From: Streptomyces sp. PCS3-D2
GTDB taxonomy: Bacteria; Actinomycetota; Actinomycetes; Streptomycetales; Streptomycetaceae
Assembly: GCF_000612545.2 (NCBI RefSeq)
Contig: NZ_CP097800.1
Location: 5,344,501 to 5,408,500 of the forward strand
Direction of reading: 5' to 3'
DNA length: 64,000 bases
A program made the translations under genes and the position numbers. Positions 1-64,000 of the stretch are shown here, in pieces. Each line of letters begins with the position of its first letter. The stretch's first letter is position 1. The notes under the pieces are model-generated. The model had not been told where the DNA came from, did not search any database, and worked only from the letters and a program-made list of their open reading frames with translations.

Positions 1-1494
1 GATCTCCTGCCGGACCGGCTCACCCGACCACTTGTCGTAGGTGATGTCGACGATCCGGTAGAGCTGGTGGTCGGTCTCGATGTCGTCGTAGATCCGGTCG
101 TAGTCGATGGTGTCGCCGTCGGTCAGCGTCACCCATCCGTCCCGGGCCCACTCGGAGAACTTCCCGTCGGTGAAGCCGTCGAGGTGATCGGCCACCGACT
201 CCGGCGCCCACAGCCGCCACAACACCTCCCCGTTGGGGAAGAGCAGCGACCACGCGGTCAGGTCGAGTTTCGAGGACAGGTCCAGCCCGCCCCAGCAGCG
301 CTGTCCCTCGTGGCGGCCGGCGATCCAGCCGGGGGTCGGGGCGATCTCCCGGGCGGAGGCCACCCACAGATCCATCGGGATCCAGCGGCTGATCTGCGAG
401 ACCCGCTGGTTCAGGCGGAACTGCATGAAGCTGTTGAGCTTGGCCAGCTTGCTCGCGGCCTCCGCGGCGTCCACCCGCAGGGCCTGGATCGCCAGGAACG
501 TCCCCAGCGCGGGGTTGGGCCAGTACCAGTTCGCCTCGTCGAAGGGATCCAGGGAGACGGGCAGGTCGGGGCGGCCGGGGAAGAGCCGATGCAGCCGGTC
601 CAGCTCGTCCTGCTTGCGCGGCATCTTCCGCACGTACGCGAAGTGGTGCCACGCCCGCGCCGGGTTCTCCATCACCCGGTCGGCGTCGTCGATGAAGTCG
701 GCGCCGAAGCTCGCCTGATCGGAGGTCTCGGTCGTGATGGCCAGCATCAGCGGCTGCGTCCGGGCACCGGCGCCGGTGACCATCGCTTCCCACAGCGTGC
801 CGTCCGGCTGCGACAGCACCTCATCGAGGATGAAGCAGTGCGGGGAGTGCCCGAGCTCGTTGTCCGCATCCGAGGTGATGACCTCGTAGTGCGAGCTCCT
901 GGCCTCGTACACCAGCCGGCGGATGTTCTTGATGTGCTGGATCGAGCCCGCCAGGACCGGCGACTTCTTGACCATCTTGGAGCAGGGCTCGAACACCTTG
1001 CCCGCCTGGCGGGTGTTGGCGGCCGCACCGTAGACCTCGGCGGACTCCTCCCCGTCCCCGCACAGCATGTACAGCGCGATCCCCGACAGCAGGGCGCTCT
1101 TGCCGTTCTTGCGGGCCATCACGATCGTGGCCCGCGAGTAGCGGCGCACGTAACAGCCCCACTGGTCCGACCAGATCACCTCTCCGAAGAGAGGCCGGAT
1201 GATCTCGTGCTCCTGCCACGGCGCCAGCGTGAACCGGGTGTTCGCCAGCGCGCCGGCGGGGTGGACCAGGAGCTCGGCGAAGAACTTCACCACGCGGTCC
1301 GCGCGCGGCTCGCAGTAGTGCGCGCCCGACCGGGCGCACGTCTTGCCGTCGAGGGTGTACCCGCAGCGGCCGCCCTTGCGCGACGCCGGCCGCGGCCGCT
1401 TGTGGTGGTTGAACGTGAGCGTCCGGCGCCGGCCGGGCGGGCGGGCGGCGGCCTTGCTGCGGGCCGGGCGGCGGGTCGTGGTCCCGGCGGTCAT
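1..1494 (-). CDS. Phage terminase large subunit (partial, runs off the left edge)
   Basis: The reading frame is open from an ATG at 1494 to base 1 (498 codons), so the C-terminus is outside the window. It is the DNA-packaging motor: an ATPase followed by a headful or cos nuclease. A Walker A-type RKNGKSAL motif is at residues 128-135 and a Walker B-like CFILDEV about 100 residues later. The nuclease domain begins with an acidic LDLSSKLDLTAW motif. An N-terminal Cys/His patch (C44, C53, C61) is common in actinophage TerL. It lies 15 bp downstream of the small subunit, in the same leftward operon. Confidence 0.95.
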   Translation of the reverse strand, partial: MTAGTTTRRPARSKAAARPPGRRRTLTFNHHKRPRPASRKGGRCGYTLDGKTCARSGAHYCEPRADRVVKFFAELLVHPAGALANTRFTLAPWQEHEIIRPLFGEVIWSDQWGCYVRRYSRATIVMARKNGKSALLSGIALYMLCGDGEESAEVYGAAANTRQAGKVFEPCSKMVKKSPVLAGSIQHIKNIRRLVYEARSSHYEVITSDADNELGHSPHCFILDEVLSQPDGTLWEAMVTGAGARTQPLMLAITTETSDQASFGADFIDDADRVMENPARAWHHFAYVRKMPRKQDELDRLHRLFPGRPDLPVSLDPFDEANWYWPNPALGTFLAIQALRVDAAEAASKLAKLNSFMQFRLNQRVSQISRWIPMDLWVASAREIAPTPGWIAGRHEGQRCWGGLDLSSKLDLTAWSLLFPNGEVLWRLWAPESVADHLDGFTDGKFSEWARDGWVTLTDGDTIDYDRIYDDIETDHQLYRIVDITYDKWSGEPVRQEI

Positions 1495-1509
1495 CGCGCC
1501 TCCGTACGG

Positions 1510-1992
1510 TCAGGACAGGAGCCGCTCCGCTCCGGCCGGGTTGTCCTGCCCGCCGATCTTCAACTGCGCACGGTCGGAAGGGGTGAGCCCGAAGCGGGCG
1601 CCGTAGCGCTGGACCTGGGCGTCGGCGGCGTCCAGCGCCATCAGCCAGGGGGACTTGGCCAGCCGGACGCCGGTCTGCTCGCCGTTCTTGTTGAACACCG
1701 GCTGCTCCGTCACGGCGCCCTCGGTCTCGACGTGCCCGGCCGCGTCGCGCCGGCGGGCCACCGCGTCGCACCAGTTCGCGAACGCCTCGACGTCCCACGC
1801 CGTCAGCACCCCCTTGGCGGTCAGGTCATCGGCGAGGGTCTCCCACACCTCCAGGGCCGCGTCCGACAGCCAGCCCGGGGCCTCGACGCCGAGCTCGGAG
1901 GGCTGCGGCTCGTCCTTGTTGATGCGGTCCGCACGGTCGCCGTGCAGGACCCGCAGAGCGGTCGGCTTGGGAGCCGGTCCACGCCGTCCCAT
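1510..1992 (-). CDS. Phage terminase small subunit, P27 family
   Basis: A 160-residue protein starting MGRRGPAPKPTALRVLHG, the standard N-terminus of P27-type small terminases, which recognise the packaging site and load TerL. An in-frame start six codons further upstream is possible, but the family alignment favours 1992. It directly precedes the large subunit and follows an HNH nuclease gene, the usual HNH-TerS-TerL order of HK97-like cos phages. Confidence 0.93.
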   Translation of the reverse strand: MGRRGPAPKPTALRVLHGDRADRINKDEPQPSELGVEAPGWLSDAALEVWETLADDLTAKGVLTAWDVEAFANWCDAVARRRDAAGHVETEGAVTEQPVFNKNGEQTGVRLAKSPWLMALDAADAQVQRYGARFGLTPSDRAQLKIGGQDNPAGAERLLS

Positions 1993-2148
1993 GATCACCC
2001 CCACAGTCACATAGCGTCACATACGGCGGCCCGATACGGCGGATCCCGAAACCTGGCAGCGCGAGAGGGGACTCCCCCCCGCGTTCCGCGGGGCCCCGGG
2101 CCAGGGATTTCAGGCCCCCCTCCCCCTCACCGAACGTAACAATGCAGG
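1993..2148. other. Intergenic segment between HNH and TerS, candidate cos/packaging region
   Basis: This 156-bp stretch holds a direct repeat of ATACGGCGG (about 2030 and 2042), repeated TCACATA motifs, and a perfect 7-bp hairpin CCCCGCG-TTC-CGCGGGG at 2077-2093. In cos phages with an HNH next to the terminase, cos lies in this position. The cut site itself cannot be seen from sequence. Confidence 0.35.
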
Positions 2149-2544
2149 TCAGTAGGCCGGACCACGCTGGTTCCAGCCGCCTGGCTGGTGCTTCGCGGTG
2201 ACCTTGCTGTGGCACGAGTGGCACAGCCCGCGGCCACGCCGAGGGTCGTGATCATCGAGCCCACGCGCGACGAGCTCACGCTTCGACAGGGGGTGATGGT
2301 CGGCGTGCACGCTCGGCCGACCGCACTCTCCGTCATGACCGTGCTCCTCCTCCTCGCACACACACGACGGGTCACGGCGCAGCACGGCGTCACGGAACCG
2401 ACGCTCGTGCTCACGGCCGTAGCCCTGCGAGGAGGGGGAGGGGCGCGCCCTGGGCCGTGTGCACTCCTGGCACTTCGCCGTGCCCTGTACAGGCGTACGT
2501 GGGCAGCCTGGCGTCGTGCAGCGTCGCGGTGCGCGCGTGGGCAC
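2149..2544 (-). CDS. Phage HNH endonuclease
   Basis: A 131-residue protein with a CTTPGC/CQEC zinc knuckle near the N-terminus and an HNH core (HADHHPLSKRE ... GLCHSCHSK). HNH proteins next to terminase genes assist specific cos cleavage and packaging. The GTG start at 2544 has a GAGGAG ribosome site a few bases upstream. It lies between the methyltransferase and terminase genes in the leftward late operon. Confidence 0.88.
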   Translation of the reverse strand: MPTRAPRRCTTPGCPRTPVQGTAKCQECTRPRARPSPSSQGYGREHERRFRDAVLRRDPSCVCEEEEHGHDGECGRPSVHADHHPLSKRELVARGLDDHDPRRGRGLCHSCHSKVTAKHQPGGWNQRGPAY

Positions 2545-2585
2545 GTCAGCTCCTCAGCCTCTCGTGCATGGCCGTCGGCACGTGA

Positions 2586-3326
2586 TCACGTGCTGAGCTG
2601 GAGGTCGGCGTGTTGCAGACGTGTTCGGGCGATGTCTGCGTACGTCGGCGACTGCTCGATGCCGATGAAGCGGCGGTTCGTTGACACCGCGGCTACTCCG
2701 GTGGTGCCTGATCCTGCGAACGGATCGAGGACCGTTGCGCCTTCAGGCACGATGCGGACCAGCTCGGTCATGACGGCCAAGGGCTTCTGCGTGATGTGCA
2801 GTCGCTGGCCGCCGCGGGGCTGGCTGCCGCTGAAGTGGCCGGGCAGGTAGACCGGGGCGGGGCCCGGGATCACGGCGCCCTTGGTGCCCCAGGCGATGAA
2901 CTCGCACTCCTGGCGGAGACGGCCAGGCTGCGGTCGGGCGATCGGCTTTCGCCACACCGCGACGCCCCGCCAGGTGTAGCCGGCTGCTTGCAGAGCATCG
3001 GTCGTGATGGGGAGTTGACGCCAGTCCGAGAAGACGAGGACGGCACCGCCAGGCTGGGTGAGCCGGTGGCACTCGGTAAGAATCAGCGACAGCCAGGCCA
3101 GATAGCTGCGCTGATCACGATTGTCCCCGGTGAAGTCGCCAAGGTCGGCGCCGTGGTTGCGCCCTGCCGCCGAGAGGTACTTCTCCCGGGCTGTGCGGGT
3201 CGTGCGCTCGGTCATCGTTCGCCCGCCGCTGTTGTACGGCGGATCACAGATCACGGCATCGACAGGGTTCGTGAGTGTCGGAAGGGTCAGCAGGGCGTCG
3301 CCGGTGTGCATCGTCCATTCGCTCAT
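2586..3326 (-). CDS. Site-specific DNA methyltransferase, beta-class (motif order IV then I)
   Basis: A 246-residue N6-adenine or N4-cytosine methyltransferase. The catalytic DPPY motif is at residues 28-31 and the SAM-binding DPFAGSGTTG at 201-210, the beta-class order. The ATG at 3326 was chosen because a perfect AGAGGAGG ribosome site lies 5 bp upstream; the longer open frame has no such site. No partner endonuclease is seen, so it is an orphan phage methylase, probably protecting phage DNA from host restriction. Confidence 0.92.
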   Translation of the reverse strand: MSEWTMHTGDALLTLPTLTNPVDAVICDPPYNSGGRTMTERTTRTAREKYLSAAGRNHGADLGDFTGDNRDQRSYLAWLSLILTECHRLTQPGGAVLVFSDWRQLPITTDALQAAGYTWRGVAVWRKPIARPQPGRLRQECEFIAWGTKGAVIPGPAPVYLPGHFSGSQPRGGQRLHITQKPLAVMTELVRIVPEGATVLDPFAGSGTTGVAAVSTNRRFIGIEQSPTYADIARTRLQHADLQLST

Positions 3327-3353
3327 GGTCCTCCTCTGGCAGGGGCACGGCGA

Positions 3354-3385
3354 AGGCCCCGACCGTGATGCTGTGGTCGGGGCCT
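3354..3385 (-). terminator. Hairpin upstream of the methyltransferase gene
   Basis: A perfect 11-bp inverted repeat (AGGCCCCGACC ... GGTCGGGGCCT, arms 3354-3364 and 3375-3385) between the small HTH gene and the methyltransferase. It probably terminates or attenuates upstream transcription. Confidence 0.5.
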
Positions 3386-3455
3386 CGTGTGTCCTGGTCA
3401 GCCTGCGTTTGGGCATGGCTGTACGCGCAAATCGTGGCGCGTGGTTGTTCGAGTG

Positions 3456-3680
3456 TCAAGCCACATGATCAGTGGCCCTCTGCCCGGGCCTGCTCGGCTT
3501 GGGCGCAGCATGGGCGGCGAGGACGTCCTGCAGGCGGTAGATGGGCCGCTTGGGTGTGCCGCCGGCCCGGGGTAGGAGGCCGCGGCGTACCCAGTCGCGC
3601 ACGGTCGCCGGTTGCACCCCGCAGGCGAGGGCGGCCGTGGTGGTGGTGACCAGTCCGGGGGGTAGGGCGAGGTACTCCAT
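3456..3680 (-). CDS. Small helix-turn-helix (MerR/HTH_17-like) protein
   Basis: A 74-residue protein starting MEYLALPPGLVTTTTAALACG, with a winged HTH signature (AALACGVQPATVRDWVRRG) followed by the RPIYRLQDVLA segment typical of excisionase/MerR-like DNA-binding proteins. The start is the ATG at 3680; the longer frame upstream crosses a strong hairpin. Role unknown: a phage regulator is likely, and it is too far from the integrase to be the obvious Xis. Confidence 0.75.
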   Translation of the reverse strand: MEYLALPPGLVTTTTAALACGVQPATVRDWVRRGLLPRAGGTPKRPIYRLQDVLAAHAAPKPSRPGQRATDHVA

Positions 3681-3727
3681 GTGGATCAGTGTCACCGAAC
3701 AGCGGACGGCCGCGCGAACGGCAGGAT

Positions 3728-3756
3728 GCCCCGCCCGATGTGTGATCGGGCGGGGC
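3728..3756 (-). terminator. Terminator after the D12 methyltransferase
   Basis: A perfect 12-bp stem with a 5-nt loop (arms 3728-3739 and 3745-3756, GCCCCGCCCGAT and its complement) between the end of the D12 methylase and the next leftward gene. Confidence 0.65.
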
Positions 3757-3829
3757 CTGGTCCCGAGTAGCGTCAGCAGCCCTGCGGACGCTGGTGGGAT
3801 GCCTCGACGGTACGGGTGGGGTCTGACAA

Positions 3830-4666
3830 TCAGTCGCTCTCTGGGCGCAGCAGGGCGGCAGGCCACAGCCCGTCCTGGGCGGCCAAGGGACGGTTTGCCC
3901 AGACCGTTTCGATGCGCGCCGTCGTCGTCTTGGCGTTGCCGGTCGTAGTTTGCTGCTCGTATCGGTGCCAGTCGGCGTACAGGTCCGCGTACAGCGGGCT
4001 GTCGTAGCCGGACAGGACGACTGTGGCGGTGGCTTGCCGGAGAGCGTGCGCAAGGTCTCGATGCTGCTGGTCGGTCTTCATCTCACATCGGTAGTTGTTG
4101 CCCCAGCCGCGAGTTGTGCCGAGGTATGGGGGGTCGACGTACAGCAGCACGCTCTTACGGGCGCCGTACCGGCCGATGACGTCGAGCGCGGGTAGAGCCT
4201 CAAGTGACACGCTCCGCAGGCGTTCGGCAGATGCGGCAAGGCGGTCGGCGTAGGCATCGAGGTAACCCGGCATCGAGGTACTGGACCCGGAGGGGTCGAT
4301 GTAGTGGCGCCAGCCGGTGTTTCGCAGAGTGCCGGATCGTCCCTGTGCAAGGCGACACCAGATACGGCGTGCGAGTTCGAGCTCGTCCTCGGTCGGGTCC
4401 CAGGTGGCGGCGAGCTCGGCGCGGGAGTGAGGCGTGAGCATGCATGCGCGCAGGAGCTCAGTGGGTCGGTCGCGGAGGACACGCCAGAAGGTCATGAGTT
4501 CGCCGTCGAGGTCGTTGACGGTCTCCATGCGGGATGGCGCCTTGGCGAGGAGGACGGACAGGCCGCCGGCGAAAGGCTCAACGTAGTGCTCGTGGGCGGG
4601 CAGCAGCGACACGATCCAGGGGGCCAGTCGCTGCTTGCTGCCGAAGTACGGCACGGGCGATTTCAC
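3830..4666 (-). CDS. D12-class (Dam-like) DNA adenine methyltransferase
   Basis: A 278-residue alpha-class N6-adenine methylase. The N-terminal PVPYFGSKQRL motif and YVEPFAGG (residues 28-35) bind SAM; the catalytic DPPY is at 178-181. The start is decided by the ribosome site: an in-frame GTG at 4666 follows AGGAGGCTCC, whereas ATGs at 4681 and 4687 lie before that site. The GTG overlaps the TGA of the upstream gene (GTGA), so the two are translationally coupled. It is the second orphan methylase of this prophage and of a different structural class from the first. Confidence 0.92.
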   Translation of the reverse strand: MKSPVPYFGSKQRLAPWIVSLLPAHEHYVEPFAGGLSVLLAKAPSRMETVNDLDGELMTFWRVLRDRPTELLRACMLTPHSRAELAATWDPTEDELELARRIWCRLAQGRSGTLRNTGWRHYIDPSGSSTSMPGYLDAYADRLAASAERLRSVSLEALPALDVIGRYGARKSVLLYVDPPYLGTTRGWGNNYRCEMKTDQQHRDLAHALRQATATVVLSGYDSPLYADLYADWHRYEQQTTTGNAKTTTARIETVWANRPLAAQDGLWPAALLRPESD

Positions 4667-5103
4667 GGAGCCTCCTGGCATGGGCATGGCGCAACGGACG
4701 CAGGCGGGTGTGTGAGGTGGGGGTAGTAGTCGCGGAAGCTGTCTGCGACGGCGGCCAGCGCCGCGGCGTCCTGGCGCAGCTGGGTGAGCCACTGCGCCGC
4801 GGTGTCGTCGTCGACGAGGATCTGGTAGGCGGGCCGTGCGGCCTGTGTCGCAATCACCGCAGCGCGCAGTTGCTCCATGGCGTCCGCTGCCTGACCTGCC
4901 TTGGCGCGGAAGAGGGCACGCCGGTCCGTGGCAGGTGGCGCACCGTTGGCGGCTCTGTCGCGGAGCACGGTGTCCTTGGATACGCCCAGTTCGTCAGCGA
5001 TGCGTCTGGCGGATGCGCCAGCTGCTGTCAGTCGTGCGACGGCGGCGCGGCGGTCTTCCACCTTCTGCTTGTGGTGGCTCATGTAGGTGGGTTCCTGGCT
5101 CAT
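4663..5103 (-). CDS. HTH-domain phage protein (unrecognised)
   Basis: A 146-residue protein starting MSQEPTYMSHHKQKVEDR. Residues about 20-50 form a resolvase-like HTH (LTAAGASARRIADELGVSKDTVLRDR); the rest is helical. The ATG at 5103 has AGGA upstream; an ATG at 5082 is an alternative. Its stop overlaps the GTG of the D12 methylase, implying coupled expression. It could be a regulator or a small packaging-type protein. No specific family was recognised. Confidence 0.7.
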   Translation of the reverse strand: MSQEPTYMSHHKQKVEDRRAAVARLTAAGASARRIADELGVSKDTVLRDRAANGAPPATDRRALFRAKAGQAADAMEQLRAAVIATQAARPAYQILVDDDTAAQWLTQLRQDAAALAAVADSFRDYYPHLTHPPASVAPCPCQEAP

Positions 5104-5168
5104 GTGGGGTGGTCCTGGCGCATCGGTGGGGCCGGGCCCGTGCGCCGTGCGCGGGCCCGGCGTGGTGG

Positions 5169-5804
5169 TCAGGCGGCGTCGTGCTCGTCGTGGTCGATCC
5201 AGGCCTTCAGGCGGGCCCAGGAGTGCATGGGGTACACGGAGCTGCACCAGGGGCAGGTGACCCGGCGCATGCTGCTGCGGTAGTGGCGCAGGGTGGCCCC
5301 GCACACGGTGCCGTCGACCTGCTCGGCGGGGCAGGGGCCGAGCAGGGTTCCGCGTTCGAGGGTGTCGTGCGGGCAGACGATGTCCATGGCCGTTTCGTCG
5401 AGCGACCGGATCTCGCGCGCCAGCTGCGTGCCCTGCTCCCACTCGGCCACGTAGTCGAGGTGGAAGGTCAGCTGCTTGGCGGCCCGGATGGCGCGCTCGT
5501 CGTACGTCCCGGTGATGACGGGCGCCGACCCGCAGCGGGAGGCCTGCATCGCGGACCACCAGTCCTCCAGGACGCTCACGATGCCGCCCGGGCCACGCAG
5601 GCTGAGAACGAGGCCCATCGCGGGCATCGGCGCCTCGACGAGGCGCACCCGCCCATACGAGGGGGAGCCGGCGGCGGGCTGGAGTTCGGGCTGCAGGAGC
5701 CGGTAGAGGACGGGCAGTCGGCGCAGGCGGCCCGCAGTGGCGTTCCGGCAGCGCGTGCACAGGTGGCCGTCCTGCAGCTCGGTGCGGCACAGGCAGACGT
5801 TCAT
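5169..5804 (-). CDS. Cysteine-rich phage protein, putative zinc-binding
   Basis: A 211-residue protein starting MNVCLCRTELQDGHLCTRC. A four-Cys knuckle lies at the N-terminus, and further Cys pairs occur in the C-terminal third (CPHD, CPAEQ ... CGA, CPWC), which suggests two zinc ribbons. The ATG at 5804 has GGAG 7 bp upstream and overlaps the TGA of the preceding 40-residue gene (ATGA). Function not recognised; related proteins are common in Streptomyces prophages. Confidence 0.7.
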   Translation of the reverse strand: MNVCLCRTELQDGHLCTRCRNATAGRLRRLPVLYRLLQPELQPAAGSPSYGRVRLVEAPMPAMGLVLSLRGPGGIVSVLEDWWSAMQASRCGSAPVITGTYDERAIRAAKQLTFHLDYVAEWEQGTQLAREIRSLDETAMDIVCPHDTLERGTLLGPCPAEQVDGTVCGATLRHYRSSMRRVTCPWCSSVYPMHSWARLKAWIDHDEHDAA

Positions 5805-5923
5805 CGGTTGCTCCGGCGGGTCGATCGGGTGCGGCTGGCGCGGTAGCCGAGGTAGCCGAGGACGAGGCCGGCGAGGCCGCTGACCGCGCACCAGGCGATG
5901 AAGAACTTGAGGAGGTCGGTCAC
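5801..5923 (-). CDS. 40-residue single-pass membrane protein
   Basis: A very short gene whose GTG at 5923 overlaps the TGA of the MazG-like gene and whose TGA overlaps the ATG of the next gene, so it is coupled on both sides. The product starts MTDLLKFFIAWCAVSGLAG, has one transmembrane helix (about residues 4-28) and a short basic tail. Function unknown; size and topology fit a small phage membrane effector. Confidence 0.7.
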   Translation of the reverse strand: MTDLLKFFIAWCAVSGLAGLVLGYLGYRASRTRSTRRSNR

Positions 5924-6615
5924 TGGGTCATCCCTGCTTCGCCGGGCCCGCGGCGGACGATGGTGCGGATCGTCTCGGTGAGCGGGGCGGGGTCGATGTG
6001 GAGCGTGTAGGCGGCGGGCTTGGGCGGGAGCGGCTCGTCGAGCCACACGATCTCGGTGGCGCCGCCGTGCCCGTGGACGTGATCGACGCTGAGCTGGCCG
6101 CGGTCCCAGAAGACGACGCTGGGGTGGTCGCCGCGCCAGCGGACGGACGCGGTCCCGTCGGGCCACAGCACGCCGTCGGCGACCACTCCCGTCCCGGAGA
6201 TGCCGGAGACGTCCGTGTGGCGGTTCAGGTAGAAGCGGCGGGGTTGCGGGCCCGACTCGGCGCCCGGGGTGGTCGCGTCGGCCTGCGCTCCGTCCTGCGG
6301 CCGCCGGTCGAGGTCGGACACCCAGGCCGCACACACCGCAGCAACCTGGATCAGCTCGGCGCGCAGCCGGGCCGCGTCGGTCTCGGCCATGACCTCGGTG
6401 AACTCCTCGTAGAGGATGTGGCCCCAGGTGAGGGCGTCCTCGTCGGCGGCGTGCTGGCACTGGGCGAGGGCTTCCTGCGCCCAGGTGGCGTTGCCGGTGC
6501 TGGTGCCGTCGCGGTGCCGCTGGTCGCCCCACTTCTGGAGCTGTCGGCGGCGCTCGGCGTCGAGCTCCTCGGCGAACTTGGCGAGGCCGGGGGTTGTGAA
6601 CAGGGTGGGGTACAC
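5920..6615 (-). CDS. MazG-like nucleotide pyrophosphohydrolase domain protein
   Basis: A 231-residue protein. The first ~100 residues (AEELDAERRRQLQKWGDQ ... YEEFTEVMAE ... RAELIQVAAVCAAW) have the helix and acidic pattern of all-alpha NTP pyrophosphohydrolases of the MazG/phage type; the C-terminal half is unassigned. The GTG at 6615 has GGAGG 7 bp upstream. Phage MazG-like enzymes are thought to counter host starvation or nucleotide alarm responses. The family call rests on pattern only. Confidence 0.65.
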   Translation of the reverse strand: MYPTLFTTPGLAKFAEELDAERRRQLQKWGDQRHRDGTSTGNATWAQEALAQCQHAADEDALTWGHILYEEFTEVMAETDAARLRAELIQVAAVCAAWVSDLDRRPQDGAQADATTPGAESGPQPRRFYLNRHTDVSGISGTGVVADGVLWPDGTASVRWRGDHPSVVFWDRGQLSVDHVHGHGGATEIVWLDEPLPPKPAAYTLHIDPAPLTETIRTIVRRGPGEAGMTQ

Positions 6616-6637
6616 GGTGGTGCCTCCGTTGGTGGGG

Positions 6638-6889
6638 TCAGGCGGGCCGGGCGATGCCCACGGGCTGGTACTGGGCGAAGGTGCGGCGGGTGATCGAGAT
6701 GGCGGCGGTTCCGCCCCGCGGCGCGGTCACGCGGACGTCACTTACGGTGTGGGCACCCCGGCTACGGCACCAGCCACGCGGCGTCGCGACGGGCACGGCG
6801 GTGATGTGGGTGGGCGTGGTGCCGGCGACGAGGACGGTGCTGCCGAACGGGGCCTGGTAGACGGTGCCGGGGGTGGGTTCGGTGGCCAT
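6638..6889 (-). CDS. Hypothetical phage protein, beta-rich
   Basis: An 83-residue product starting MATEPTPGTVYQAPFGST. The ATG at 6889 is preceded by AGGAG. The composition (many Val and Thr, no long helices) suggests a small beta-barrel. It sits between the MazG-like gene and the WhiB/J-domain gene. No function recognised. Confidence 0.6.
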   Translation of the reverse strand: MATEPTPGTVYQAPFGSTVLVAGTTPTHITAVPVATPRGWCRSRGAHTVSDVRVTAPRGGTAAISITRRTFAQYQPVGIARPA

Positions 6890-6909
6890 TGGGGTCTCCT
6901 GGGTGGGTG

Positions 6910-7986
6910 TCAGGCGCTCGCGCGGCGGCGGGCTTCTTGGTAGGCGGTGTGGGCGGTCATGCACGCCGTGTCGGTTCCGCCGCGGTCGGGGTGTGCGTCG
7001 GCCATCGCCTGCCGGAGGGCCTGCAGGGAGGCGGGTTCCGGGCGGGTGGGGAGCTCCGGGGGTGCCAGGTACAGCAGGCACCGCAGCCGGCGGTGGTAGG
7101 CCTCGCCGTGGGCTTCGATGTGCTGCCGGTCGACGTAGCTGGCCTTGCCCATGAACGTGAAGCTGATCCGCTGGGGGGTCTTCTTCGTGATGGGGTGGCG
7201 GCGGATCTCGTAGTTGCCGGCGGGGCCGTCGTCCCAGTTGGCGTCCCACAGCTCGTACAGGTACTCCACGGGCGCGGGCACGGCGGGCGCCGGCGGGGCG
7301 GCGGCGGCCTGGGCGTCGCGCAGCTGCCGGTCGGTGAGGTGCTGCCAGGCCACGCAGTTGTCGACGTCGCATGTCCTCTTGACCGTGCCGTCCGGGAGCC
7401 GGCCGTGGCCGACCTCGAAGGCGAGGCGGACGCCTTTGACCCGGCGGCCGCCGACGACGGTGCTCTCGTCGCCGGTCCACAGCAGGTGGTCGTCCGGCCC
7501 CGGGCGCGTGCGATGTGCGAGGCGCTCGGCCGGGGTTGTGCCCCGCAGGTCGGCGTGCGTGGGCAGGCCCAGGTCCCGGCGCAGTTGGCTGACGGTGTGG
7601 CGGCCCACTCCGGTGGCGTCGGAGACCTTTTCGTTGCTCAGCAGGCCTTCGCGCAGCAGCCGTTCGGCCTGCTCCATGTCGCCGGTGATCCGGCCGCCGG
7701 TCGGGGCGGCGGGCCGCTGGTAGCCGGAGAGGGCGGCGCGCTCGCTCGGGGTGAGGCCTCCGCGGATGTCCGAGCGGTATCCGGGTGGGGTGGTGCCTTC
7801 CTCCCGGAGGGCCTCGTCGAGGCAGCGGAACCTGACCGGGCAGCCGGCGCACAGGGCCTTGGCCGCGGTGTCGCTGGAATGGAAGTCCTGCAGTTTCCCG
7901 ACGCATGCGCCGAGCGCGGCCCAGTCGGTGGCCGGATCGGTGTCGGCGTGCGGGCGGGACCGGGGGTTGGAGACGAGGGTCGACAT
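6910..7986 (-). CDS. Composite phage protein: WhiB-like, HTH, degenerate HNH and J-domain segments
   Basis: A 358-residue protein. Residues ~22-85 match a WhiB domain: C28, C46, C49 and C55 (CAGCPVRFRC) plus the GGLTPSERAAL tail, so it should bind a 4Fe-4S cluster. An HTH follows (NEKVSDATGVGRHTVSQLRR), then an HNH_3-like segment (GVRLAFEVGHG ... CDVDNCVAWQHL) in which the usual catalytic His and Asn appear replaced. The last ~40 residues carry the HPD signature of a DnaJ domain (MADAHPDRGG). The ATG at 7986 was chosen for its GGAGG site; a TTG one codon upstream is less likely. It is probably a redox-sensing phage regulator that recruits host DnaK. The combination is unusual. Confidence 0.75.
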   Translation of the reverse strand: MSTLVSNPRSRPHADTDPATDWAALGACVGKLQDFHSSDTAAKALCAGCPVRFRCLDEALREEGTTPPGYRSDIRGGLTPSERAALSGYQRPAAPTGGRITGDMEQAERLLREGLLSNEKVSDATGVGRHTVSQLRRDLGLPTHADLRGTTPAERLAHRTRPGPDDHLLWTGDESTVVGGRRVKGVRLAFEVGHGRLPDGTVKRTCDVDNCVAWQHLTDRQLRDAQAAAAPPAPAVPAPVEYLYELWDANWDDGPAGNYEIRRHPITKKTPQRISFTFMGKASYVDRQHIEAHGEAYHRRLRCLLYLAPPELPTRPEPASLQALRQAMADAHPDRGGTDTACMTAHTAYQEARRRASA

Positions 7987-7996
7987 CAAGGCCTCC

Positions 7997-8167
7997 TCAG
8001 GTGCTGGCCGGGGCGGTGACGGTGAGGGTCCAGTCGCTGCCGATCAGGTAGGCGGCGATGAACTCGGCGAGGCCGGCCGGGGTGGACTGGTCGGGCGGGG
8101 TGATCACGCGGTGGTCCTCGATGGCGGCGGTGATGACGAGCAGCGCGGCGTCCGGGACACCGGTCAC
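7997..8167 (-). CDS. Small hypothetical phage protein
   Basis: A 56-residue product, GTG start at 8167 overlapping the TGA of the Lsr2-tail gene (GTGA). It starts MTGVPDAALLVITAAIEDH. No recognisable domain. The coupling to its upstream neighbour is the main support for it being real. Confidence 0.6.
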   Translation of the reverse strand: MTGVPDAALLVITAAIEDHRVITPPDQSTPAGLAEFIAAYLIGSDWTLTVTAPAST

Positions 8168-8706
8168 GGCGCTGTCCGTCCGGTCGCGGCCCGCCACTGC
8201 TCGACGACCGTTTGCGGGACGATGCCGACCGGCGCGCATTCCACCCCGGCCTGCTGCGCCCAGGACCGGACCTCGGCCGGGGTGTAGTCCCGGGCGGCCG
8301 GCGCGGGACGGGGCTTGGTGGTGCGGCCCTTGCCCTTGAGTTCGGCCTCTCGCGTCTTCAGCCGGTTCAGCTGCTCCTGCAGCTCGTCCACCTGGCTGAT
8401 GATGCGCAGGAGCTCTTCCTCGTGCTGGTGGCGGTTCTGCAGGGCTTCCAGCGCGGTCAGGGCACGGTCGGCGTACTGGCGGACCGCGGCGGCCGGATGG
8501 TTGGTGCCCCAGGCGAGGAGCGCGACCGCGTTCGGGACGGCCGGCGGCGTCTCGGGCTGCGGGATCTTGCCGCGGGCGACGAGGGTCTTGTGCGTGTCGA
8601 TGATGGCGGTGACGTCGGCCAGGGGGGCGCCGGTCTGGTCGGCGATCCGCTGGTCGCTGTACCCGTCGCGGTGCAGCTGCATCACGACGGCGGCGGAGAC
8701 TCTCAT
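8164..8706 (-). CDS. HTH / coiled-coil protein with Lsr2-type C-terminal DNA-binding domain
   Basis: A 180-residue protein. The N-terminus is a resolvase-like HTH (LHRDGYSDQRIADQTG), residues ~90-125 are a Glu/Gln/Leu-rich coiled coil (EEELLRIISQVDELQEQL), and the C-terminus (YTPAEVRSWAQQAGVECAPVG) matches the Lsr2 DNA-binding tail that docks in the minor groove of AT-rich DNA. Lsr2 is the actinobacterial xenogeneic silencer, so a phage copy of its tail may interfere with, or exploit, silencing. Confidence 0.75.
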   Translation of the reverse strand: MRVSAAVVMQLHRDGYSDQRIADQTGAPLADVTAIIDTHKTLVARGKIPQPETPPAVPNAVALLAWGTNHPAAAVRQYADRALTALEALQNRHQHEEELLRIISQVDELQEQLNRLKTREAELKGKGRTTKPRPAPAARDYTPAEVRSWAQQAGVECAPVGIVPQTVVEQWRAATGRTAP

Positions 8707-8732
8707 GGGCTGTGTCCCTTCTGTGCGGCGGG

Positions 8733-9098
8733 TCAGCAGGGGCTGACGAGGTGGCGGTAGCCGACGAGGGCCCCGGCGGCGTCGTGGACGGAGTCGAACC
8801 CGATGAGGAGGTCGGCGCGGCCGCGCGCGGTCAGGCCGATGGCGGCGTCGACGAGGAGGTAGGTGTTCGGGCGGCTGGGCGGCAGGTCGCGGACGACGTG
8901 CCGGACCAGGTAGGTCTGGACAGGGCGGCCGCCGTGGAAGGTGCGCTCGCCCCGGCCGAGGGAGACGAGGTCGACGTAAGCCGGCGGAACTTCGGCGGCG
9001 AACACGGTGCACCCGGTGTCGAGGGCGTCGTCGGCGATGACGTCGGGAGCGTCCGGCCCGTACACGCGCACGGTGTCGCCGGTCAGGTTGATGATCAT
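8733..9098 (-). CDS. Hypothetical phage protein
   Basis: A 121-residue product starting MIINLTGDTVRVYGPDAP; the GAAGGAC ribosome site and the ATGA overlap with the preceding gene fix the start at 9098. Mixed alpha/beta composition. A tract (NTYLLVDAAIGLTARGRADLLIGFD) is conserved-looking, but no family was recognised. Confidence 0.6.
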   Translation of the reverse strand: MIINLTGDTVRVYGPDAPDVIADDALDTGCTVFAAEVPPAYVDLVSLGRGERTFHGGRPVQTYLVRHVVRDLPPSRPNTYLLVDAAIGLTARGRADLLIGFDSVHDAAGALVGYRHLVSPC

Positions 9099-9319
9099 TC
9101 GGGGTCCTTCGGGGACGGGCGGCCCTCGGCCGCGGTGATCGGTGGGCAGATGTGCCAGCCCTCGCTGCGGACGTCGGCCACGGCCTGCGCCCCGACGAGG
9201 GCGGCGACCCGCTCGGGCAGGTCCACGCCGAGCGCCAGGAGCTCGCGCTGCACGGCCGCCGCGACGACCGCGGCCACCGCGTCCGCCACGACGCCGGCCG
9301 GCCGGTTCACCGCGTCCAC
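9095..9319 (-). CDS. Small hypothetical phage protein
   Basis: A 74-residue product (GTG at 9319) whose start overlaps the end of the zinc-knuckle gene by 13 bp and whose TGA overlaps the next ATG. Mostly helical, Ala/Val-rich. No function recognised. Confidence 0.5.
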   Translation of the reverse strand: MDAVNRPAGVVADAVAAVVAAAVQRELLALGVDLPERVAALVGAQAVADVRSEGWHICPPITAAEGRPSPKDPE

Positions 9320-9624
9320 CCCTGCCAGCGCACCGGCCGCACACCGGACCGCTCACGGGGCGTGGCACGGCCGCTGCGCCCGGGCCGGGGGGCGGTGCAG
9401 GTGGCGGCGTGGGGCATGTAGCGGCGCTCGTAGGTTTCGACGTCGGGGCGGTCGGCGGTCAGGCCGCGGGAGCGCAGGGTGCCGACGCCGTCGCGGTAGG
9501 CGGCGAGGTTGCCGAGCGGGTTGGGTTCGGCGTTGACGGCCTGGCGGCGGCCGGCGGCGGTGATGGTCCACCGGATCGGCTGGCCGCACCTGTTGCAGGC
9601 GGTGACGTCGTAGTCGCTGGGCAT
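9307..9624 (-). CDS. Phage zinc-knuckle protein
   Basis: A 105-residue product starting MPSDYDVTACNRCGQPIRW. The CNRCGQPIRW motif and a later HAATC may form a single zinc site. The ATG at 9624 has GAGGAG upstream. Similar small proteins occur in early operons of Streptomyces prophages; role unknown. Confidence 0.65.
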   Translation of the reverse strand: MPSDYDVTACNRCGQPIRWTITAAGRRQAVNAEPNPLGNLAAYRDGVGTLRSRGLTADRPDVETYERRYMPHAATCTAPRPGRSGRATPRERSGVRPVRWQGWTR

Positions 9625-9634
9625 GGGTGGCTCC

Positions 9635-9844
9635 TCAGATGCCCGGGAGCGGGACGCATCCGCGGTGGTTGAGGCACTCCACCTCGTCGCCGGAGACGAG
9701 GTGGACGTGCCGGCCCTTGGCGGCCAGGTCCTCGGCGGCGGTACGGGCGGGCGGGACCGGCGCGGGGCTGCCGAACGGGACAGGGGCGGTGTCGGCCCAT
9801 GCCTCGTGGAGGTCCGGGGCGGTGGGGGCGGCGTGGAGCGTCAT
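9635..9844 (-). CDS. Small hypothetical phage protein
   Basis: A 69-residue product starting MTLHAAPTAPDLHEAW with a C-terminal VECLNHRGC tract. A GAGAGGG ribosome-site-like sequence precedes the ATG at 9844. It fits the operon spacing (12 bp to the initiator gene) but has no recognised domain. Confidence 0.5.
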   Translation of the reverse strand: MTLHAAPTAPDLHEAWADTAPVPFGSPAPVPPARTAAEDLAAKGRHVHLVSGDEVECLNHRGCVPLPGI

Positions 9845-9856
9845 GGGTGGGCCCTC

Positions 9857-10879
9857 TCAGGCGGTGTCGGTGGCGGTGGTGTCGTCGCGGAGGTGGGGGG
9901 AGACCAGGCGCCAGCCGTAGACCTTGATGGCCTCGGTCCGGCCGAGCTTGCGGATCGCCCGCCGTACGGCCTCGGGGTCGGTCTCGGCGGCCGCGCGTAC
10001 GTCGGCGACCGTGGCCACGTGCTCGGGGTCGCGCACCGACAGCAGGAGCGGCATCTGCCCCCGGCTGCTGGCGCTTTTCGTCTTGACCTCAGCGGCGCGG
10101 GCGTCGCGCCGCTCCTGGGTGGTCAGGGCCAGGCGCGGCGGCGCGGGCGGCGGGGCGGTGTCGAACGGGTCGGCCTCGGTCGGCGTGGTGTCGACCTCGT
10201 CGACCTCGGGCGGCTCGCCGAGCTCCTCGGGAGCGACCCCCAGGGTCAGGTGACCACCAACAGCAGCCGATTCCTGGGGTAGTACCTGGGTAACCCTGGG
10301 ACGTTGGGGGGCCGGTCCCCCCATTTCAAGGGGGGCCGGTCCCCCCATTTCCAAGGGGGGCCGGTCCCCCCATTTGCCTTCCGGTGAATTGGGGGGCCGG
10401 TCCCCCCTATTCGGGCCCTCGGAATGGGGGGCCGGTCCCCCCATCTCGGGGGCGGCCTCCTCGGCCCACGGCGCCGACTCCTTCTTCGGCCGGCGCCGCT
10501 TCCGCTCCTCGATGACCGCGACTGCCGCGGCCCAGTCGGGGCGAGGGCTGATGACCAGTACGTACACGGTCGGGCGGCCCGGGCCGGGCGGTTCCTCGGT
10601 GGTCACGACCCCGGCGGCGACCGCGGCCTGCAGCCACACCCGGACCTCCTTGATGTCCGAGCAGGAGGCCGCGGCCACGCTCTGCACGCGGATCGCCTTG
10701 CCGTCCCGCATCCGCAGCACACCGCTGGTGTTCGCGGCGGTCGCCAGGGCGTACAGGACGGTCAGGAAGCCACCGCGCAGGGGCCGGGGGAGGCCCCGCG
10801 TCCACCGCCAGTACAAGGCGTTGCGGTAGGCGTGCGGGACGCCTCCGCTGACGTGGTCCGGCTGCTGCTCGTCGGGCAC
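9857..10879 (-). CDS. Putative phage replication initiator with winged-HTH N-terminus
   Basis: A 340-residue protein. Residues ~10-120 (YRNALYWRWTRGLPRPLRGGFLT ... SDIKEVRVWLQAAVAAGVV) resemble a winged-helix replisome-organiser domain; residues ~146-191 are a low-complexity Gly/Pro linker encoded by origin-like repeats; the C-terminal third (ERRDARAAEVKTKS ... DPEAVRRAIRKLGR) is helical, possibly for helicase loading. The GTG at 10879 has GAGAGG upstream. The layout (DNA-binding N-terminus, iteron-bearing centre, partner-binding C-terminus) is that of lambda O, but the sequence family was not recognised. Confidence 0.6.
   Translation of the reverse strand: MPDEQQPDHVSGGVPHAYRNALYWRWTRGLPRPLRGGFLTVLYALATAANTSGVLRMRDGKAIRVQSVAAASCSDIKEVRVWLQAAVAAGVVTTEEPPGPGRPTVYVLVISPRPDWAAAVAVIEERKRRRPKKESAPWAEEAAPEMGGPAPHSEGPNRGDRPPNSPEGKWGDRPPLEMGGPAPLEMGGPAPQRPRVTQVLPQESAAVGGHLTLGVAPEELGEPPEVDEVDTTPTEADPFDTAPPPAPPRLALTTQERRDARAAEVKTKSASSRGQMPLLLSVRDPEHVATVADVRAAAETDPEAVRRAIRKLGRTEAIKVYGWRLVSPHLRDDTTATDTA
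10306..10442. repeat. Five copies of a 17-bp near-palindrome; candidate replication origin
   Basis: GGGGGGCCGGTCCCCCC occurs exactly five times, starting at 10306, 10330, 10355, 10391 and 10426 (spacings 24, 25, 36, 35), separated by short AT-richer spacers (ATTTCAA, ATTTCCAA). The repeats lie inside the putative initiator gene and are translated in two frames (GGPAP for three copies, GDRPP for two), so the DNA rather than the protein is conserved. This is the pattern expected of iterons inside an initiator gene. Confidence 0.7.
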
Positions 10880-10928
10880 GATCGCCTCTCTGGGTCGGGG
10901 TGGTGCTGCAGTGCGGGCGGGAGCGGCG

Positions 10929-11300
10929 TCAACGGCACCCGCGGACCCGGGCCATGGCGGCGGCGGGGATGGACAGCTGCAGCGGTTCGGTCTCGTACCG
11001 GGCGCCCCGGACGGGCTGGATCCACTGGCGCTGTTCCAGCGCGGCCAGCTGGACCAGCACCATCCCCGCGGTCAGGCCGGTGGCCTTGACCAGGCCGGGG
11101 ACACCGGGCTGCCTGTTCGCGGGGATCACTCCGTCGGGGTTGGCGAACACCCCGAGGACCAGGGCGACGACCTTGGTGTGGGGGATCATGCGGGCGTCGC
11201 GGACGGCCTGCAGGTAGTTCCCGCGGAACTTCCGGCGGGACCCGGCCAGGACGGCGGGAGCGAACCGCGCAGCGAGGTCGGCGGGAGTCGGGGTCTTCAT
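10929..11300 (-). CDS. Winged-HTH phage protein, probably replication-associated
   Basis: A 123-residue product starting MKTPTPADLAARFAP; ATG at 11300 with GGAGG upstream. The central part (IPHTKVVALVLGVFANPDGVIPANRQPGVPGLVKATGLTAGMVLVQLAALEQRQW) reads as a winged helix. Immediately upstream of the putative initiator, it may be a partner or an autoregulator. No family named. Confidence 0.6.
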   Translation of the reverse strand: MKTPTPADLAARFAPAVLAGSRRKFRGNYLQAVRDARMIPHTKVVALVLGVFANPDGVIPANRQPGVPGLVKATGLTAGMVLVQLAALEQRQWIQPVRGARYETEPLQLSIPAAAMARVRGCR

Positions 11301-11303
11301 CGG

Positions 11304-11522
11304 TCAGTCCTCCGAAGTGGCGTCGGCGGGCGGGTCGGGGTCAGGAAGCTGGAGGTTGAGGTAGGAACCGGCAGGCCAGCCCGGACCGGGCGGCGTCTCA
11401 GGCCGCCCGGCCAAGGCGTTCGGGGTGTGCCGGGCGCAGCGCCACCCGCACGGGTACAGGCGGGCGGGCTGCAGGCTGTGCGGCAGGAGCAGGGCCTCGC
11501 AGGCCGGCGGCCTGCGAGTCAC
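11304..11522 (-). CDS. Small cysteine-containing phage protein
   Basis: A 72-residue product, GTG at 11522 overlapping the TGA of the preceding membrane-protein gene. A CGWRCARH motif suggests a metal site. Function unknown. Confidence 0.5.
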   Translation of the reverse strand: MTRRPPACEALLLPHSLQPARLYPCGWRCARHTPNALAGRPETPPGPGWPAGSYLNLQLPDPDPPADATSED

Positions 11523-11671
11523 AGGCGGCGGACGGCCACGGCCACGGCGGCCCGCCACCCGGCGGCCACGGCGCGGACCGTGACCACCAGGAACAGCAGG
11601 AGACCGACGGCCCAGGCCAACAGGCCCATGAACAGCAGGACGAGGAGGACGAGGGCGGTCAGGTTGCTCAT
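11519..11671 (-). CDS. 50-residue membrane protein
   Basis: Starts MSNLTALVLLVLLFMGLL and is nearly all hydrophobic up to residue ~33, with an Arg-rich tail. ATGA overlap with the upstream gene and GTGA overlap with the downstream gene place it in a coupled chain. One or two transmembrane helices; function unknown. Confidence 0.6.
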   Translation of the reverse strand: MSNLTALVLLVLLFMGLLAWAVGLLLFLVVTVRAVAAGWRAAVAVAVRRL

Positions 11672-12042
11672 CCCAGCCCGGGCTCTCTCTGGGCCGGCAG
11701 CGGCGTGGCGGGCGTCCGCAGCTCCCGCAGCTCCCTCGTCAGCGACTCGTTGCAGGCCTGCGCCTGGAGGAGCAGGGCGTCGAGTTTGCCCGCCCGCTCC
11801 CGCCAGGTCCGCAGCTCGGTGGCGAGCTCCGTCGCGCCGGGGACCGTGGTCATCTGCCGCAGGGCGCGGATCTGACCGCGCAGCAGCGTCTCCGTGGCGT
11901 CCGGGGTGGTGGACTCGGCCGGCGGCGGGGGCGGCCCGGGCCGTACGGCCAGCCGCGGCCGGGCCTTCTCCTCCTCCAGCCGCGACCGCAGGTACGCCAC
12001 CTCCGCCTGCAGGCGCCGGCGCGACGCGAACCAGCCGCTCAC
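11668..12042 (-). CDS. Coiled-coil phage protein
   Basis: A 124-residue product from a GTG at 12042 that overlaps the previous stop. Two heptad-rich segments (RRRLQAEVAYLRSRLEEEK and a later TWRERAGKLDALLLQAQ) flank a Pro-rich linker. A spanin-like or membrane-linked role is conceivable given the flanking membrane genes, but unproven. Confidence 0.55.
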   Translation of the reverse strand: MSGWFASRRRLQAEVAYLRSRLEEEKARPRLAVRPGPPPPPAESTTPDATETLLRGQIRALRQMTTVPGATELATELRTWRERAGKLDALLLQAQACNESLTRELRELRTPATPLPAQREPGLG

Positions 12043-12578
12043 AGGTCCGCCTCCTCGCGGGTCTCGCGCTCGGCGCAGTCCTCGCACCCGCAGTACGTCC
12101 ACGACCCGTCGATGAACTCGGCGCCGCAGTCCTCGTCGTCCTCGGGGCCCGCACCGTCACCCGCCTCGGCCTCCTCGGCCGCCCGGCGCTCGTCGTCGGC
12201 GACGTCCAGGGCGATCTCGGCGGCCTTCTCCTCCTCGCGGGTGGGGTGCTCCACCTCGTCGGCGTACTCGGCGTAGTCGTGCATGGGTCCTCCGGGAGTC
12301 ACGTCGCCGCACTCGTCGCAGACGAGGCCGGCCGGGGTACGGGTGTGGCGGGTGGTGAGGTGGGCGCAGTGGGGGGTGTGGCAGACGGCCCAGGCGTCCG
12401 GGGCGGCGCGGCGGTGCCGTCCGCTGCCGGGGCCGTAGGGCCAGTCGGCGGCCGGGAGCTCCACCGGCGGGAACCGGTGGGGCGGCCGGCGCTCCAGCGG
12501 AGGCCTCACCCCGTACTGGACGAGCTGCACCACGAGGCAGGCAACGGCGAAGAGCAGTAAGGGCAGCTCACGAGGCAC
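12039..12578 (-). CDS. Membrane-anchored, zinc-ribbon phage protein
   Basis: A 179-residue product with an N-terminal hydrophobic helix (LPLLLFAVACLVVQLV), a Cys/His ribbon (CHTPHCAH ... CDECG) in the middle, an acidic stretch, and a final CGCEDC cluster. The GTG at 12578 overlaps the end of the upstream gene by 11 bp. Unknown function. Confidence 0.55.
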   Translation of the reverse strand: MPRELPLLLFAVACLVVQLVQYGVRPPLERRPPHRFPPVELPAADWPYGPGSGRHRRAAPDAWAVCHTPHCAHLTTRHTRTPAGLVCDECGDVTPGGPMHDYAEYADEVEHPTREEEKAAEIALDVADDERRAAEEAEAGDGAGPEDDEDCGAEFIDGSWTYCGCEDCAERETREEADL

Positions 12579-13062
12579 GGTGCACCGCCCCGGACCAGGC
12601 AGTGACGGCGTCGCCGGTGATGACCAGGTAGACCGTCACGCCGTCGCGGCGGCCGCGCACGGTATACGTGCCGCCCAGGTAGGTCCCGGTCTGCGGGTCG
12701 GCCTCGAACCGCCCCAGCCACCACCGCAGGCAGTCGGGCGACTGCGGGCGGACGGTGACCTGCACCTCCGTCGCCGAGCGCACGACCGTCCCGAGGACGT
12801 CGGGCTGCGACGTCCGCAACCGCAACGCCAGGTCGGCGGCCGGGGAGTCCTCCTCCACGTCCGGGTCGATGGTGTGCACCGGGACGGTCACCGGCCGGAC
12901 AGTGACCGGCCGGAGAGACGCGCGGGCGGCCGCGGTCTCCGGGGACTGCAGCAGCTGGCAGTCCTCCAGCGCCTGCGCCAGCTCCTCGGCCGTCGTGTGA
13001 CCGAGCTCCATGGCCGCCTGCAGCGCGCCGGCCGCGTGCCGGACCCGCAGCACGGCGCTCAC
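12568..13062 (-). CDS. Hypothetical phage early protein
   Basis: A 164-residue product; GTG at 13062 overlaps the TGA of the upstream gene. The N-terminal ~45 residues are helical (HAAGALQAAMELGHTTAEEL), the C-terminal half beta-rich (EVQVTVRPQ ... TYLGGTYTVRGR). No domain recognised. Confidence 0.55.
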   Translation of the reverse strand: MSAVLRVRHAAGALQAAMELGHTTAEELAQALEDCQLLQSPETAAARASLRPVTVRPVTVPVHTIDPDVEEDSPAADLALRLRTSQPDVLGTVVRSATEVQVTVRPQSPDCLRWWLGRFEADPQTGTYLGGTYTVRGRRDGVTVYLVITGDAVTAWSGAVHRAS

Positions 13063-13490
13063 GACGCCTCACCGCCGGTCCGACCCGCGACGACGGCCTC
13101 CAGCTCGGCGATCCGCTCCCGCAGCCGGTGCTCGGGCGACCCGACCGGCACGACGGCGCGCAACTCGACCTGGCGGCTGCCGTACGTGAACTCCAGCTGG
13201 TACCAGTCGTGCGTGTCGTTGTACCGCCGGCCGTCGGCCTTGGGCGTCCCGCCGAACAGGTCGGCGGCCAGGTCCAAGAGCCTCGCGCCGTGCTCTTCCT
13301 GGCCCGGTGTGTACGGGTAGAGGGTGCCGCTCAGGACGATCGGGCCCTCCGGCAGGTGAACCCAGTACACCGCGGTGAGGAGGGTGGCGAGGTCCCGGTC
13401 CCGCTCGGCACGCAGGGTCAGCCGGGACAGCAGGACCGCGGACTGCGACGTCCGGGGCGGGGTGGTGGGGGGAGTACTGTCGTCGTCCAT
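13059..13490 (-). CDS. Hypothetical phage early protein
   Basis: A 143-residue product, ATG at 13490 after GAGGAACACC. It ends in a short coiled coil (EHRLRERIAELEAVVAG). It is the first clearly supported gene of the coupled chain after the excisionase-like gene. No function recognised. Confidence 0.55.
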   Translation of the reverse strand: MDDDSTPPTTPPRTSQSAVLLSRLTLRAERDRDLATLLTAVYWVHLPEGPIVLSGTLYPYTPGQEEHGARLLDLAADLFGGTPKADGRRYNDTHDWYQLEFTYGSRQVELRAVVPVGSPEHRLRERIAELEAVVAGRTGGEAS

Positions 13491-13571
13491 GGTGTTCCTC
13501 GATTCGTTGGGTTGAGGAATGCCGGGGTCGTTCCGGATGGCCGTCCGGGCGGCCCCGCTGTACGTCTGGGG

Positions 13572-13799
13572 TCAGGCGGTGAGGGCAGCCGGCTGGCGTT
13601 CGGCCATCCAGGCCCGGACCGCGTCGAGGTCGAAGCGGCGGCCGCGGAACGCGGTCGGCTCGACCGGGCACCCGTCCTTCACCCACTCGTTGACGGTCCA
13701 GTTGGAGACCCCGTACCGCGCCATCAGCTGGGCGGTCGTCAGGAGCGGGGCCACTCCGACGTCGCGGAGAACCTCGGTTCGCTCGGCGAGCGTCGCCAT
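13572..13799 (-). CDS. Excisionase-like HTH_17 protein
   Basis: A 75-residue MerR-type winged HTH (TTAQLMARYGVSNWTVNEWV followed by RRFDLDAVRAWM), the usual form of actinophage excisionases. It is the second gene of the leftward early transcript, and the operator-like TTTCTACTGTGTC lies just before its ATG at 13799. Probable role: directing integrase towards excision. Confidence 0.75.
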   Translation of the reverse strand: MATLAERTEVLRDVGVAPLLTTAQLMARYGVSNWTVNEWVKDGCPVEPTAFRGRRFDLDAVRAWMAERQPAALTA

Positions 13800-13805
13800 G
13801 GGGCG

Positions 13806-14084
13806 CTACCTTTCTACTGTGTCGGTTGAAACTCCAGGCAGGTCGAAGAGCGTATGGATTCGCTCGTCGAGGGCCGCGGCGATCAGCCATCCGGTCCGGG
13901 GGCGGCAGGTGTCCACGGCGGTTTCGCCGCGGCCTGCCACCTTGTGGACCGTTCGTGCGCTGATGCCGCGCCCCGTCACGTCGACCGCCCTGGTGGCCCC
14001 CGCGAGTGTCTCGGCGGTCAGCCCCTGGCGCTTCATCGCGTTTCGGATTGGCTGGCCGGCGCCCTTGCGGAGCAGGTTGGTCAT
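13806..14084 (-). CDS. Cro-like XRE regulator at the head of the early operon
   Basis: A 92-residue product from ATG 14084 (GAGGCG ribosome site) starting MTNLLRKGAGQPIRNAMKRQG. The HTH reads GLTAETLAGATRAVDVTGRGISARTVHK. It is divergent from the + strand XRE gene at 14373, giving the two-repressor arrangement of a lysogeny switch. It is the first gene under the early promoter and is flanked by matching operator sequences. Confidence 0.75.
   Translation of the reverse strand: MTNLLRKGAGQPIRNAMKRQGLTAETLAGATRAVDVTGRGISARTVHKVAGRGETAVDTCRPRTGWLIAAALDERIHTLFDLPGVSTDTVER
13811..13823. promoter_or_regulatory. Operator-like 13-mer before the excisionase gene
   Basis: TTTCTACTGTGTC, identical to the 13-mer at 14141-14153. 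It lies between the XRE and excisionase genes, inside the 3' end of the XRE gene. Confidence 0.5.
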
Positions 14085-14134
14085 CGTTCGCCTCGTGTGT
14101 TGTGGGGCGGTGCGGCGCGGTGTGCGCCGCCGTT

Positions 14135-14168
14135 GACACATTTCTACTGTGTCAGTGTCAGAGTGTCA
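14135..14168. promoter_or_regulatory. Operator cluster of the immunity switch (early promoter side)
   Basis: A perfect inverted repeat GACACA-N7-TGTGTC (14135-14140 and 14148-14153) is followed by two more half-sites, AGTGTCA at 14154-14160 and 14162-14168. It sits 50-85 bp upstream of the Cro-like gene, where repressor binding would block leftward early transcription. Confidence 0.65.
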
Positions 14169-14323
14169 ATGAGCCTGCGTGAGTTTCAGTGAGGCGCTGT
14201 CGAGGGCAGGGCGGTTTACGGTTGCTCGCTGACGGGAATCGAACGGCTGTTCCATTGTTCCGCATATGCCAATGCGCCGGCGTGTGATGGGGAGGTCGCG
14301 CGCTGCGTTCATTCAGGCCATTG

Positions 14324-14351
14324 CTTCTACTTTCACTTGCAAAAGTAGAAG
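14324..14351. promoter_or_regulatory. Perfect 10-bp inverted repeat before the repressor gene
   Basis: CTTCTACTTT (14324-14333), 8-bp spacer, AAAGTAGAAG (14342-14351). It ends 21 bp before the repressor's GTG and shares the TTCTACT core with the 13-mer operators, which suggests autoregulation. Confidence 0.6.
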
Positions 14352-14372
14352 ATCGGCGGGCACTCTTACCCC

Positions 14373-14744
14373 GTGGAGTACGAGGGGCAAACCGTCGGCG
14401 AGGATCTCGCGCAGCTGATCCAGCGACTCAAGGACCACTACAAGGTCAACGAGTCCGAGATCGCGCGCGCCATCGGCGCTGCCCCCGCGACGGTCAACGC
14501 CTGGGTGCACCGCAAGCGGGGCGGCTCCAAGGGGCCCCGCCGCCAGATGCTGGAACAGCTCGCCGCGGCCTACCCTCACTTCAGCCGCGAAGAGATCTTT
14601 GCCGCCGCCGGCCGTCGCGCCCCGGGCAGCCTCTCCGACGACGTCGAGCAGGAACTCCGCGACACGTTCGCCGAACTCACTCCGGAGCAGCAGCAGTTGA
14701 TGCTGATCCAGATGCGCGCAGTCAGGGCCTCGAACTCGCAGTAG
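14373..14744 (+). CDS. XRE-family prophage repressor (CI-like)
   Basis: A 123-residue protein. The N-terminal HTH covers residues ~10-50 (LIQRLKDHYKVNESEIARAIGAAPATVNAWV); the C-terminal half is helical and acidic, without a LexA-type protease motif, so it is not an autocleaving repressor. GTG start at 14373 with only a weak ribosome site, so the transcript may be near-leaderless. Oriented towards the integrase and divergent from the Cro-like gene. Confidence 0.8.
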   Translation: MEYEGQTVGEDLAQLIQRLKDHYKVNESEIARAIGAAPATVNAWVHRKRGGSKGPRRQMLEQLAAAYPHFSREEIFAAAGRRAPGSLSDDVEQELRDTFAELTPEQQQLMLIQMRAVRASNSQ

Positions 14745-14946
14745 GGAATTCAGCCCGAGTCGTACAACCGTTGACCACACCCCAAGGTCTAACGCAAACG
14801 GGCGCGCTCACTCCATGTGCACGGCGATGAGCTTTTCGTACGCAGAGTGGTCGCATATTCACCTAACGGCGAGTACATTTCTGTCACACGGCCGACGCCC
14901 TCCCCCGCGGCTGACAACCCGTCCGCCTGCCCACGGGGGAATCAGC

Positions 14947-15207
14947 ATGTGCATCCGCATCCGCATCACCTCCGCGCCCGCCGACACCTACCGGCACTGG
15001 GACGCGGCCAGCAACACCATCACCCTCCCCGCCACCTTGCCCGACACACGCCGCCTGTGGGCCCTGCGGCTGATCCTCTCCAAGATGGCCGTCCAGCAGC
15101 CTCCCGATGGTGCACGCTGCCACTGCGGGGCACCCGTTCGGCTCCTGCCCCGCGTACCCACGCAGCGGACGAGCAAGGAGGAGACGGTGATGCGCCATGG
15201 CGCGTAG
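14947..15207 (+). CDS. Conserved small protein upstream of the integrase
   Basis: An 86-residue product starting MCIRIRITSAPADTYRHWD and ending in a Cys pair region (CHCGAP). Its last codons overlap the integrase start by 11 bp. Homologous-looking genes (RLPxxLPxxxRRWxLRxxL pattern plus a C-terminal CxCG) often precede integrases in Streptomyces elements. Function unknown. Confidence 0.7.
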   Translation: MCIRIRITSAPADTYRHWDAASNTITLPATLPDTRRLWALRLILSKMAVQQPPDGARCHCGAPVRLLPRVPTQRTSKEETVMRHGA

Positions 15208-16492
15208 AGCAACGAACAACCCCCGCCAACTGCGGGAACAGGGGTGCGGCTGCAAGCTGTGCCAGGAGAAGTACCCGCCGGCGAAGTACGGCGAGCGCCG
15301 GGCCCGCCGTGACTGTATCGGCTCCTGGCAGGCCCGCTACCGGGACCCGGACGGCAAGCAGTGCGGACCCGTTTTCCCCACCCAGCGCGAAGCGTCCGCG
15401 CACCTCGACAAGGTCCGCACGCAGATCCGCGAGGGCACCTACCAGGACCCGAAGCGCGGCGCCATCACCGTGGACGAGTGGTACGAAATCTGGTGGCCGA
15501 CCGTCAAGGTCAAGTCCGTCACCACGGGGAACCGCAAGCTGTCCGCCTGGACCGTCCACGTACAACCGAAATGGGGCGCCCGGAAGCTGAACAGCATCAC
15601 CTGGATCCAGGTGCAGGACTGGATCACCAACGAGGTCAAGGGCCACGCCACCCAGAAGAAGGTGTTGGAGCTGCTCCGGCACATGATGGTGGCCGCGCTT
15701 CGCGACCGGCGGATCAGCCTCAACCCGTGCCTCGACATCGAGGTGTCCCCGGCCCCGGCCAAGCACCCCGACGACCTCATCCCGCCCACCGCAGCGCAGG
15801 CCGCCCTGATCCGTGAGCACCTCACGGCGTACTACCATCCCTTGGTGGTGTTCGCCGAGGAGACCGGCATGAGGTGGGGCGAGTACACCGGCCTACGGGC
15901 GTGCAACGTCGACCTTGAGCGTTGCACGGTGAAGGTGAAGGAAGTTCTCGTCGACGACAAGGGAAAGATCCGCCGGAAGATGGCGCCCAAGTCGAGGGCC
16001 GGCTTCCGGACAGTGCCGCTCACGCCAGCCGCCGTCGAGGCCGTCCGGGTCATGATGGATCGGCATCGGCCCGCCATGACGGAGTCGTCCATCGAGGATG
16101 GCATGCACGCCGAAGAGCTGATCTTCCGTGGGCCGCTGGCCGGGCAGGCGAGGAAGGGCAAGGACGGTGTTGCCGTCGACCTGGACGGGGTCCTGACCAG
16201 GCCGAACTTCCGAAGGCACTGGATTCCGGCGATCAAGGCGGCCGGGCTGGCGCGCATCGTGAAGAATCCGGAGACCGGCCGCCACGAGTTCTGGCCGCGC
16301 GTGCACGACCTCCGGCACACGTTCGCCACCCGGCTGAAGGACGCGGGCGTCCCGGAGAAGGACGTCCAGGTCATCATGGGCCACGAGCGGGGCGGCCGGG
16401 TCACGTGGCTGTACCAGCACGCCGGGCCGCAACTCGTCGAGGAAGTGCGGTCCGCGCTGGTCACGGGGCGGCACCTGCGGGCAGTGGGGTAG
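15197..16492 (+). CDS. int: Tyrosine site-specific recombinase (prophage integrase)
   Basis: A 431-residue integrase. A Cys-bearing N-terminal region precedes the core-binding domain (residues ~90-185, ITVDEWYEIWWP) and the catalytic domain: R226 (ETGMRWGEY), K265, H370 and R373 (HDLRHTFAT), H396 (MGHE) and nucleophile Y406. It inserts the phage into the 3' end of a tRNA-Val gene, whose fragment lies 150 bp downstream. Translation is coupled to the preceding small gene. Confidence 0.96.
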   Translation: MARRATNNPRQLREQGCGCKLCQEKYPPAKYGERRARRDCIGSWQARYRDPDGKQCGPVFPTQREASAHLDKVRTQIREGTYQDPKRGAITVDEWYEIWWPTVKVKSVTTGNRKLSAWTVHVQPKWGARKLNSITWIQVQDWITNEVKGHATQKKVLELLRHMMVAALRDRRISLNPCLDIEVSPAPAKHPDDLIPPTAAQAALIREHLTAYYHPLVVFAEETGMRWGEYTGLRACNVDLERCTVKVKEVLVDDKGKIRRKMAPKSRAGFRTVPLTPAAVEAVRVMMDRHRPAMTESSIEDGMHAEELIFRGPLAGQARKGKDGVAVDLDGVLTRPNFRRHWIPAIKAAGLARIVKNPETGRHEFWPRVHDLRHTFATRLKDAGVPEKDVQVIMGHERGGRVTWLYQHAGPQLVEEVRSALVTGRHLRAVG

Positions 16493-16526
16493 CCGTGCGG
16501 ATGCCACATCGATGCCACAACACCCC

Positions 16527-16626
16527 CTCACCGACCCTCACGAGAGCTCACGGAGGCTCACTCTTCGGCCGGGGAGGGGAGTTGAGGCAGGCTCACCGGC
16601 CCTCACTGAGCCTCACTAACCCTCAC
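16527..16626. repeat. Eight CTCAC repeats next to attR, candidate integrase arm sites
   Basis: CTCAC, usually preceded by C or G, occurs eight times within 100 bp (first at 16527, last at 16622-16626), between the integrase stop and the tRNA fragment. Short direct repeats flanking the core are typical arm-type sites. Confidence 0.5.
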
Positions 16627-16642
16627 GGGGGTTCTACGGTTT

Positions 16643-16687
16643 CTTACAAAGCAGATGTCGGCGGTTCGAAACCGTCCGCGCCCACCA
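16643..16687 (+). other. attR: duplicated 3' half of a tRNA-Val(TAC) gene
   Basis: These 45 bases read as the 3' part of a tRNA: anticodon loop CTTACAA, T-arm GGCGG-TTCGAAA-CCGTC, acceptor strand CGCGCCC, discriminator A and CCA. Upstream sequence does not continue the tRNA fold, so the 5' half must be at the other end of the prophage, left of this window. This defines the attachment core and the prophage boundary. Confidence 0.85.
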
Positions 16688-16692
16688 GTCAA

Positions 16693-16724
16693 AAGGCCCT
16701 CAACCGATCTTGGTTGGGGGCCTT
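16693..16724 (+). terminator. Rho-independent-type terminator after the tRNA fragment
   Basis: A 13-bp stem (AAGGCCCTCAACC with GGTTGGGGGCCTT, one G-T pair) and a 6-nt loop, directly downstream of the CCA end. It looks like the original tRNA terminator carried with the fragment. Confidence 0.75.
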
Positions 16725-17005
16725 CTGTACGCACATCTGACGGCAACGGGTACGGTCGGTGCTGCGCGGCCGGGGATCGGTGAGGGGCGCCTGTGCCTTC
16801 GTGCGGCGTTGCGATCAGCCACGCGGACCAGCAGCCCCAGCCGCGGCGGGCGACAGTCGACGAAGCGTCACTACTGGGCGTCCAGCAGGCGCGGCTCGAC
16901 ACGCATTCGGCGGACGTACTACAGCGGTGAGGGGCGACCGCGGAGACGGTGGACATCGTCGTGCCCGTGGCCCTCTGTGAGATGCCCAGTGAGTGGTGGG
17001 CCGGT

Positions 17006-17473
17006 TCAGCCCTGTAGGTGCGGCCAGCCGTCGCGGTTGGAGTAGCTTTCGAAGCAGCACCGGGTGGAGCGGTTCCATTCGTCGCCGGTGGCTAGCTTGT
17101 ACGCCTTGTCCGGCACGTACAGCAGCCATTCGCCGTCGTACTCGGTGGAGGTGTACGGCGCGAATCCGTCGACATCGTAGAGGGCGCGTTCCCACACGGT
17201 TTGACCTGCGGCTACAACAGCGCAACGTGCGTACAGGAACGCATCGGACGACTGCGGGAACGGACTGCCGTCCCGGGCCGTCAGATCGGCCACCGGAAGT
17301 GTGCCGAGCTTCTCCTGGTCCAAGCGGTAGAGGGCCTCGGCGTGACGCTCCGCGAAGCCGATGATGTCGGGGAGGGAACGGCAGCTCAGCGTCTCGGCGA
17401 GGCGCTGGCAGCTCTCTTGGGTTGCTTCGCCGTCCAGGGTGGCTATCAGTGCCCAGAAATCGGCCCATGGCAT
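17006..17473 (-). CDS. DUF4240 domain protein
   Basis: A 155-residue product starting MPWADFWALIATLDG, the DUF4240 N-terminal signature, with the downstream RLAETLSCRSLPDIIGFAERHAEAL stretch. DUF4240 proteins occur near polymorphic-toxin and immunity genes; molecular role unknown. It lies between the attR and a second tRNA remnant and is divergent from the next gene, with only 15 bp between the starts. Confidence 0.75.
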   Translation of the reverse strand: MPWADFWALIATLDGEATQESCQRLAETLSCRSLPDIIGFAERHAEALYRLDQEKLGTLPVADLTARDGSPFPQSSDAFLYARCAVVAAGQTVWERALYDVDGFAPYTSTEYDGEWLLYVPDKAYKLATGDEWNRSTRCCFESYSNRDGWPHLQG

Positions 17474-17488
17474 TCTCACAGGCGCACG

Positions 17489-17956
17489 ATGCCAGGGTGG
17501 TCTGACAACAACGAGCGCACCCAAGCGCATTGGGTTGTCAGCGCTCCGGCGTACGTTCTCGCCACGGCGAACAGACCCCCGGAGAACTGGCGTGCCTGGA
17601 TGGCGGAGGTCGCCCGCGATGTCGAGGCCGGGATCATGGGGCCCGAGTGTGCCGGCGCGGCAGAGATGTACCCCGAGTCCTTGCTGGGGGCCACGGACTC
17701 AGCGCTGGAGGCGTTCGAGGCGGAGGTGCGGGTGCTCGTGGAGCCCTCGGACGAAGAGCTCTTCGGGACGGTCGAGAGGGCTGTTCTCGCCCTCAACGCT
17801 GTGCACAGCGACGCCGGCTTCGGCACCGTAGAGCGGGAGCAACTGCGCGAGTACATCGATCTCACCCTGGTCGAGCATGGAGTGGACGTGACTGCGCTGG
17901 CAGCGAGGAGAGGCATCGATCGTGCCGCGATCACGGACGCGCGGCGTGACGGGTGA
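17489..17956 (+). CDS. Hypothetical island protein
   Basis: A 155-residue product from ATG 17489, starting MPGWSDNNERTQAHWV. Mostly helical; the C-terminus (LTLVEHGVDVTALAARRGIDRAAITDARR) resembles an HTH-like helical pair. Its end overlaps the Imm32-like gene by 35 bp. No family recognised. The start codon almost abuts the divergent DUF4240 start, so a later start is possible. Confidence 0.55.
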   Translation: MPGWSDNNERTQAHWVVSAPAYVLATANRPPENWRAWMAEVARDVEAGIMGPECAGAAEMYPESLLGATDSALEAFEAEVRVLVEPSDEELFGTVERAVLALNAVHSDAGFGTVEREQLREYIDLTLVEHGVDVTALAARRGIDRAAITDARRDG

Positions 17957-18281
17957 CCTTGACGTACCGAGCTTCCGCCGGTCTGCTGCGTGCGAGGGGC
18001 GAACCGGCCCAGCGCCGATCGAGACCACGCACGTCACGGCCGCGGTTGAGGGTACGGGGCTCCGCTTCTCCTGGGATGCCGATGCCCGGATCGAGGTACG
18101 GAACCTCGGGAGCGAGGTCGTCATCGAAGCGGATGCCGCGGGTCTCAGGACGCTTGCCGGGCATCTGCTGGTGTTGGCCGGGGAAGGAGTTCCGGATGGG
18201 GCCCATCTGCACCTCGAGGACGGCAACGGGCTGGACGTCGGGTCCGTGGGCCTGGTCCTGGAGCGCAACGACAGCGAATGA
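17922..18281 (+). CDS. Imm32-like immunity protein
   Basis: A 119-residue product. The C-terminal ~70 residues (ADAAGLRTLAGHLLVLAGEG ... AHLHLEDGNGLD) match the Imm32 pattern of immunity proteins to contact or polymorphic toxins. GTG at 17922 with GGAGAGG upstream; the true start may be further in. No cognate toxin gene is visible nearby, so it is an orphan immunity gene. Confidence 0.65.
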   Translation: MPRSRTRGVTGDLDVPSFRRSAACEGRTGPAPIETTHVTAAVEGTGLRFSWDADARIEVRNLGSEVVIEADAAGLRTLAGHLLVLAGEGVPDGAHLHLEDGNGLDVGSVGLVLERNDSE

Positions 18282-18350
18282 CCCTTGTTGTGCGCGGTTG
18301 GGGACGCAGGGGTGACCGGCGATGCGCCCGCGGTGGCACAGTGGGCGGGC

Positions 18351-18397
18351 TTGCGGAGCAGATGCGGGCGGTGCGAAAAGCCGTCCGCGCCCACCAG
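18351..18397 (+). other. Degenerate second copy of the tRNA-Val 3' end
   Basis: The last 17 bases (CCGTCCGCGCCCACCAG) and an upstream GCAGATG are identical to the attR copy at 16643-16688; the T-loop region between them carries substitutions and one or two inserted bases. A decayed GC hairpin follows (18402-18431), as after the intact fragment. It looks like the trace of an older insertion at the same tRNA gene. Confidence 0.65.
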
Positions 18398-18485
18398 CCA
18401 CGAGGCCTCGCCGCTCACGGCTGGGGCCTTCGACGGTTCCGGATGACAGCCGCCCCCGGGCGGTGAGGTGCGCACATGGCATGCG

Positions 18486-18516
18486 AAGACCCCCGGCCCG
18501 GTGGGTCGAGGGTCTT
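18486..18516 (-). terminator. Terminator of the bL37 gene
   Basis: Stem AAGACCC (18486-18492) with GGGTCTT (18510-18516), extended by further GC pairs inside, 10 bp after the bL37 stop. Confidence 0.7.
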
Positions 18517-18525
18517 GGGGTCGGC

Positions 18526-18600
18526 TCAGGCGTTGGGACGCTTGCCGTGGTTCGCCTTCTTCTTCTTGCGGGCCCGCTTCTTGTTGCCTCGCTTGGCCAT
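18526..18600 (-). CDS. 50S ribosomal protein bL37
   Basis: A complete 24-residue gene, ATG 18600 to TGA 18526, with a GGGAGAC ribosome site. The product begins MAKRGNKKRARKKKK and ends NHGKRPNA, matching the tiny actinobacterial ribosomal protein bL37 known from mycobacterial ribosome structures. It binds 23S rRNA near the decoding/bridge region. Monocistronic, with its own terminator. Confidence 0.88.
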   Translation of the reverse strand: MAKRGNKKRARKKKKANHGKRPNA

Positions 18601-18724
18601 GGTGACTGTCTCCCTACTCTCGGTGACCTTCACGACGCCGCCAGTCTAGGCGCCGTCCGGGACGGCCGCATCAGCATCCGCGCGCGCCCTTGGCCGTCGC
18701 CGCGGTGCGTGGGATCGTCGGGGG

Positions 18725-19369
18725 ATGGGCGACTGGCTCGCATGGGGTGCGCCGGCCGCGGCAGTGGTCGCGGCCGTGCTGGTAGTGGTGGTCACGGAGC
18801 GTTCCCTCGGCGGAGCCTTCGAACGGAAGCGGAACGAGGAGCGGGAGCGGTTGCTCGCGCACCTCGCCGAACCCACCGCCGCCGTACCGGGCCCCCGGAA
18901 GTTCGAGGACGTCGGCGGCATTCGGGCCCCGGACCCGCAGGTGCAACTCGGCGACCGGCGGGACGACTTCACCCCGATCCTCGTGGAGTACTACGCCTAC
19001 GGGCTCACTCAGGCGCGCAGCAGCTTCGGGACGAGCCAGCGGTTCGCCGGCGCGGGGGCCGCCATCCTGCTCCTCGGTATCGGGCTCGCCGTCCGGAAGG
19101 CCGAAGCCGGCGGCGAGCTGTACCTCGGCATCGTCACCAGTGCGACGGGCCTGGTCACGACCCTGATCGGGCAGCTCTTCCACCGGCGGGCCGACATCGC
19201 ACTGCAACACATGGCCGACCAGACGGTCGCGTTGCGTGACGACCGCCGGGCCGCCGCGACGACCCAGCAGGCCATCGGGCTGCTGGGGACCGTCGACGAC
19301 CCGGAGCTGAGAGCCCGCCTCCAGGCAGGCCTCATCATGAAGCTTTCCGGGGCCGAACTGCCCCGGTGA
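18725..19369 (+). CDS. Membrane protein resembling the TRADD-N-associated membrane domain
   Basis: A 214-residue protein: an N-terminal helix (residues ~8-24), a cytoplasmic charged linker, then an amphipathic segment (ILVEYYAYGLTQARSSFGTSQ) leading into a two-helix hairpin (~107-123 and ~132-149). The YxxxLxQARxSFxxSxxFA pattern with a TM pair is that of TRADD-N-associated membrane domains predicted in bacterial conflict and signalling systems. ATG 18725. The family call is by pattern. Confidence 0.6.
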   Translation: MGDWLAWGAPAAAVVAAVLVVVVTERSLGGAFERKRNEERERLLAHLAEPTAAVPGPRKFEDVGGIRAPDPQVQLGDRRDDFTPILVEYYAYGLTQARSSFGTSQRFAGAGAAILLLGIGLAVRKAEAGGELYLGIVTSATGLVTTLIGQLFHRRADIALQHMADQTVALRDDRRAAATTQQAIGLLGTVDDPELRARLQAGLIMKLSGAELPR

Positions 19370-19385
19370 GCGGGATAGTGGAAAC

Positions 19386-19610
19386 ATGTGCCGATCGATC
19401 AAGACCCTGCGTCCGCCCGCCATCCCCGAGAAGGCGACCGAGGAGGAGATCCGGGCCGCCGCCCTGCAGTACGTACGGAAGGTGTCCGGGTTCCGGGTGC
19501 CCGCCGCGCACAACCGCGAGGTCTTCGACGCGGCGGTGGACGCCGTCGCCGAAGCCACCGCGGCCCTGCTCGACGGGGTGCATGTACGGGGGCAGACCGC
19601 ACCCGGGTGA
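19386..19610 (+). CDS. DUF2277 family protein
   Basis: A 74-residue product starting MCRSIKTLRPPAIPEKAT and containing AALQYVRKVSGFRVP, the full DUF2277 signature. Function unknown; widespread in actinobacteria. It follows the membrane protein by 16 bp and is probably co-transcribed. Confidence 0.85.
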   Translation: MCRSIKTLRPPAIPEKATEEEIRAAALQYVRKVSGFRVPAAHNREVFDAAVDAVAEATAALLDGVHVRGQTAPG

Positions 19611-19630
19611 TCCCGGTCCGGGTGTGTGTC

Positions 19631-20161
19631 CTACGAGGCCGCGCGGCGGCGCAGTACCCACACACCGCCGATCAGGGCGCCGGTGGCGAGCGTGGCGCCG
19701 ACGGCGACCTGGGCCGTGCTCATCGAGCCGACGCTGCCGCCCGTTCCGCCGCGCGCGGCACCCGGGGTGACCTGGAGGGAGACGGTGACGCTCTGGCCGC
19801 CCGGGCCGCCGCACTCGAACCGGACCGGGTGGGCGCCGGGGTTGGCGTTGGAGAACACCGTGGCGCTGCCGAAGAGGTTGCTGGCCTCGAGGTTGCCGGG
19901 AGTCAGCCGCACCTCGCTGAACGCGGTCGACGTGACCCTGGCGACCTTGGTCCCGCACCCCGCGATGTTCAGGGCGACCCGGCCGCCCGGGGCGACCGTG
20001 GTGGGGGAGACGCTGGCGGAGGGAGCGGCGTGCGCGAGCGTGACAGGGGTGGCGGCTGCGATGAGGACGGCGGCGGCCGCGGCGGTCATCAGACGGCGCG
20101 GAGCGGCGGACCGTGAACGGTGGGCGATGGCCGGCGACTGGGCGAGCGGCATGGCGGGCAT
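19631..20161 (-). CDS. Secreted, C-terminally anchored protein
   Basis: A 176-residue product starting MPAMPLAQSPAIAHRSR. A Tat/Sec-like signal region (AAAAAVLIAAATPVTLAHAA) is followed by an Ig-like beta domain (ASVSPTTVAPGGRVALNIAGCG) and a C-terminal helix ending VWVLRRRAAS. The ATG at 20161 has GAGGAG upstream. A cell-surface protein of unknown role, of a type common in Streptomyces. Confidence 0.7.
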   Translation of the reverse strand: MPAMPLAQSPAIAHRSRSAAPRRLMTAAAAAVLIAAATPVTLAHAAPSASVSPTTVAPGGRVALNIAGCGTKVARVTSTAFSEVRLTPGNLEASNLFGSATVFSNANPGAHPVRFECGGPGGQSVTVSLQVTPGAARGGTGGSVGSMSTAQVAVGATLATGALIGGVWVLRRRAAS

Positions 20162-20339
20162 GGAGACAACTCCTCGGCTCCTCGAAACGGCGCGGCCAGG
20201 CCACGGATGTGACGCGGATTCGGTCCGCACCGTTCTCCGGACGCTAGGAGCCAGCCCCGCGGGCGGCGATCGGGGCCGGGTGAACGGGTGAGCCACTGCT
20301 CCGCCCGGGGGAGGCCGCCGCCCGGGACCGGTGCCCGCC

Positions 20340-20981
20340 CTACGCCGCGGGGGTCGCGCCCGGAGCCGAGGGCGGGCGGCGTACCAGGAACGCCGCGAGG
20401 GCGCCCGCGGCGAACAGCGCCACGATCGACACTGCGGTGCCGAGCCACTGGGTGCCCAGCCACTGGGTACCGAAATAGCCGAGGGCCACGCTGTAGCCGG
20501 CCCATGCCATGCCCGCCAGGACCGACCAGGGCAGGAACTCGGCGACCCTGCGCTGGGTCTTGCCCGCGCCGAGCGACACCACCGAACGCCCCGCGGGGGC
20601 GAAACGGGCGATCACCACGAGGGCGCCGCCACCGCGGGTGAGCGCCGCGCCCAGACGCTCCTGGGCGCGCGTCAGACGGCGCGAGCGGGCGATGGCCCGG
20701 TCCAGCCGGGGCCCGCCGCGCCGTCCCAAACGGTAGGCGGCCATGTCACCCAGCACCGATGCTGTTGTCGCGATCACGAGCAGCAACAAGATGTCCGGCA
20801 CCTGCTCGGGCCCCGGGACCTGCACCGGCCCGGCCGCCCCGGCGGCGGACGCTGCCGCCGCGGCGGTGATCACCAGGACCCCGCTCGGCAGCACCGGAAG
20901 GAAGACGTCGAGCAGGATGGACAGCGCCACCAGGGCGTAGATCCATGGGCTCGTGGTCAGCGACCCCAGAGTCTCAAACAC
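20340..20981 (-). CDS. DedA family membrane protein
   Basis: A 213-residue protein with the DedA/SNARE-associated motif FAPAGRSVVSLGAGKTQRR in the middle and four to five hydrophobic helices. DedA proteins act as lipid (undecaprenyl- or phospholipid) flippases in the cytoplasmic membrane. The GTG at 20981 has GGGGAG 7 bp upstream; the much longer open frame upstream is spurious. Confidence 0.85.
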   Translation of the reverse strand: MFETLGSLTTSPWIYALVALSILLDVFLPVLPSGVLVITAAAAASAAGAAGPVQVPGPEQVPDILLLLVIATTASVLGDMAAYRLGRRGGPRLDRAIARSRRLTRAQERLGAALTRGGGALVVIARFAPAGRSVVSLGAGKTQRRVAEFLPWSVLAGMAWAGYSVALGYFGTQWLGTQWLGTAVSIVALFAAGALAAFLVRRPPSAPGATPAA

Positions 20982-21184
20982 AGCGGGACTCCCCAGTCCG
21001 GTTGACGTGCTGCGGCATGAAGCGCCGCGACGTCGCGGGGGAGCGGCAGGGGCGGCTGACAGCCATACAGCGTACGCCCGGCATTCCCGCCCCGGCGGCC
21101 CGGGGCGGATCCCCCACCACGGCCGCGTCGACCCCGTCGACCCCCGCTCCTCCGGCCCGCCGACGCCGTGCCCGCCCGGACCGC

Positions 21185-22843
21185 CTACTCGACCGCCGTA
21201 AGCTCCCGGTCCAGCACCGTCACCAAGTGGGCCCCCGCACGCTTCTTGCGCGCCTGGTCCAGCCGTAGCCGCGCCGTCCGCCCGGACAGTGCCAGCGTCA
21301 TCAGCTGGTTCCCGAACCAGGGACCCCCCGTACGCCGCCAGTTCAGCGGCGGCCGTCCCGTGCGCCCGTGCAGGGAGAAACCGCGCCCCAGCCACCGGCC
21401 GGTCCGCGACCAGCCCAGCCGGAACCCCCACTTGACCAGGGTGTGGATGGAGTTGTGAACCGGCGAGCACGTCAGCTGGAACACCCGCGCCGTACTGGGT
21501 ATGTGAGGCTCGGCCACATACGCGTGGTGCACGTCCCCCGACAGCACGCACACCGTCGCCGGCGCCCGGGGCCCCGTCCCCACCTCCTCGATCAGATCGG
21601 TCAGTGCCGCGAACGATGCCGGGAAGGCCGCCCAGTGCTCCAGGTCGCTGCGCCGCCGCAGATCCTCGCCGATCCGGGCCCACCGCGGACCGCGCTCCCC
21701 GCGGCACAGGGCCGCATTCCACGTCTCCGCGTCATGGACCAGCGGTGGCATCAGCCAGGGCAGTGAGGACCCGATCAGCAGGTGGTCGTAGCCCCCGAGC
21801 CCGGCGAGGGCGTTCTCCCGGAGCCACTGCTGCTCCGCCGGATGGAGCATCGCCCGCCCGCCCTCGGCCAACACCCGAGCGGTCCGCGTGTCCACCATCA
21901 GCAGCCGGGTCCGCCCGAAGTCCCGCCGGTAGCTCCGGCGCACCGCGGCCGGATCGGCGTCCGCCGCGGACGCGAAGGCCCGCAGCGCGTCCGTGCCGTC
22001 GGGGTCCTCGCGGACCGCCTCGTACAGTTCGTCCGCCGCGAGCTCGGCAACCGAGAGATTGCCCAGGTGCTGGTACACCCAGTACGACATCAGGCCGCTC
22101 AGCACCCGCTCCCGCCACCACGGGGTCGCCCGCATCTCCGCGAGCCATGCCGCGCTCGTGTTCCAGTCGTCGATGACGTCGTGGTCGTCGAACATGTGCA
22201 GGCTCGGCACGGTTGACAGCAGCCAGCGGATCTCCGGGTCGCGCCACGACTCGTAGTAGAGCCGGGTGTACTCCTCGTAGTCCGCGACCTGGGCGCCGGG
22301 TGCCTCCCGCAGGTCCCGGCGGGCGGCGAGCCACTTCCGGGTCTCCCGCGACAGGGCATCGGCGTACACCTGGTCGCCCAGCAGGAGCAGGAGGTCCGGG
22401 CGCTCCGCGGCCGGGTCGGCGGCCAGCCTCGCCGCGAGGGCGTCCAGGGCGTCCGGGCCATGTGGACCGCGCCGGCCGGCGGGCGGGGCGGCCTGCCGGC
22501 AGGAGCCGAAGGTGACGCGCAGCCCGGGCGCGGGCCTGCCGGGTCCGGGCGCGGCCGGAGTGGTGATCGTGCTCGGCGGGAAGCCGCTGCCGGGCAGCGG
22601 CCACACCTGCCGGCCGTCGAGCCGTACCTCGTACGGCGACGTGGAGCCCGGAGTCAGGCCGGTCACCGGCACCAGCGCGTAGTGGTGCCCGGCTATCTGG
22701 AAGGTCCGCGTGCTCCCGCCGGCCCCGCCCGCGCAGCGCACTTCGGCCGTGCACGGGCGGTCCGTCTCGACCCATACGGTGGCCGATCCGCCCGTTTCCC
22801 AGTCGACGTGGCGCAGCAGCGGCCCCAGACGCAACCCGGCCAT
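21185..22843 (-). CDS. PhoD-like phosphodiesterase/alkaline phosphatase
   Basis: A 552-residue metallophosphatase. Metal-binding motifs seen: LLLLGDQVYADA, MFDDHDVIDDW and SGDVHHAY. An N-terminal fibronectin-like domain (residues ~1-95) precedes the catalytic domain. No signal peptide is evident, so this is probably the cytoplasmic PhoD-like subfamily rather than the secreted Tat enzyme. It stands alone with a 180-bp GC-rich gap on its 5' side. Confidence 0.88.
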   Translation of the reverse strand: MAGLRLGPLLRHVDWETGGSATVWVETDRPCTAEVRCAGGAGGSTRTFQIAGHHYALVPVTGLTPGSTSPYEVRLDGRQVWPLPGSGFPPSTITTPAAPGPGRPAPGLRVTFGSCRQAAPPAGRRGPHGPDALDALAARLAADPAAERPDLLLLLGDQVYADALSRETRKWLAARRDLREAPGAQVADYEEYTRLYYESWRDPEIRWLLSTVPSLHMFDDHDVIDDWNTSAAWLAEMRATPWWRERVLSGLMSYWVYQHLGNLSVAELAADELYEAVREDPDGTDALRAFASAADADPAAVRRSYRRDFGRTRLLMVDTRTARVLAEGGRAMLHPAEQQWLRENALAGLGGYDHLLIGSSLPWLMPPLVHDAETWNAALCRGERGPRWARIGEDLRRRSDLEHWAAFPASFAALTDLIEEVGTGPRAPATVCVLSGDVHHAYVAEPHIPSTARVFQLTCSPVHNSIHTLVKWGFRLGWSRTGRWLGRGFSLHGRTGRPPLNWRRTGGPWFGNQLMTLALSGRTARLRLDQARKKRAGAHLVTVLDRELTAVE

Positions 22844-23026
22844 GCGACTCCCCCTCCTCCGTAGCCCCTTCGATCACGGTACGACGGGGAGGGGGAGCCA
22901 CGCCTCCCCCTGACGGGGGAAAGGCGGGGGCCGGCGGCCCGGCGGCCCGGCGGGCACCGCCGGCGGCCGACCGGCGGTCCGACGGTGTTCCGGCCGAGAG
23001 GCGAGTGGGCGTGGGTCAGCCGTCGG

Positions 23027-23680
23027 TCAGCAGCCGTTGAGGACGTTGACCAGGGCCGTCTTCTCGCCCGAGTCCATGCTCAGGCCCCAGTACTGCTTCA
23101 CGTTGACCCACATCCGCGCGTAGGTGCAGCGGTAGGCCGTCCTGGGCGGCAGCCACTTGCCGGGGTCGAGGTCGCCCTTGGCCTGGTTGACGTTGTCGGT
23201 GACCGCGATGAGCTGCGGGCGGGTGAGGTCGTTGGCGAACTGTTGGCGCTTGGACGTCGTCCAGGAGGAGGCGCCGGAGCGCCAGGCCTCGGCCAGCGGG
23301 ACGACGTGGTCGATGTCGACGTCGGAGGCGGCCGTCCACGTGGCGCCGTCGTACTCCGAGTACCAGCTTCCGCTGACCGCGGCGCAGGAGGAGCTCTGGA
23401 CGACGTTCACCCCGTCCCGCTTGAGCACGGTTTCGCGGGTGTTGCAGGTGCCGGAGACGGTACTCCAGTGGGGGAAGAGGGAGCGGCTGTACCCGCTGGT
23501 GGATCCCTCCGCCCTGGGGGTGACCGTGGCCAGGTAGGCGCGGGCGGCCGACGCGCTCATGGGCGTGGGCGGGGCGGCCTGGGCGGTCGGGGCGTTGAGG
23601 AGGGAGGTGAGCGCCGCCAGCGTGGCTGCTGACGCGAGCACGCCAATTCGACGCGCGTAGACGTTGGGCATGAGTGCCAT
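23027..23680 (-). CDS. Secreted HNH (GmrSD/DUF1524-type) nuclease
   Basis: A 217-residue protein with a signal peptide (cleavage near AQAAPP, residue ~37) and the catalytic motif DIDHVVPLAEAWRSG, followed by QLIAVTDNVNQAKGDLDP. This is the extracellular endonuclease family that many Streptomyces secrete to digest nucleic acids. Monocistronic. Confidence 0.88.
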   Translation of the reverse strand: MALMPNVYARRIGVLASAATLAALTSLLNAPTAQAAPPTPMSASAARAYLATVTPRAEGSTSGYSRSLFPHWSTVSGTCNTRETVLKRDGVNVVQSSSCAAVSGSWYSEYDGATWTAASDVDIDHVVPLAEAWRSGASSWTTSKRQQFANDLTRPQLIAVTDNVNQAKGDLDPGKWLPPRTAYRCTYARMWVNVKQYWGLSMDSGEKTALVNVLNGC

Positions 23681-23956
23681 GAGGGGCTCCCAGGGTGCGG
23701 GGGGTCAGGCCGATTCGCCCCGGCGGGGCGTGGCCATGCTGGCGCCATCGGGTTGCGAGGGGATGGGCGCCAGGTGACAGCGTGGCGACATGAACACGTC
23801 ACATCAAGCCATGCAAGGCCCCGGATTTAAATGGCAATTGAGGTTCCGCCGATGTCCGACCGGCCAGGCCGGAGCGCGGCACGGGCAGGGCGGGGCATGG
23901 CGGGACGAAAGGCCCATTCCAGCCGGGCGTCGGCATCGCGTACTCTGTCGGGAGCA

Positions 23957-24066
23957 GAAGGGGAGTAGCTCTTCGCCGGACCGTCGACATACTGCTGGGT
24001 CACCCAGCCGGCGCCCGGAGGCAGGTCGCGCACCAGCGGCCGGCCAGCGAGACCTTCGGCCGCAGT
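23957..24066 (+). ncRNA. yybP-ykoY manganese riboswitch
   Basis: The conserved blocks occur in order: AGGGGAGTAGC (from 23959), GTCGACATACTG, a GC-rich stem, then AGCGAGACCTTCGGC (from 24047). These are the hallmarks of the Mn2+-sensing yybP-ykoY aptamer. It precedes a TMEM165-family Mn exporter by about 135 bp. A GGTCTCTCG at 24151 could pair with the conserved CGAGACC and form the switching stem. Confidence 0.85.
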
Positions 24067-24201
24067 GTCCTGTCCCGTCGTGGGCGCGTTTCGCACGCGC
24101 ACGCGCACACCAGGGCGCCGCCGAGCCGAAGCGACCCCTGACACACCCCAGGTCTCTCGGTACCGATGGCGTCCTGCCCGACCGATTGAGGTTCCGCCTC
24201 C

Positions 24202-24783
24202 GTGTTCAGCTTCACCGTCACGGCGATCGCCTTCGGCGTCGTCTTCCTGGCCGAACTCCCCGACAAGACGGCCCTGGCAGGGCTGATGCTCGGCACGCGC
24301 TACCGCGCCTCCTACGTCTTCGCGGGTGTCGCCGCCGCCTTCGCCGTACACGTCGCCCTCGCCATCGCCGCGGGCAGCGTGCTCACCCTGCTTCCGCACC
24401 GACTCGTCCAAGCCGTCGTCGGCATCCTCTTCCTCCTCGGCGCGGCCATGCTGCTCCTGAAGAAGGACGACGGGGACGAGGAGATCAAGCAGCCCGCCGA
24501 CCAGTCCTTCTGGAAGGTCTCCGGGGCCGGCTTCATGCTCATCCTGGTGGCGGAGTTCGGCGATCTGACCCAGATCATGACCGCCAACCTGGCAGCGCGC
24601 TACGACGACCCCGTCTCCGTCGGCATCGGCGCCGTGCTGGCGCTGTGGGCGGTTGCGGGCATCGGCATCCTCGGCGGCCGCACCCTCATGAAATACGTTC
24701 CGCTGCGGCTCATCACCAAGATCGCCGCTGCCGTGATGGCGGCGCTCGCCGTGTTCTCGATGTACGAGGCGATCGCGGGCTGA
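24202..24783 (+). CDS. TMEM165/GDT1 (UPF0016) family manganese exporter
   Basis: A 193-residue membrane protein with the two hallmark motifs of the family, AELPDKTALA near the N-terminus and AEFGDLTQIMTA in the second half, each starting a three-helix repeat. Bacterial members export Mn2+ (MneA type). The riboswitch upstream supports the metal. Start GTG/ATG region at 24202. Confidence 0.9.
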   Translation: MFSFTVTAIAFGVVFLAELPDKTALAGLMLGTRYRASYVFAGVAAAFAVHVALAIAAGSVLTLLPHRLVQAVVGILFLLGAAMLLLKKDDGDEEIKQPADQSFWKVSGAGFMLILVAEFGDLTQIMTANLAARYDDPVSVGIGAVLALWAVAGIGILGGRTLMKYVPLRLITKIAAAVMAALAVFSMYEAIAG

Positions 24784-24882
24784 ACGGACCGGGAGGGGCG
24801 GGGGAGGGGGTCACGGGGCGGTGCGGGCGCCCGCGGTGGAAACTCCGTTGCGGACGGTGCGTGCGGGCGGCACGCTCTGCGC

Positions 24883-25542
24883 GTGATCGACTCGACCTCC
24901 TCCACCGGCCCCGGCTCTTCCACCGGCCCCGGCTCTTCCGCAGACACCGGCCCCGACGCTGACACCGGCCCTGGCCGTGGCCCCGTGCCCGCCCCGCACC
25001 GCCGCTTCGGCTGGTCCAACATGTTCGTCGACCCGGACGCGGACCCGCGCGCCGACGGCGGCTTCCGGGGCGAGCGGGACGTGCTCATCGGCTACCTCAC
25101 CGACCAGCGGCTGACGCTGGAGCTCAAGTGTGCGGGGCTCGATGCCGAGGCCCTCGCGCGGCGCTCCGTGGAGCCCTCCGACCTCTCCCTGCTGGGCCTC
25201 GTACGCCATCTCGCGGGCGTCGAGCAGTACTGGTTCCGGCAGGTCATGGCGGGGCAGGACGTACGCCGGCACTACCGCTCGGAGGAGGAGCCCACCGGGG
25301 AGTTCACGGGCGCGATAGCCGACCCGGAGGTGGTCGCCGACGCATGGGCGACGTGGCGGGCCGAAGTCGCCTTCGCCGAAGGGTTCGTCGCGCAGGCACC
25401 CGGTCTGGCCGTCACGGGCGACTGCGGCGGTGAGCCGATGGAACTCCGTGAGGTGCTGGTCCACATGATCGAGGAGTACGCCCGCCACAACGGCCACGCG
25501 GACTTCCTGCGAGAGCGCATCGACGGGCGCGTGGGCCAGTAG
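24883..25542 (+). CDS. DinB superfamily (DUF664) protein
   Basis: A 219-residue protein with a DinB four-helix fold: metal-ligand histidines in LLGLVRHLAGVEQYW and HMIEEYARHNGHADFLRE. Such actinobacterial proteins are putative mycothiol-dependent enzymes. The first ~40 residues are a Gly/Pro/Ser repeat encoded by a tandem DNA repeat (24895-24960), so the real start may lie nearer FGWSNMFVDPD. Confidence 0.85.
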   Translation: MIDSTSSTGPGSSTGPGSSADTGPDADTGPGRGPVPAPHRRFGWSNMFVDPDADPRADGGFRGERDVLIGYLTDQRLTLELKCAGLDAEALARRSVEPSDLSLLGLVRHLAGVEQYWFRQVMAGQDVRRHYRSEEEPTGEFTGAIADPEVVADAWATWRAEVAFAEGFVAQAPGLAVTGDCGGEPMELREVLVHMIEEYARHNGHADFLRERIDGRVGQ

Positions 25543-25615
25543 GTCGCCGGGGCCGGGGCCCGGACCCGGATCAGGGCCGGGCAGCCCGGGCCGGAGCCGT
25601 GCGGGTGTCGCGCCG

Positions 25616-26317
25616 CTACCGTGCGGGCGTGTCCTGGTGCTCGGGCCGCAGCGTGACGCGGACGGAGCCGTCGGGGTCGGCGCTGACGGTGAGGGACGTC
25701 AGGTCCGGGACGTGCACGGTCGGGCCGTGTGCGGCGGCGCGGGGACCCACGCCGATCACCCGCATGCCCGCCGCCCGGCCCGCGGCGATGCCCGCGGCCG
25801 AGTCCTCGAAGACGATGCACTCCGCCGGGTCCACTCCCAGCGCGGCGGCGCCCTTGAGGAAGCCTTCGGGGTCCGGCTTGCTGGCTCCGACGGACTCGGC
25901 CGTGACCCGTACCTCGGGCATCGGGAGCGCGGCGGCCGTCATCCGGGCGGTGGCGAGTGCGGCGTCGGCGGACGTGACCAGGGCGTGCGGCAGGCCGGCG
26001 AGCGAGGCCATGAAGGCCGGCGCGCCCGGGACCGGGACCACGCCGTCGGTGTCGGCCGTCTCGCGCGCCAGCATCTCCGCGTTCTCGGCGAGGTTGATCT
26101 CCATGGGGCGGTCCGGCAGGAGCACGGCCATGGTGGCGTAGCCCTGGCGGCCGTGGACCACCTTGAGGGCTTCCTGCGGGTCCAGCCCGTGGGAGAGGGC
26201 CCAATCGCGCCAGCAGCGTTCGACCACCGCGTCGGAGTTGACGATCGTGCCGTCCATGTCGAGGAGCAGGGCCCTGGCGGTGAGGGCTACGGGTGCGGTG
26301 GTGGTGCTGGCCGGCAT
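25616..26317 (-). CDS. HAD-IA family phosphatase (sugar-phosphate type)
   Basis: A 233-residue HAD hydrolase: motif I LLLDMDGTIVNSD, motif II ALVTSAD, motif III K in GASKPDPEGF, motif IV VFEDSAAGI. The cap and the GASKPxPE signature suit beta-phosphoglucomutase-like or hexitol/glycerol phosphatases; the substrate is not deducible. ATG 26317 with CTGGAG upstream. Confidence 0.88.
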   Translation of the reverse strand: MPASTTTAPVALTARALLLDMDGTIVNSDAVVERCWRDWALSHGLDPQEALKVVHGRQGYATMAVLLPDRPMEINLAENAEMLARETADTDGVVPVPGAPAFMASLAGLPHALVTSADAALATARMTAAALPMPEVRVTAESVGASKPDPEGFLKGAAALGVDPAECIVFEDSAAGIAAGRAAGMRVIGVGPRAAAHGPTVHVPDLTSLTVSADPDGSVRVTLRPEHQDTPAR

Positions 26318-26350
26318 CGACGGGGCTCCAGACGGGCGGGAAAAGAGAAC

Positions 26351-26394
26351 AAGTGGTTCCGTCCACCGGTCAGGGAGTGAGGACGGAACCACTT
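26351..26394 (-). terminator. Strong inverted repeat with trailing T-run on the minus strand
   Basis: Arms AAGTGGTTCCGTCC (26351-26364) and GGACGGAACCACTT (26381-26394), perfect over 14 bp and extendable across a 1-nt bulge. On the minus strand it is followed by TCTCTTTT. Read leftwards it is a terminator for the peptidoglycan-binding gene, or an attenuator in the leader of the HAD gene. Confidence 0.65.
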
Positions 26395-26460
26395 TGTTCC
26401 ATCACGATACAAAACGCGGGGCGGTCTGCGCCACTCGCGGGCGTGTGACCCCTGTCGCCC

Positions 26461-26515
26461 GACCCGACCCGACCCGACCCGACCCGACCCGACCCGACCC
26501 AATCCGACCCGACCC
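26461..26515. repeat. GACCC pentanucleotide microsatellite
   Basis: Eight perfect GACCC units, one degenerate unit (AATCC), then two more. Intergenic, just past the end of the peptidoglycan-binding gene; likely to vary in copy number. Confidence 0.9.
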
Positions 26516-26538
26516 GCTCGCTCTGCCGTACTTCCCGC

Positions 26539-27516
26539 CTATCCCTCCAGCGCCTTGCGGGTGAGGGGCCCGTAGACGCCCCACTCCTGGTGGTCGATCC
26601 CGTTGTAGTACTGGAACATCGACAGCGCGTCCTCGACCTTCGAGTCGAACCTTCCGTGGAACCTGCCCCGGTAGAGGCCTTCCGCCGCCAGCAGCCGCTG
26701 GAGCTTCTCCACCTCCGGCCCCGAATCCCCGTAGCGCAGGATCGGCGCCTGGGTGGGCGGGGGCGTGCTGGCGGAACGGCTCGTGCGGGGCGATGCGCTC
26801 GGCGACGGGGGCGCTGAGGAGGCGGAACGGGACGCGGACGGCGACGGGGACGCGGACGGGGATGCCGACTTCGAGGCACTCGGCGACGCGGACACCGACG
26901 GGGACGCACTGTCGAGGCTCGGGCTGCCGGTCGGTGCGACCGAAGGCGCGCTCACCGCAGGCGCCGCGGCTTTCGCGTCCAGCAGGGTCGTCTCGCTGTC
27001 CGGGGAAGCGGGCAGCACCAACACCGCCACGGCCGTGCCGCCGAGGGCCACCGTCGCCGCGGCTGCGACCAGCAGTGCCAGCGGTCGACGGCGGGAACCG
27101 GAGCCGGAACGATCCTCCGGGCCCCCGCCCCCTCCTCCGCCGGTTGCGGGAGAGGGCGCCTTGATCGCGCGGAGCCTGACCGTCTCCGCCGGATGCGGTG
27201 CGGCCTCCTGTCCGGCCTGCCAGGGGCCCTCCTGCCACGGCCCGCCCCCCGGCGCCACGGGTATGCCGTACGCCGGGGTGTCGTCCTCCGAGCGCGTCGG
27301 CGGCGCGGGCGCGGACGACTGCGGCGGAGGAGCCGCCGAGGGGCCCACCACGCCGGACACGCGCTGCGGGGACGGCGGCGCAGCCTCGGCGGGAAGCTCG
27401 CCCGGATCGGACAGCGTCACGTACGGACGGATGCGCAGAGGGTTGAAACCCCCACCCGGTGCACACCCGCAGGCGGCGCCAGCAGCGTCGCAATTCGGAC
27501 AGTGCTCACCGTTCAC
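26539..27516 (-). CDS. Membrane-anchored peptidoglycan-binding domain protein
   Basis: A 325-residue protein. An N-terminal zinc knuckle (CPNCDAAGAACGC), a cytoplasmic Pro-rich region, one TM helix (residues ~175-195), a long Ser/Pro/Ala extracellular linker, and a C-terminal PG_binding_1 domain (LRYGDSGPEVEKLQRLL ... YGPLTRKALEG). The GTG at 27516 follows GGGAGGGAG; upstream codons in the same frame are not supported. Probably senses or tethers to the cell wall. Confidence 0.85.
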   Translation of the reverse strand: MNGEHCPNCDAAGAACGCAPGGGFNPLRIRPYVTLSDPGELPAEAAPPSPQRVSGVVGPSAAPPPQSSAPAPPTRSEDDTPAYGIPVAPGGGPWQEGPWQAGQEAAPHPAETVRLRAIKAPSPATGGGGGGGPEDRSGSGSRRRPLALLVAAAATVALGGTAVAVLVLPASPDSETTLLDAKAAAPAVSAPSVAPTGSPSLDSASPSVSASPSASKSASPSASPSPSASRSASSAPPSPSASPRTSRSASTPPPTQAPILRYGDSGPEVEKLQRLLAAEGLYRGRFHGRFDSKVEDALSMFQYYNGIDHQEWGVYGPLTRKALEG

Positions 27517-27644
27517 TGGGGACTCCCTCCCTGGCCATTGCCTGCGATTATGCAGACCCGCCGCGACCCTCCCAACCGCCCGAGAGGCCATAACCGGACA
27601 CACCGCTCAGGATGGAAATGTTGATCCGGCCGGAGGAGGAATCG

Positions 27645-29714
27645 ATGGCTCAGGATGCGACCAAAGGCGCCGCGGACCCCGTTCCCGGCCCGCACCAGGC
27701 CGCCCCCGCCGGCGAGCACAGCGCCCGGGAGGTCCTCGTACCCATCGGCGCCCTGCTCCTAGGTCTTCTGATCGCGGCGCTCGACCAGACCATCGTCTCC
27801 ACAGCCCTGCCGACCATCGTCAGCGACCTCGGTGGCATGGCCCACCTGTCCTGGGTCGTCACCGCCTACATGCTCGCCGCCACCGCCGCCACACCCCTGT
27901 GGGGCAAGCTCGGCGACCAGTACGGGCGCAAGAAGCTCTTCCAGTACGCCATCGTCCTCTTCCTGATCGGGTCGGCCCTGTGCGGCCTGGCCCAGGACAT
28001 GCCCCAGCTCATCGGTTTCCGTGCCCTCCAGGGCCTGGGCGGCGGCGGACTGATCGTGCTGTCGATGGCCATCGTGGGCGACATCGTCCCGCCCCGCGAA
28101 CGAGGCCGGTACCAGGGCCTCTTCGGCGGCGTCTTCGGCGCGACCAGCGTGCTGGGCCCCCTGCTGGGCGGCCTGTTCGTCGACAACCTCTCCTGGCGCT
28201 GGGTCTTCTACATCAACCTCCCCATCGGTCTCGTCGCCCTCGTCGTCATCGCCGCCGCCCTCCACATCCCGGCGAGCAGGGCCAAACACACCATCGACTA
28301 CCTCGGCACCTTCCTCATCGCGTGTGTCGCCACCTGCCTCGTCCTCGTCGCCTCGCTCGGCGCCACCTGGGGCTGGGGCTCGGCCCGCATCATCGGTGTC
28401 GCCGTCCTGGGCGCCCTGCTGCTCGTCGCCTTCCTCCTCGTCGAGCGCAAGGCCGCCGAACCCGTCCTGCCGCTGAAGCTCTTCCGCATCCGCACCTTCG
28501 CCCTCTGCTCGGCGATCAGCTTCGTCGTCGGCTTCGCGATGTTCGGCGCGATGGTTTACCTGCCGACCTTCCTGCAGATCGTCCAGGGCGTCTCACCGAC
28601 CATGTCCGGCGTCCACATGCTGCCGATGGTCATCGGCATGCTGATCTCCTCGACCGCCTCCGGCCAGATCGTCAGCCGGACCGGCCGCTGGAAGGTCTTC
28701 CCGATCGCCGGCACCGCCGTCACCGCCCTCGGACTGCTCCTCCTCCACCAGCTCCAGCGCACCAGCTCCACCTGGGAGATGAGCGTCTACTTCTTCGTCT
28801 TCGGCGCCGGACTCGGCCTGGTCATGCAGGTTCTCGTCCTCGTGGTGCAGAACGCCGTCAGCTACGCCGACCTGGGCGTCGCCACCTCGGGTGCCACCTT
28901 CTTCCGCTCCATCGGAGCCTCCTTCGGCGTCGCGATCTTCGGCACGGTCTTCACCAACCAGCTGGACGACAAACTGGCCGCCTCCCTGGCCGGCGTCACC
29001 CTGCCCGCCGACGCCGGCATCCCCCAGCTGGAGGCGGACCCCCGGGCCATCGGCGCACTCCCGGCGAGCCTCCGACCCCGCGTGCTCGACGCCTACGCCA
29101 CCTCCATCACCGACGTCTTCCTCTACGCCGTCCCGGTCGTCCTGGTCGCCTTCGTCCTCGCCTGCTTCCTGAGAGAGGACAAGCTCCGCGCCTCCGTCAC
29201 CGCACCCGACGTGACCGAGACCCTGGCCTCCAACCCGGTCCAGCGCTCCTCCCGCGACGAGGTCGCCCGCGCGCTGTCCGTCCTCGGCACCCGAGAGGGC
29301 CGGCGCCACGTCTACGAGAAGATCACCGAGAAGGCCGGCTACGACCTGCTGCCCGCCTCCAGCTGGCTGCTGCTGCGCATCAACAAGTACGGCTCGGCGG
29401 AACCTGCACTGCTCGCCGAGCGGGTCAACGTGCCGGTGAAGGTGATCACCGATGCCGCCCGCCAGGTCGAGGAGCGCGGGCTCGCCGTCCGCGAAGGGCT
29501 GCCGCTGGTGCTGACCGAGCAGGGCAGCGAGGCCGCCGCGAAACTCAGCACGGCACGGCAGGAGTCCCTCGCCGAACTGCTCGGCGACTGGTGGGGCCCC
29601 GACCGCCCGACCGACCTGGTCAAGCTGGTTGAGGAGATCAACACGGAGCTGTGCGGATCGGACTCCGAGGAGCCCTACGACGCCGAGCCGCCCCGCGACC
29701 ACGCCGCGCCCTGA
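27645..29714 (+). CDS. DHA2-type MFS drug exporter fused to a MarR-like winged helix
   Basis: A 689-residue protein. Residues ~30-510 are a 14-helix EmrB/QacA transporter (motif C-like LDQTIVSTALPTIVSDLGG; motif A GKLGDQYGRKK). Residues ~540-660 (YDLLPASSWLLLRINKYGSAEPALLAERVNVPVKVITDAARQVEERGLAV) form a MarR-like winged HTH in the cytoplasm. The ATG at 27645 has GGAGGAGG upstream. The fused domain may sense substrate or bind DNA; this fusion is known in Streptomyces but poorly studied. Confidence 0.88.
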   Translation: MAQDATKGAADPVPGPHQAAPAGEHSAREVLVPIGALLLGLLIAALDQTIVSTALPTIVSDLGGMAHLSWVVTAYMLAATAATPLWGKLGDQYGRKKLFQYAIVLFLIGSALCGLAQDMPQLIGFRALQGLGGGGLIVLSMAIVGDIVPPRERGRYQGLFGGVFGATSVLGPLLGGLFVDNLSWRWVFYINLPIGLVALVVIAAALHIPASRAKHTIDYLGTFLIACVATCLVLVASLGATWGWGSARIIGVAVLGALLLVAFLLVERKAAEPVLPLKLFRIRTFALCSAISFVVGFAMFGAMVYLPTFLQIVQGVSPTMSGVHMLPMVIGMLISSTASGQIVSRTGRWKVFPIAGTAVTALGLLLLHQLQRTSSTWEMSVYFFVFGAGLGLVMQVLVLVVQNAVSYADLGVATSGATFFRSIGASFGVAIFGTVFTNQLDDKLAASLAGVTLPADAGIPQLEADPRAIGALPASLRPRVLDAYATSITDVFLYAVPVVLVAFVLACFLREDKLRASVTAPDVTETLASNPVQRSSRDEVARALSVLGTREGRRHVYEKITEKAGYDLLPASSWLLLRINKYGSAEPALLAERVNVPVKVITDAARQVEERGLAVREGLPLVLTEQGSEAAAKLSTARQESLAELLGDWWGPDRPTDLVKLVEEINTELCGSDSEEPYDAEPPRDHAAP

Positions 29715-29730
29715 GTCGTCCCGGCCGCGA

Positions 29731-30285
29731 TCAGCCCAGGACTTTTTCGAACCAGTGCTCCGCATACGGGCCGGAGTTGTACGCGGGTATCTCGGTATAG
29801 CCATGACGCGCGTACAAGGCGCGTGCCTCCACGAGATCCGACCGGGTGTCCAGCCGGATCCGCTCGGCGCCCAGCGCACGGCTCTGCGCCTCCAGGGCCC
29901 GGAGCAGGGCCGCCCCGCCGCCCGTCCCACGGGCGCGCCGGTCGACGTACACCCTGGTGAGCTCGGCGGTCATCGCGTCGAGCATCCGGACGCCGCCGCA
30001 CGCGAGCGCCTCGCCTCCCAGGCGACCGACGACGAACTGTCCTGTCGGCGGCGCCAGCCCGTCGTCCGGGAAGTCCAGCAGTCCTTGGTCGATCTCCGCC
30101 TCGGTGACCCCGCGTTTCCAATACCGGCCGGCTACTTCGGCGTAGTAGGCGCGGCGCAGCCGGGTGGCGTCGACCGTCGTGAACGGTTCGGGGCACACGG
30201 TCCACGACGGGGAAGAGGGAGGGCAAGGGGACGGGGAGGTGGAAGGGGCCGGTGTCGGCGGGCGGGGTTCGCTGTGCGTGGTCAT
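29731..30285 (-). CDS. GNAT family N-acetyltransferase
   Basis: A 184-residue acetyltransferase with the acetyl-CoA-binding motif VYVDRRARGTGGGAALLRALE and the terminal LYARHGYTEIPAYN. An N-terminal Pro/Ser-rich ~40 residues may be untranslated if a later start is used. Substrate unknown. Convergent with the MFS gene. Confidence 0.85.
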   Translation of the reverse strand: MTTHSEPRPPTPAPSTSPSPCPPSSPSWTVCPEPFTTVDATRLRRAYYAEVAGRYWKRGVTEAEIDQGLLDFPDDGLAPPTGQFVVGRLGGEALACGGVRMLDAMTAELTRVYVDRRARGTGGGAALLRALEAQSRALGAERIRLDTRSDLVEARALYARHGYTEIPAYNSGPYAEHWFEKVLG

Positions 30286-30390
30286 GGCGTCATTGTGGAG
30301 TCGGGGTGCGATCTCCCGCGTGGAATATCCACAACGGCAGGCTGATGATAGGAAAAACGACATTCTGCCTCCCTGGAGGGTGTGAACGCC

Positions 30391-30786
30391 ATGGCAGAGC
30401 ATGCGGACTGTGCCCTGATCCGCCGCGGCTACGAGGCCTTCGGCAAGGGCGACATGGAGGCGTTGGGCGCGCTCATGACCGCCGACGTCATCCACCACGT
30501 GCCGGGCAGCAACCCCATGTCCGGACACCACAAGGGCCGGGAGCACGTCCTCGACTTCTACCGCCGTCTCGGCGAGGAGACCATGGGCACCTTCCAGGTG
30601 CACCTGGAGTCGGTGCTCGCGGACGGGCGCGGACACGTGATGAGCTTCCACACGGCGCGGGGCGACCGCGGTGACCGGGGCATCGAGATCCGCCAAGGCC
30701 TCTTCTTCACGATCGTCGGTCACAAGATCACCGACATCGACCAGTGCACTGCGGACATCGACGAGGAGGACACCTTCTGGAGCTGA
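30391..30786 (+). CDS. SnoaL/NTF2-like protein
   Basis: A 131-residue product from the ATG at 30391 (GGAGGG about 11 bp upstream), starting MAEHADCALIRRGYEAFGKGD. The cone-shaped NTF2 fold is recognisable (MTADVIHHVPGSNPMSGHHKGREHVLDFYRR). Probably a ketosteroid-isomerase-like small-molecule binding or hydrolase-type protein; no substrate evidence. Confidence 0.8.
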   Translation: MAEHADCALIRRGYEAFGKGDMEALGALMTADVIHHVPGSNPMSGHHKGREHVLDFYRRLGEETMGTFQVHLESVLADGRGHVMSFHTARGDRGDRGIEIRQGLFFTIVGHKITDIDQCTADIDEEDTFWS

Positions 30787-30860
30787 CGCGACTCCGACCC
30801 CGCTCCCCCGGTCCCGACCCCGCCCCGCCCGACCTGTGCGGCCGTCCCCGATGGCCCGCC

Positions 30861-30896
30861 CGCCCGGGAAGACGCCCGGGAAGACGCCCGGGAAGA
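30861..30896. repeat. 12-bp tandem repeat, three copies
   Basis: CGCCCGGGAAGA three times in a row, followed by degenerate units to about 30930, in the 216-bp gap between the SnoaL-like gene and the monooxygenase gene. No gene seen here. Confidence 0.8.
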
Positions 30897-31002
30897 CCGC
30901 TCGGGAAAACCGCCGGGGAGACCGCTCGGCAGCATCCGCGCGGGGCGGCGGAGCGTGGGGTACGGGCGCCCGCACGCGCTCCGGGCGCCCGGCCGGTAGG
31001 CG

Positions 31003-31347
31003 TCAGGCCTGCTTCGGCCCCGCCTGCTGCACGACTTCGAACGACCACACCGTCGAAGCCGAAGCCGCCGGTGCCGGACGCTCCGCACCGGCCGGGCCAC
31101 CCGCCCCGCCGCCGCCCTGGTGAGCAGCCTTCATCGGCCCCTCCATCCAGGCCTGGAAGTCCTCCTCCGAACGCCACCGCGTGTAGACGAGGTACTGGTC
31201 GGTGCCCTCGACGGGGCGCAGCAGCTCGAACCACTCGAACCCGTCCGAACCCTCCACCGCCCCGGCCCGCGACGCGAAGCGCCGCTCCAGGACCTCCCGC
31301 TGCTCGGCGGGAACCGTCAGCACGTTGATCTTCACGATGCTGGGCAC
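31003..31347 (-). CDS. Antibiotic biosynthesis monooxygenase (ABM) domain protein, heme-degrading-like
   Basis: A 114-residue ferredoxin-like fold: INVLTVPAEQREVLERRFASRAGAV, GFEWFELLRPV and YLVYTRWRSEEDFQAWM, the pattern of IsdG/MhuD-like ABM proteins. GTG 31347 with GAGAGG upstream. The C-terminal Gly/Ala-rich tail is atypical. Either a heme oxygenase-like enzyme or a small monooxygenase. Confidence 0.8.
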   Translation of the reverse strand: MPSIVKINVLTVPAEQREVLERRFASRAGAVEGSDGFEWFELLRPVEGTDQYLVYTRWRSEEDFQAWMEGPMKAAHQGGGGAGGPAGAERPAPAASASTVWSFEVVQQAGPKQA

Positions 31348-31706
31348 ATGACACCTCTCGGGAAACACAGGCCGGGCACTGCACCCGGCCTTGATCACGT
31401 GCGTGCAGTCTCCTACATCCCCCGGTCAAAGCTTCGTGAGGACGGTGCGCCGGCCTCCCCCGTGGCGCGGCGGGATCGACGCCTGCCGGTCGTCGGTCCG
31501 AGAGCGTGAACGGCCCGAGGGGCGGAACGGCCGCAAGGGGGGGTGAGCCCGACCGGTCCGCTGTCGGGGCGCCCCTCGCCGCCGCGCCCCTCGTGGCCGC
31601 GCCTCTTGCCGCGGTGCCTCTCGCCGCCGCGCCCCTGCCGGTGCGCGGCTCCCCTCGAATCGTCGATCTCTGACCCCGCCGCTGGCAAGGGGCACAACCC
31701 CACCGG
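31348..31706. other. Intergenic, with a 15-bp tandem repeat
   Basis: No convincing gene. Five imperfect 15-bp units based on GCGCCCCTCGCCGCC lie at 31569-31643, with open frames on both strands that are compositional artefacts. The start-proximal part holds the ribosome site of the ABM gene. Confidence 0.6.
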
Positions 31707-32012
31707 CTATGCGCCGGGGGCGGTGTAGCGGACTCTGACGTCGAACAGCCCAAGCTCGGGTTCAGCGCCGACGTCACGGAAGAGTCGAGGTGCTGCCGGG
31801 CCCTCGGGGGCCGCGCGCATGGCGTCGAGGGCGGCGAGGTCCCGCCACAGCGTCTGGATCCGCCAGCGCCCGTCCGGCCCGCTCAGCAGCTCGGTTCGGA
31901 TCAGCCCGTCGGGCAGCGGGCGGGCGACGAGCTCACGGTAGGCCGTGACGAGGTCCGCTTCGCGGCCAGCCGGGACGACCGCGCTGACCTCGGTCAGTAT
32001 CGGTCCGGTCAT
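31707..32012 (-). CDS. Second ABM-domain protein
   Basis: A 101-residue ABM-fold protein starting MTGPILTEVSAVVPAGREADL, with a perfect AGGAGGT ribosome site 7 bp before ATG 32012. The WRIQTLWRDLAALDAMR stretch is the usual second helix. It is divergent in sequence from the neighbouring ABM protein and may act as a quinone-forming monooxygenase; substrate unknown. Confidence 0.75.
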   Translation of the reverse strand: MTGPILTEVSAVVPAGREADLVTAYRELVARPLPDGLIRTELLSGPDGRWRIQTLWRDLAALDAMRAAPEGPAAPRLFRDVGAEPELGLFDVRVRYTAPGA

Positions 32013-32338
32013 GACCCTCACCTCCTGTGGTCCCACGCTACGCGGCAGACCCCGGAGTCGACCGCGTCACTGCACGCCGCCAGCCTTCACCGGATCCGCC
32101 GCGATCCCCGCCCGCCCGGCCGGCCTCTCGCGCACCACTGGTCTCTGCCGGGCCGGCCGGGACGGGGATCGTGCCAGGTGAGCCCGTACGCGAGGGCCAT
32201 GGCGCCGTTCGCGGGCCATCACGATGCCCATCGAGCCGTCCCGGGGATCCCGCGGGGGATATCGTCGTGCGGGTAAGGGAGCGCGGCAGCCAGGCGAAGT
32301 CGGGGTTGCGGTCAACAGGGGCGGGAGGCCGGCGGGGC
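32013..32338. other. Intergenic, no feature seen
   Basis: 326 bp between divergent genes. It presumably holds both promoters, but no clear repeat, hairpin or conserved small frame was found. Confidence 0.5.
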
Positions 32339-34425
32339 GTGGCGAACGCGGCGGAGCACGGCACAGCTAACGGACATGCCGGGGGCATAGGCGACGGCAG
32401 CAGACTCGGCGCGGCGCGGCTCCTGCTGTGGGCGCTGGCCGGCGCCCTCGCCGTCAGACAGGCCGCCGCGGTGCTGCGCGTGCCACCGGCCGAGTGGCTG
32501 GGCGGCTTCCACCTCCCCGGCAGCCTTCCGGCCTCCGGCGGCGCGGGCGGCGCCGGAGGCTCGCTCTACGCCTCCGGACAGTTCGCCGGCACTCCCTTCG
32601 CCGGGCTGGTCCTCAGGCCGATCGCCGGACTCGCTGCCCCCTCCCTGGAGGTGGCATGGACCTGCGTGACGCTGCTGTGCGTCGCCGCCATCGGCCTCGT
32701 CGCCGCCCGCGGCCTGCCCGACCCTGTGCCGCGGCGCACCGCGCTGCTGGCCGCCCCCGTCCTGACGGCCCTGATGATGGTCTCGCTGCCCGTTCGCGAG
32801 GCCGCCTCGCCCGGCCGGACCGCCGTCGTCCCCGTCCTGCTGGTGCTGCTCGCCGTCTTCCGGGCGCCCGGCGGCCGGCCGGCCTCCTCGTCGGTGTTGC
32901 CGCCGCGGTCCAGCCGGCGCTGCTGCTCTTCGCCCCACTGCTGTGGCTGACCGGACGCCGCCCCGCCGCCCGGACCGCCGCCGCGGCGTTCGGCGCGGCC
33001 ACCGCCCTGTCGTGGGCGGCCCTGCCGCGCGACTCCTGGACGTACTGGGTGCACCACCTGGGCGGCACCGGGCTCGGCGGCTCGCCCGAAAGCCTCGCCA
33101 ACCAGTCCGTGCACGGCGCGCTGCTGCGCCTGGGCCTGAGCGGACCGGCCGAGGTCCTGCTCTACGCCGTCCTCGCGGGCGCCATCGTCTGGTTCGGCCT
33201 GCGCCGCGCGGTCCGCTATGCCCGCGACGGCCAGCTGCTGCTCGCCGTCGCCGTCACCGGCTGCGCGGCCGTCGCCGTGTCCCCGACCGGCTGGCGCCAC
33301 CAGCTGCTGTGGGTGCTCCTCGCCGTCGCGGGCAAGGTGGGCAAGCGTGCCGCCGACCGGCGGGTGTGGCCGGTGGCCGTGGTCCTCGCCATGACCCTGC
33401 CGAGCGCGGTACTGCTGCCGAACCTGGCCGTGCTGGCGCCCGTACGCGACAACGTGCTGCTGCTCACCGCGGTGGCGGCGGCCTGCGCGGTGCCGTTCCT
33501 GCCCCGCTCGTCCCCGTACTGGCGCGACCCCGTGCCGACCGACCACGCCCGGCCGGCGGCGGCCCGCTGGTCGCGCGTGCCGCTGATGCCGTTCTGGCGG
33601 CGGGTGCTGTCCCGCCCGAACCTGCTGTTGGAACTCCTGCTGATACGGGTCGGCTACTCGCTCTACTCCCACATCCGGGCGGCCGCGCCCACCAGCCGCT
33701 CCCTCGCCGAGGGCAACGGCCGCCAGATCCTCGGGATGGAGAGGGCGCTCGGGCTCGACATCGAGCACGCCGTGAACCAGGCCGTGGTGGCGACGCCCTG
33801 GCTGGAGGCCTTCTTCAACTTCTACTACACCTCCTTCCACTTCGTGGTCCCCCTGACGATCCTGGCCGTCCTCTACTGGCGGCGCCCCGGCGACTACCGC
33901 TGGGCCCGTGCCTCCCTGGGCCTGGCCACCGTCCTCGCCCTCGCCGGGTTCTGGCTCTACCCGCTCGCCCCGCCGCGCCTGATGCCCGGGCTCGGCTTCG
34001 TCGACACCGTGCACGGCCCACAGGACCTCGCCAACCCGTCGTACGGGGCCATGACCGCGATCTCCAACCAGTACGCGGCGATGCCTTCGCTGCACTTCGG
34101 CTGGTCCCTGTGGTGCGGGATCGTCATCGTGATGCTGGCCCCGAAGGGCGGGCTGAAGCTACTGGGGGCACTGCACCCGCTGATCACGGTGTGCGCGATC
34201 GTCGCCACCGCCAACCACTGGGTGCTGGATGCGGCCGGCGGAGCGGTCGTCGTGATCGCCGGCTTCGGGCTCGTCCACGTCCTGTCCGGACCTCGCGGCC
34301 TGCGCGTGGACCTCCCGGCGCAGCCGAGCGGGGACGGTGCGGAGCGTGCCGCAGCGGTTGGCGTGCCGGCGACGGCGACGGCGGCGGCGACGGCGGCCGA
34401 GCCCGTCGCAGGCCCGCGCCTCTAG
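32339..34425 (+). pseudogene. GT87 mannosyltransferase-like / PAP2 phosphatase fusion, interrupted by a frameshift
   Basis: The N-terminal part (GTG 32339, GGGAGG site; residues reading AARLLLWALAGALAVRQ to VPVLLVLLAVFRAPGG) is in one frame and continues, after about 32870-32890, in another frame (PAGLLVGVAAAVQPALLLFAP onwards). Joined, it is the known Streptomyces fusion of a multi-pass DUF2029/GT87 glycosyltransferase and a C-terminal PAP2 domain (PSLHFGWSLW and NHWVLDAAGG catalytic motifs). The shift falls in a GGCGGCCGGCCGG tract. Either a sequencing error, a recent mutation, or two separate polypeptides. Confidence 0.75.
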
Positions 34426-34692
34426 GCGTGCCCCCAGGCGGCGGCCGGGCGATCCGGGCCGCGCAGGCCGAAGGGGCGCCGGGGCGCATGCCGCCCCGGC
34501 GCCCCTTCGGCTGGATCGCCGCTGTGAGTCAGGATCACCCCGTCCGGGTGGTGGCGCCACTCGAAAGGCGGTCCGCGGCGACCGGTGGACGCCAGGAGCC
34601 GGTGGACGGCCGGGCCAGGGGGCGGGACCGGGGCAGGGGCCGGGCCGCGGGCGGGCGGAGCGGACCTCGCCGCCGCGGCCCCGGGCTCCGGG

Positions 34693-35937
34693 TCAGCCGT
34701 GGCTGACCCGGAGCTCCTTGATGCCGTTGAGCCACGCGGCCCGCAGCCGGCGCGGGTTCTCCCCGGTCAGCCGCAGTCCGGGCAGGGCGTCGGCCAGGGC
34801 GTTGAAGATCAGGTCGATCTCCATGACGGCCAGGGACTTTCCGAGGCAGAAGTGCGGACCGCCACCGCCGAAGCCCAGGTGCGGGTTCGGGTCGCGGGTG
34901 ATGTCGAAGACGTCCGGGTCCCGGAAGACCTCGGGGTCGTGGTTGGCGGAGGAGTAGAACATCCCCACCCGGTCTCCCGCCTTGATCTTCTGGCCGCCGA
35001 GCTCGGTGTCCTGGGTGGCAGTGCGCTGGAAGGACACCACAGGGGTGGCCCAGCGGACGATCTCCTCCGCGGCGGTGGACGGCCGGGCCGCCTTGTAGAG
35101 CTCCCACTGCTCGGGGTGGGTCAGGAAGGCGTGCATGCCGTGGCTGATGGCGTTGCGCGTGGTCTCGTTGCCCGCGACAGCCAGCAGCAGTACGAAGAAG
35201 CCGAACTCGTCGGAGCCGAGGTTGCCCTGGCCCTCGGCGGCCACCAGTTGGGTCACGATGTCGTTCGCCGGGCACTCCTTGCGCTGCGCCGAGAGGTTCA
35301 TCGCGTAGCCGATGAGTTCCATGGCGGCGTTGGAGCCGACCTCGGCCGTGATCGCGTACTCCGGGTCGTCGTAGGCGATCATCTTGTTCGACCAGTCGAA
35401 GATCTTGGAGCGGTCCTTCTGCGGCACGCCGATCAGTTCGGCGATGGCCTGCAGCGGGAGTTCGCACGCCACCTGCGTGACGAAGTCGAAGCTTCCGTCG
35501 GCCGCTGCCGCGGCGGCCTCCTCGACGATCTTCCGGGCCCGGTCGCGCAGGGCCGCCTCCAGCCCGCGGATGGCGCGCGGGGTGAAGCCGCGCTGCACGA
35601 TCTGGCGCACGCGGGAGTGCTCCGGCGGATCCATGTTCAGCATGATCAGCCGCTGGGCGTCGATCGCGTCGCGCTCGATGTGCTCGTTGAACCGGATGAT
35701 CGCGGTGTTGGTGGTCGAGGAGAACAACTCGGGGTGCGTGGAGACGTATTTGACGTCCGCGTGCCGGGTCACGGCCCAGTACCCCTCGTCGTCGAAGCCG
35801 GTGACCCCCCGGGGTTGCGCGCACCACCACACGGGAGCGGTCTGTCGCAGCTGTGCGAACTCCGGGTGGGGGACCCGGCTCTGGAGGAGGTCGGGGTCGG
35901 TGGCGTCGAAGCCGTCGGGGAGCGCGGGGCAGGACAT
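34693..35937 (-). CDS. cyp125: Cytochrome P450 CYP125 family, steroid C26/C27-monooxygenase
   Basis: A 414-residue P450 with I-helix AGNETTRN, the heme-binding FGGGGPHFCLG (Cys364), and long tracts typical of CYP125 (RLIMLNMDPPEHSRVRQIV, CELPLQAIAELIGVPQ, EEIVRWATPVVSFQRTA). CYP125 oxidises the terminal side-chain carbon of cholesterol and cholest-4-en-3-one. It is divergent from a FadA5-type thiolase, the same pairing as Rv3545c/Rv3546 in M. tuberculosis. Its upstream region carries a near-consensus KstR box and a second palindrome. The redox partner is probably the ferredoxin at 47217. Confidence 0.92.
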   Translation of the reverse strand: MSCPALPDGFDATDPDLLQSRVPHPEFAQLRQTAPVWWCAQPRGVTGFDDEGYWAVTRHADVKYVSTHPELFSSTTNTAIIRFNEHIERDAIDAQRLIMLNMDPPEHSRVRQIVQRGFTPRAIRGLEAALRDRARKIVEEAAAAAADGSFDFVTQVACELPLQAIAELIGVPQKDRSKIFDWSNKMIAYDDPEYAITAEVGSNAAMELIGYAMNLSAQRKECPANDIVTQLVAAEGQGNLGSDEFGFFVLLLAVAGNETTRNAISHGMHAFLTHPEQWELYKAARPSTAAEEIVRWATPVVSFQRTATQDTELGGQKIKAGDRVGMFYSSANHDPEVFRDPDVFDITRDPNPHLGFGGGGPHFCLGKSLAVMEIDLIFNALADALPGLRLTGENPRRLRAAWLNGIKELRVSHG

Positions 35938-35952
35938 CGGGCAACTCCAAAG

Positions 35953-35969
35953 TCTGACGGACCATCAGA
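35953..35969. promoter_or_regulatory. CTGAC-N5-(G/A)TCAG palindrome upstream of cyp125
   Basis: TCTGAC-GGACC-ATCAGA, 16 bp before the P450 start codon. One mismatch from the perfect dyad at 59989-60005; the same core occurs at 54864-54878. Confidence 0.55.
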
Positions 35970-35985
35970 AGTTGGCCTCGAAGGT

Positions 35986-35999
35986 AGTAACGAGTTCCA
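35986..35999. promoter_or_regulatory. KstR-like box upstream of cyp125
   Basis: AGTAACGAGTTCCA against consensus TNNAACNNGTTNNA, one mismatch (first base). Located 49-62 bp before the P450 start. Confidence 0.6.
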
Positions 36000-36104
36000 G
36001 AAGTCACAAGGGCCGACGCGTCAACTGTTGCGTGTGGAATCCGTGCAGGGCACGTGCAAGACCCTTGCGTGCCGGGCTCCACGTCACGAGACTGCGGGTA
36101 GAAC

Positions 36105-36118
36105 TAGAACGCGTACTA
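36105..36118. promoter_or_regulatory. KstR-like box upstream of fadA5
   Basis: TAGAACGCGTACTA, one mismatch (GTA for GTT), inside a larger dyad GAACTAG-N8-CTAGTTC (36101-36122). The same 22-bp arrangement recurs at 45702-45723. It ends 61 bp before the thiolase ATG. Confidence 0.65.
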
Positions 36119-36119
36119 G

Positions 36120-37349
<1,230 letters not shown>

Positions 37350-37407
37350 CCGCGCCCCGCGCGCCCCGGCGCGCAGGGCGCCCGCGCTCCCGTGGGATGG
37401 GATGCGG

Positions 37408-37452
37408 AAGGCCCCGGTGGCCGGACCTGGGGAGGCCGGCCACCGGGGCCTT
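37408..37452. terminator. Bidirectional terminator
   Basis: A perfect 17-bp stem (arms 37408-37424 and 37436-37452) between the convergent fadA5 and transglycosylase genes. Confidence 0.85.
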
Positions 37453-37462
37453 CGAACGTCCT

Positions 37463-37510
37463 GTCGCTGCCGTCGCTGCCGTCGCTGCTGGGTTGCTGCC
37501 GTCGCTGCTG
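37463..37510. repeat. GTCGCTGCC 9-bp tandem repeat
   Basis: Three near-perfect units followed by two degenerate ones (GTCGCTGCT, GTTGCTGCC types), between the terminator and the end of the transglycosylase gene. Confidence 0.75.
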
Positions 37511-37529
37511 TTGCGGACGGGGCCGCGGC

Positions 37530-37934
37530 TTAGTACCAGTGGTTGGCCTGCCAGAAGTTCCAGGCCTGGACCGGGCTGCCGTAGCGCTCGTTCATGTAGT
37601 CCAGGCCCCACTTGATCTGGGTGGCCGGGTTGGTCTTCCAGTCGGCGCCCGCGGAGGCCATCTTCGAGGCCGGCAGGGCCTGGACCAGGCCGTACGCGCC
37701 GGAGGAGGCGTTGGTGGCGGTGTGGTTCCAGCCGCTCTCGTGCGAGACGATCTTGTCGAAGGCCGCGAACTGCGCCGGGTCCTTGATCATCTGCTGCGCG
37801 ATCGCCTTGGCGCCCGTCGGAGCGGCCTGCGCGGGAACCGCGGCCAGCATGGAACCGGCGACGCCCAGGGCGAGCACGGAACCGACGAGGGTCTTCTTGG
37901 AGGCGGCGATGCGGCGGATGACGGTGTGGGACAC
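37530..37934 (-). CDS. Secreted transglycosylase-like (SLT/Rpf-type) cell-wall enzyme
   Basis: A 134-residue protein with a signal peptide (LVGSVLALGVAGSMLAAVPAQAA, cleavage near residue 37) and a short lysozyme-like domain: IVSHESGWNHTATNASSGAYGLVQALP (catalytic Glu in SHESGW), then QIKWGLDYMNERYGSP. GTG 37934 with GGAAGG upstream; the upstream extension of the frame is spurious. It cleaves peptidoglycan glycan strands outside the membrane. Confidence 0.88.
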   Translation of the reverse strand: MSHTVIRRIAASKKTLVGSVLALGVAGSMLAAVPAQAAPTGAKAIAQQMIKDPAQFAAFDKIVSHESGWNHTATNASSGAYGLVQALPASKMASAGADWKTNPATQIKWGLDYMNERYGSPVQAWNFWQANHWY

Positions 37935-38245
37935 GGATGAACCTTCCGAAGGGGACAAGGGCGGTCGCACGCACGCCGAAGGCGTGCGTGAGCCACTCAC
38001 GCGGGGGAGAGGGGTTCGTCGGCGGGGGGTGGAGCACCCCTGCCGCCTTGCGACACGTTCAGTTCTACCGACGCCCCGACGGCCTGGCAAAGGCCCCGCC
38101 TACTAGCCCGCCTCGTACGCCTGGGGCCCCCACGCCTCGCCCAAACCTTACGAAAAGTGGTCGAAAGGGTGCTCCTCGACCTCCTAGCCACCGTCGTATG
38201 TGACCTGCGTCCTGTGGGCCGCCTCACCGGCGAGGGCCCCCGACC
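37935..38245 (-). promoter_or_regulatory. Long leader of the transglycosylase gene with a strong hairpin
   Basis: 311 bp without a gene. A perfect 10-bp stem with GAA loop (CACGCACGCC 37968-37977, GGCGTGCGTG 37981-37990) lies 34-56 bp before the start codon, and a further dyad (GTGAGCCACTCAC) abuts it. Cell-wall hydrolases of this class are often under leader RNA control, but the c-di-AMP (ydaO) core motifs were not found. Confidence 0.45.
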
Positions 38246-39112
38246 TCACCCTCGGTGGTCCGACGCGTACCGCTCCGCGGCAGCCGTACGGCCGTCACCG
38301 TCCCCGGAACCGAAGGAGACGGGTGCATCGAACGCCGCCCTGCGCGTCGCCCGCCGCAAGGCCCTCAGCAGCGTGCCGCCGAGCGTGAGCGTCAGGACGA
38401 CCGTCAGCGCCGCCCGGCCCAGGTCCCAGCCCAGCGACGTCGCCAGGCAGTAGGCGAGGAAGCGCACGAGGTTCGCGGCCACCGGATCCCCCGGATGGAA
38501 GGAGACGCCCTGCCCCATGCCCTGGAGGATCACCCACCCCTGCAGGTTCATGATCGTGCCGTACCCGAAGGCACCCGCGAAGCCGTACGCGGCCAGCATC
38601 AGCAGCTCCGCCCGGCCCCGGATCCGCTCCGGGCCCGGCAGCAGCCCCGCGCCCAGCGCGAACCAGCCCATCGCCAGCATCTGGAACGGCATCCACGGCC
38701 CGACGCCGCCCGTCAGCAGGGCGGAGGCGAACATCGTCACCGAGCCCAGTACGAACCCGAAGCCCGGACCGAGGACCCGGCCGGCCAGCACCAGCAGGAA
38801 GAACATCGGCTCCAGGCCGGCCGTGCCCGCCCCCAACGGCCTCAGCGCCGCCCCGACGGCCGCGAGCACGCCGAGCATCGCCACCGCCTTCGCGTCCATG
38901 CCGTTGTCCGCGATCGTCGCCACGACGACGGCGACGAGGAGGGGCAGCAGCGCCGCGAAGAGCCACGGCGCGTCCTGGGAGTGCGCGAGCCCCGACTGCC
39001 GGTCCGCCAGGAGCGGCCAGCCGAAGGCCGCGATGCCGATGAGACTGACCAGCACCAGGGCGGCGGCGGCCCGGGGACCGATCCGCACCGGCCGGCTGAC
39101 CGGGCGGGTCAT
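38246..39112 (-). CDS. ECF transporter substrate-binding (S) component
   Basis: A 288-residue membrane protein with about six hydrophobic helices (RAAAALVLVSLIGIAAFGW, FALGAGLLPGPERI, MLAAYGFAGAFGYG). It is the last gene of a five-gene operon and its ATG overlaps the TGA of the ATPase gene. S components bind the vitamin; the cobalamin riboswitch at the operon head points to B12 or a corrinoid precursor. Confidence 0.85.
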   Translation of the reverse strand: MTRPVSRPVRIGPRAAAALVLVSLIGIAAFGWPLLADRQSGLAHSQDAPWLFAALLPLLVAVVVATIADNGMDAKAVAMLGVLAAVGAALRPLGAGTAGLEPMFFLLVLAGRVLGPGFGFVLGSVTMFASALLTGGVGPWMPFQMLAMGWFALGAGLLPGPERIRGRAELLMLAAYGFAGAFGYGTIMNLQGWVILQGMGQGVSFHPGDPVAANLVRFLAYCLATSLGWDLGRAALTVVLTLTLGGTLLRALRRATRRAAFDAPVSFGSGDGDGRTAAAERYASDHRG

Positions 39113-40959
39113 CGGGTCGCCGCCGTGTCGAGGGCCTCGGCGACCTGGCCGACGGTGAGCCAGTGGCCCGGCGCCAGCACCTTCGCCACCTGCGGCGCGA
39201 AAGCCGGGGAGGACACCACGACCTCCGCGGTCGGCCCGTCCGCCACGACCTCTCCGCCCGCCAGGATCACCACGCGGTCGGCCAGCTCGGCCGCCAGCTC
39301 CACGTCGTGGGTGGCCAGGACGACGGCGTGCCCGTCGGCGGTCAGAGCTCGCAGGATCTCGATCAGGCGGGCCTTGGCGGCGTAGTCCAGACCCCGGGTG
39401 GGCTCGTCGAGCAGCAGCAGGGCGGGCCGGCCCGTCAGCACCAGGGCCAGAGCCAGGACCAGGCGCTGGCCTTCGGAGAGGTCCCGGGGGTGGGTGTCGT
39501 CGGGGACGCCGGGCAGCAGCTCCGAGACGAGGTCGCGGCAGGTGCCGGGGGGCACGGCGGCGTCGGAGTCGGCGGCGGCGCACTCGGCGGCGACCGTGTC
39601 GGCGTAGAGCAGGTCGCGGGGCTCCTGCGGGACCAGGCCGACACGGCGCACCATCTCGGGCGGAGGAGTGCGGTGCGGGGCCCGGCCGCCGACGGTCACC
39701 GCGCCGGTGGTGGGGGTGAGCGTACCGACGAGCGTCGACAGCAGGGTGGACTTGCCGGCGCCGTTGCGGCCCATCACGGCGATGGTCTCGCCGGGAGCCA
39801 CCGTGAGGTCGATGCCGCGCAGCACCTCGGTGCGGTCACGGCGCAGGCCGAGGTTCCGCACCCGAGCGGTGTCGCTTGCGGCGGGCTCGGCACCTTCGGC
39901 ACCCTCGGCGCGCACGGTGGTGTCCGGCTTGCCGCCGCCCCGGCGCAGTATGCGGGCGAGCAGGCCGGGTGAGGCCCCGCCCCCGATGGGGGCTGCGCCC
40001 CCGGCCGCCCCCGCCCCGGACACCGCCCCGGACACCGGCGAGGTCGCGGGCGAGGCCGCGACACCAGGCCCCGGAGGCGTGCGGTGCGCCGGTCCGGGCA
40101 GAGCCCTGGACACGGCGCCGCGGGTGGCCCCGGGGGCAGGAGTCGACGCCAGACGGCTACGCAGCGGCGCGGCCCGGCGGCGGGCGTCGCGGACCGAGAG
40201 GGGGAGCGGGGACCAGCCCGCGACACGGCCCAGGGAGACCACCGGCGGGCAGACGGGGGAGACGGCCATCACCTCCGCCGGGGAGCCCAGGACCGGCGCC
40301 GCGCCGCGGGCCGGCAGCAGCAGGACGCGGTCGGCGTACTGCACCACCCGCTCCAGCCGGTGCTCCGCCATCAGCACGGTCGTGCCCAGGTCGTGGACCA
40401 GCCGCTGGAGGACCGCCAGGACCTCCTCGGCCGCCGCCGGGTCCAGCGCGGACGTCGGCTCGTCCAGCACCAGCACCTTCGGGTGCGTCGTCAGCACCGA
40501 GCCGATCGCCACCCGCTGCTGCTGGCCGCCGGACAGCGTCGCGATCGGCCTGTCCCGCAGCTCGTTCAGGCCCAGGAGGTCCAGGGTCTCCTCCACCCGG
40601 CGGCGCATCACCGCGGGCGGCAGGCCCAGGGACTCCATCCCGTAGGCCAGCTCGTCCTCCACCACGTCCGTCACGAAGTGCGCCCGCGGGTCCTGGCCCA
40701 CCGTGCCCACCACGTCCGCGAGCTCCCGCGGCCGGTGCGTGCGCGTGTCACGGCCCGCGACCGTGACCCGGCCGCGCAGGGTGCCGCCCGTGAAGTGCGG
40801 GACCAGCCCGCTCACCGCCCCCAGCAGCGTGGACTTGCCGACCCCGGACGGGCCGACCAGCAGCGTCAGCTCGCCCTCCGGGATTTCCAGGTCCACGCCC
40901 CGCAGCGAAGGGGCGGAGGCGCCGTCGTAGACGACCGACACCTGCTCGAAGCGGATCAC
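39109..40959 (-). CDS. Double ATP-binding subunit of the ECF transporter (EcfA-EcfA fusion)
   Basis: A 616-residue protein containing two ABC ATPase domains. First: Walker A GPSGVGKSTLL, signature LSGGQQQRV, Walker B VLVLDEPTSALD. Second: Walker A GRNGAGKSTLL, degenerate signature LSEGQRL, Walker B LLLDEPTRGLD. A Pro/Ala-rich linker of about 120 residues joins them. GTG 40959 overlaps the TGA of ecfT. It powers the vitamin importer. Confidence 0.92.
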   Translation of the reverse strand: MIRFEQVSVVYDGASAPSLRGVDLEIPEGELTLLVGPSGVGKSTLLGAVSGLVPHFTGGTLRGRVTVAGRDTRTHRPRELADVVGTVGQDPRAHFVTDVVEDELAYGMESLGLPPAVMRRRVEETLDLLGLNELRDRPIATLSGGQQQRVAIGSVLTTHPKVLVLDEPTSALDPAAAEEVLAVLQRLVHDLGTTVLMAEHRLERVVQYADRVLLLPARGAAPVLGSPAEVMAVSPVCPPVVSLGRVAGWSPLPLSVRDARRRAAPLRSRLASTPAPGATRGAVSRALPGPAHRTPPGPGVAASPATSPVSGAVSGAGAAGGAAPIGGGASPGLLARILRRGGGKPDTTVRAEGAEGAEPAASDTARVRNLGLRRDRTEVLRGIDLTVAPGETIAVMGRNGAGKSTLLSTLVGTLTPTTGAVTVGGRAPHRTPPPEMVRRVGLVPQEPRDLLYADTVAAECAAADSDAAVPPGTCRDLVSELLPGVPDDTHPRDLSEGQRLVLALALVLTGRPALLLLDEPTRGLDYAAKARLIEILRALTADGHAVVLATHDVELAAELADRVVILAGGEVVADGPTAEVVVSSPAFAPQVAKVLAPGHWLTVGQVAEALDTAATR

Positions 40960-42233
40960 TGCGACGCCTCCTTCGGCGGTACGGGTGCCACGAGGGCGGG
41001 CAGCAGGCCGATCAGGACCGCGGCCGCCGGCCACAACGGAAGCGAGGGAGCCTCCAGCGGGACCACCCCCGGGTGCATACCGGTCGGATCGACACCGCCG
41101 GCATGGATGAGCAGACCCGCGACGGCCGCCCCGGAACCGGCGACCAGCCAGGCGCGCGCCCCCCACCGGTCCGGCCGGTAACGGGTGCGGACCGACCGGC
41201 GCCCGCCGAGCCGCAGCCCCGCCAGCGCCAGGACCACCCCGATGCCGAGCACGGGCAGCCCGTACGCGGCGCCCTGCGCGGCCAGCAGACCGTACGTGCC
41301 CGCGCACATGCCGAGCAGCCCGCCGAGGGTGAGGACGGTGGTCGTGTGCCGGACGGCCGGCGGGACCCGGGCCGTACGGCCGTAGCCTCGGGCGTCCATC
41401 GACGCGGCGACCGCGACCGAGCGTTCCAGGGCGCCCTCCAGCACCGGCAGGCCGATCTGCAGGACGGCCCCGATCCCGCCGGTGGGACGCCCGCGCAGCC
41501 TGCGAGCGGTGCGCAGGCGCACGACGTCGGCGACCATGTTCGGCGCGAAGGTCAGGGCGACGACGACGGCGACCCCCGCCTCGTACAGGGCGGCCGGCAG
41601 CGACTTCAGCAGCCGGGCCGGATGGGCGAGGGCGTTCGCCGCACCCACGCAGACCAGGAGCGCGGCCAGCTTCGCACCGTCGTAGAACGCGAAGACGACC
41701 TGCTCGGCGGTGACCCTGCCGCCGAACCGGATGCCCTGCGCCCACGCGGGCAGCGGCACCTCGGGGAGGACGAAGAGGGTGTGCGTGCCGGGGATGGGCG
41801 AACCCAGCAGCATCGAGAAGAGCAGGCGCAGGCCGATGACGACCAGGCCGAGCTTGAGGAACGCCCCGTAGGAGCGGGCCCAGGGAGCATCGGTGCGGCG
41901 GGCCGCGACCACGAATCCGGCGACGCCGACGATCAGCCCCAGCAGGAGCGGATTGGTCGTGCGGGACGCCGCGGTGGCCAGACCCAGGGCCCACAGCCAC
42001 CAGGCCCCCGCGTGCAGGGCGGTGGCCCGGCCGTCACGCGGGGGCCCGAACCGCTCGTATGCCGACCTGCGCGGGGAACGCGCCGCCCCGGGCGCGCTCC
42101 GGCGGGCCGGGGGCACGTCGCCGGGCGCGGCTCCGGTGTGTGCCCCGGCCGGGGCTCCCGCGCGTCCTCCGGCGGATGCTCCGGCCGGGCTTGCGGCGGG
42201 GCCACCGGCCGGGCGCGGGACGGAAGGGGTCAT
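40956..42233 (-). CDS. ecfT: ECF transporter transmembrane (T) component, CbiQ-like
   Basis: A 425-residue integral membrane protein with the EcfT coupling motif ASMDARGYGR in its C-terminal half (second Ala-Arg-Gly box, with RRLRGRP earlier). The first ~60 residues are a Pro/Ala-rich extension. The ATG at 42233 overlaps the upstream TGA (ATGA), which decides it over a GTG eight codons earlier. Confidence 0.88.
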   Translation of the reverse strand: MTPSVPRPAGGPAASPAGASAGGRAGAPAGAHTGAAPGDVPPARRSAPGAARSPRRSAYERFGPPRDGRATALHAGAWWLWALGLATAASRTTNPLLLGLIVGVAGFVVAARRTDAPWARSYGAFLKLGLVVIGLRLLFSMLLGSPIPGTHTLFVLPEVPLPAWAQGIRFGGRVTAEQVVFAFYDGAKLAALLVCVGAANALAHPARLLKSLPAALYEAGVAVVVALTFAPNMVADVVRLRTARRLRGRPTGGIGAVLQIGLPVLEGALERSVAVAASMDARGYGRTARVPPAVRHTTTVLTLGGLLGMCAGTYGLLAAQGAAYGLPVLGIGVVLALAGLRLGGRRSVRTRYRPDRWGARAWLVAGSGAAVAGLLIHAGGVDPTGMHPGVVPLEAPSLPLWPAAAVLIGLLPALVAPVPPKEASQ

Positions 42234-42883
42234 CGGCCCCGGCGGCGGGACTGCCACACGCCCGCGGCGGCCAGGGCTGCGACCGCGGCGATGCCCGCCA
42301 ACAGACCGGCGGACGGGCCGCCGCCCGGGGCGGACCCGGACGGCTCCGCGGAGGCCCGGGCCGCGCCCGTCTCGGCGATCTGCTCCCCGCAGCCGTGCTG
42401 CGGGTAGCCCGAGATCGCGCAGAGCAGCGCCGCACTGTTGTAGCGCAGCGGCTTCGCGACCGCCGCCAGCGCCTCGGCCGTCGTCGCCTCCGGCGCCACC
42501 TGCGCGCAGGCCGTGCGCGGGGCCTCCTGCGGTACGACCTCACCTGTGGGGGCGTCCGCCTGCACGCCGAAGTCGATGACGAGGGCCACCCGCTTGCGGC
42601 CCTCCGCCGGGGCGGTCGTCCCGCACACGGCCTCGAAGTCGGCCGCGGCCCGCGGCGTGGCCGCCTCCGCCGCCGCGTCCCTGCTGACCGCGAAGCGGAA
42701 ACCCTGGACGGAACCGTCCGCGGGCCGGGCCAGCGACGGCCCCTGCGCGGCGTACGACCACTGGCCGCCCGCGCCGTCCCAGAACGACCAGTAGCGGTAG
42801 CCGGCGGCCAGCGCCGGAGCGGCGGCCAGCAGGGCCAGGACGACGCCGAGGGTGAACGCCGCGGCGGGCAGGCGGCGGCGCAT
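42230..42883 (-). CDS. Secreted, membrane-anchored SCO2322-family-type protein
   Basis: A 217-residue protein: signal peptide (LGVVLALLAAAPALAAGY), extracellular beta-rich domain (YWSFWDGAGGQWSYAAQGP, then RVALVIDFGVQADAP), and a C-terminal TM helix ending QSRRRGR. Four Cys may form disulfides. Encoded between the toroid protein and EcfT under the B12 riboswitch, so it is a probable surface accessory of corrinoid uptake. Family name from memory; function unknown. Confidence 0.75.
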   Translation of the reverse strand: MRRRLPAAAFTLGVVLALLAAAPALAAGYRYWSFWDGAGGQWSYAAQGPSLARPADGSVQGFRFAVSRDAAAEAATPRAAADFEAVCGTTAPAEGRKRVALVIDFGVQADAPTGEVVPQEAPRTACAQVAPEATTAEALAAVAKPLRYNSAALLCAISGYPQHGCGEQIAETGAARASAEPSGSAPGGGPSAGLLAGIAAVAALAAAGVWQSRRRGR

Positions 42884-44157
42884 CAGAGCTGGTTCTTCCT
42901 GCGACGGCCGCTCAGCAGGATGCCGATGCCCATACCGGCAGCCGCGCCCGCACCGATGATCCACCAGATGTTCTGGCCGCCGGACGGCTTCTCCTTCTCG
43001 CCCTTCACCTCGCTCGCGCCGGTGTCCGCGCCCTGCGGGGCCGGGCCGGTGGCGTTCAGCGCGGCCACGAGGTCGGTGCCGCCGAAGGACTTCGGGTCGG
43101 TGCCGGTGGCGTGCGCAGCCAGGACCAGGGTGCCCAGGGCCGCCGGGGAGCCCTCGGCCCACGTGGCGGAGTTGGTCTTCAGCCACTGCAGCGCGCCCGC
43201 CGCCGACTGCTTGTGCCCGGCCGCGGCCAGCGCGATCACCGCGTCGGCGGTGTTGCCGGGGTCCGGGGTCGGCTGGTCCGCCCCGGGGGTGAGGGCGGTC
43301 AGGTGGCCGTCCTTCCCGAGGGCCTCGGCCAGGTAGCCCGCGGCGCCCTGGGCGGCCGCCTCGGCGTCGGCGGCCGGGTCCGCGGCCGGCGCCGCCGGAC
43401 AGGTCAGCGGCGTCGCGGGGGTGTCCGTACCGGACGGGACGACGGCCGCGCCCTTGCCGAGGCCGGCCAGCGCCGCGGCGGCCGTGGCGTCGGCGTTGGC
43501 GACCAGCTTGCCCTCGACCGGCTGGAACGCGAAGGCGCCCCGGTCGGCGGCCGGCTCGGTGGCGCAGCCCAGCTGGAAGGAGAGCAGCGCCTCGTAGGGG
43601 GACTTGCCCGCCTTCGACTTCGTTTCGGCCGGCTTCTCGCCCGCCGCGGCCAGGGCGCTGATGACGAGGGCGGTCGAGTTGGCGTCGGTGCCGGTGTCCA
43701 TGGCGCCGCCGGGGTTGGAGCTCCAGCCACCGTCCTCGTTCTGTACGGACTTCAGCCAGCCGATCGCCTTCTTGACGCTGTCGTCGCGGCCGCCGAGTGC
43801 GGTCAGCGCCTGTACGGCCGCGGCCGTCGCGTTGGAGTCGATGTACGCGGTCGCGTCGCAGTCCTTGGTGGTGTCCGCACGGAAGGCGGCGAAGGAGCCG
43901 TTCGCGCACTGCTGCCCGACCAGCCAGTCCACGGCCTGCTCGGCGGGCTTGACGCCGACGGTGTCCTGGGCGAGCAGCGCGAAGGACTGGCGCCACACGC
44001 CGTCGAAGGAGGGGTCCTTCTTGCCGTAGAGGCCGGAGGGGATGACGGGGGGCGCGGAGGGGGACGGCGGCGCGGTGTCGGCGAGGGCCGCGGGGGCGAC
44101 GCCCACGCAGAGCACGGCGGAGGCGGCGAGCGCGGCGGCGCTGCGGCGGACGGTCAT
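42883..44157 (-). CDS. Secreted alpha/alpha-toroid (prenyltransferase/squalene-oxidase repeat) protein
   Basis: A 424-residue protein with a signal peptide (SAVLCVGVAPAALADT), several toroid repeats (AVDWLVGQQCANGSFAAF, AIGWLKSVQNEDGGWSS, AAQGAAGYLAEAL), and a C-terminal TM anchor with an RRRKNQL tail. The same barrel is the B12-binding alpha domain of intrinsic factor and transcobalamin. First gene behind the cobalamin riboswitch; ATG 44157. Confidence 0.85.
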   Translation of the reverse strand: MTVRRSAAALAASAVLCVGVAPAALADTAPPSPSAPPVIPSGLYGKKDPSFDGVWRQSFALLAQDTVGVKPAEQAVDWLVGQQCANGSFAAFRADTTKDCDATAYIDSNATAAAVQALTALGGRDDSVKKAIGWLKSVQNEDGGWSSNPGGAMDTGTDANSTALVISALAAAGEKPAETKSKAGKSPYEALLSFQLGCATEPAADRGAFAFQPVEGKLVANADATAAAALAGLGKGAAVVPSGTDTPATPLTCPAAPAADPAADAEAAAQGAAGYLAEALGKDGHLTALTPGADQPTPDPGNTADAVIALAAAGHKQSAAGALQWLKTNSATWAEGSPAALGTLVLAAHATGTDPKSFGGTDLVAALNATGPAPQGADTGASEVKGEKEKPSGGQNIWWIIGAGAAAGMGIGILLSGRRRKNQL

Positions 44158-44269
44158 GGGGGAGGGTGCCTCTCCTGCTGGGGAACCGGGGCAGGCACGC
44201 ACGGGCACCGGGCTCCGGCTCCGTTTTCCTCGACGGTGCCGGCCGCCGGGAGGACCGGCGGCGCGAGCC

Positions 44270-44400
44270 GCGCACTCGGCGTACGGGGCATTCCGGCTTC
44301 CCGCCCGGGGTGGTGCCGGGGGCGGGTCACGGTTGCGGGTCAGCGTCGGAATCGCACCGGCTTCCCCCCGTACGGGTGTGGACGACCGCCTCACTCTACC
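44270..44400 (-). ncRNA. Cobalamin (B12) riboswitch
   Basis: On the minus strand the conserved core reads GGGAAGCCGGTGCGATTCCG, then CGCTGACCCGCAACCGT, and after a stem GGCGGGAAGCCGGAATGCC. These are the classic B12-riboswitch blocks. It lies about 110 bp before the toroid gene, in the 365-bp gap 44158-44522, and should repress the whole ECF operon when B12 is plentiful. Confidence 0.9.
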
Positions 44401-44522
44401 GGCCCGTAGCCCCCGGGCCCGGGGTGGCCGGTGCCGCCGAGTGCGGGGCCCTTGCCTGCAGCCCCGTGAGGGGCCGGCGTCCGGCCCCGTCCGCGGCCCC
44501 GTGTCCGGTCCTGCGCCCGCCG

Positions 44523-45572
44523 TCACAGCGCCCGGTACGCCACCGGGTCGGTGCCCGGGACCGCCTCGGCGCGGCCCTGCTTGACCAGGCGCCGCAGATG
44601 CGCCTCCGCTTCCGAGACGGCGATGTTGCGGGAGCCGTACGGGATCTGTTCCCAGGGCCGGTTCCACTCCATCCGTTCGGCCAGCGCCCACGGGGTCAGC
44701 GGTTCGGCGAGCAGCGCCCGCAGCCCTGCCAGGCGCTCCTCGTGGTGGTGCAGGAGCTCGCGCACGCGGCTGGGAGCGTCGGTGAAGGCGTGCTGGTGGG
44801 CGGGCAGCACCTCGGCGGGCTCCAGCCGGCCGATGCGTTCGAGGGAGTCGAGGTAGTCGCCGAGGGGGTCGGTGACGCGGGTGTCGTCGGGGGCCTCGTA
44901 GAGGCCGACGTGCGGGGAGATGCCGGGCAGCAGGTGGTCGCCGGAGAAGAGGCGGCCGTTGCCGGGGAGTCCCGCCGGGTGCCGTTCCTCCAGGTGCAGG
45001 CAGACGTGGCCGGGGGTGTGGCCGGGTGTCCAGACGGCGCGCAGCCGGCGTCCGGCGAGGGGGAGCAGTTCGGCCGGGACGATCTCCCGGTCGGGGACGG
45101 CGGCGCGCAGCCCGGGCAGGGTTCGCATGCGGCCGCTCGCGCGGGCGGCGCGCAGCGGGGCGATGTGCTCCTCGGGCGCTCCGGCGGCGGCCAGCTTCGC
45201 GCTCAGGTAGTCGCACCACACGCCGGGCTCGGCGGAGCGGGTGCGCAGGACGACCTCGGTGTCGGCGGCGTGCATGGCGATCCACGCGCCGGCCGCCTCG
45301 CGGACCCGGCCGGACAGTCCGTGGTGGTCGGGGTGGTGGTGGGTGATGACCACGCCGTGGACGTCGGCGACCGCGATGTCCAGGGCGGCGAGGCCGGCGA
45401 CGAGCGCGTCCCAGGACTCGGGGTCGTCCCAGCCGGTGTCGACGAGGACCGGGCCGCGGTCGGTGTCGAGGACGTGGACGAGGGTGTGCCCGAGAGGGTT
45501 GTCGGGAATGGGCACCTTGATCCCCCACACGCCTCCGCCGTGATCGGTGACCTGTGACGTGTCCTGAGACAT
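44523..45572 (-). CDS. MBL-fold metallohydrolase
   Basis: A 349-residue protein with the zinc-binding motif THHHPDHHG, a second-metal His in TPGHTPGHVCLHL, and SGDHLLP. A C-terminal winged-helix segment (ALAERMEWNRPWEQIPYGSRNIAVSEAEAHLRRLVKQG) follows, as in the LACTB2/BLACT_WH-type hydrolases. ATG 45572 after GGAGG. A KstR-like box 31 bp upstream suggests a steroid-pathway hydrolase, possibly a CoA thioesterase or lactonase. Confidence 0.88.
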   Translation of the reverse strand: MSQDTSQVTDHGGGVWGIKVPIPDNPLGHTLVHVLDTDRGPVLVDTGWDDPESWDALVAGLAALDIAVADVHGVVITHHHPDHHGLSGRVREAAGAWIAMHAADTEVVLRTRSAEPGVWCDYLSAKLAAAGAPEEHIAPLRAARASGRMRTLPGLRAAVPDREIVPAELLPLAGRRLRAVWTPGHTPGHVCLHLEERHPAGLPGNGRLFSGDHLLPGISPHVGLYEAPDDTRVTDPLGDYLDSLERIGRLEPAEVLPAHQHAFTDAPSRVRELLHHHEERLAGLRALLAEPLTPWALAERMEWNRPWEQIPYGSRNIAVSEAEAHLRRLVKQGRAEAVPGTDPVAYRAL

Positions 45573-45602
45573 GATCCCTCCGGCTGTCGGCCGTCCTCGG
45601 GC

Positions 45603-45616
45603 GAGAACGTGTTCCA
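45603..45616. promoter_or_regulatory. KstR-like box upstream of the MBL-fold gene
   Basis: GAGAACGTGTTCCA, one mismatch to TNNAACNNGTTNNA (first base). 31 bp before the MBL start. Confidence 0.65.
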
Positions 45617-45701
45617 TTAGTAGCCCAAGTCGACCATCTGGACGGCTTTCTGGCTAGTCGTTTGATCTTCTCCCCGCTTCCGTCCCGGCCGTGGACTCCT
45701 G

Positions 45702-45723
45702 GAACTAGAACTGGTATCAGTTC
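45702..45723. promoter_or_regulatory. KstR-like operator upstream of the aldehyde dehydrogenase
   Basis: Contains TAGAACTGGTATCA at 45706-45719 (one mismatch, GTA for GTT) within GAACTAGAAC ... AGTTC. It aligns along 22 bp with the operator before fadA5 at 36101-36122, differing at about five positions. It ends 31 bp before the ALDH start. Confidence 0.65.
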
Positions 45724-45753
45724 GGAAACGCCAAGCCGCAGGAGGCCTCAGCC

Positions 45754-47217
45754 ATGACGGAGCTCGTGGAACACGGACAACTGTTCATCGGCGGCGAGTG
45801 GGTCGATCCGCTGGGCACCGACACCATCCGGATCGTCTCCCCGCACACCGAGCAGGTCATCGGCTCCGTTCCGCACGCGTCCGAGGCCGATGTCGACCGG
45901 GCCGTCGCCGTCGCGCGCAAGGCCTTCGACGAAGGCCCCTGGCCGCGGATGACGTTGGAGGAGCGGATCGCGGTCGTCTCCCGCATCAAGGACGCCATCG
46001 CCGTCCGCCACGAGGAGATAGCCCGCTCGATCAGCTCCCAGAACGGCTCCCCCTACTCCTGGAGCGTCCTCGCCCAGGCGCTCGGCCCGATGATGGTCTA
46101 CGACGCCGCGATCACCGTCGCGCGCGCCTACCCCTACGAGGAGTACCGCCAGGGCGTGCTCGGCCCGATCCTGGTGCGCCGCGAACCCGTGGGCGTCGTC
46201 GCCGCCGTCATCCCCTGGAACGTCCCGCAGTTCGTAGCGGCCGCCAAGCTGGCTCCCGCGCTGCTGTCCGGCTCCACCGTGATCCTCAAGCCCTCCCCGG
46301 AGGCGCCGCTGGACTCCTACATCCTCGCCGACATCGCGCGCGAGGCCGGAGTGCCCGAGGGCGTGCTGTCGATCCTGCCCGCCGACCGCGAGGTCGGCGA
46401 GTACCTCGTCGGCCACCCCGGCATCGACAAGGTGGCCTTCACCGGCTCCGTCGCCGCCGGCCAGCGAGTGATGGAGGTCGCCGCGCGCAACCTCACTCGG
46501 GTGACCCTCGAACTCGGCGGCAAGTCCGCCGCCGTCGTCCTCCCCGACGCCGACGTGGCGACCGCCGTCGCCCAGATCGCCCCCGCCGCCTGGATGAACA
46601 ACGGCCAGGCCTGCGTGGCCCAGACCCGGATCCTCGCCCCGCGCAGCCGCTACCAGGAGGTGGCCGAGGGCCTCGCGGCGGCGGCCGGCGCGCTCGTCGT
46701 CGGCGACCCGCTCGACCCGGCGACGCAGCTCGGCCCGCTCGTCGCGCAGCGTCAGCAGCAGCGCTCCTTCGACTACATCCGGATCGGCCAGGAAGAGGGC
46801 GCGAAGGTGCTGGCGGGCGGCGGACGTCCGGCCGGCCTCGACCGGGGCTGGTACGTGGAGCCCACGCTCTTCGGCGACGTCGACAACTCCATGCGGATCG
46901 CCCGTGAGGAGATCTTCGGCCCCGTCGTCTGCCTGATCCCCTACGGGGACGAGGAGGAGGCCGTACGCGTCGCCAACGACTCGGAGTTCGGCCTCAGCGG
47001 CAGCGTCTGGACCGGCGACGTCGAGCACGGCATCGACTTCGCCCGGCGGATCCGCACCGGTACCTTCAACGTGAACACCTTCAGCCTGGACATGCTGGGG
47101 CCGTTCGGCGGCTACAAGAACAGTGGCCTCGGGCGGGAGTTCGGCCCCGAGGGCCTGGGCGAGTACCTGGAGCACAAGATGATCCACCTGCCCGCCGGCC
47201 ACGAGGCGGGTGCCTGA
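45754..47217 (+). CDS. Aldehyde dehydrogenase (steroid-regulon type)
   Basis: A 487-residue NAD(P)-dependent ALDH. Active site: Asn156 (PWNVP), Glu253 (LELGGKS), Cys287 (NNGQACVAQ). It ends next to and overlapping a ferredoxin gene. Its KstR-like operator and neighbours suggest oxidation of the side-chain aldehyde made by CYP125, comparable to the KstR-controlled Rv0223c of M. tuberculosis. Confidence 0.92.
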   Translation: MTELVEHGQLFIGGEWVDPLGTDTIRIVSPHTEQVIGSVPHASEADVDRAVAVARKAFDEGPWPRMTLEERIAVVSRIKDAIAVRHEEIARSISSQNGSPYSWSVLAQALGPMMVYDAAITVARAYPYEEYRQGVLGPILVRREPVGVVAAVIPWNVPQFVAAAKLAPALLSGSTVILKPSPEAPLDSYILADIAREAGVPEGVLSILPADREVGEYLVGHPGIDKVAFTGSVAAGQRVMEVAARNLTRVTLELGGKSAAVVLPDADVATAVAQIAPAAWMNNGQACVAQTRILAPRSRYQEVAEGLAAAAGALVVGDPLDPATQLGPLVAQRQQQRSFDYIRIGQEEGAKVLAGGGRPAGLDRGWYVEPTLFGDVDNSMRIAREEIFGPVVCLIPYGDEEEAVRVANDSEFGLSGSVWTGDVEHGIDFARRIRTGTFNVNTFSLDMLGPFGGYKNSGLGREFGPEGLGEYLEHKMIHLPAGHEAGA

Positions 47218-47450
47218 TGGCAGACCGCTGGCAGGTCGAAGTGGACCGGGGGGTCTGCATCGGTTCGGGCATGTGCGTGAACCACGCCCCGGAGGGCTTC
47301 GTCCTGGACTCGGCGCGCCAGTCCCACCCCCGCAACCCGCGGTCGGACGCGAGCGAACCGGTCCTCGCGGCGGCCGAGGGCTGCCCGGTGGAAGCCATCA
47401 TGATCACCGTGGCCGCCACCGGCGAACCGGTCTTCCCACCGGAGGAGTAG
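47217..47450 (+). CDS. P450-type 3Fe-4S ferredoxin
   Basis: A 77-residue ferredoxin with cluster ligands C14, C20 (CIGSGMC) and C56 (CP); Gly17 replaces the fourth ligand, giving a 3Fe-4S cluster. The ATG shares a base with the ALDH stop codon. It is the likely electron donor to CYP125, about 11 kb away. Confidence 0.92.
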   Translation: MADRWQVEVDRGVCIGSGMCVNHAPEGFVLDSARQSHPRNPRSDASEPVLAAAEGCPVEAIMITVAATGEPVFPPEE

Positions 47451-47461
47451 ACGGCGGGGAA

Positions 47462-47502
47462 GCGGTGGTGGGGCGGGGCCGGCGACCCCGCCCCACCACC
47501 GC
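47462..47502. terminator. Bidirectional terminator
   Basis: Perfect 17-bp stem (arms 47462-47478 and 47486-47502) between the convergent ferredoxin and VOC genes. Confidence 0.85.
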
Positions 47503-47507
47503 ACGGA

Positions 47508-47879
47508 TCACTTCCGCTCGGCTGCGCTCCGCTCGACGCAGAACTCGTTGCCCTCCGGGTCGGCCAGGGTCACCCATCCGGTGCCATCGGGCCTGCGGTG
47601 GTCGCCGACGACGGTGGCGCCGAGGGCGAGGATGCGCTCCACCTCCTCGTCGCGGGTGCGGTCCTGTGGCTGAAGGTCCACGTGGACGCGGTTCTTGACG
47701 CTCTTGGTGTCGGGAACGGTCACGAAGAGCAACGCCGATCCGGGTGCCGTGACCAGTGCCTCGGGATCCCCGGGAACGTCGTCGTCGCCGAGTGAGCCGT
47801 CCAGCACGGCGGCCCAGAAACGGCCCAGTGCGTAGGCGTCGGAGCAGTCAACAGTGATGTGTCGCACGAGAGAAGCCAT
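47508..47879 (-). CDS. VOC/glyoxalase-like protein
   Basis: A 123-residue VOC-fold protein starting MASLVRHITVDCSDAYALGRFW, with RVHVDLQPQD and LADPEGNEFCVE typical of the Glyoxalase-like group. Start ATG 47879; the upstream extension is Arg/Pro-rich noise. Function unknown; not obviously part of the steroid set. Confidence 0.85.
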   Translation of the reverse strand: MASLVRHITVDCSDAYALGRFWAAVLDGSLGDDDVPGDPEALVTAPGSALLFVTVPDTKSVKNRVHVDLQPQDRTRDEEVERILALGATVVGDHRRPDGTGWVTLADPEGNEFCVERSAAERK

Positions 47880-48036
47880 GGGGCGCACTATCGGACGCGG
47901 CGGTGACCCCCGTCCAGCGGGTTTGGCGCGGGCGGACCGGTCGGGCCCGGGGCGGCTCCGGCGGCAGACATCCCCGCGAGCCGCCCCCGCCCCGACCACG
48001 GCCCCGCCCTGCTCCTCGAAGCCTCCGGCAATCGGT

Positions 48037-48660
48037 TCAGGACTTTTCCGGCGCCGTCAGGTCGATCAGGCGGCAGACCGTTTCGATGTCGATCTTGACC
48101 TGGGCGATCGAGGCGCGGCCCGACAGCCACGTGATCAGCGCCGAGTGCCAGGTGTGCTCGATGACCCGGACCGCCGACAGCTGTTCCGCCGTCGGTGGGT
48201 TTTCCAGGCCCATCGCGTCCAGGATGATCGCCGTGGTCAGGCGGGACACGGTGTCGACCTCGGGGCTCACGCTGCGGTCCGCGAAGGTCAGCGCGCGCAC
48301 CATCGCGTCGGCCAGCTGCGGTTCCCGCTGGAGGGCGCGGAAGGCGCGCATCAGGGTCTCCGCGACCCGGGCCGCCGGCTCGTCCTCGGCGGGTGGGCGC
48401 TTGCGCAGCGTGGTGTGCATGTGCTGGAGCTGGTCCTGCATGGTGGCGACCAGCAGGTGCACCTTGGACGGGAAGTACCGGTAGAGGGTGCCCAGGGCCA
48501 CCCCGGCGGCCTCGGCGACCTCGCGCATCTGGACGGCGTCGAAGCCGCCCCGGCTGGCCAGCTGGGCGCTCGCGTGCAGGATCCGGCGGCGGCGCGCCTC
48601 CTGGCGCTCCGTCAGGGGAGGCGATGCCGGTGTGGTGACGGCCTTCACTTCCGCACTCAT
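48037..48660 (-). CDS. kstR: TetR-family regulator KstR
   Basis: A 207-residue TetR protein. The recognition region GGFDAVQMREVAEAAGVALGTLYRYFPSKVHLL is almost that of mycobacterial KstR, and the ligand domain keeps the AMVRALTFAD ... HTWHSALITWLSGRAS pattern. KstR represses cholesterol catabolism and is released by a steroid-CoA ester. Several matching operators lie in this window, which supports the call. Confidence 0.9.
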   Translation of the reverse strand: MSAEVKAVTTPASPPLTERQEARRRRILHASAQLASRGGFDAVQMREVAEAAGVALGTLYRYFPSKVHLLVATMQDQLQHMHTTLRKRPPAEDEPAARVAETLMRAFRALQREPQLADAMVRALTFADRSVSPEVDTVSRLTTAIILDAMGLENPPTAEQLSAVRVIEHTWHSALITWLSGRASIAQVKIDIETVCRLIDLTAPEKS

Positions 48661-48810
48661 GTGTCCCGTTCCGTGTCGTTGCGCGGGCTGGCCCCGAGCT
48701 GATCCGCAGCCAGCATCTCAGGCGCCGTTGTCGTGGCGTGAATCACCTGCTCCACCTCTTACGGTGTGGTTTCCGGCCGGTAGATTCAATGCTCTTGGAC
48801 GGATCAAGTC

Positions 48811-48824
48811 TGAAACTTGTTCTA
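48811..48824. promoter_or_regulatory. Exact KstR box between kstR and the glycosyltransferase operon
   Basis: TGAAACTTGTTCTA, an exact match to TNNAACNNGTTNNA. It lies 54 bp before the glycosyltransferase GTG and 151 bp before the divergent kstR ATG, so it may serve both. Confidence 0.75.
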
Positions 48825-48877
48825 CATTATCCGAGCGGTTACGCTCCGGCGAAAGTGCAGTGAGAAAGGGGCCGAGA

Positions 48878-50197
48878 GTGACCGCTGAGGCCGTGGCGAC
48901 GAGCCCTTTCACGGGTCCCGCCGACGACGGTGAGCGTCCGCTGCGCATCGCCCTCCTCACCTATAAGGGGAACCCGTTCTGCGGCGGTCAGGGCGTCTAC
49001 GTCCGCCACCTCTCGCGCGAGCTGGTCCGCCTCGGGCACTCCGTCGAGGTCATCGGCGCGCAGCCCTACCCGGTGCTCGACACGGGTGCCACGCTCACCG
49101 AGCTCCCGAGCCTCGACCTGTACCGCAGCCCGGACCCGTTCCGCACGCCGGGGCGCGACGAGTACCGGGACTGGATCGACGCGCTGGAGGTCGCGACGAT
49201 GTGGACCGGCGGCTTCCCCGAGCCGCTGACGTTCTCGCTGCGGGCCCGCCGTCATCTGCGCGGGCGGGCGGGCGAGTTCGACGTCGTCCACGACAACCAG
49301 ACCCTCGGCTACGGTCTCCTCGGCGACCTCGGCGCGCCCCTGGTGACGACGATCCACCACCCCATCACCGTCGACCGCAGGCTCGACCTCGATGCCGCGC
49401 AGGGCCGCCTGAAGCGGGCCTCCGTACGCCGCTGGTACGCCTTCACCCGCATGCAGGGCCGGGTGGCCCGCAGACTGCCGTCCGTGCTGACCGTCTCCGG
49501 GTCCTCCCGGCAGGAGATCGCCGACCACCTCGGCGTCCGTGACGAGCGGATCCACGTCGTGCACATCGGTGCCGACACCGATCTGTGGTCGCCGGACGCG
49601 TCGGTGGCCGAGGTGCCGGGCCGTATCGTCACGACCTCCAGCGCCGACGTTCCCCTGAAGGGCCTCGTGTTCCTCGTCGAGGCGCTCGCGAAGCTGCGCA
49701 CCGAGCAGCCCGACGCCCACCTCGTCGTGGTCGGCAAGCGTGCCGAGCAGGGTCCTGTCGCCCGCGCCATCGAGACGTACGGCCTCCGGGACGCCGTCCG
49801 CTTCGTGAAGGGCATCACCGACGCCGAGCTCGTCGACCTGGTGCGCAGCGCGCAGGTGGCGTGCGTACCGTCGCTGTACGAGGGCTTCTCGCTCCCGGCG
49901 GCCGAGGCCATGGCCACCGGCACCCCGCTCGTCGCCACCACCGGCGGTGCGATCCCCGAGGTCGCCGGCCCGGACGGGGAGACCTGCCTCGCGGTGCCGC
50001 CCGGCGACGCCGGCGCCCTGGCGGGGGCGCTGGGCCGGATGCTGGGCGACCCGCAGCTGAGGGCCCGGCTCGGCGCGGCCGGACGCGAACGGGTCCTGAC
50101 CCGTTTCACCTGGGCCGCGGCCGCCGAGGGCACCGCCGCGCACTACCGTGCTGCCATCGAGCGGTCCCGGTCCGACCGCAGCCGCCGCGCGCGGTGA
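48878..50197 (+). CDS. GT4-family glycosyltransferase
   Basis: A 439-residue GT-B enzyme. The N-terminal domain starts RIALLTYKGNPFCGGQGVYVRHL; the C-terminal nucleotide-sugar domain contains TTSSADVPLKGLVFLVEAL and the EX7E-type PSLYEGFSLPAAEAMATGTPLV. GTG 48878 (AAGGGG upstream); another GTG lies six codons before. First gene of a three-gene operon with an exact KstR box in its promoter. Confidence 0.9.
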   Translation: MTAEAVATSPFTGPADDGERPLRIALLTYKGNPFCGGQGVYVRHLSRELVRLGHSVEVIGAQPYPVLDTGATLTELPSLDLYRSPDPFRTPGRDEYRDWIDALEVATMWTGGFPEPLTFSLRARRHLRGRAGEFDVVHDNQTLGYGLLGDLGAPLVTTIHHPITVDRRLDLDAAQGRLKRASVRRWYAFTRMQGRVARRLPSVLTVSGSSRQEIADHLGVRDERIHVVHIGADTDLWSPDASVAEVPGRIVTTSSADVPLKGLVFLVEALAKLRTEQPDAHLVVVGKRAEQGPVARAIETYGLRDAVRFVKGITDAELVDLVRSAQVACVPSLYEGFSLPAAEAMATGTPLVATTGGAIPEVAGPDGETCLAVPPGDAGALAGALGRMLGDPQLRARLGAAGRERVLTRFTWAAAAEGTAAHYRAAIERSRSDRSRRAR

Positions 50198-50261
50198 CCT
50201 CCCGCCTCCTCCCCACCGTCCCCACCCCCGAACACCCCCGCGACCGCGAAGGCAGGACCCC

Positions 50262-50996
50262 GTGCTGACCGTCGATTTCTCCCGGTTCCCGCTCGCCGCA
50301 GGCGATCGCGTACTCGATCTTGGCTGCGGCGCAGGCCGGCACGCCTTCGAGTGCTACCGGAGAGGCGCCCAGGTGGTCGCCGTCGACCGCAACGGCGAGG
50401 AGATCCGCGAGGTCGCCAAGTGGTTCGCCGCGATGAAGGAGGCCGGTGAGGCCCCGGCCGGCGCCACCGCCACCGCGATGGAGGGTGACGCCCTGGCGCT
50501 GCCCTTCCCCGACGACTCCTTCGACGTGGTCATCATCTCCGAGGTGATGGAGCACATCCACGACGACAAGGGCGTGCTCGCGGAGATGGTTCGTGTGCTC
50601 AAGCCCGGCGGGCGCATCGCCATCACCGTTCCGCGCTACGGCCCGGAGAAGATCTGCTGGGCGCTGTCCGACGCCTACCACGAGGTCGAGGGCGGGCACA
50701 TCCGCATCTACAAGGCGGACGAACTGCTGGGCAAGATGCGGGCCGCGGGCCTCAAGCCGTACGGCACGCACCACGCGCACGGGCTGCACTCCCCGTACTG
50801 GTGGCTCAAGTGCGCCTTCGGCGTGGACAACGACAAGGCGCTGCCGGTCAAGGCGTACCACAAGCTCCTGGTCTGGGACATCATGAAGAAGCCGCTGGCC
50901 ACACGGCTGGCGGAGCAGGCCCTCAACCCGCTCATCGGCAAGAGCTTCGTGGCGTACGCGACCAAGCCGCACCTCCCCGTCGGCGCGGCCCAGTGA
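50262..50996 (+). CDS. Class I SAM-dependent methyltransferase
   Basis: A 244-residue methyltransferase: motif I VLDLGCGAGRHAFE, motif II AVDRNGEE, motif III post VIISEVMEHIHDD, LKPGGRIAITVPR. GTG 50262 with AGGAC upstream. Middle gene of the glycosyltransferase operon; probably acts on the same glycan or lipid product. Confidence 0.9.
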   Translation: MLTVDFSRFPLAAGDRVLDLGCGAGRHAFECYRRGAQVVAVDRNGEEIREVAKWFAAMKEAGEAPAGATATAMEGDALALPFPDDSFDVVIISEVMEHIHDDKGVLAEMVRVLKPGGRIAITVPRYGPEKICWALSDAYHEVEGGHIRIYKADELLGKMRAAGLKPYGTHHAHGLHSPYWWLKCAFGVDNDKALPVKAYHKLLVWDIMKKPLATRLAEQALNPLIGKSFVAYATKPHLPVGAAQ

Positions 50997-52075
50997 GCTC
51001 GCCCGGGCGTACCGAACACCTCGTCCTGGACGGCGTGCTGACGGCGGAGCAGGCCGCCCGGACGGTGGCGGGCATCCTCGCGGTGCAGCGGGCCGACGGT
51101 GCCATCCCGTGGTTCCGCGGCCACCACCTCGACCCGTGGGACCACACCGAGGCGGCGATGGCGCTGGACGCGGCCGGTGAGCACGAGGCCGCCGAACGGG
51201 CCTACGCGTGGCTGGCCCGGCACCAGAACCAGGACGGATCCTGGTACGCGGCCTACGCCGACCGGCCGGGTGGTGTGGACACCGCCGAGCCGCAGGACGC
51301 GAGCCGCGAGAGCAATTTCACCGCCTACCTGGCCGTCGGTGTCTGGCACCACTACCTGTCCACCGGCGACGACGCCTTCCTCGACCGCATGTGGCCGTCC
51401 GTCTACGCGGCCGTGGAGTGGGTTTTGGCGCTCCAGCAGCCCGGCGGTGAGATCGGATGGAAGCGGGAGGCGGACGGAACGGCGGTCACGGATGCGCTGC
51501 TGACCGGGTCGTCGTCCATCCACCAGGCGCTGCGCTGCGCGCTGGCCATCGCCGAGCACCGCGAGGAGCCGCAGCCGGACTGGGAGCTGGCGGCGGGCGC
51601 GCTGCGGCATGCGATACGCCGTCACCCCGAACGGTTCCTGGACAAGGACCGCTACTCGATGGACTGGTACTACCCGGTCCTCGGAGGCGCCCTGACCGGC
51701 GCGGAGGCGAACGCGCGGATCGAGGAGCGCTGGGACGAGTTCGTGGTCCCGGACCTGGGGGTGCGGTGCGTCCTGCCGAACCCGTGGGTGACGGGCGGCG
51801 AGTCCTGCGAGCTGGCGCTCGCGCTGTGGGCGACGGGGGAGTCGGACCGGGCGCTGGAGATCCTGCGGTCGATCGGGCACCTGCGCGCGGACAACGGCAT
51901 GTACTGGACGGGGTACGTCTTCCAGGACGAGGCGGTGTGGCCGGTGGAGCAGACGACGTGGACCGCCGGGTCGCTGCTGCTGGCCGTCGCCGCGCTGGGC
52001 GGGGACGAGGCGACCACCGAGGTGTTCGGCGGCGGTGCGCTGCCGGCCGGGCTGGAGCCGGACTGCTGCGGCTGA
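50993..52075 (+). CDS. Alpha/alpha-toroid (prenyltransferase-like or six-hairpin) protein
   Basis: A 360-residue protein whose GTG overlaps the methyltransferase stop (GTGA). Toroid-like helix pairs recur (AAMALDAAGEHEAAERAYAWLARHQNQDGSWYAAY, ALAIAEHREE). It lacks a signal peptide. Often annotated as prenyltransferase, but the fold also fits glycoside-processing enzymes, which would suit the glycosyltransferase partner. Confidence 0.75.
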   Translation: MSSPGRTEHLVLDGVLTAEQAARTVAGILAVQRADGAIPWFRGHHLDPWDHTEAAMALDAAGEHEAAERAYAWLARHQNQDGSWYAAYADRPGGVDTAEPQDASRESNFTAYLAVGVWHHYLSTGDDAFLDRMWPSVYAAVEWVLALQQPGGEIGWKREADGTAVTDALLTGSSSIHQALRCALAIAEHREEPQPDWELAAGALRHAIRRHPERFLDKDRYSMDWYYPVLGGALTGAEANARIEERWDEFVVPDLGVRCVLPNPWVTGGESCELALALWATGESDRALEILRSIGHLRADNGMYWTGYVFQDEAVWPVEQTTWTAGSLLLAVAALGGDEATTEVFGGGALPAGLEPDCCG

Positions 52076-52096
52076 GCCGGACCCGACGGACGGACC

Positions 52097-52129
52097 GGGG
52101 TCCTTCCCGCCCGTGGCGGGGAGGACCCC
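52097..52129. terminator. Terminator of the glycosyltransferase operon
   Basis: A 15-bp stem with one wobble pair and a CGT loop (arms 52097-52111 and 52115-52129), 21 bp after the operon's last stop. Confidence 0.85.
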
Positions 52130-52163
52130 TTCATGTGTGCGGGTGGTGCGGGGCCCGGCGGCG

Positions 52164-52466
52164 TCAGCGGCGGTAGAGCCAGCCGGCCACGGCGTGGCCG
52201 ATCAGGACGTAGACGACGGCGGCCAGGCCGTAGCCGACGACGACCTGGACCCATTCGCGGCTGAAAGTGAACAGGTCGTAGGACCAGCCGGCCAGCCAAC
52301 TGGCGGCGTCGTGGATGAAGTTGACCAGCTCGTTGCCCTGGTTGGCGTCCAGGAACCAGAGCAGGATCCACAGGACGATCACGAAGGCAAGCACGTCCGC
52401 CACCAGAGCGACGGCCCGGCCTGCCTGACTGCTTCCTCGGGTGCGTACTCGCGTGTGTGAGGCCAT
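52164..52466 (-). CDS. Small two-helix membrane protein
   Basis: A 100-residue product with TM helices at about 22-40 (LADVLAFVIVLWILLWFL) and 72-93 (VVVGYGLAAVVYVLIGHAVAGW). ATG 52466; no clear ribosome site. Function unknown; a common conserved type in Streptomyces. Confidence 0.65.
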   Translation of the reverse strand: MASHTRVRTRGSSQAGRAVALVADVLAFVIVLWILLWFLDANQGNELVNFIHDAASWLAGWSYDLFTFSREWVQVVVGYGLAAVVYVLIGHAVAGWLYRR

Positions 52467-52578
52467 GCTGCGCGTGTTGCCGCCCGGGCGCGTCGCAAAC
52501 CCGAACGGGTCCGCCGGGTGGCGGGCCCCCGGAGGCGGGGTGAGGCTGCGGGGGACGTCTGAGTCCCCGGAGGAAACC

Positions 52579-53214
52579 GTGTCCGTACCCACGACCGTCC
52601 GATTCCGTCGCGCCCTCACGGCGGTGGTCCTGTCGACCGCGCTGCTCGCCGGTGCCACCGCCTGCGGCAGCGGTGGCGGTTCCCAGCGGGAGGAGCTGTC
52701 CGCCGCTTCGATGGGTGAGCTGGCCGCGCTCGCCGCAGCGGAGCCGGCGGCGGCGGAGGCCGACGAGCGGGCGGCGGTGACGCCCTCGCCGAGCACGTCC
52801 GCCGAGAAGCAGAAGTTCGCCAAGACGCGGTTCGTCGCCAATGCGTCGCTCGCGGCGGGTGCCACGTACCAGTGGATCGTCAAGCCGTACCGTGAGGGCA
52901 AGTTCAAGAAGGGCGCGAAGGGTCGGACGTTCGCGCTGATCAAGGCGGGTCTGGCGGGCGCGTTCGCGTACAACCGGCTGAAGGCGGCGGCCGACAACGC
53001 CCAGGGCGACCCGCTGCTGTCGAAGGCGATGGCCCCGCTGACGGCGGGCATCGAGTCGTTGAAGGACCTCGGCAGCAAGCTGCGCAAGGGGCAGGCGGGC
53101 GACGCCGACATCTCGTCCTTCGACGACGTGATCAAGAGCGTGAAGGAAGCCGGTAGGAGCGCGGGTGCCGAGGTGACCGACAAGGTTCCGAGCACGTCCG
53201 AGCTCGGTGGCTGA
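52579..53214 (+). CDS. Putative lipoprotein
   Basis: A 211-residue protein with a signal peptide ending LLAGATACGSGG (lipobox Cys), then a largely helical domain with a conserved-looking FVANASLAAGATYQWIVKPYREGKFKKGAKGR segment. GTG 52579 after GGAGG. Unknown function; surface-anchored. Confidence 0.75.
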   Translation: MSVPTTVRFRRALTAVVLSTALLAGATACGSGGGSQREELSAASMGELAALAAAEPAAAEADERAAVTPSPSTSAEKQKFAKTRFVANASLAAGATYQWIVKPYREGKFKKGAKGRTFALIKAGLAGAFAYNRLKAAADNAQGDPLLSKAMAPLTAGIESLKDLGSKLRKGQAGDADISSFDDVIKSVKEAGRSAGAEVTDKVPSTSELGG

Positions 53215-53343
53215 AGCCGGCCCGCTGGGCCGTGGCCGTGGCCGTGGCGGTGGCCGCGGTCCCGGCATCCCTGCGGCCGGGGCGGCCCCGTGGCCGGGGC
53301 GGGCGTCACAGCCCCCCGGCCGCGGGGCTGTTTCAATGGGCGG

Positions 53344-53727
53344 GTGATCGAGTACGTGGTGCTTGCCGGCGGGGTCGTCGGGGTCGGATGGCTGGTGCGG
53401 CGCAAGCACAGGGCGCGGCTGGCCGCCGGGCCCGTGCCCGGGATCCCGGGGATGGCGCGGCAGCCGGCGGGTACGGGTCGCTGGCGGCCGGGGCGGGTGT
53501 ACGCCGACGGGGGCGCGGCCCGCTGGGTTCCCGACCGTGGGGAGGTCGTGGCGCTGCCCGGGGGGCGGGCGACCGGCCTGCGGGCGCCGTCGATGAAGGA
53601 GGGGATCTCCATCCATCCCGGCTCGCGGATCGTGACCTGCTGCTACGACGGCGGCGGGAGCATCGAGATCGCCGTGATGCCGCTGGACGTGCGGGAGCTG
53701 CTGGAGGCCCTGCCGCAGGCGGGGTAG
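53344..53727 (+). CDS. Small membrane-anchored protein, possibly DUF2550-like
   Basis: A 127-residue product: one N-terminal TM helix (VIEYVVLAGGVVGVGWLV), a basic patch, then a beta-rich domain (GRWRPGRVYADGGAARWVPDRGEVVALPG). The TM plus GxWRxGxxR pattern recalls DUF2550, but the call is weak. Start GTG 53344. Confidence 0.6.
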   Translation: MIEYVVLAGGVVGVGWLVRRKHRARLAAGPVPGIPGMARQPAGTGRWRPGRVYADGGAARWVPDRGEVVALPGGRATGLRAPSMKEGISIHPGSRIVTCCYDGGGSIEIAVMPLDVRELLEALPQAG

Positions 53728-53831
53728 CCGAGGATCGGCCGTCTCCGGGCTCCAACCTCCTGATTCCGTCCTCCGGTCCGGGGCTGACGGGCTGACGGGG
53801 TTCCGGGGCACCGCGGCTCCGGGCGGGTGCC

Positions 53832-54842
53832 TCAGCCGTTGAGCTCCGCCAGGACGCGCAGGGTGTGCGGGTCCGGGGCCGTGACCAGGAGGTCCGTGAC
53901 CGGGCCGGCGCGCCACAGGTCCAGCCGTTCCGCGATCCGCTCGCGCGGTCCGATCAGGGAGATCTCGTCGGCGAACGCGTCCGGGACGGCGAGGACCGCC
54001 TCCTGCCTGCGGCCCGCGAGGAAGAGCTGCTGGATGCGGTGGGCCTCCTCCGCATAGCCCATGCGGGCCATCAGGTCCGCGTGGAAGTTGCGGGAGGCGT
54101 GGCCCATGCCGCCGATGTAGAAGCCGAGCATCGCCTTGACCGGCAGCAGGCCCTCGGAGACGTCGTCGCAGACGTGCGCCCGGGCCATCGGCGCGATCAT
54201 GAAGTCTTCGGGGAGGTCGGTCAGGGCGGCCCGGTAGACGTCCGTGCGGGTCGGTGACCAGTACAGGGGCAGCCAGCCGTCCGCGATCCGCGTGGTCTGG
54301 GCGATGTTCTTGGGGCCTTCGGCGCCCAGGAGGAGCGGCAGGCCGGCGCGCAGCGGGTGGGTGATGGGCTTGAGGGGCTTGCCGACCCCGGTTCCGTCCT
54401 CGCCGCGGTACGGGTGGCGGTGGAAGCGGCCGTCGAGGGCGACGGGACCCTCGCGGCGCAGGACCTGGCGGATGACGTCGACGTACTCGCGGGTGGCGGT
54501 CAGCGGGCTGGCGGGGAACGGGCGGCCGTACCAGCCCTCGACGACCTGCGGGCCGGACAGGCCCAGGCCCAGCATCATCCGCCCGCCGGAGAGGTGGTCC
54601 AGGGTGAGGGCGTGCATGGCGGTGGCGGTGGGGGTGCGGGCGGCCATCTGCGCGATGGCGGTGCCCAGGCGGATCCGGGTGGTGTGCGCGGCGATCCAGG
54701 TCAGGGGGGTGAAGGCGTCGGAGCCCCAGGCTTCGGCGGTCCACACCGAGTCGTAGCCGAGGCGCTCGGCCTCGGTGGCGAGGCGCAGGTGGGCCGGGTC
54801 GGGGCCGCGACCCCAGTAGCCCAGTGCGAGTCCGAGGCGCAT
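53832..54842 (-). CDS. F420-dependent LLM-class oxidoreductase (Rv3520c-like)
   Basis: A 336-residue luciferase-like TIM-barrel protein: LGLALGYWGRGPDPAHL, SVWTAEAWGSDAFTPLTWIA, LDHLSGGRMMLGLGLSGPQVVEGWYG. These match the Rv3520c-type F420 enzymes that, in mycobacteria, belong to the KstR regulon. ATG 54842 after GGAGGG. Its promoter carries the CTGAC-N5-GTCAG dyad but no KstR box. Confidence 0.85.
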   Translation of the reverse strand: MRLGLALGYWGRGPDPAHLRLATEAERLGYDSVWTAEAWGSDAFTPLTWIAAHTTRIRLGTAIAQMAARTPTATAMHALTLDHLSGGRMMLGLGLSGPQVVEGWYGRPFPASPLTATREYVDVIRQVLRREGPVALDGRFHRHPYRGEDGTGVGKPLKPITHPLRAGLPLLLGAEGPKNIAQTTRIADGWLPLYWSPTRTDVYRAALTDLPEDFMIAPMARAHVCDDVSEGLLPVKAMLGFYIGGMGHASRNFHADLMARMGYAEEAHRIQQLFLAGRRQEAVLAVPDAFADEISLIGPRERIAERLDLWRAGPVTDLLVTAPDPHTLRVLAELNG

Positions 54843-54863
54843 GGCGGGTCCCTCCGGCCGTAA

Positions 54864-54878
54864 CTGACGTTGCGTCAG
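54864..54878. promoter_or_regulatory. CTGAC-N5-GTCAG palindrome upstream of the LLM gene
   Basis: CTGACGTTGCGTCAG, a perfect dyad 22 bp before the start codon; also readable as CTGACG-TTG-CGTCAG. Confidence 0.65.
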
Positions 54879-54993
54879 GCGACTGTAGGGCAACGGCCCC
54901 CGGCCCGGAAGGGCGGCGTCCACGCACCGGGCCGCACCGGGGCGCACCGGGCCGGGCCGGCGCGGCTGCTCCGTGCAGGCAGGGCCGAGAACG

Positions 54994-55028
54994 CGCTTCG
55001 CCCCACCGGAGACCGGTGGGGCGAAGCG
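54994..55028. terminator. Terminator
   Basis: A perfect 16-bp stem with AGA loop (arms 54994-55009 and 55013-55028) after the end of the leftward DUF5336-like gene. Confidence 0.85.
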
Positions 55029-55053
55029 GTGGGACTGCGGACGCGGGCGCGGA

Positions 55054-55875
55054 TCAGCCGCGCTGGATGCCCGAGGTGTCGTTCAGGATGCCGCGACGGC
55101 CGTCCTGCGTCTGCGCGACCAGGGCGGCCGCGCCGCGCTGCTCGACGGCCAGGTACCAGGTGCCCGGGGCGAGTTCGGCGATCTGTGCGGACGAGCCGTC
55201 CTCGGCGAAGAGGGGGCGGGCCACCGGCACCGCGAACCAGAACGGGCTGAAGTCCGTCGCCGGGGCGGGCGCTGCGGCCGCGTGGTGGCCGGCGCCCGAG
55301 TCCTGCGGGCCGGGTGCCGGAGTCGGCGTGCCCCCGTACGGCGGGACCGGCTGCGGGGTGGAACCGTAGGGCTGCTGCCCGCCCGGGTAGCCGTAGCCGG
55401 CACCCGGCTGCGGCTGGCCGCCGTAGGGCTGCGGGGCGGCGGGCCGCGACTCCGGCACCAGCGCACCGGCGAGCGCCGGGAGCTTCGCGCCGAAGAGGGC
55501 CACACCGGCCAGAGCCAGGGTGGCGAGGAAGGCGATGACGGCGCCCGCGCCCAGGTCGAGCGTGCTCGGGCAGGTGATCAGCGCCCACAGCGCGGACCAG
55601 GCGGACGAGACGGCGAGGACCGTGCCCCACGCCGACATCGGCAGGCCGAGCACCTTGCGGCTCTCCGGCAGGAAGCGGCCCGCGACGAGCAGACCGGCGG
55701 CGATGAACCCGAGCAGGAAGACGCTGGGCAGTACCAGGCGGTAGGAGTCGGTGTCCCATGCGCTCGGTAGGTCGCCACCCGTGGTGGAGTAGAAATCGAG
55801 GAACGAGGCGATGAACAGCAGCGCCGCTGCTCCGATCACCACGCCGTCGCCTCGAGTGAGGGAGCGGATGTTCAC
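55054..55875 (-). CDS. DUF5336-like membrane protein
   Basis: A 273-residue protein: four TM helices in the first ~125 residues, a Gly/Pro/Tyr-rich linker (YGGQPQPGAGYGYPGGQ), and a C-terminal globular domain (FWFAVPVARPLFAED ... LAPGTWYLAVEQRGAAALVAQTQDG). GTG 55875 with GAAGGAC upstream. Function unknown. Confidence 0.7.
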   Translation of the reverse strand: MNIRSLTRGDGVVIGAAALLFIASFLDFYSTTGGDLPSAWDTDSYRLVLPSVFLLGFIAAGLLVAGRFLPESRKVLGLPMSAWGTVLAVSSAWSALWALITCPSTLDLGAGAVIAFLATLALAGVALFGAKLPALAGALVPESRPAAPQPYGGQPQPGAGYGYPGGQQPYGSTPQPVPPYGGTPTPAPGPQDSGAGHHAAAAPAPATDFSPFWFAVPVARPLFAEDGSSAQIAELAPGTWYLAVEQRGAAALVAQTQDGRRGILNDTSGIQRG

Positions 55876-56029
55876 GTCTTAGGTGTCCTTCTCGGTCTCG
55901 GTCGTCTCGTGGTGCCGCGGTCGCAGCGCAGTTCGTGCCTGCAGCAGACGGGCGGCACCATGGTACGGATGTATCCCGCAACCGAGAGGATCGGGGCGGC
56001 GGGCGCCCCGGCGGGACGCCCGAGAGGGA

Positions 56030-57013
56030 CTACCCGCCCAGGAAGCCGACGATGCCGTCCGCGATGCCCTGAGCCGCCTTCTGCCGCCACTGCGGACTCG
56101 TCAGCTGTGCCGCGTCCTTGGCGTCACGCATGTTGCCGCATTCGATGAACACCTTGGGCCGAGTTGACAGGTTCAGCCCGCCCAGATCGTCGCGGACCAC
56201 CAAGCCGGTACCCCCGCCCAGGTAGTTGGCGGGTGCCGAACCGGTGGTGCGGGCGAAATTCCCGGCGATCCGTTCGCCGAGATCCCGTGAGGGACCGACG
56301 ATCTTCGTGGTGTCGGCGGCGCCGCTCTTGACCTTGGCCGGGAGGATCACGTGGAAGCCGCGGTTGCCGGCCGAGACGCCGTCGGCGTGGACGGACACGA
56401 CCGCGTCGGCGTTCGCCTCGTTGCCGATCCGGGCGCGCTCCGTGATGCACGGGCCCCAGGCGCGGTCGCCCGTCTCGTGGGTGAGGACCACCTTCGCCCC
56501 CTGGGCCTCCAGGGCGGTCCGCAGGCGCTTCGACACGTCCATGGTGAACTCCGCTTCCATGTAACCGGAGTTGGTGGTCGTGCCGGTGGTGTCGCACTCC
56601 TTGCGGTGGGTGCCGACGTCGACCTGCTGGTCGATCTCGCCGGTGTGCCTGAAGTTCCCGGTGTTGTGCCCCGGGTCGACGACCACCGTCTTGCCGGTGA
56701 GCGGACCCTTGGCCGGAGCCGGTACGGGCGCCGCCGCGGGTGCGTCCGGGCTGCCGCTCGGCGTGGAGCCCGGCTTCGCGTCCCGCTGGCCCGGCGACAG
56801 GGACGAGTGCGAGGCGGGCTGCGGCGCCGCGCCGGACCGGCTCGCGTCCGGCCCGGCCCCGGACAGGGCCTGCGTCAGGACCCAGCCCGCGAGGCAGGCC
56901 GGGGCGAGTGCGGCGATCCCGACCACGAGCGTGGAGCGTCGGGTGAACCAGTGCCGGTCCGGATTCGCCGAGGAGCCGGACTCGGGGGGCGGGGGGCTGT
57001 CGTCGTAGCGCAC
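56030..57013 (-). CDS. N-acetylmuramoyl-L-alanine amidase (Amidase_3)
   Basis: A 327-residue, type II membrane-anchored zinc amidase: N-terminal TM (VVGIAALAPACLAGWVLT), Ser/Pro-rich linker, and the catalytic domain with VVVDPGHNTG (Zn His), EAEFTMDVSKRL (Zn Glu), VSVHADGV (Zn His) and FIECGNMRDAKDA. It cleaves the stem peptide from glycan strands outside the membrane. Confidence 0.92.
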   Translation of the reverse strand: MRYDDSPPPPESGSSANPDRHWFTRRSTLVVGIAALAPACLAGWVLTQALSGAGPDASRSGAAPQPASHSSLSPGQRDAKPGSTPSGSPDAPAAAPVPAPAKGPLTGKTVVVDPGHNTGNFRHTGEIDQQVDVGTHRKECDTTGTTTNSGYMEAEFTMDVSKRLRTALEAQGAKVVLTHETGDRAWGPCITERARIGNEANADAVVSVHADGVSAGNRGFHVILPAKVKSGAADTTKIVGPSRDLGERIAGNFARTTGSAPANYLGGGTGLVVRDDLGGLNLSTRPKVFIECGNMRDAKDAAQLTSPQWRQKAAQGIADGIVGFLGG

Positions 57014-57096
57014 GTCCGCGATGCTAGACCGCAGCCCCGCGGCCCGGCCGGTACTGCGCCATCCGGGGGCGTGGTGCGCTTATATGAGCGGTGGTG

Positions 57097-57738
57097 TCAG
57101 ATTCCCGGGCCTGTGCGGCGCAGCACGCGCAGCGAGTCGGTGACCGAGACCTCCTCGAAGGCCCCCGAGGCCAGGGCCCGCAGATAGATCCGGTAAGGAG
57201 CCTGGCCGCCGTCCGCCGGGTCCGGGAACACGTCGTGGATGACGAGCGTGCCGCCCTCCGCGACGTGCGGGGCCCAGCCCTCGTAGTCGCCGGCGGCGTG
57301 CTCGTCGGTGTGGCCGCCGTCGATGAAGACGAAGCCCAGCTTGCCGCCCCACGCCGCCGCGACCTGCGGGGAGCGGCCGACGATCGCGATCACGTGCTCC
57401 TCCAGCCCGGCCCCGTGCAGGGTGCGGCGGAAGGTGGGGAGGGTGTCCATCAGGCCGACCTCCGGGTCCACGACCGTCGGGTCGTGGTACTCCCAGCCGG
57501 GCTGCTGCTCCTCGCTGCCGCGGTGGTGGTCCACGGTGATCGCGGCCACGCCGGCCTCGCGGGCGGCGTCGGCCAGCAGGATCGTGGAGCGCCCGCAGTA
57601 CGTGCCGACCTCCAGCAGCGGCAGCCCGAGCGCCCCGGCCGCGGCGGCCGCCTCGTACAGGGCGAGGCCCTCCCGTACGGGCATGAACCCCTTGGCGGCC
57701 TCGAAGGCGGCGAGGGTCTCCGGCTTGGGGGTGGCCAT
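57097..57738 (-). CDS. Class I SAM methyltransferase, Methyltransf_24 type
   Basis: A 213-residue protein with LLEVGTYCGRST (motif I), ITVDHHRGSEEQQ (motif II) and FVFIDGGHTDEHAAGDYEGW (motif IV, catechol-OMT-like metal site). AGGAGG lies 6 bp before ATG 57738. Substrate unknown; the fold suits sugar or polyketide O-methylation. Confidence 0.85.
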   Translation of the reverse strand: MATPKPETLAAFEAAKGFMPVREGLALYEAAAAAGALGLPLLEVGTYCGRSTILLADAAREAGVAAITVDHHRGSEEQQPGWEYHDPTVVDPEVGLMDTLPTFRRTLHGAGLEEHVIAIVGRSPQVAAAWGGKLGFVFIDGGHTDEHAAGDYEGWAPHVAEGGTLVIHDVFPDPADGGQAPYRIYLRALASGAFEEVSVTDSLRVLRRTGPGI

Positions 57739-57830
57739 GTCGTTCCTCCTGCTGAGCTCCGTGTGGCGGCCCATGCTGCCCTACCGCCGGGTAGGGGTCC
57801 ATGCCGGGGTCGCCGCGGGTGTGCGGCGGG

Positions 57831-58061
57831 TCAGCGGCCGAACAGCCGGGACAGCCCGCCGCTCCCGCCCGGCCCCTCGACGCGCCGCTGCTCGCGTACG
57901 GCCCGCCGGAATTCCGACCGGGTGTCGGAGACCTCCTGCGCCAGCCACTGCATGCCCGAGAGGAAGGGCAGCCGGTGCAGCAGCAGGTCGCCGAAGGCCG
58001 GTCCGGCTCGGCGAATCGGGTCACCGAAAGAGGTGGCGACGGCTACGCTCGGCCACGGCAC
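57831..58061 (-). CDS. Small hypothetical protein
   Basis: A 76-residue product (GTG 58061; a TTG two codons earlier is possible). Contains SFGDPIRRAGPAFGDLLLHRLPFLSGMQWLAQEV. It is divergent from the XRE gene and conserved-looking, but no function was recognised. Confidence 0.55.
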   Translation of the reverse strand: MPWPSVAVATSFGDPIRRAGPAFGDLLLHRLPFLSGMQWLAQEVSDTRSEFRRAVREQRRVEGPGGSGGLSRLFGR

Positions 58062-58088
58062 CGGCAACCGGCTTGGGGGTGACCGTCC

Positions 58089-58934
58089 ATGGTCGGCGTG
58101 CGCGATCTCGATCCCAGCGCCTCACCGCTGGACTACTACGGCTCCGAACTGCGCCGCCTGAGAGAGGACGCGGGCCTCAACCAGGCGCAGCTCGGCAGCA
58201 TCGTCTTCTGCACGGGCTCGCTGATCGGCCAGGTCGAGACCACGCGGAGGGTCCCGACACGGGACTTCTCGGAACGCGTGGACGCGGCGCTCGGCACGGG
58301 CGGGGTGTTCTCGCGGCTGGTGGGGCTGGTGCTGCGGAGCCAGCTGCCGACGTGGTTCCAGGCGTATGCGGAGATGGAGGCGCGGGCGTCCTATCTCTCC
58401 ACCTACCAAGCGCAGTTGGTGGATGGGCTGCTGCAGACGGAGGAGTATGCCCGGGCGGTCTTGGGGGTGTGGAGCGACGATCTCGACGCGAAAGTCGCCG
58501 CGCGGATGGAGCGACAGCGCGTACTCGACCGCGAGAACCCGCCACTGATGTGGGTGGTGATGAGCGAGGCCGTGCTGCATCAGGAGATCGGTGGCCGGGA
58601 CGTCATGCGGAATCAACTCGCCCATTTGTTGGCCCAACAGGGGCGGCAGTGGGTGCAGGTGCAGATCCTGCCCTTCGAGGCGGGCGCCCACGCTGGGCAG
58701 CCGGGGTCGTTCAGCCTCCTGCGGTTCGACGACGACCCGGACATTGTCTATACGGAGGACTTTGTCCAGGGTCATATGACGGCCAATCCGCAGGCTCTCA
58801 GGGAAGGTTCACTCCGTTACGATCATTTGCAGGCTGCCGCCCTCTCGCTGGAGGAATCGGCGGTCCGGATCGCCCGCGTAATGGAGGAACGTTATGGAGC
58901 TCATCCAGAACCTGCCGGGCGCACGGTGGCGTAA
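58089..58934 (+). CDS. XRE-family regulator with DUF5753 domain
   Basis: A 281-residue protein: N-terminal HTH (ELRRLREDAGLNQAQLGSIVFCTGSLIGQVE) and C-terminal DUF5753 (LPTWFQAYAEMEARASYLSTYQAQLVDGLLQTEEYARAVL). This is the first partner of the abundant Streptomyces XRE/DUF397 pairs (as in the Bld/Wbl accessory regulators). Its end overlaps the DUF397 gene by 41 bp. Confidence 0.93.
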   Translation: MVGVRDLDPSASPLDYYGSELRRLREDAGLNQAQLGSIVFCTGSLIGQVETTRRVPTRDFSERVDAALGTGGVFSRLVGLVLRSQLPTWFQAYAEMEARASYLSTYQAQLVDGLLQTEEYARAVLGVWSDDLDAKVAARMERQRVLDRENPPLMWVVMSEAVLHQEIGGRDVMRNQLAHLLAQQGRQWVQVQILPFEAGAHAGQPGSFSLLRFDDDPDIVYTEDFVQGHMTANPQALREGSLRYDHLQAAALSLEESAVRIARVMEERYGAHPEPAGRTVA

Positions 58935-59160
58935 GTCCTCGTACAGCTCCGACACCGGCGGACAATGTGTCGAGTGTGCCCCGCTCGGAGCCCTGGCCTG
59001 GCGCAAGTCCTCGTACAGCGGCGACACCGGCGGCAATTGCGTCGAGGTCGCAGCCCAGCCGTGCCTCGTCGCCGTGCGGGATTCCAAGGTCCCCGAGGGG
59101 CCCGTCTTCACCGTCCGCCCCGCCGCTTTCGAGGCGTTCGTGAGGGCCGTCTCTGTGTGA
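58894..59160 (+). CDS. DUF397 protein with duplicated motif
   Basis: An 88-residue protein. Typical DUF397 proteins are about 60-65 residues with one WRKSSYSxxxGGxCVE motif; here the motif occurs twice in tandem (WRKSSYSSDTGGQCVE near residue 12 and WRKSSYSGDTGGNCVE near residue 36). Antagonist or antitoxin-like partner of the overlapping XRE gene. Confidence 0.9.
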   Translation: MELIQNLPGARWRKSSYSSDTGGQCVECAPLGALAWRKSSYSGDTGGNCVEVAAQPCLVAVRDSKVPEGPVFTVRPAAFEAFVRAVSV

Positions 59161-59194
59161 TCCGCCCTCTACTCGGGGCGAGGAAGCGGGGGAC

Positions 59195-59485
59195 ATGGAG
59201 CAGGTGCAGCCGTTCCAGGCCGTCGGCGTGCTCGGGCAGGGCGGGACGGGGCGGGTGCATTTCCAGTCGGAGGCCGCCGGTCAGCGCGAGGCACCCCGCA
59301 TCGGGTTCGGCACCGAGGCCTCCTGGGGGTCGGCCACTGCCGACTGGACCTGCGTCCTCGCCGTGCGGGAGGGCAACCTCTCGGTCTGGTTGGGCCTCCG
59401 GGCGAAGCCGTACACCAGGGGTGCCTGCGAGACGCGGGCGAAGGACGCCGCCCGCGCCGCCCTGAAGGCCGCCCGGCGAAGCTGA
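59195..59485 (+). CDS. Hypothetical protein
   Basis: A 96-residue product starting MEQVQPFQAVGVLGQGGTG, beta-rich with a basic helical tail (RAKDAARAALKAARRS). 34 bp after the DUF397 gene, so perhaps co-transcribed. No function recognised. Confidence 0.55.
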   Translation: MEQVQPFQAVGVLGQGGTGRVHFQSEAAGQREAPRIGFGTEASWGSATADWTCVLAVREGNLSVWLGLRAKPYTRGACETRAKDAARAALKAARRS

Positions 59486-59542
59486 CCCGCGCGGCCGCGG
59501 CCCGCCCCCTCCGGGCGGCCGGCGCTGCTTTGCGGACGCTCC

Positions 59543-59884
59543 CTAGCGGGAGGGCGGGCCCAGGCGGCGGCCGTTGCTCGTGCCGCACGCCAGGCAGACC
59601 ATCCAGTCGCCGAGCAGGCCGTCCTCCCGCAGGTGCGGCTCGGAGGCGACGTTCGACTCCTCCTCGCCGCAGAACATGCAGTCACCGTCCTCGCCCTCCA
59701 GGCGCCGCATGGGGGCGGGTGGTGTGCCCGTGCGGTGCTCGCAGCCGAGCCAGCCGCACCCAGGGCATTCCCACCACGCCTCGGGGCGCCGCGCCGGTGC
59801 CGCTCCGCCCCAGCGGTTGCGGCGGAGCGCGACCGTGAAGGGCGTCAGTGTGCGCCCGCAGCGCGGGCAGTCGGGGGTGGTCAT
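59543..59884 (-). CDS. Double zinc-ribbon protein
   Basis: A 113-residue protein starting MTTPDCPRCGRTLTPF. CxxC pairs: CPRC with CPGC, and CMFC with CLAC, so two zinc ribbons. ATG 59884 with GGAAGG upstream. Divergent from the FadE gene; function unknown. Confidence 0.7.
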   Translation of the reverse strand: MTTPDCPRCGRTLTPFTVALRRNRWGGAAPARRPEAWWECPGCGWLGCEHRTGTPPAPMRRLEGEDGDCMFCGEEESNVASEPHLREDGLLGDWMVCLACGTSNGRRLGPPSR

Positions 59885-59988
59885 GCGGACCTTCCTTTCC
59901 GGGGTGGAACCTCTCCCCATGGTCTGCCCAGGGGTCGCGGGCGGGGACCCCGCACCCTGCTGGGCGGTGGACGCGAAGAACGCCTGCA

Positions 59989-60020
59989 TCTGACCTTCCG
60001 TCAGATTGCAACGTGTTCTA
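59989..60020. promoter_or_regulatory. Stacked operators before the FadE34-like gene
   Basis: The perfect dyad TCTGAC-CTTCC-GTCAGA (59989-60005) abuts an exact KstR box TGCAACGTGTTCTA (60007-60020), which ends 11 bp before the ATG at 60032. Such a position suggests a short or absent leader and steric repression. Confidence 0.75.
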
Positions 60021-60031
60021 GTCTGCCGCGC

Positions 60032-62164
60032 ATGGGCATCGGAATCACGCAGGAGCAGCGGGAGTTGGCCGAGGCGATGCGCGGCTGGGTGGCGCGGGTC
60101 GTGCCTCCCGAAGAGGTGCGCAAGCTGCTCGACTCCCCGCCGCGGACCGGGGTGCGACCCGGCTACTGGGACGCTCTGGCGGAGTCCGGGCTCCTGGAGC
60201 CGCACCTGGAGGGCGGGACCCTGCTCGACCTGGCCGTCGTCGTCGAGGAGGCCGCCCGGGCCGCCCTGCCGGGCGCGTACCTGCCGAGCGCGCTGGCCTC
60301 CGTACTGCTCGACCGGGCCGGGGCCGATCCCCTTGCCGGCCGGGTCGGGGCGGTCGCGCTGGAGCCGGGGAGCCTGACCGCCACGGTCACCGAGGGCGGC
60401 GGGCACCTGCTCGACGGGCTCGCACCGCCGGTGCTCGGCGCCGGCGAGGCCGATCTGGTGCTGCTCGCCGCGGAGACCGCGCACGGGCCCCGCTGGTTCG
60501 CCGTGGACGCCGCCTCGCTGGACATCCGTACGCACGACAGTGCGGATCCGACCCGGCCCACCGCCGAGGTGCGGGCCCGCGGTGCGGTCGTCCCCGCCGG
60601 GCGGCTGTTGGAGCTGGACCCGGCACTGGTCCGCGACCTCGCCTGCACGCTGTTCGCCGCCGACGCGTGCGGCACCGCCGCCTGGGCCCTGCACACGGCC
60701 GCCGAGTACGCCAAGGTGCGCGAGCAGTTCGGTCGGCCCATCGGGCGGTTCCAGGGCGTCAAGCACCTGTGCGCCGACATGCTCGTGCGGCTGGAGCAGG
60801 CCCGCGCGCTGGCCTGGGACGCAGCCGGCGCCATGGACGAGCCCGCCGAGGTGCGCTCGCTGGTCGCGGCCCTCGCCGCCGGGACCGCCCTGGACACCGC
60901 GTACTCCTGCGCCAAGGACTGCATCCAGATCCTCGGCGGGATCGGATTCACCTGGGAGCACGATGCCCACATCCATCTGCGGCGGGCCGTCGTCGCCCGC
61001 CAGCTGCTCGGGCCCGGCGACGGGCACCGGGTACGGGCCGTGCGGTGCGCGGCGGGCGGCGCCCGGCGGGAGCTGCGCCTTGAGCTGCCCGACGAGGCCG
61101 AGGCGTACCGCGCGAAGGCCCGCGCCGCCGTCGAGGGCGCGCGCGGCCTCGACCCGGCCGCCGCCCGGCGGGTCCTGGCCCCCACCGGCTACGCGGCGCC
61201 CTACCTGCCGCCGCCCTACGGCCTGGGCGCCGGACCCGTGGAGCAGATCGTCGTCCAGCAGGAGCTCGCGGCCGCCGGGGTCAAGGTCTCCGACCTCGGC
61301 ATCGCCACCTGGATCGTGCCCTCCCTGCTGGCCTACGGGACGCAGGCGCAGCGCGACGCCTACGCACTCCCCACCCTGCGCGGGGAGATCAGCTGGTGCC
61401 AGCTCTTCTCCGAGCCGGGCGCCGGCTCCGACCTGGCCTCGCTGCGGACCCGGGCGGACCGGCGGGAGGACGGCTCCTGGCTGGTCAACGGGCAGAAGGT
61501 GTGGACGAGTTCCGCGCACAGCGCCGACTTCGGGATCCTGCTGGCGCGCACCGACCCGGCGGCGCCCAGGCACAAGGGGCTCGGGTACTTCGTCGTCGAC
61601 ATGAAGAACACCCCCGGGATCGACGTCCGGCCGCTGAAGGAGATCACCGGCGAGGCCCTCTTCAACGAGGTCTACCTCGACGACGTCGAACTCCCGGCGG
61701 ACGCCCTGGTCGGCGCGGCCGACGACGGCTGGAAGGTGGCCCGCAACACCCTCGGCAACGAACGGGTGCACATGGCCGACCAGATGACCTTCGACACCGG
61801 ACTGGAGGCGCTCCTCGCGCGCGCCGCCGACCTCGACGGCGCGCAGCGGGCCCGCCTCGGCGCGCTGGCCGCCGAGGCGCACGCCCTGGCCTGCATCGGG
61901 CTGCGCACCACGCTCCAGCAGGTGTCGGGGCTGGAGCCGGGCGCGGGCGCCTCCGTGCGCAAACTCGTCCAGACCCCGCACCAGCAGCGGACCGCCGAGT
62001 TGGCGCTCGAACTGCTCGGGCCGGCGGGCGCGGTGCAGGAGGGGGCGGGGGAGCGGGCGGTGCACGCCATGCTCATGTCCCGCTGCCTGACCATCGCCGG
62101 GGGCACCACGCAGGTCCAGCTCAACGTCGTCGCCGAGCGGATTCTCGGCCTTCCGAGGGACTGA
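60032..62164 (+). CDS. Fused double acyl-CoA dehydrogenase, FadE34-like
   Basis: A 710-residue polypeptide with two acyl-CoA dehydrogenase domains: residues 1-~345 (FGRPIGRFQGVKHLCADM, QILGGIGFTWEHDAHIHLRR) and ~350-710 (SEPGAGSDLASL, TSSAHSADFGILLARTD, TIAGGTTQVQLNVVAERILGL). Mycobacterial FadE34 has the same length and fused layout and oxidises C24 steroid-CoA side chains, whereas other steroid dehydrogenases are two-gene heteromers. An exact KstR box precedes it. Confidence 0.88.
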   Translation: MGIGITQEQRELAEAMRGWVARVVPPEEVRKLLDSPPRTGVRPGYWDALAESGLLEPHLEGGTLLDLAVVVEEAARAALPGAYLPSALASVLLDRAGADPLAGRVGAVALEPGSLTATVTEGGGHLLDGLAPPVLGAGEADLVLLAAETAHGPRWFAVDAASLDIRTHDSADPTRPTAEVRARGAVVPAGRLLELDPALVRDLACTLFAADACGTAAWALHTAAEYAKVREQFGRPIGRFQGVKHLCADMLVRLEQARALAWDAAGAMDEPAEVRSLVAALAAGTALDTAYSCAKDCIQILGGIGFTWEHDAHIHLRRAVVARQLLGPGDGHRVRAVRCAAGGARRELRLELPDEAEAYRAKARAAVEGARGLDPAAARRVLAPTGYAAPYLPPPYGLGAGPVEQIVVQQELAAAGVKVSDLGIATWIVPSLLAYGTQAQRDAYALPTLRGEISWCQLFSEPGAGSDLASLRTRADRREDGSWLVNGQKVWTSSAHSADFGILLARTDPAAPRHKGLGYFVVDMKNTPGIDVRPLKEITGEALFNEVYLDDVELPADALVGAADDGWKVARNTLGNERVHMADQMTFDTGLEALLARAADLDGAQRARLGALAAEAHALACIGLRTTLQQVSGLEPGAGASVRKLVQTPHQQRTAELALELLGPAGAVQEGAGERAVHAMLMSRCLTIAGGTTQVQLNVVAERILGLPRD

Positions 62165-62179
62165 AGGGACACCAGGGGC

Positions 62180-63367
62180 ATGAAGTCGTACATCGTGGGC
62201 GTCGGCATGACGAAGTTCGAGAAGCCCGAGTCGCGGGACCGGCAGTACTGGGACATGGCGAAGGAGGCCGGGACCGCGGCGCTCGCGGACGCGGGCGTGG
62301 ACTACGGGCTGGTGCAGCAGGTGCCGGTGGGCTACTGCTTCCAGGCCTCCACCGCCGGCCAGCGCGCGGCGTACGAGCTGGGGCTGAGCGGGGTGCCGGT
62401 CTACAACGTCAACAACAACTGCGCGACGGGATCGACGGCGCTGATGATGGCGCGGCAGTTCGTGGAGGGCGGACTGAGCGACTGCGTGCTGGCGCTGGGC
62501 TTCGAGAAGATGAAGCGGGGCGCGCTGGGCGGGGGCGCTGACGGAGGGGACTTCAAGACGTCGCCGGTGGCCCGGCACTACGCGATCATGGCGGCGGGCC
62601 ACGGCTTCGAGATGTCTCCGCCCACGGCGCAGATCTTCGGCAACGCGGCGCGCGAGCACATGGAGCGGTACGGGACCACGCCCGCGCAGCTCGCGGCGGT
62701 CGGCGCGAAGAACCACCGGCACTCGGCGGACAACCCGAACGCGCAGTTCCAGGACGTGTACTCGGTCGAGGAGATCCTGGCGGCGAAGGAGATCCACGCA
62801 CCGCTGACGAAACTCCAGTGCTCCCCGACCTCGGACGGGGCGGCGGCGGCCCTGGTGGTGTCCGAGCGGTTCCTGGTGGCGCACGGGCTGCACGACAAGG
62901 CGGTGGAGATCGTCGGACAGGCCATGACGACGGACACGGAGGAGTCGTTCGCGTCGGGCTCCTGCATCGACGTGGTCGGCAAGCCGATGAGCGCGGCGGC
63001 GGCCCGGCAGGCGTACGAGGCGTCCGGGCTCGGCATCGAGGACGTGGACGTGGTGGAGCTGCACGACTGCTTCTCGATCAACGAGCTGCTGACGTACGAG
63101 GCGCTGGGCATGTGCGAGGACGGGGCCGCGGGCAAGCTGGTGGAGAGCGGGGCCACGACGTACGGGGGGCGGTGGGTGGTGAATCCCTCGGGCGGGCTCA
63201 TCTCCAAGGGCCACCCGCTGGGCGCGACGGGGCTGGCGCAGGCGGCGGAACTGGTCTGGCAGCTGCGGGGCGAGGCGGGTGCGCGGCAGGTCGCGGGCGC
63301 ACGCGTCGGCCTGGCCCACAACATCGGCCTGGGCGGGGCGGCGGTCGTCACGCTGCTGCGCCGCTGA
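62180..63367 (+). CDS. Lipid-transfer protein / thiolase, Ltp1-like
   Basis: A 395-residue SCP-X-type thiolase: [35 protein letters not shown] (Cys in the active-site position), [11 protein letters not shown] and [10 protein letters not shown]. This is the Ltp1 type found in actinobacterial steroid degradation, proposed to act in aldol or thiolytic steps. 15 bp after the FadE gene and surely co-transcribed. Confidence 0.9.
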
Positions 63368-63472
63368 CCGCGCCCCCACCGCCCCGCCGCAGCCGCACCC
63401 CGGGGCCCGGCCTCGGACACCCCGTTGCCCCCAGACCGACGGGACCCGGCCCCCGGACCAGGCTCCGGGCAC

Positions 63473-63655
63473 TCAACCGGGGATGTGCCACACCGCCACC
63501 AGCTGGGCACCCTCCGTCGCGGTGCCCTCCCGGAGGGCGAACGGAGCGTCCGGGCCGGCGAGCGCGAACAGGGCGGCCCGGAGCTCGGCGGCGGGGAGCG
63601 GCGGCGTACCGGGTTCGGGGTGCCGGGTGCCGGTCAGTCGGTCGAAGAGGCCCAT
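63473..63655 (-). CDS. Small hypothetical protein
   Basis: A 60-residue product starting MGLFDRLTGTRHPEPG, an N-terminus seen in small conserved Streptomyces proteins. Convergent with the Ltp gene. Function unknown. Confidence 0.55.
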   Translation of the reverse strand: MGLFDRLTGTRHPEPGTPPLPAAELRAALFALAGPDAPFALREGTATEGAQLVAVWHIPG

Positions 63656-63664
63656 CGGGCAAGC

Positions 63665-63922
63665 CTACGAAATCCCCTTCCCGGCCCAGGACTTCCGTGC
63701 AGCCGGTTTCAGTTCGCAGCGGCCGTCGGTGCACTGCCTGCGGAGGCGGCCCCGGGAGACGGTCTCGGCCAGCCCGATCGCCCAGCACATCGGGCAGCCG
63801 CGCAGCGCGACCAGCCCGACCGGCGCGAGGAGCAGGGTGGCCGGGCCGAAGACCGGGATGAGGGCGAAGGCCGCGATCAGCGCGCCGAAGCCCACTGCGC
63901 CCCGCGCCAGGTGCCGCGGCAC
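63665..63922 (-). CDS. Small membrane protein (start uncertain)
   Basis: An 85-residue product with one or two TM helices (GALIAAFALIPVFGPATLLLAPVGL) and a GCPMCWAIGLAETVSR motif, possibly YgaP/DUF2892-like. The frame stays open further upstream towards the window edge, so the start may be further right. Confidence 0.55.
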   Translation of the reverse strand: MPRHLARGAVGFGALIAAFALIPVFGPATLLLAPVGLVALRGCPMCWAIGLAETVSRGRLRRQCTDGRCELKPAARKSWAGKGIS

Positions 63923-63947
63923 GGACGCGCTCGCGAAGCCGGATCCG

Positions 63948-63978
63948 GAGGATCGGGAGGATCGGGAGGATCGGGAGG
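63948..63978. repeat. GATCGGGAG tandem repeat at the right edge
   Basis: Three to four units of about 9 bp upstream of the small membrane-protein gene. Confidence 0.7.
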
Positions 63979-64000
63979 GAGTCGCGGTGTCAGTGGTGGG

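Follow-up and report, generated by a model that had tools for sequence, protein, structure and literature searches.

A candidate corrinoid-acquisition operon in Streptomyces with a putative circularly permuted relative of the transcobalamin beta domain

Introduction

Animal transcobalamin, intrinsic factor, and haptocorrin each combine a toroid with a beta domain. Cobalamin lies between the two, and in the transcobalamin-type SLBB domain a residue of a beta-hairpin insert stacks on the base of B12. The Streptomyces DNA analyzed here, a stretch of 64 kb that we refer to as the window, encodes a toroid protein and a small beta protein with a probably homologous domain, followed by the genes of an ECF transporter. 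This raises the question of whether the two proteins resemble the animal B12 carriers by descent or by convergence, and whether they capture B12 for import. The general kind is already known, since B12 scavenging by bacterial proteins that carry a toroid and an SLBB domain was predicted in 2007 (Burroughs et al, PMC1796856, available text). In the following sections, we describe the operon, the architecture and kinship of its surface proteins, and the explanations of its function.

A five-gene operon behind a putative cobalamin riboswitch

Gene calls and profile matches confirmed a five-gene operon, all features of which lie on the minus strand. Behind the riboswitch, the first gene (42883..44157) encodes a toroid protein of 424 aa, assigned to the SCO2321 family by NCBIfam and Pfam matches, and the second (42230..42883) a beta protein of 217 aa, assigned by an NCBIfam match to the SCO2322 family. 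Both products are predicted to be secreted and C-terminally anchored. They are followed by the CbiQ-like membrane subunit EcfT (40956..42233; CbiQ, 18.5 bits, below the cut-off of 25), a fused EcfA–EcfA ATPase (39109..40959; ABC_tran, 189.7), and an S component (38246..39112; ECF_trnsprt, 26.9 bits, below the cut-off of 30.7). The ECF set is thus complete, with one T protein, two ATPase domains, and one S component, of which T and S stay under their Pfam cut-offs and the ATPase is clear. Adjacent genes share 1 or 4 bases, a figure that depends on the start codons chosen. The earlier note had placed the unit at 42230..44400, where the operon indeed lies, but it runs on to 38246.

The aptamer at the head of the operon (44291..44386) was located with our own covariance model, R1, which scores 88.2 bits in the window. 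An Rfam scan of the window at threshold returned no riboswitch; RF00174 matches the leader at 44316–44416 with 29.1 bits (E 2.6e-5), short of its gathering score of 31.5. R1 was built from the window leader together with those of 36 named Streptomyces, 37 in total, and matches all 80 named Streptomyces loci, 44 of which are outside the model, while a simple leader pattern found 53 of these 80 leaders. It was further searched in 69 of 84 wide loci and matched 60 of these 69. In 12 of 22 other loci, RF00174 itself exceeds its gathering score directly ahead of the operon, and one base pair in the leader alignment has both sides changed in 18 of the 37 leaders. Immediately upstream of the aptamer, the letters TAGAGT (44393..44398), noted by eye, form a possible −10 promoter element; TANAGT-like letters occupy the corresponding place in nearly all 53 leaders compared, with TAGGGT in L189. 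The aptamer conserved in homologous leaders supports the assignment of the window leader as a cobalamin riboswitch despite its sub-threshold Rfam score, in line with the riboswitch that the earlier note had put here.

The beta protein as a predicted circular permutation

The window proteins belong to two families whose names carry no function. The beta protein matches SCO2322_fam with 212.7 bits (cut-off 85) and carries a GPS-CTERM anchor region (42233..42322) identified by an NCBIfam-type match (31.5, cut-off 28). The toroid protein ends in a hydrophobic helix followed by a basic tail (42886..42975). This helix and the signal peptides of both proteins were judged from sequence, and on these grounds the proposal of two secreted, anchored proteins holds.

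In other actinobacteria, a domain with normal order occupies the equivalent operon position. Profile comparison with this canonical domain revealed that the canonical C-terminal half (half B, YRYWSFW...GFRFAVS; 42683..42799) comes first in the window protein and the canonical N-terminal half (half A, RKRVALVIDFG...GCGEQ; 42383..42598) comes second. Between them, alignments inspected by eye place a linker with a PR..F..VC motif (42599..42682), which connects the original C-terminus with the original N-terminus. Columns 2–61 of the permuted profile correspond to canonical columns 100–159 (E 1.3e-15), and columns 66–132 to canonical columns 27–89 (E 2.4e-8). When more rows were included, the unrotated comparison scored 100.9 over 56 columns, and rotation to columns 56–64 raised this to 170.6 over 119–122 columns. 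The window protein on its own gives two out-of-order matches to the canonical model (41.4 and 25.5 bits, together 62.3), which merge upon rotation into a single match of 76.0 bits. When canonical profiles were compared with each other as a control, rotation lowered the score at each of 8 cut points. The canonical HMM used for these rotation tests, and for the toroid and beta counts below, was built without permuted sequences. As far as profiles can tell, the SCO2322-family beta domain is a circular permutation, cut directly before the YWSYW strand.

The circular permutation was absent from the interpretation given in the earlier note. As for its origin, at least five label changes are needed on a quickly built tree with 71 S components, but well-supported branches require only one of them, so that the permutation may have arisen once or several times. 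One locus, L048, encodes beta domains in tandem, and such tandems are the kind of intermediate that can yield a permutation of this type.

Kinship with the transcobalamin beta domain

The connection to transcobalamin runs through the family DUF4430 (PF14478), which the canonical domain matches with a probability of 93.5 and a score of 43.9. Across 200 column-shuffled controls, the mean score was 11.1 and the maximum 19.4, and the reversed profile reached 8.2; the untrimmed comparison gave 57% probability. The permuted family scores 30.8 over 58 columns against DUF4430 unrotated and 40.5 over 93 columns (probability 91) after rotation. The alignment used for DUF4430 comprised 30 loci minus L063, L065, L069, and L087, which are interrupted by contig ends. 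The DUF4430 profile in turn matches Transcobalamin-1 (E 3.8e-4), with an E value of 0.24 for Transcobalamin-2. Among the canonical relatives, 1 of 48 is matched by DUF4430 directly (E 0.018). At a further locus, L101, a DUF4430 protein (24.0 bits, cut-off 23.8) adjoins toroid, canonical beta, and ECF genes.

It could be argued that this likeness is spurious and that an unrelated secreted beta-rich domain has been compared, with the swapped order reflecting two separate small motifs. Such a reading could draw on the indirect route through DUF4430 and on several direct searches: Pfam gives the window beta protein no match at E ≤ 1 and, at E ≤ 10, no more than two chance matches below cut-off; the DUF4430 model leaves it unmatched at both limits; a PDB sequence search with it gave no match; and transcobalamin is missing from the PDB matches of the canonical beta profile at E ≤ 10. 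Against it stand the shuffle, reversal, and rotation controls, the natural toroid–beta fusions described below, the DUF4430 neighbor at L101, and the riboswitch and ECF context, and we regard it as very improbable. We therefore favor the view that the small protein is a homologue, and not an analogue, of the C-terminal beta-grasp domain of transcobalamin (SLBB/DUF4430). Since its halves are swapped, it would be a homologous permuted derivative rather than an ordinary DUF4430 member. The earlier note had called the pair analogous to transcobalamin and left convergence or homology open; the kinship survives, with homology favored by the profile, shuffle, and rotation tests.

The toroid and its distribution

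The toroid protein matches SCO2321_fam with 551.9 bits (cut-off 300) and the Pfam family SQHop_cyclase_C with 38.5 (cut-off 26.1); the part taken into alignments spans 43003..44076. A PDB sequence search with the window toroid returned no transcobalamin. Of the 70 PDB chains matched by the toroid profile, the best 60 include terpene cyclases and complement C3/C4 but no transcobalamin. The eukaryotic cobalamin-binding family PF01122 recognizes 2 toroids out of 61 at E ≤ 0.01, the better one with 3.6e-4, and gives no match to the window toroid.

Of 394 genomes drawn from the class of the host, 135 encode a SCO2322-family protein that scores above the cut-off. A complete T-A-S set accompanies the beta domain in 70 of 85 loci, and the set is incomplete within the fetched stretch in the other 15. 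In all 80 named Streptomyces loci, the toroid gene lies directly upstream of the beta gene. Furthermore, three genomes (L048, L051, and L104) encode both domains fused on one chain in the order toroid–beta, which is also the one-chain order of transcobalamin; a profile of these three chains finds S-layer or cell-wall-binding chains and cyclase chains in the PDB. The search of the fetched region found no toroid at 23 of the 82 loci that could be evaluated, and a relaxed search of 25 of the 26 toroid-free loci (L093 excluded) yielded one fragment, located where the contig of L140 ends. The natural fusions favor the idea of a two-part receptor, but the pair is not obligatory, and the beta protein appears as the steadier partner.

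These counts bear on an alternative in which the ECF importer depends on the beta protein to bind and deliver the corrinoid outside the cell, the toroid being an accessory in part of the family and the sandwich a special case. The toroid-free loci speak for it, as do the solo beta-type domains reported in fishes (Burroughs et al, PMC1796856, available text). In 17 of these 23 loci, 21 of which were searched with R1, a riboswitch lies 167–335 bases ahead of the beta domain. The invariable upstream toroid in named Streptomyces and the three fusions weigh against it. In addition, loci were selected by their beta domain, so that toroid-only operons would be missed, and toroids were counted within the fetched regions only. 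We consider this alternative a serious one, with chances somewhat below even.

Corrinoid acquisition as the probable function

Taken as a whole, the riboswitch, the ECF importer, the toroid, and the permuted transcobalamin-type beta protein are probably best explained as a corrinoid (B12) acquisition operon in which the two surface proteins would clamp the corrinoid. Low cellular cobalamin would lead to expression of the operon, and the C-terminal helices would keep both proteins attached to the outside of the membrane. There, they may enclose the corrinoid from two sides, like the two domains of transcobalamin, and pass it to the ECF S component; at toroid-free loci, this task would fall to the beta protein, either by itself or together with the S component. 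More tentatively, and with rather lower expectation than for the operon function itself, the permuted beta-grasp domain may be a dedicated extracellular capture subunit that both binds the corrinoid and attaches to the S component, and the toroid may be a second, optional jaw.

The ligand is the point at which this explanation meets its other competitor, in which the operon imports cobinamide, a non-cobalamin corrinoid, cobalt, or a nucleotide precursor and the riboswitch merely signals the cobalamin state. Elsewhere in the genome, six further RF00174 matches lie upstream of metE, cobN, nrdA, an ABC binding protein, cbiB, and cbtA, and two of these genes, nrdA and cbtA, are consistent with this competitor. 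B12 synthesis genes are thus also under cobalamin riboswitches, and the organism may therefore not need uptake. Among S-component homologues, 26 of 30 match PF12822 at E ≤ 0.01, which agrees with the proposed complete transporter, and 12 of 30 additionally match the riboflavin-type family PF07155 at the same limit. Precursors or other metabolites are also allowed as ligands by Burroughs et al (PMC1796856, available text). However, none of the CbiM-type metal families matches the S component, the relationship to the beta domain of transcobalamin argues for a corrinoid as the ligand, and acI actinobacteria, reported to be B12 auxotrophs, have cobalamin riboswitches ahead of an ECF module (PMC5301498, available text). 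We thus judge import of such other ligands unlikely and retain corrinoid acquisition as the preferred explanation.

Relation to known systems

Like the window proteins, the SLBB proteins of Burroughs et al combine a secreted beta-grasp domain with an alpha/alpha toroid and adjoin CbiO/CbiQ-like genes, but they have the normal domain order, whereas the window encodes a permuted domain and two separate membrane-anchored proteins; the clade is given, in the available text, for low-GC Gram-positives, planctomycetes, and euryarchaea, and not for actinobacteria (PMC1796856). Compared with the animal carriers, the window has two genes, a rotated beta domain, membrane anchors, a toroid unseen by PF01122, and putative B12 binding. 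ECF-CbrT of Lactobacillus delbrueckii shares EcfT, two ATPase domains, and an S component with the window, but operates without surface proteins according to the available text (PMC5997447), and the window S component has no detectable match to solved CbrT. Identity of the S component with CbrT was not found; a search of solved structures with 30 aligned S components gave a single chance chain (E 6.8).

The window proteins are members of SCO2321_fam and SCO2322_fam over the cut-offs, and the family descriptions do not include the transcobalamin kinship or the permutation. In the available text of PMC1949818, permutation is mentioned solely for the E1/UFD branch. Within the open-licence literature, SCO2321 occurs in one paper, by its listing on a transdermal peptide, and no paper was found for SCO2322–SCO2325. 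Three aspects appear to be new with respect to the open-licence literature searched: the circular permutation, the division into two anchored subunits, and the occurrence in actinobacteria.

Implications

If corrinoid acquisition is the correct explanation, two families that so far bear only the names of Streptomyces coelicolor genes would gain a function, animal B12 carriers would have split and permuted bacterial relatives, and B12 capture before import by a Gram-positive cell would become testable in laboratory Streptomyces. Should the beta protein act as a dedicated capture subunit, the operon would encode a binding-protein-assisted ECF transporter, in which a B12-clamping domain of the transcobalamin superfamily has been rotated by evolution and has kept its job. 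The fused, split, solo, and rotated forms of one putative ligand-binding domain at one operon position would also constitute a natural experiment in protein evolution.

Genes and leader of the operon

The operon in the window consists of five genes on the minus strand of a 7.6-Mb genome, with neighbours sharing 1 or 4 bases, and its closest named relatives at this locus are from Streptomyces (best 80 of 552 relatives). The first gene (44157-42883) encodes a 424-aa protein of the SCO2321 family (SCO2321_fam), recognised as an alpha/alpha toroid by SQHop_cyclase_C, and the second (42883-42230) a 217-aa beta protein of the SCO2322 family (SCO2322_fam) with a GPS-CTERM anchor. They are followed by EcfT (42233-40956), a fused EcfA-EcfA (40959-39109) and an S component (39112-38246), with EcfT and the S component both below the Pfam cut-off. 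As read from the sequence, the toroid and the beta protein each have a signal-peptide-like N-terminus and a C-terminal hydrophobic helix followed by a basic tail. Upstream of the operon (44523-48660) we found, by eye, an MBL-fold hydrolase, an aldehyde dehydrogenase with a small ferredoxin-like gene and a TetR-type regulator; similar genes adjoin the operon in some loci of the same genus.

The leader scores 29.1 bits against the Rfam cobalamin model, under the gathering score of 31.5. Its aptamer (44291-44386, minus strand) carries a C-A mismatch in a helix that all the other 36 leaders of the alignment preserve, which may explain the low score. A covariance model that we built on the window leader and those of 36 named Streptomyces (37 in all) matches the window and 80/80 named loci, 44 of which lie outside the model, and at E<=0.01 it recovers 60/69 operon loci elsewhere and 4/6 control riboswitches of the window's own genome. 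Covariation is modest, with changes on both sides in 4/20 pairs, one such pair changing in 18/37 leaders. Independently of this model, Rfam places a cobalamin-class riboswitch that exceeds the gathering score directly ahead of the operon in 5/11 loci with a canonical beta domain, whose halves stand in the order of the transcobalamin-type DUF4430 domain, and in 7/11 with a permuted one, whose halves are swapped. The genome has six other cobalamin riboswitch matches (five over the cut-off, one under), which precede metE, cobN, nrdA, an ABC binding protein nearest to the F420-0/BtuF type, cbiB and cbtA, as identified by HMM on fragments.

Circular permutation of the beta domain

Sequence comparison indicates a circular permutation in the SCO2322-family beta protein. 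In a sample of 394 genomes from the class, matches to the SCO2322 model exceed its cut-off in 135 and reach E<=0.001 in 162; in the phylum sample the model matches 44/296 at E<=0.001, only 10 of them over the cut-off. Many phylum-sample matches under the cut-off are half-length and two are swapped in order, and reading these loci revealed, at the same operon position, a domain whose halves stand the other way round. In profile alignments, permuted columns 2-61 correspond to canonical columns 100-159 (E 1.3e-15) and columns 66-132 to canonical 27-89 (E 2.4e-8). Unrotated, the permuted alignment scores 100.9 over 56 columns against the canonical one; rotated at columns 56-64, it scores 170.6 over 119-122 columns (35 cut points scanned), whereas in the canonical-versus-canonical control rotation purely lowers the score (8 cut points). 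Likewise, the unrotated window sequence gives two out-of-order matches (41.4 and 25.5 bits; 62.3 together), and the rotated one a single match of 76.0 bits. Four cysteines kept in 42-44 of 44 permuted rows correspond, when mapped by eye, to canonical cysteines; among the 48 canonical rows, three of these occur in 43-47 and the fourth in 21.

Kinship with transcobalamin

The alignment between DUF4430 and the canonical actinobacterial domain is collinear. It has a probability of 93.5 (95.6 in a repeat comparison) and a score of 43.9, as compared with a mean of 11.1 and a maximum of 19.4 for 200 column-shuffled controls and 8.2 for the reversed profile; an untrimmed earlier version reached no more than 57% probability. 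According to the available text of PMC4350170, TCN proteins have DUF4430 as their C-terminal domain; the DUF4430 profile finds Transcobalamin-1 (E 3.8e-4) and Transcobalamin-2 (E 0.24) in the PDB. Three results count against kinship: DUF4430 matches 1/48 canonical relatives (E 0.018), a PDB search with the canonical profile did not find transcobalamin, and for the window beta protein Pfam gives no match at E<=1. The toroids resemble terpene-cyclase toroids, with SQHop_cyclase_C in 51/61 and PF01122 in 2/61. At L101 (4004-4549) and L057 (12870-13634), toroid and canonical beta genes are joined by a third gene for a secreted protein, in which Pfam recognises a DUF4430 domain; in L101 this protein is barely over the cut-off and also neighbours ECF genes.

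Architectures across loci

The comparison took in 41 canonical and 44 permuted loci (85 in total, the window being one of the permuted), the subset of all matches for which a wide region was fetched. They were selected by the beta domain, independently of ECF genes, and 70/85 have a full EcfT, ATPase and S component set on the beta gene's strand. In 80/80 named Streptomyces loci (best 80 of 552 relatives) the beta gene is directly preceded by the toroid gene. Across the 85 loci a toroid was not found within the fetched region in 26, three of them at contig ends, leaving 23/82 evaluable; in 17 of these 23 a riboswitch lies 167-335 bases upstream of the beta domain (two of the 23 were outside the model search). 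The beta protein may therefore be the essential subunit, since no toroid was found next to it in more than a quarter of evaluable loci.

In three loci (L048, L051, L104) the toroid shares a single chain with one or two beta domains and with three CWB2 cell-wall repeats, and in this chain the domain order of transcobalamin recurs. The L048 chain (3897-6779) has two tandem canonical beta domains, with an extra toroid gene upstream, and a circular permutation could plausibly arise by way of such a tandem. In locus L055 (2673-14399) the toroid gene and the canonical beta gene are each present twice alongside a single ECF set, and four riboswitches within 16 kb exceed the gathering score of RF00174 (cobalamin). 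Permuted and canonical loci occur together in two genomes of the window's genus, G171 (L042, L057) and G504 (L168, L169). In L145, L158 and L166 a riboswitch precedes a toroid and a permuted beta gene, and an ECF gene was not found in the fetched stretch.

Relation to known systems and proposed mechanism

The general kind of system is already known. Burroughs et al. (2007; PMC1796856) predicted that toroid-SLBB surface proteins in CbiO/CbiQ operons scavenge B12, in a clade that the available text assigns to phyla other than actinobacteria. In the available text of PMC5301498, acI actinobacteria are reported to lack B12 synthesis and to have an ECF module downstream of cobalamin riboswitches. 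Locus L147 combines an AdoCbl riboswitch with a permuted beta domain and ECF genes in a genome of about 1.4 Mb; its likeness to acI, as described in that text, is one of size only. What appears to be new, as far as searches of the open-licence literature go, is the permutation, the split into two anchored proteins and the range among actinobacteria.

Taken together, the operon probably works as follows. Low cobalamin would free the leader, so that the operon is made, and the toroid and beta protein would sit on the outer membrane face; this regulation, the secretion and the importer type are predicted from sequence. We further infer that the ligand is a corrinoid, which the two proteins would clamp in the manner of transcobalamin's two domains (as recounted in the available text of PMC1796856) and hand over to the S component.
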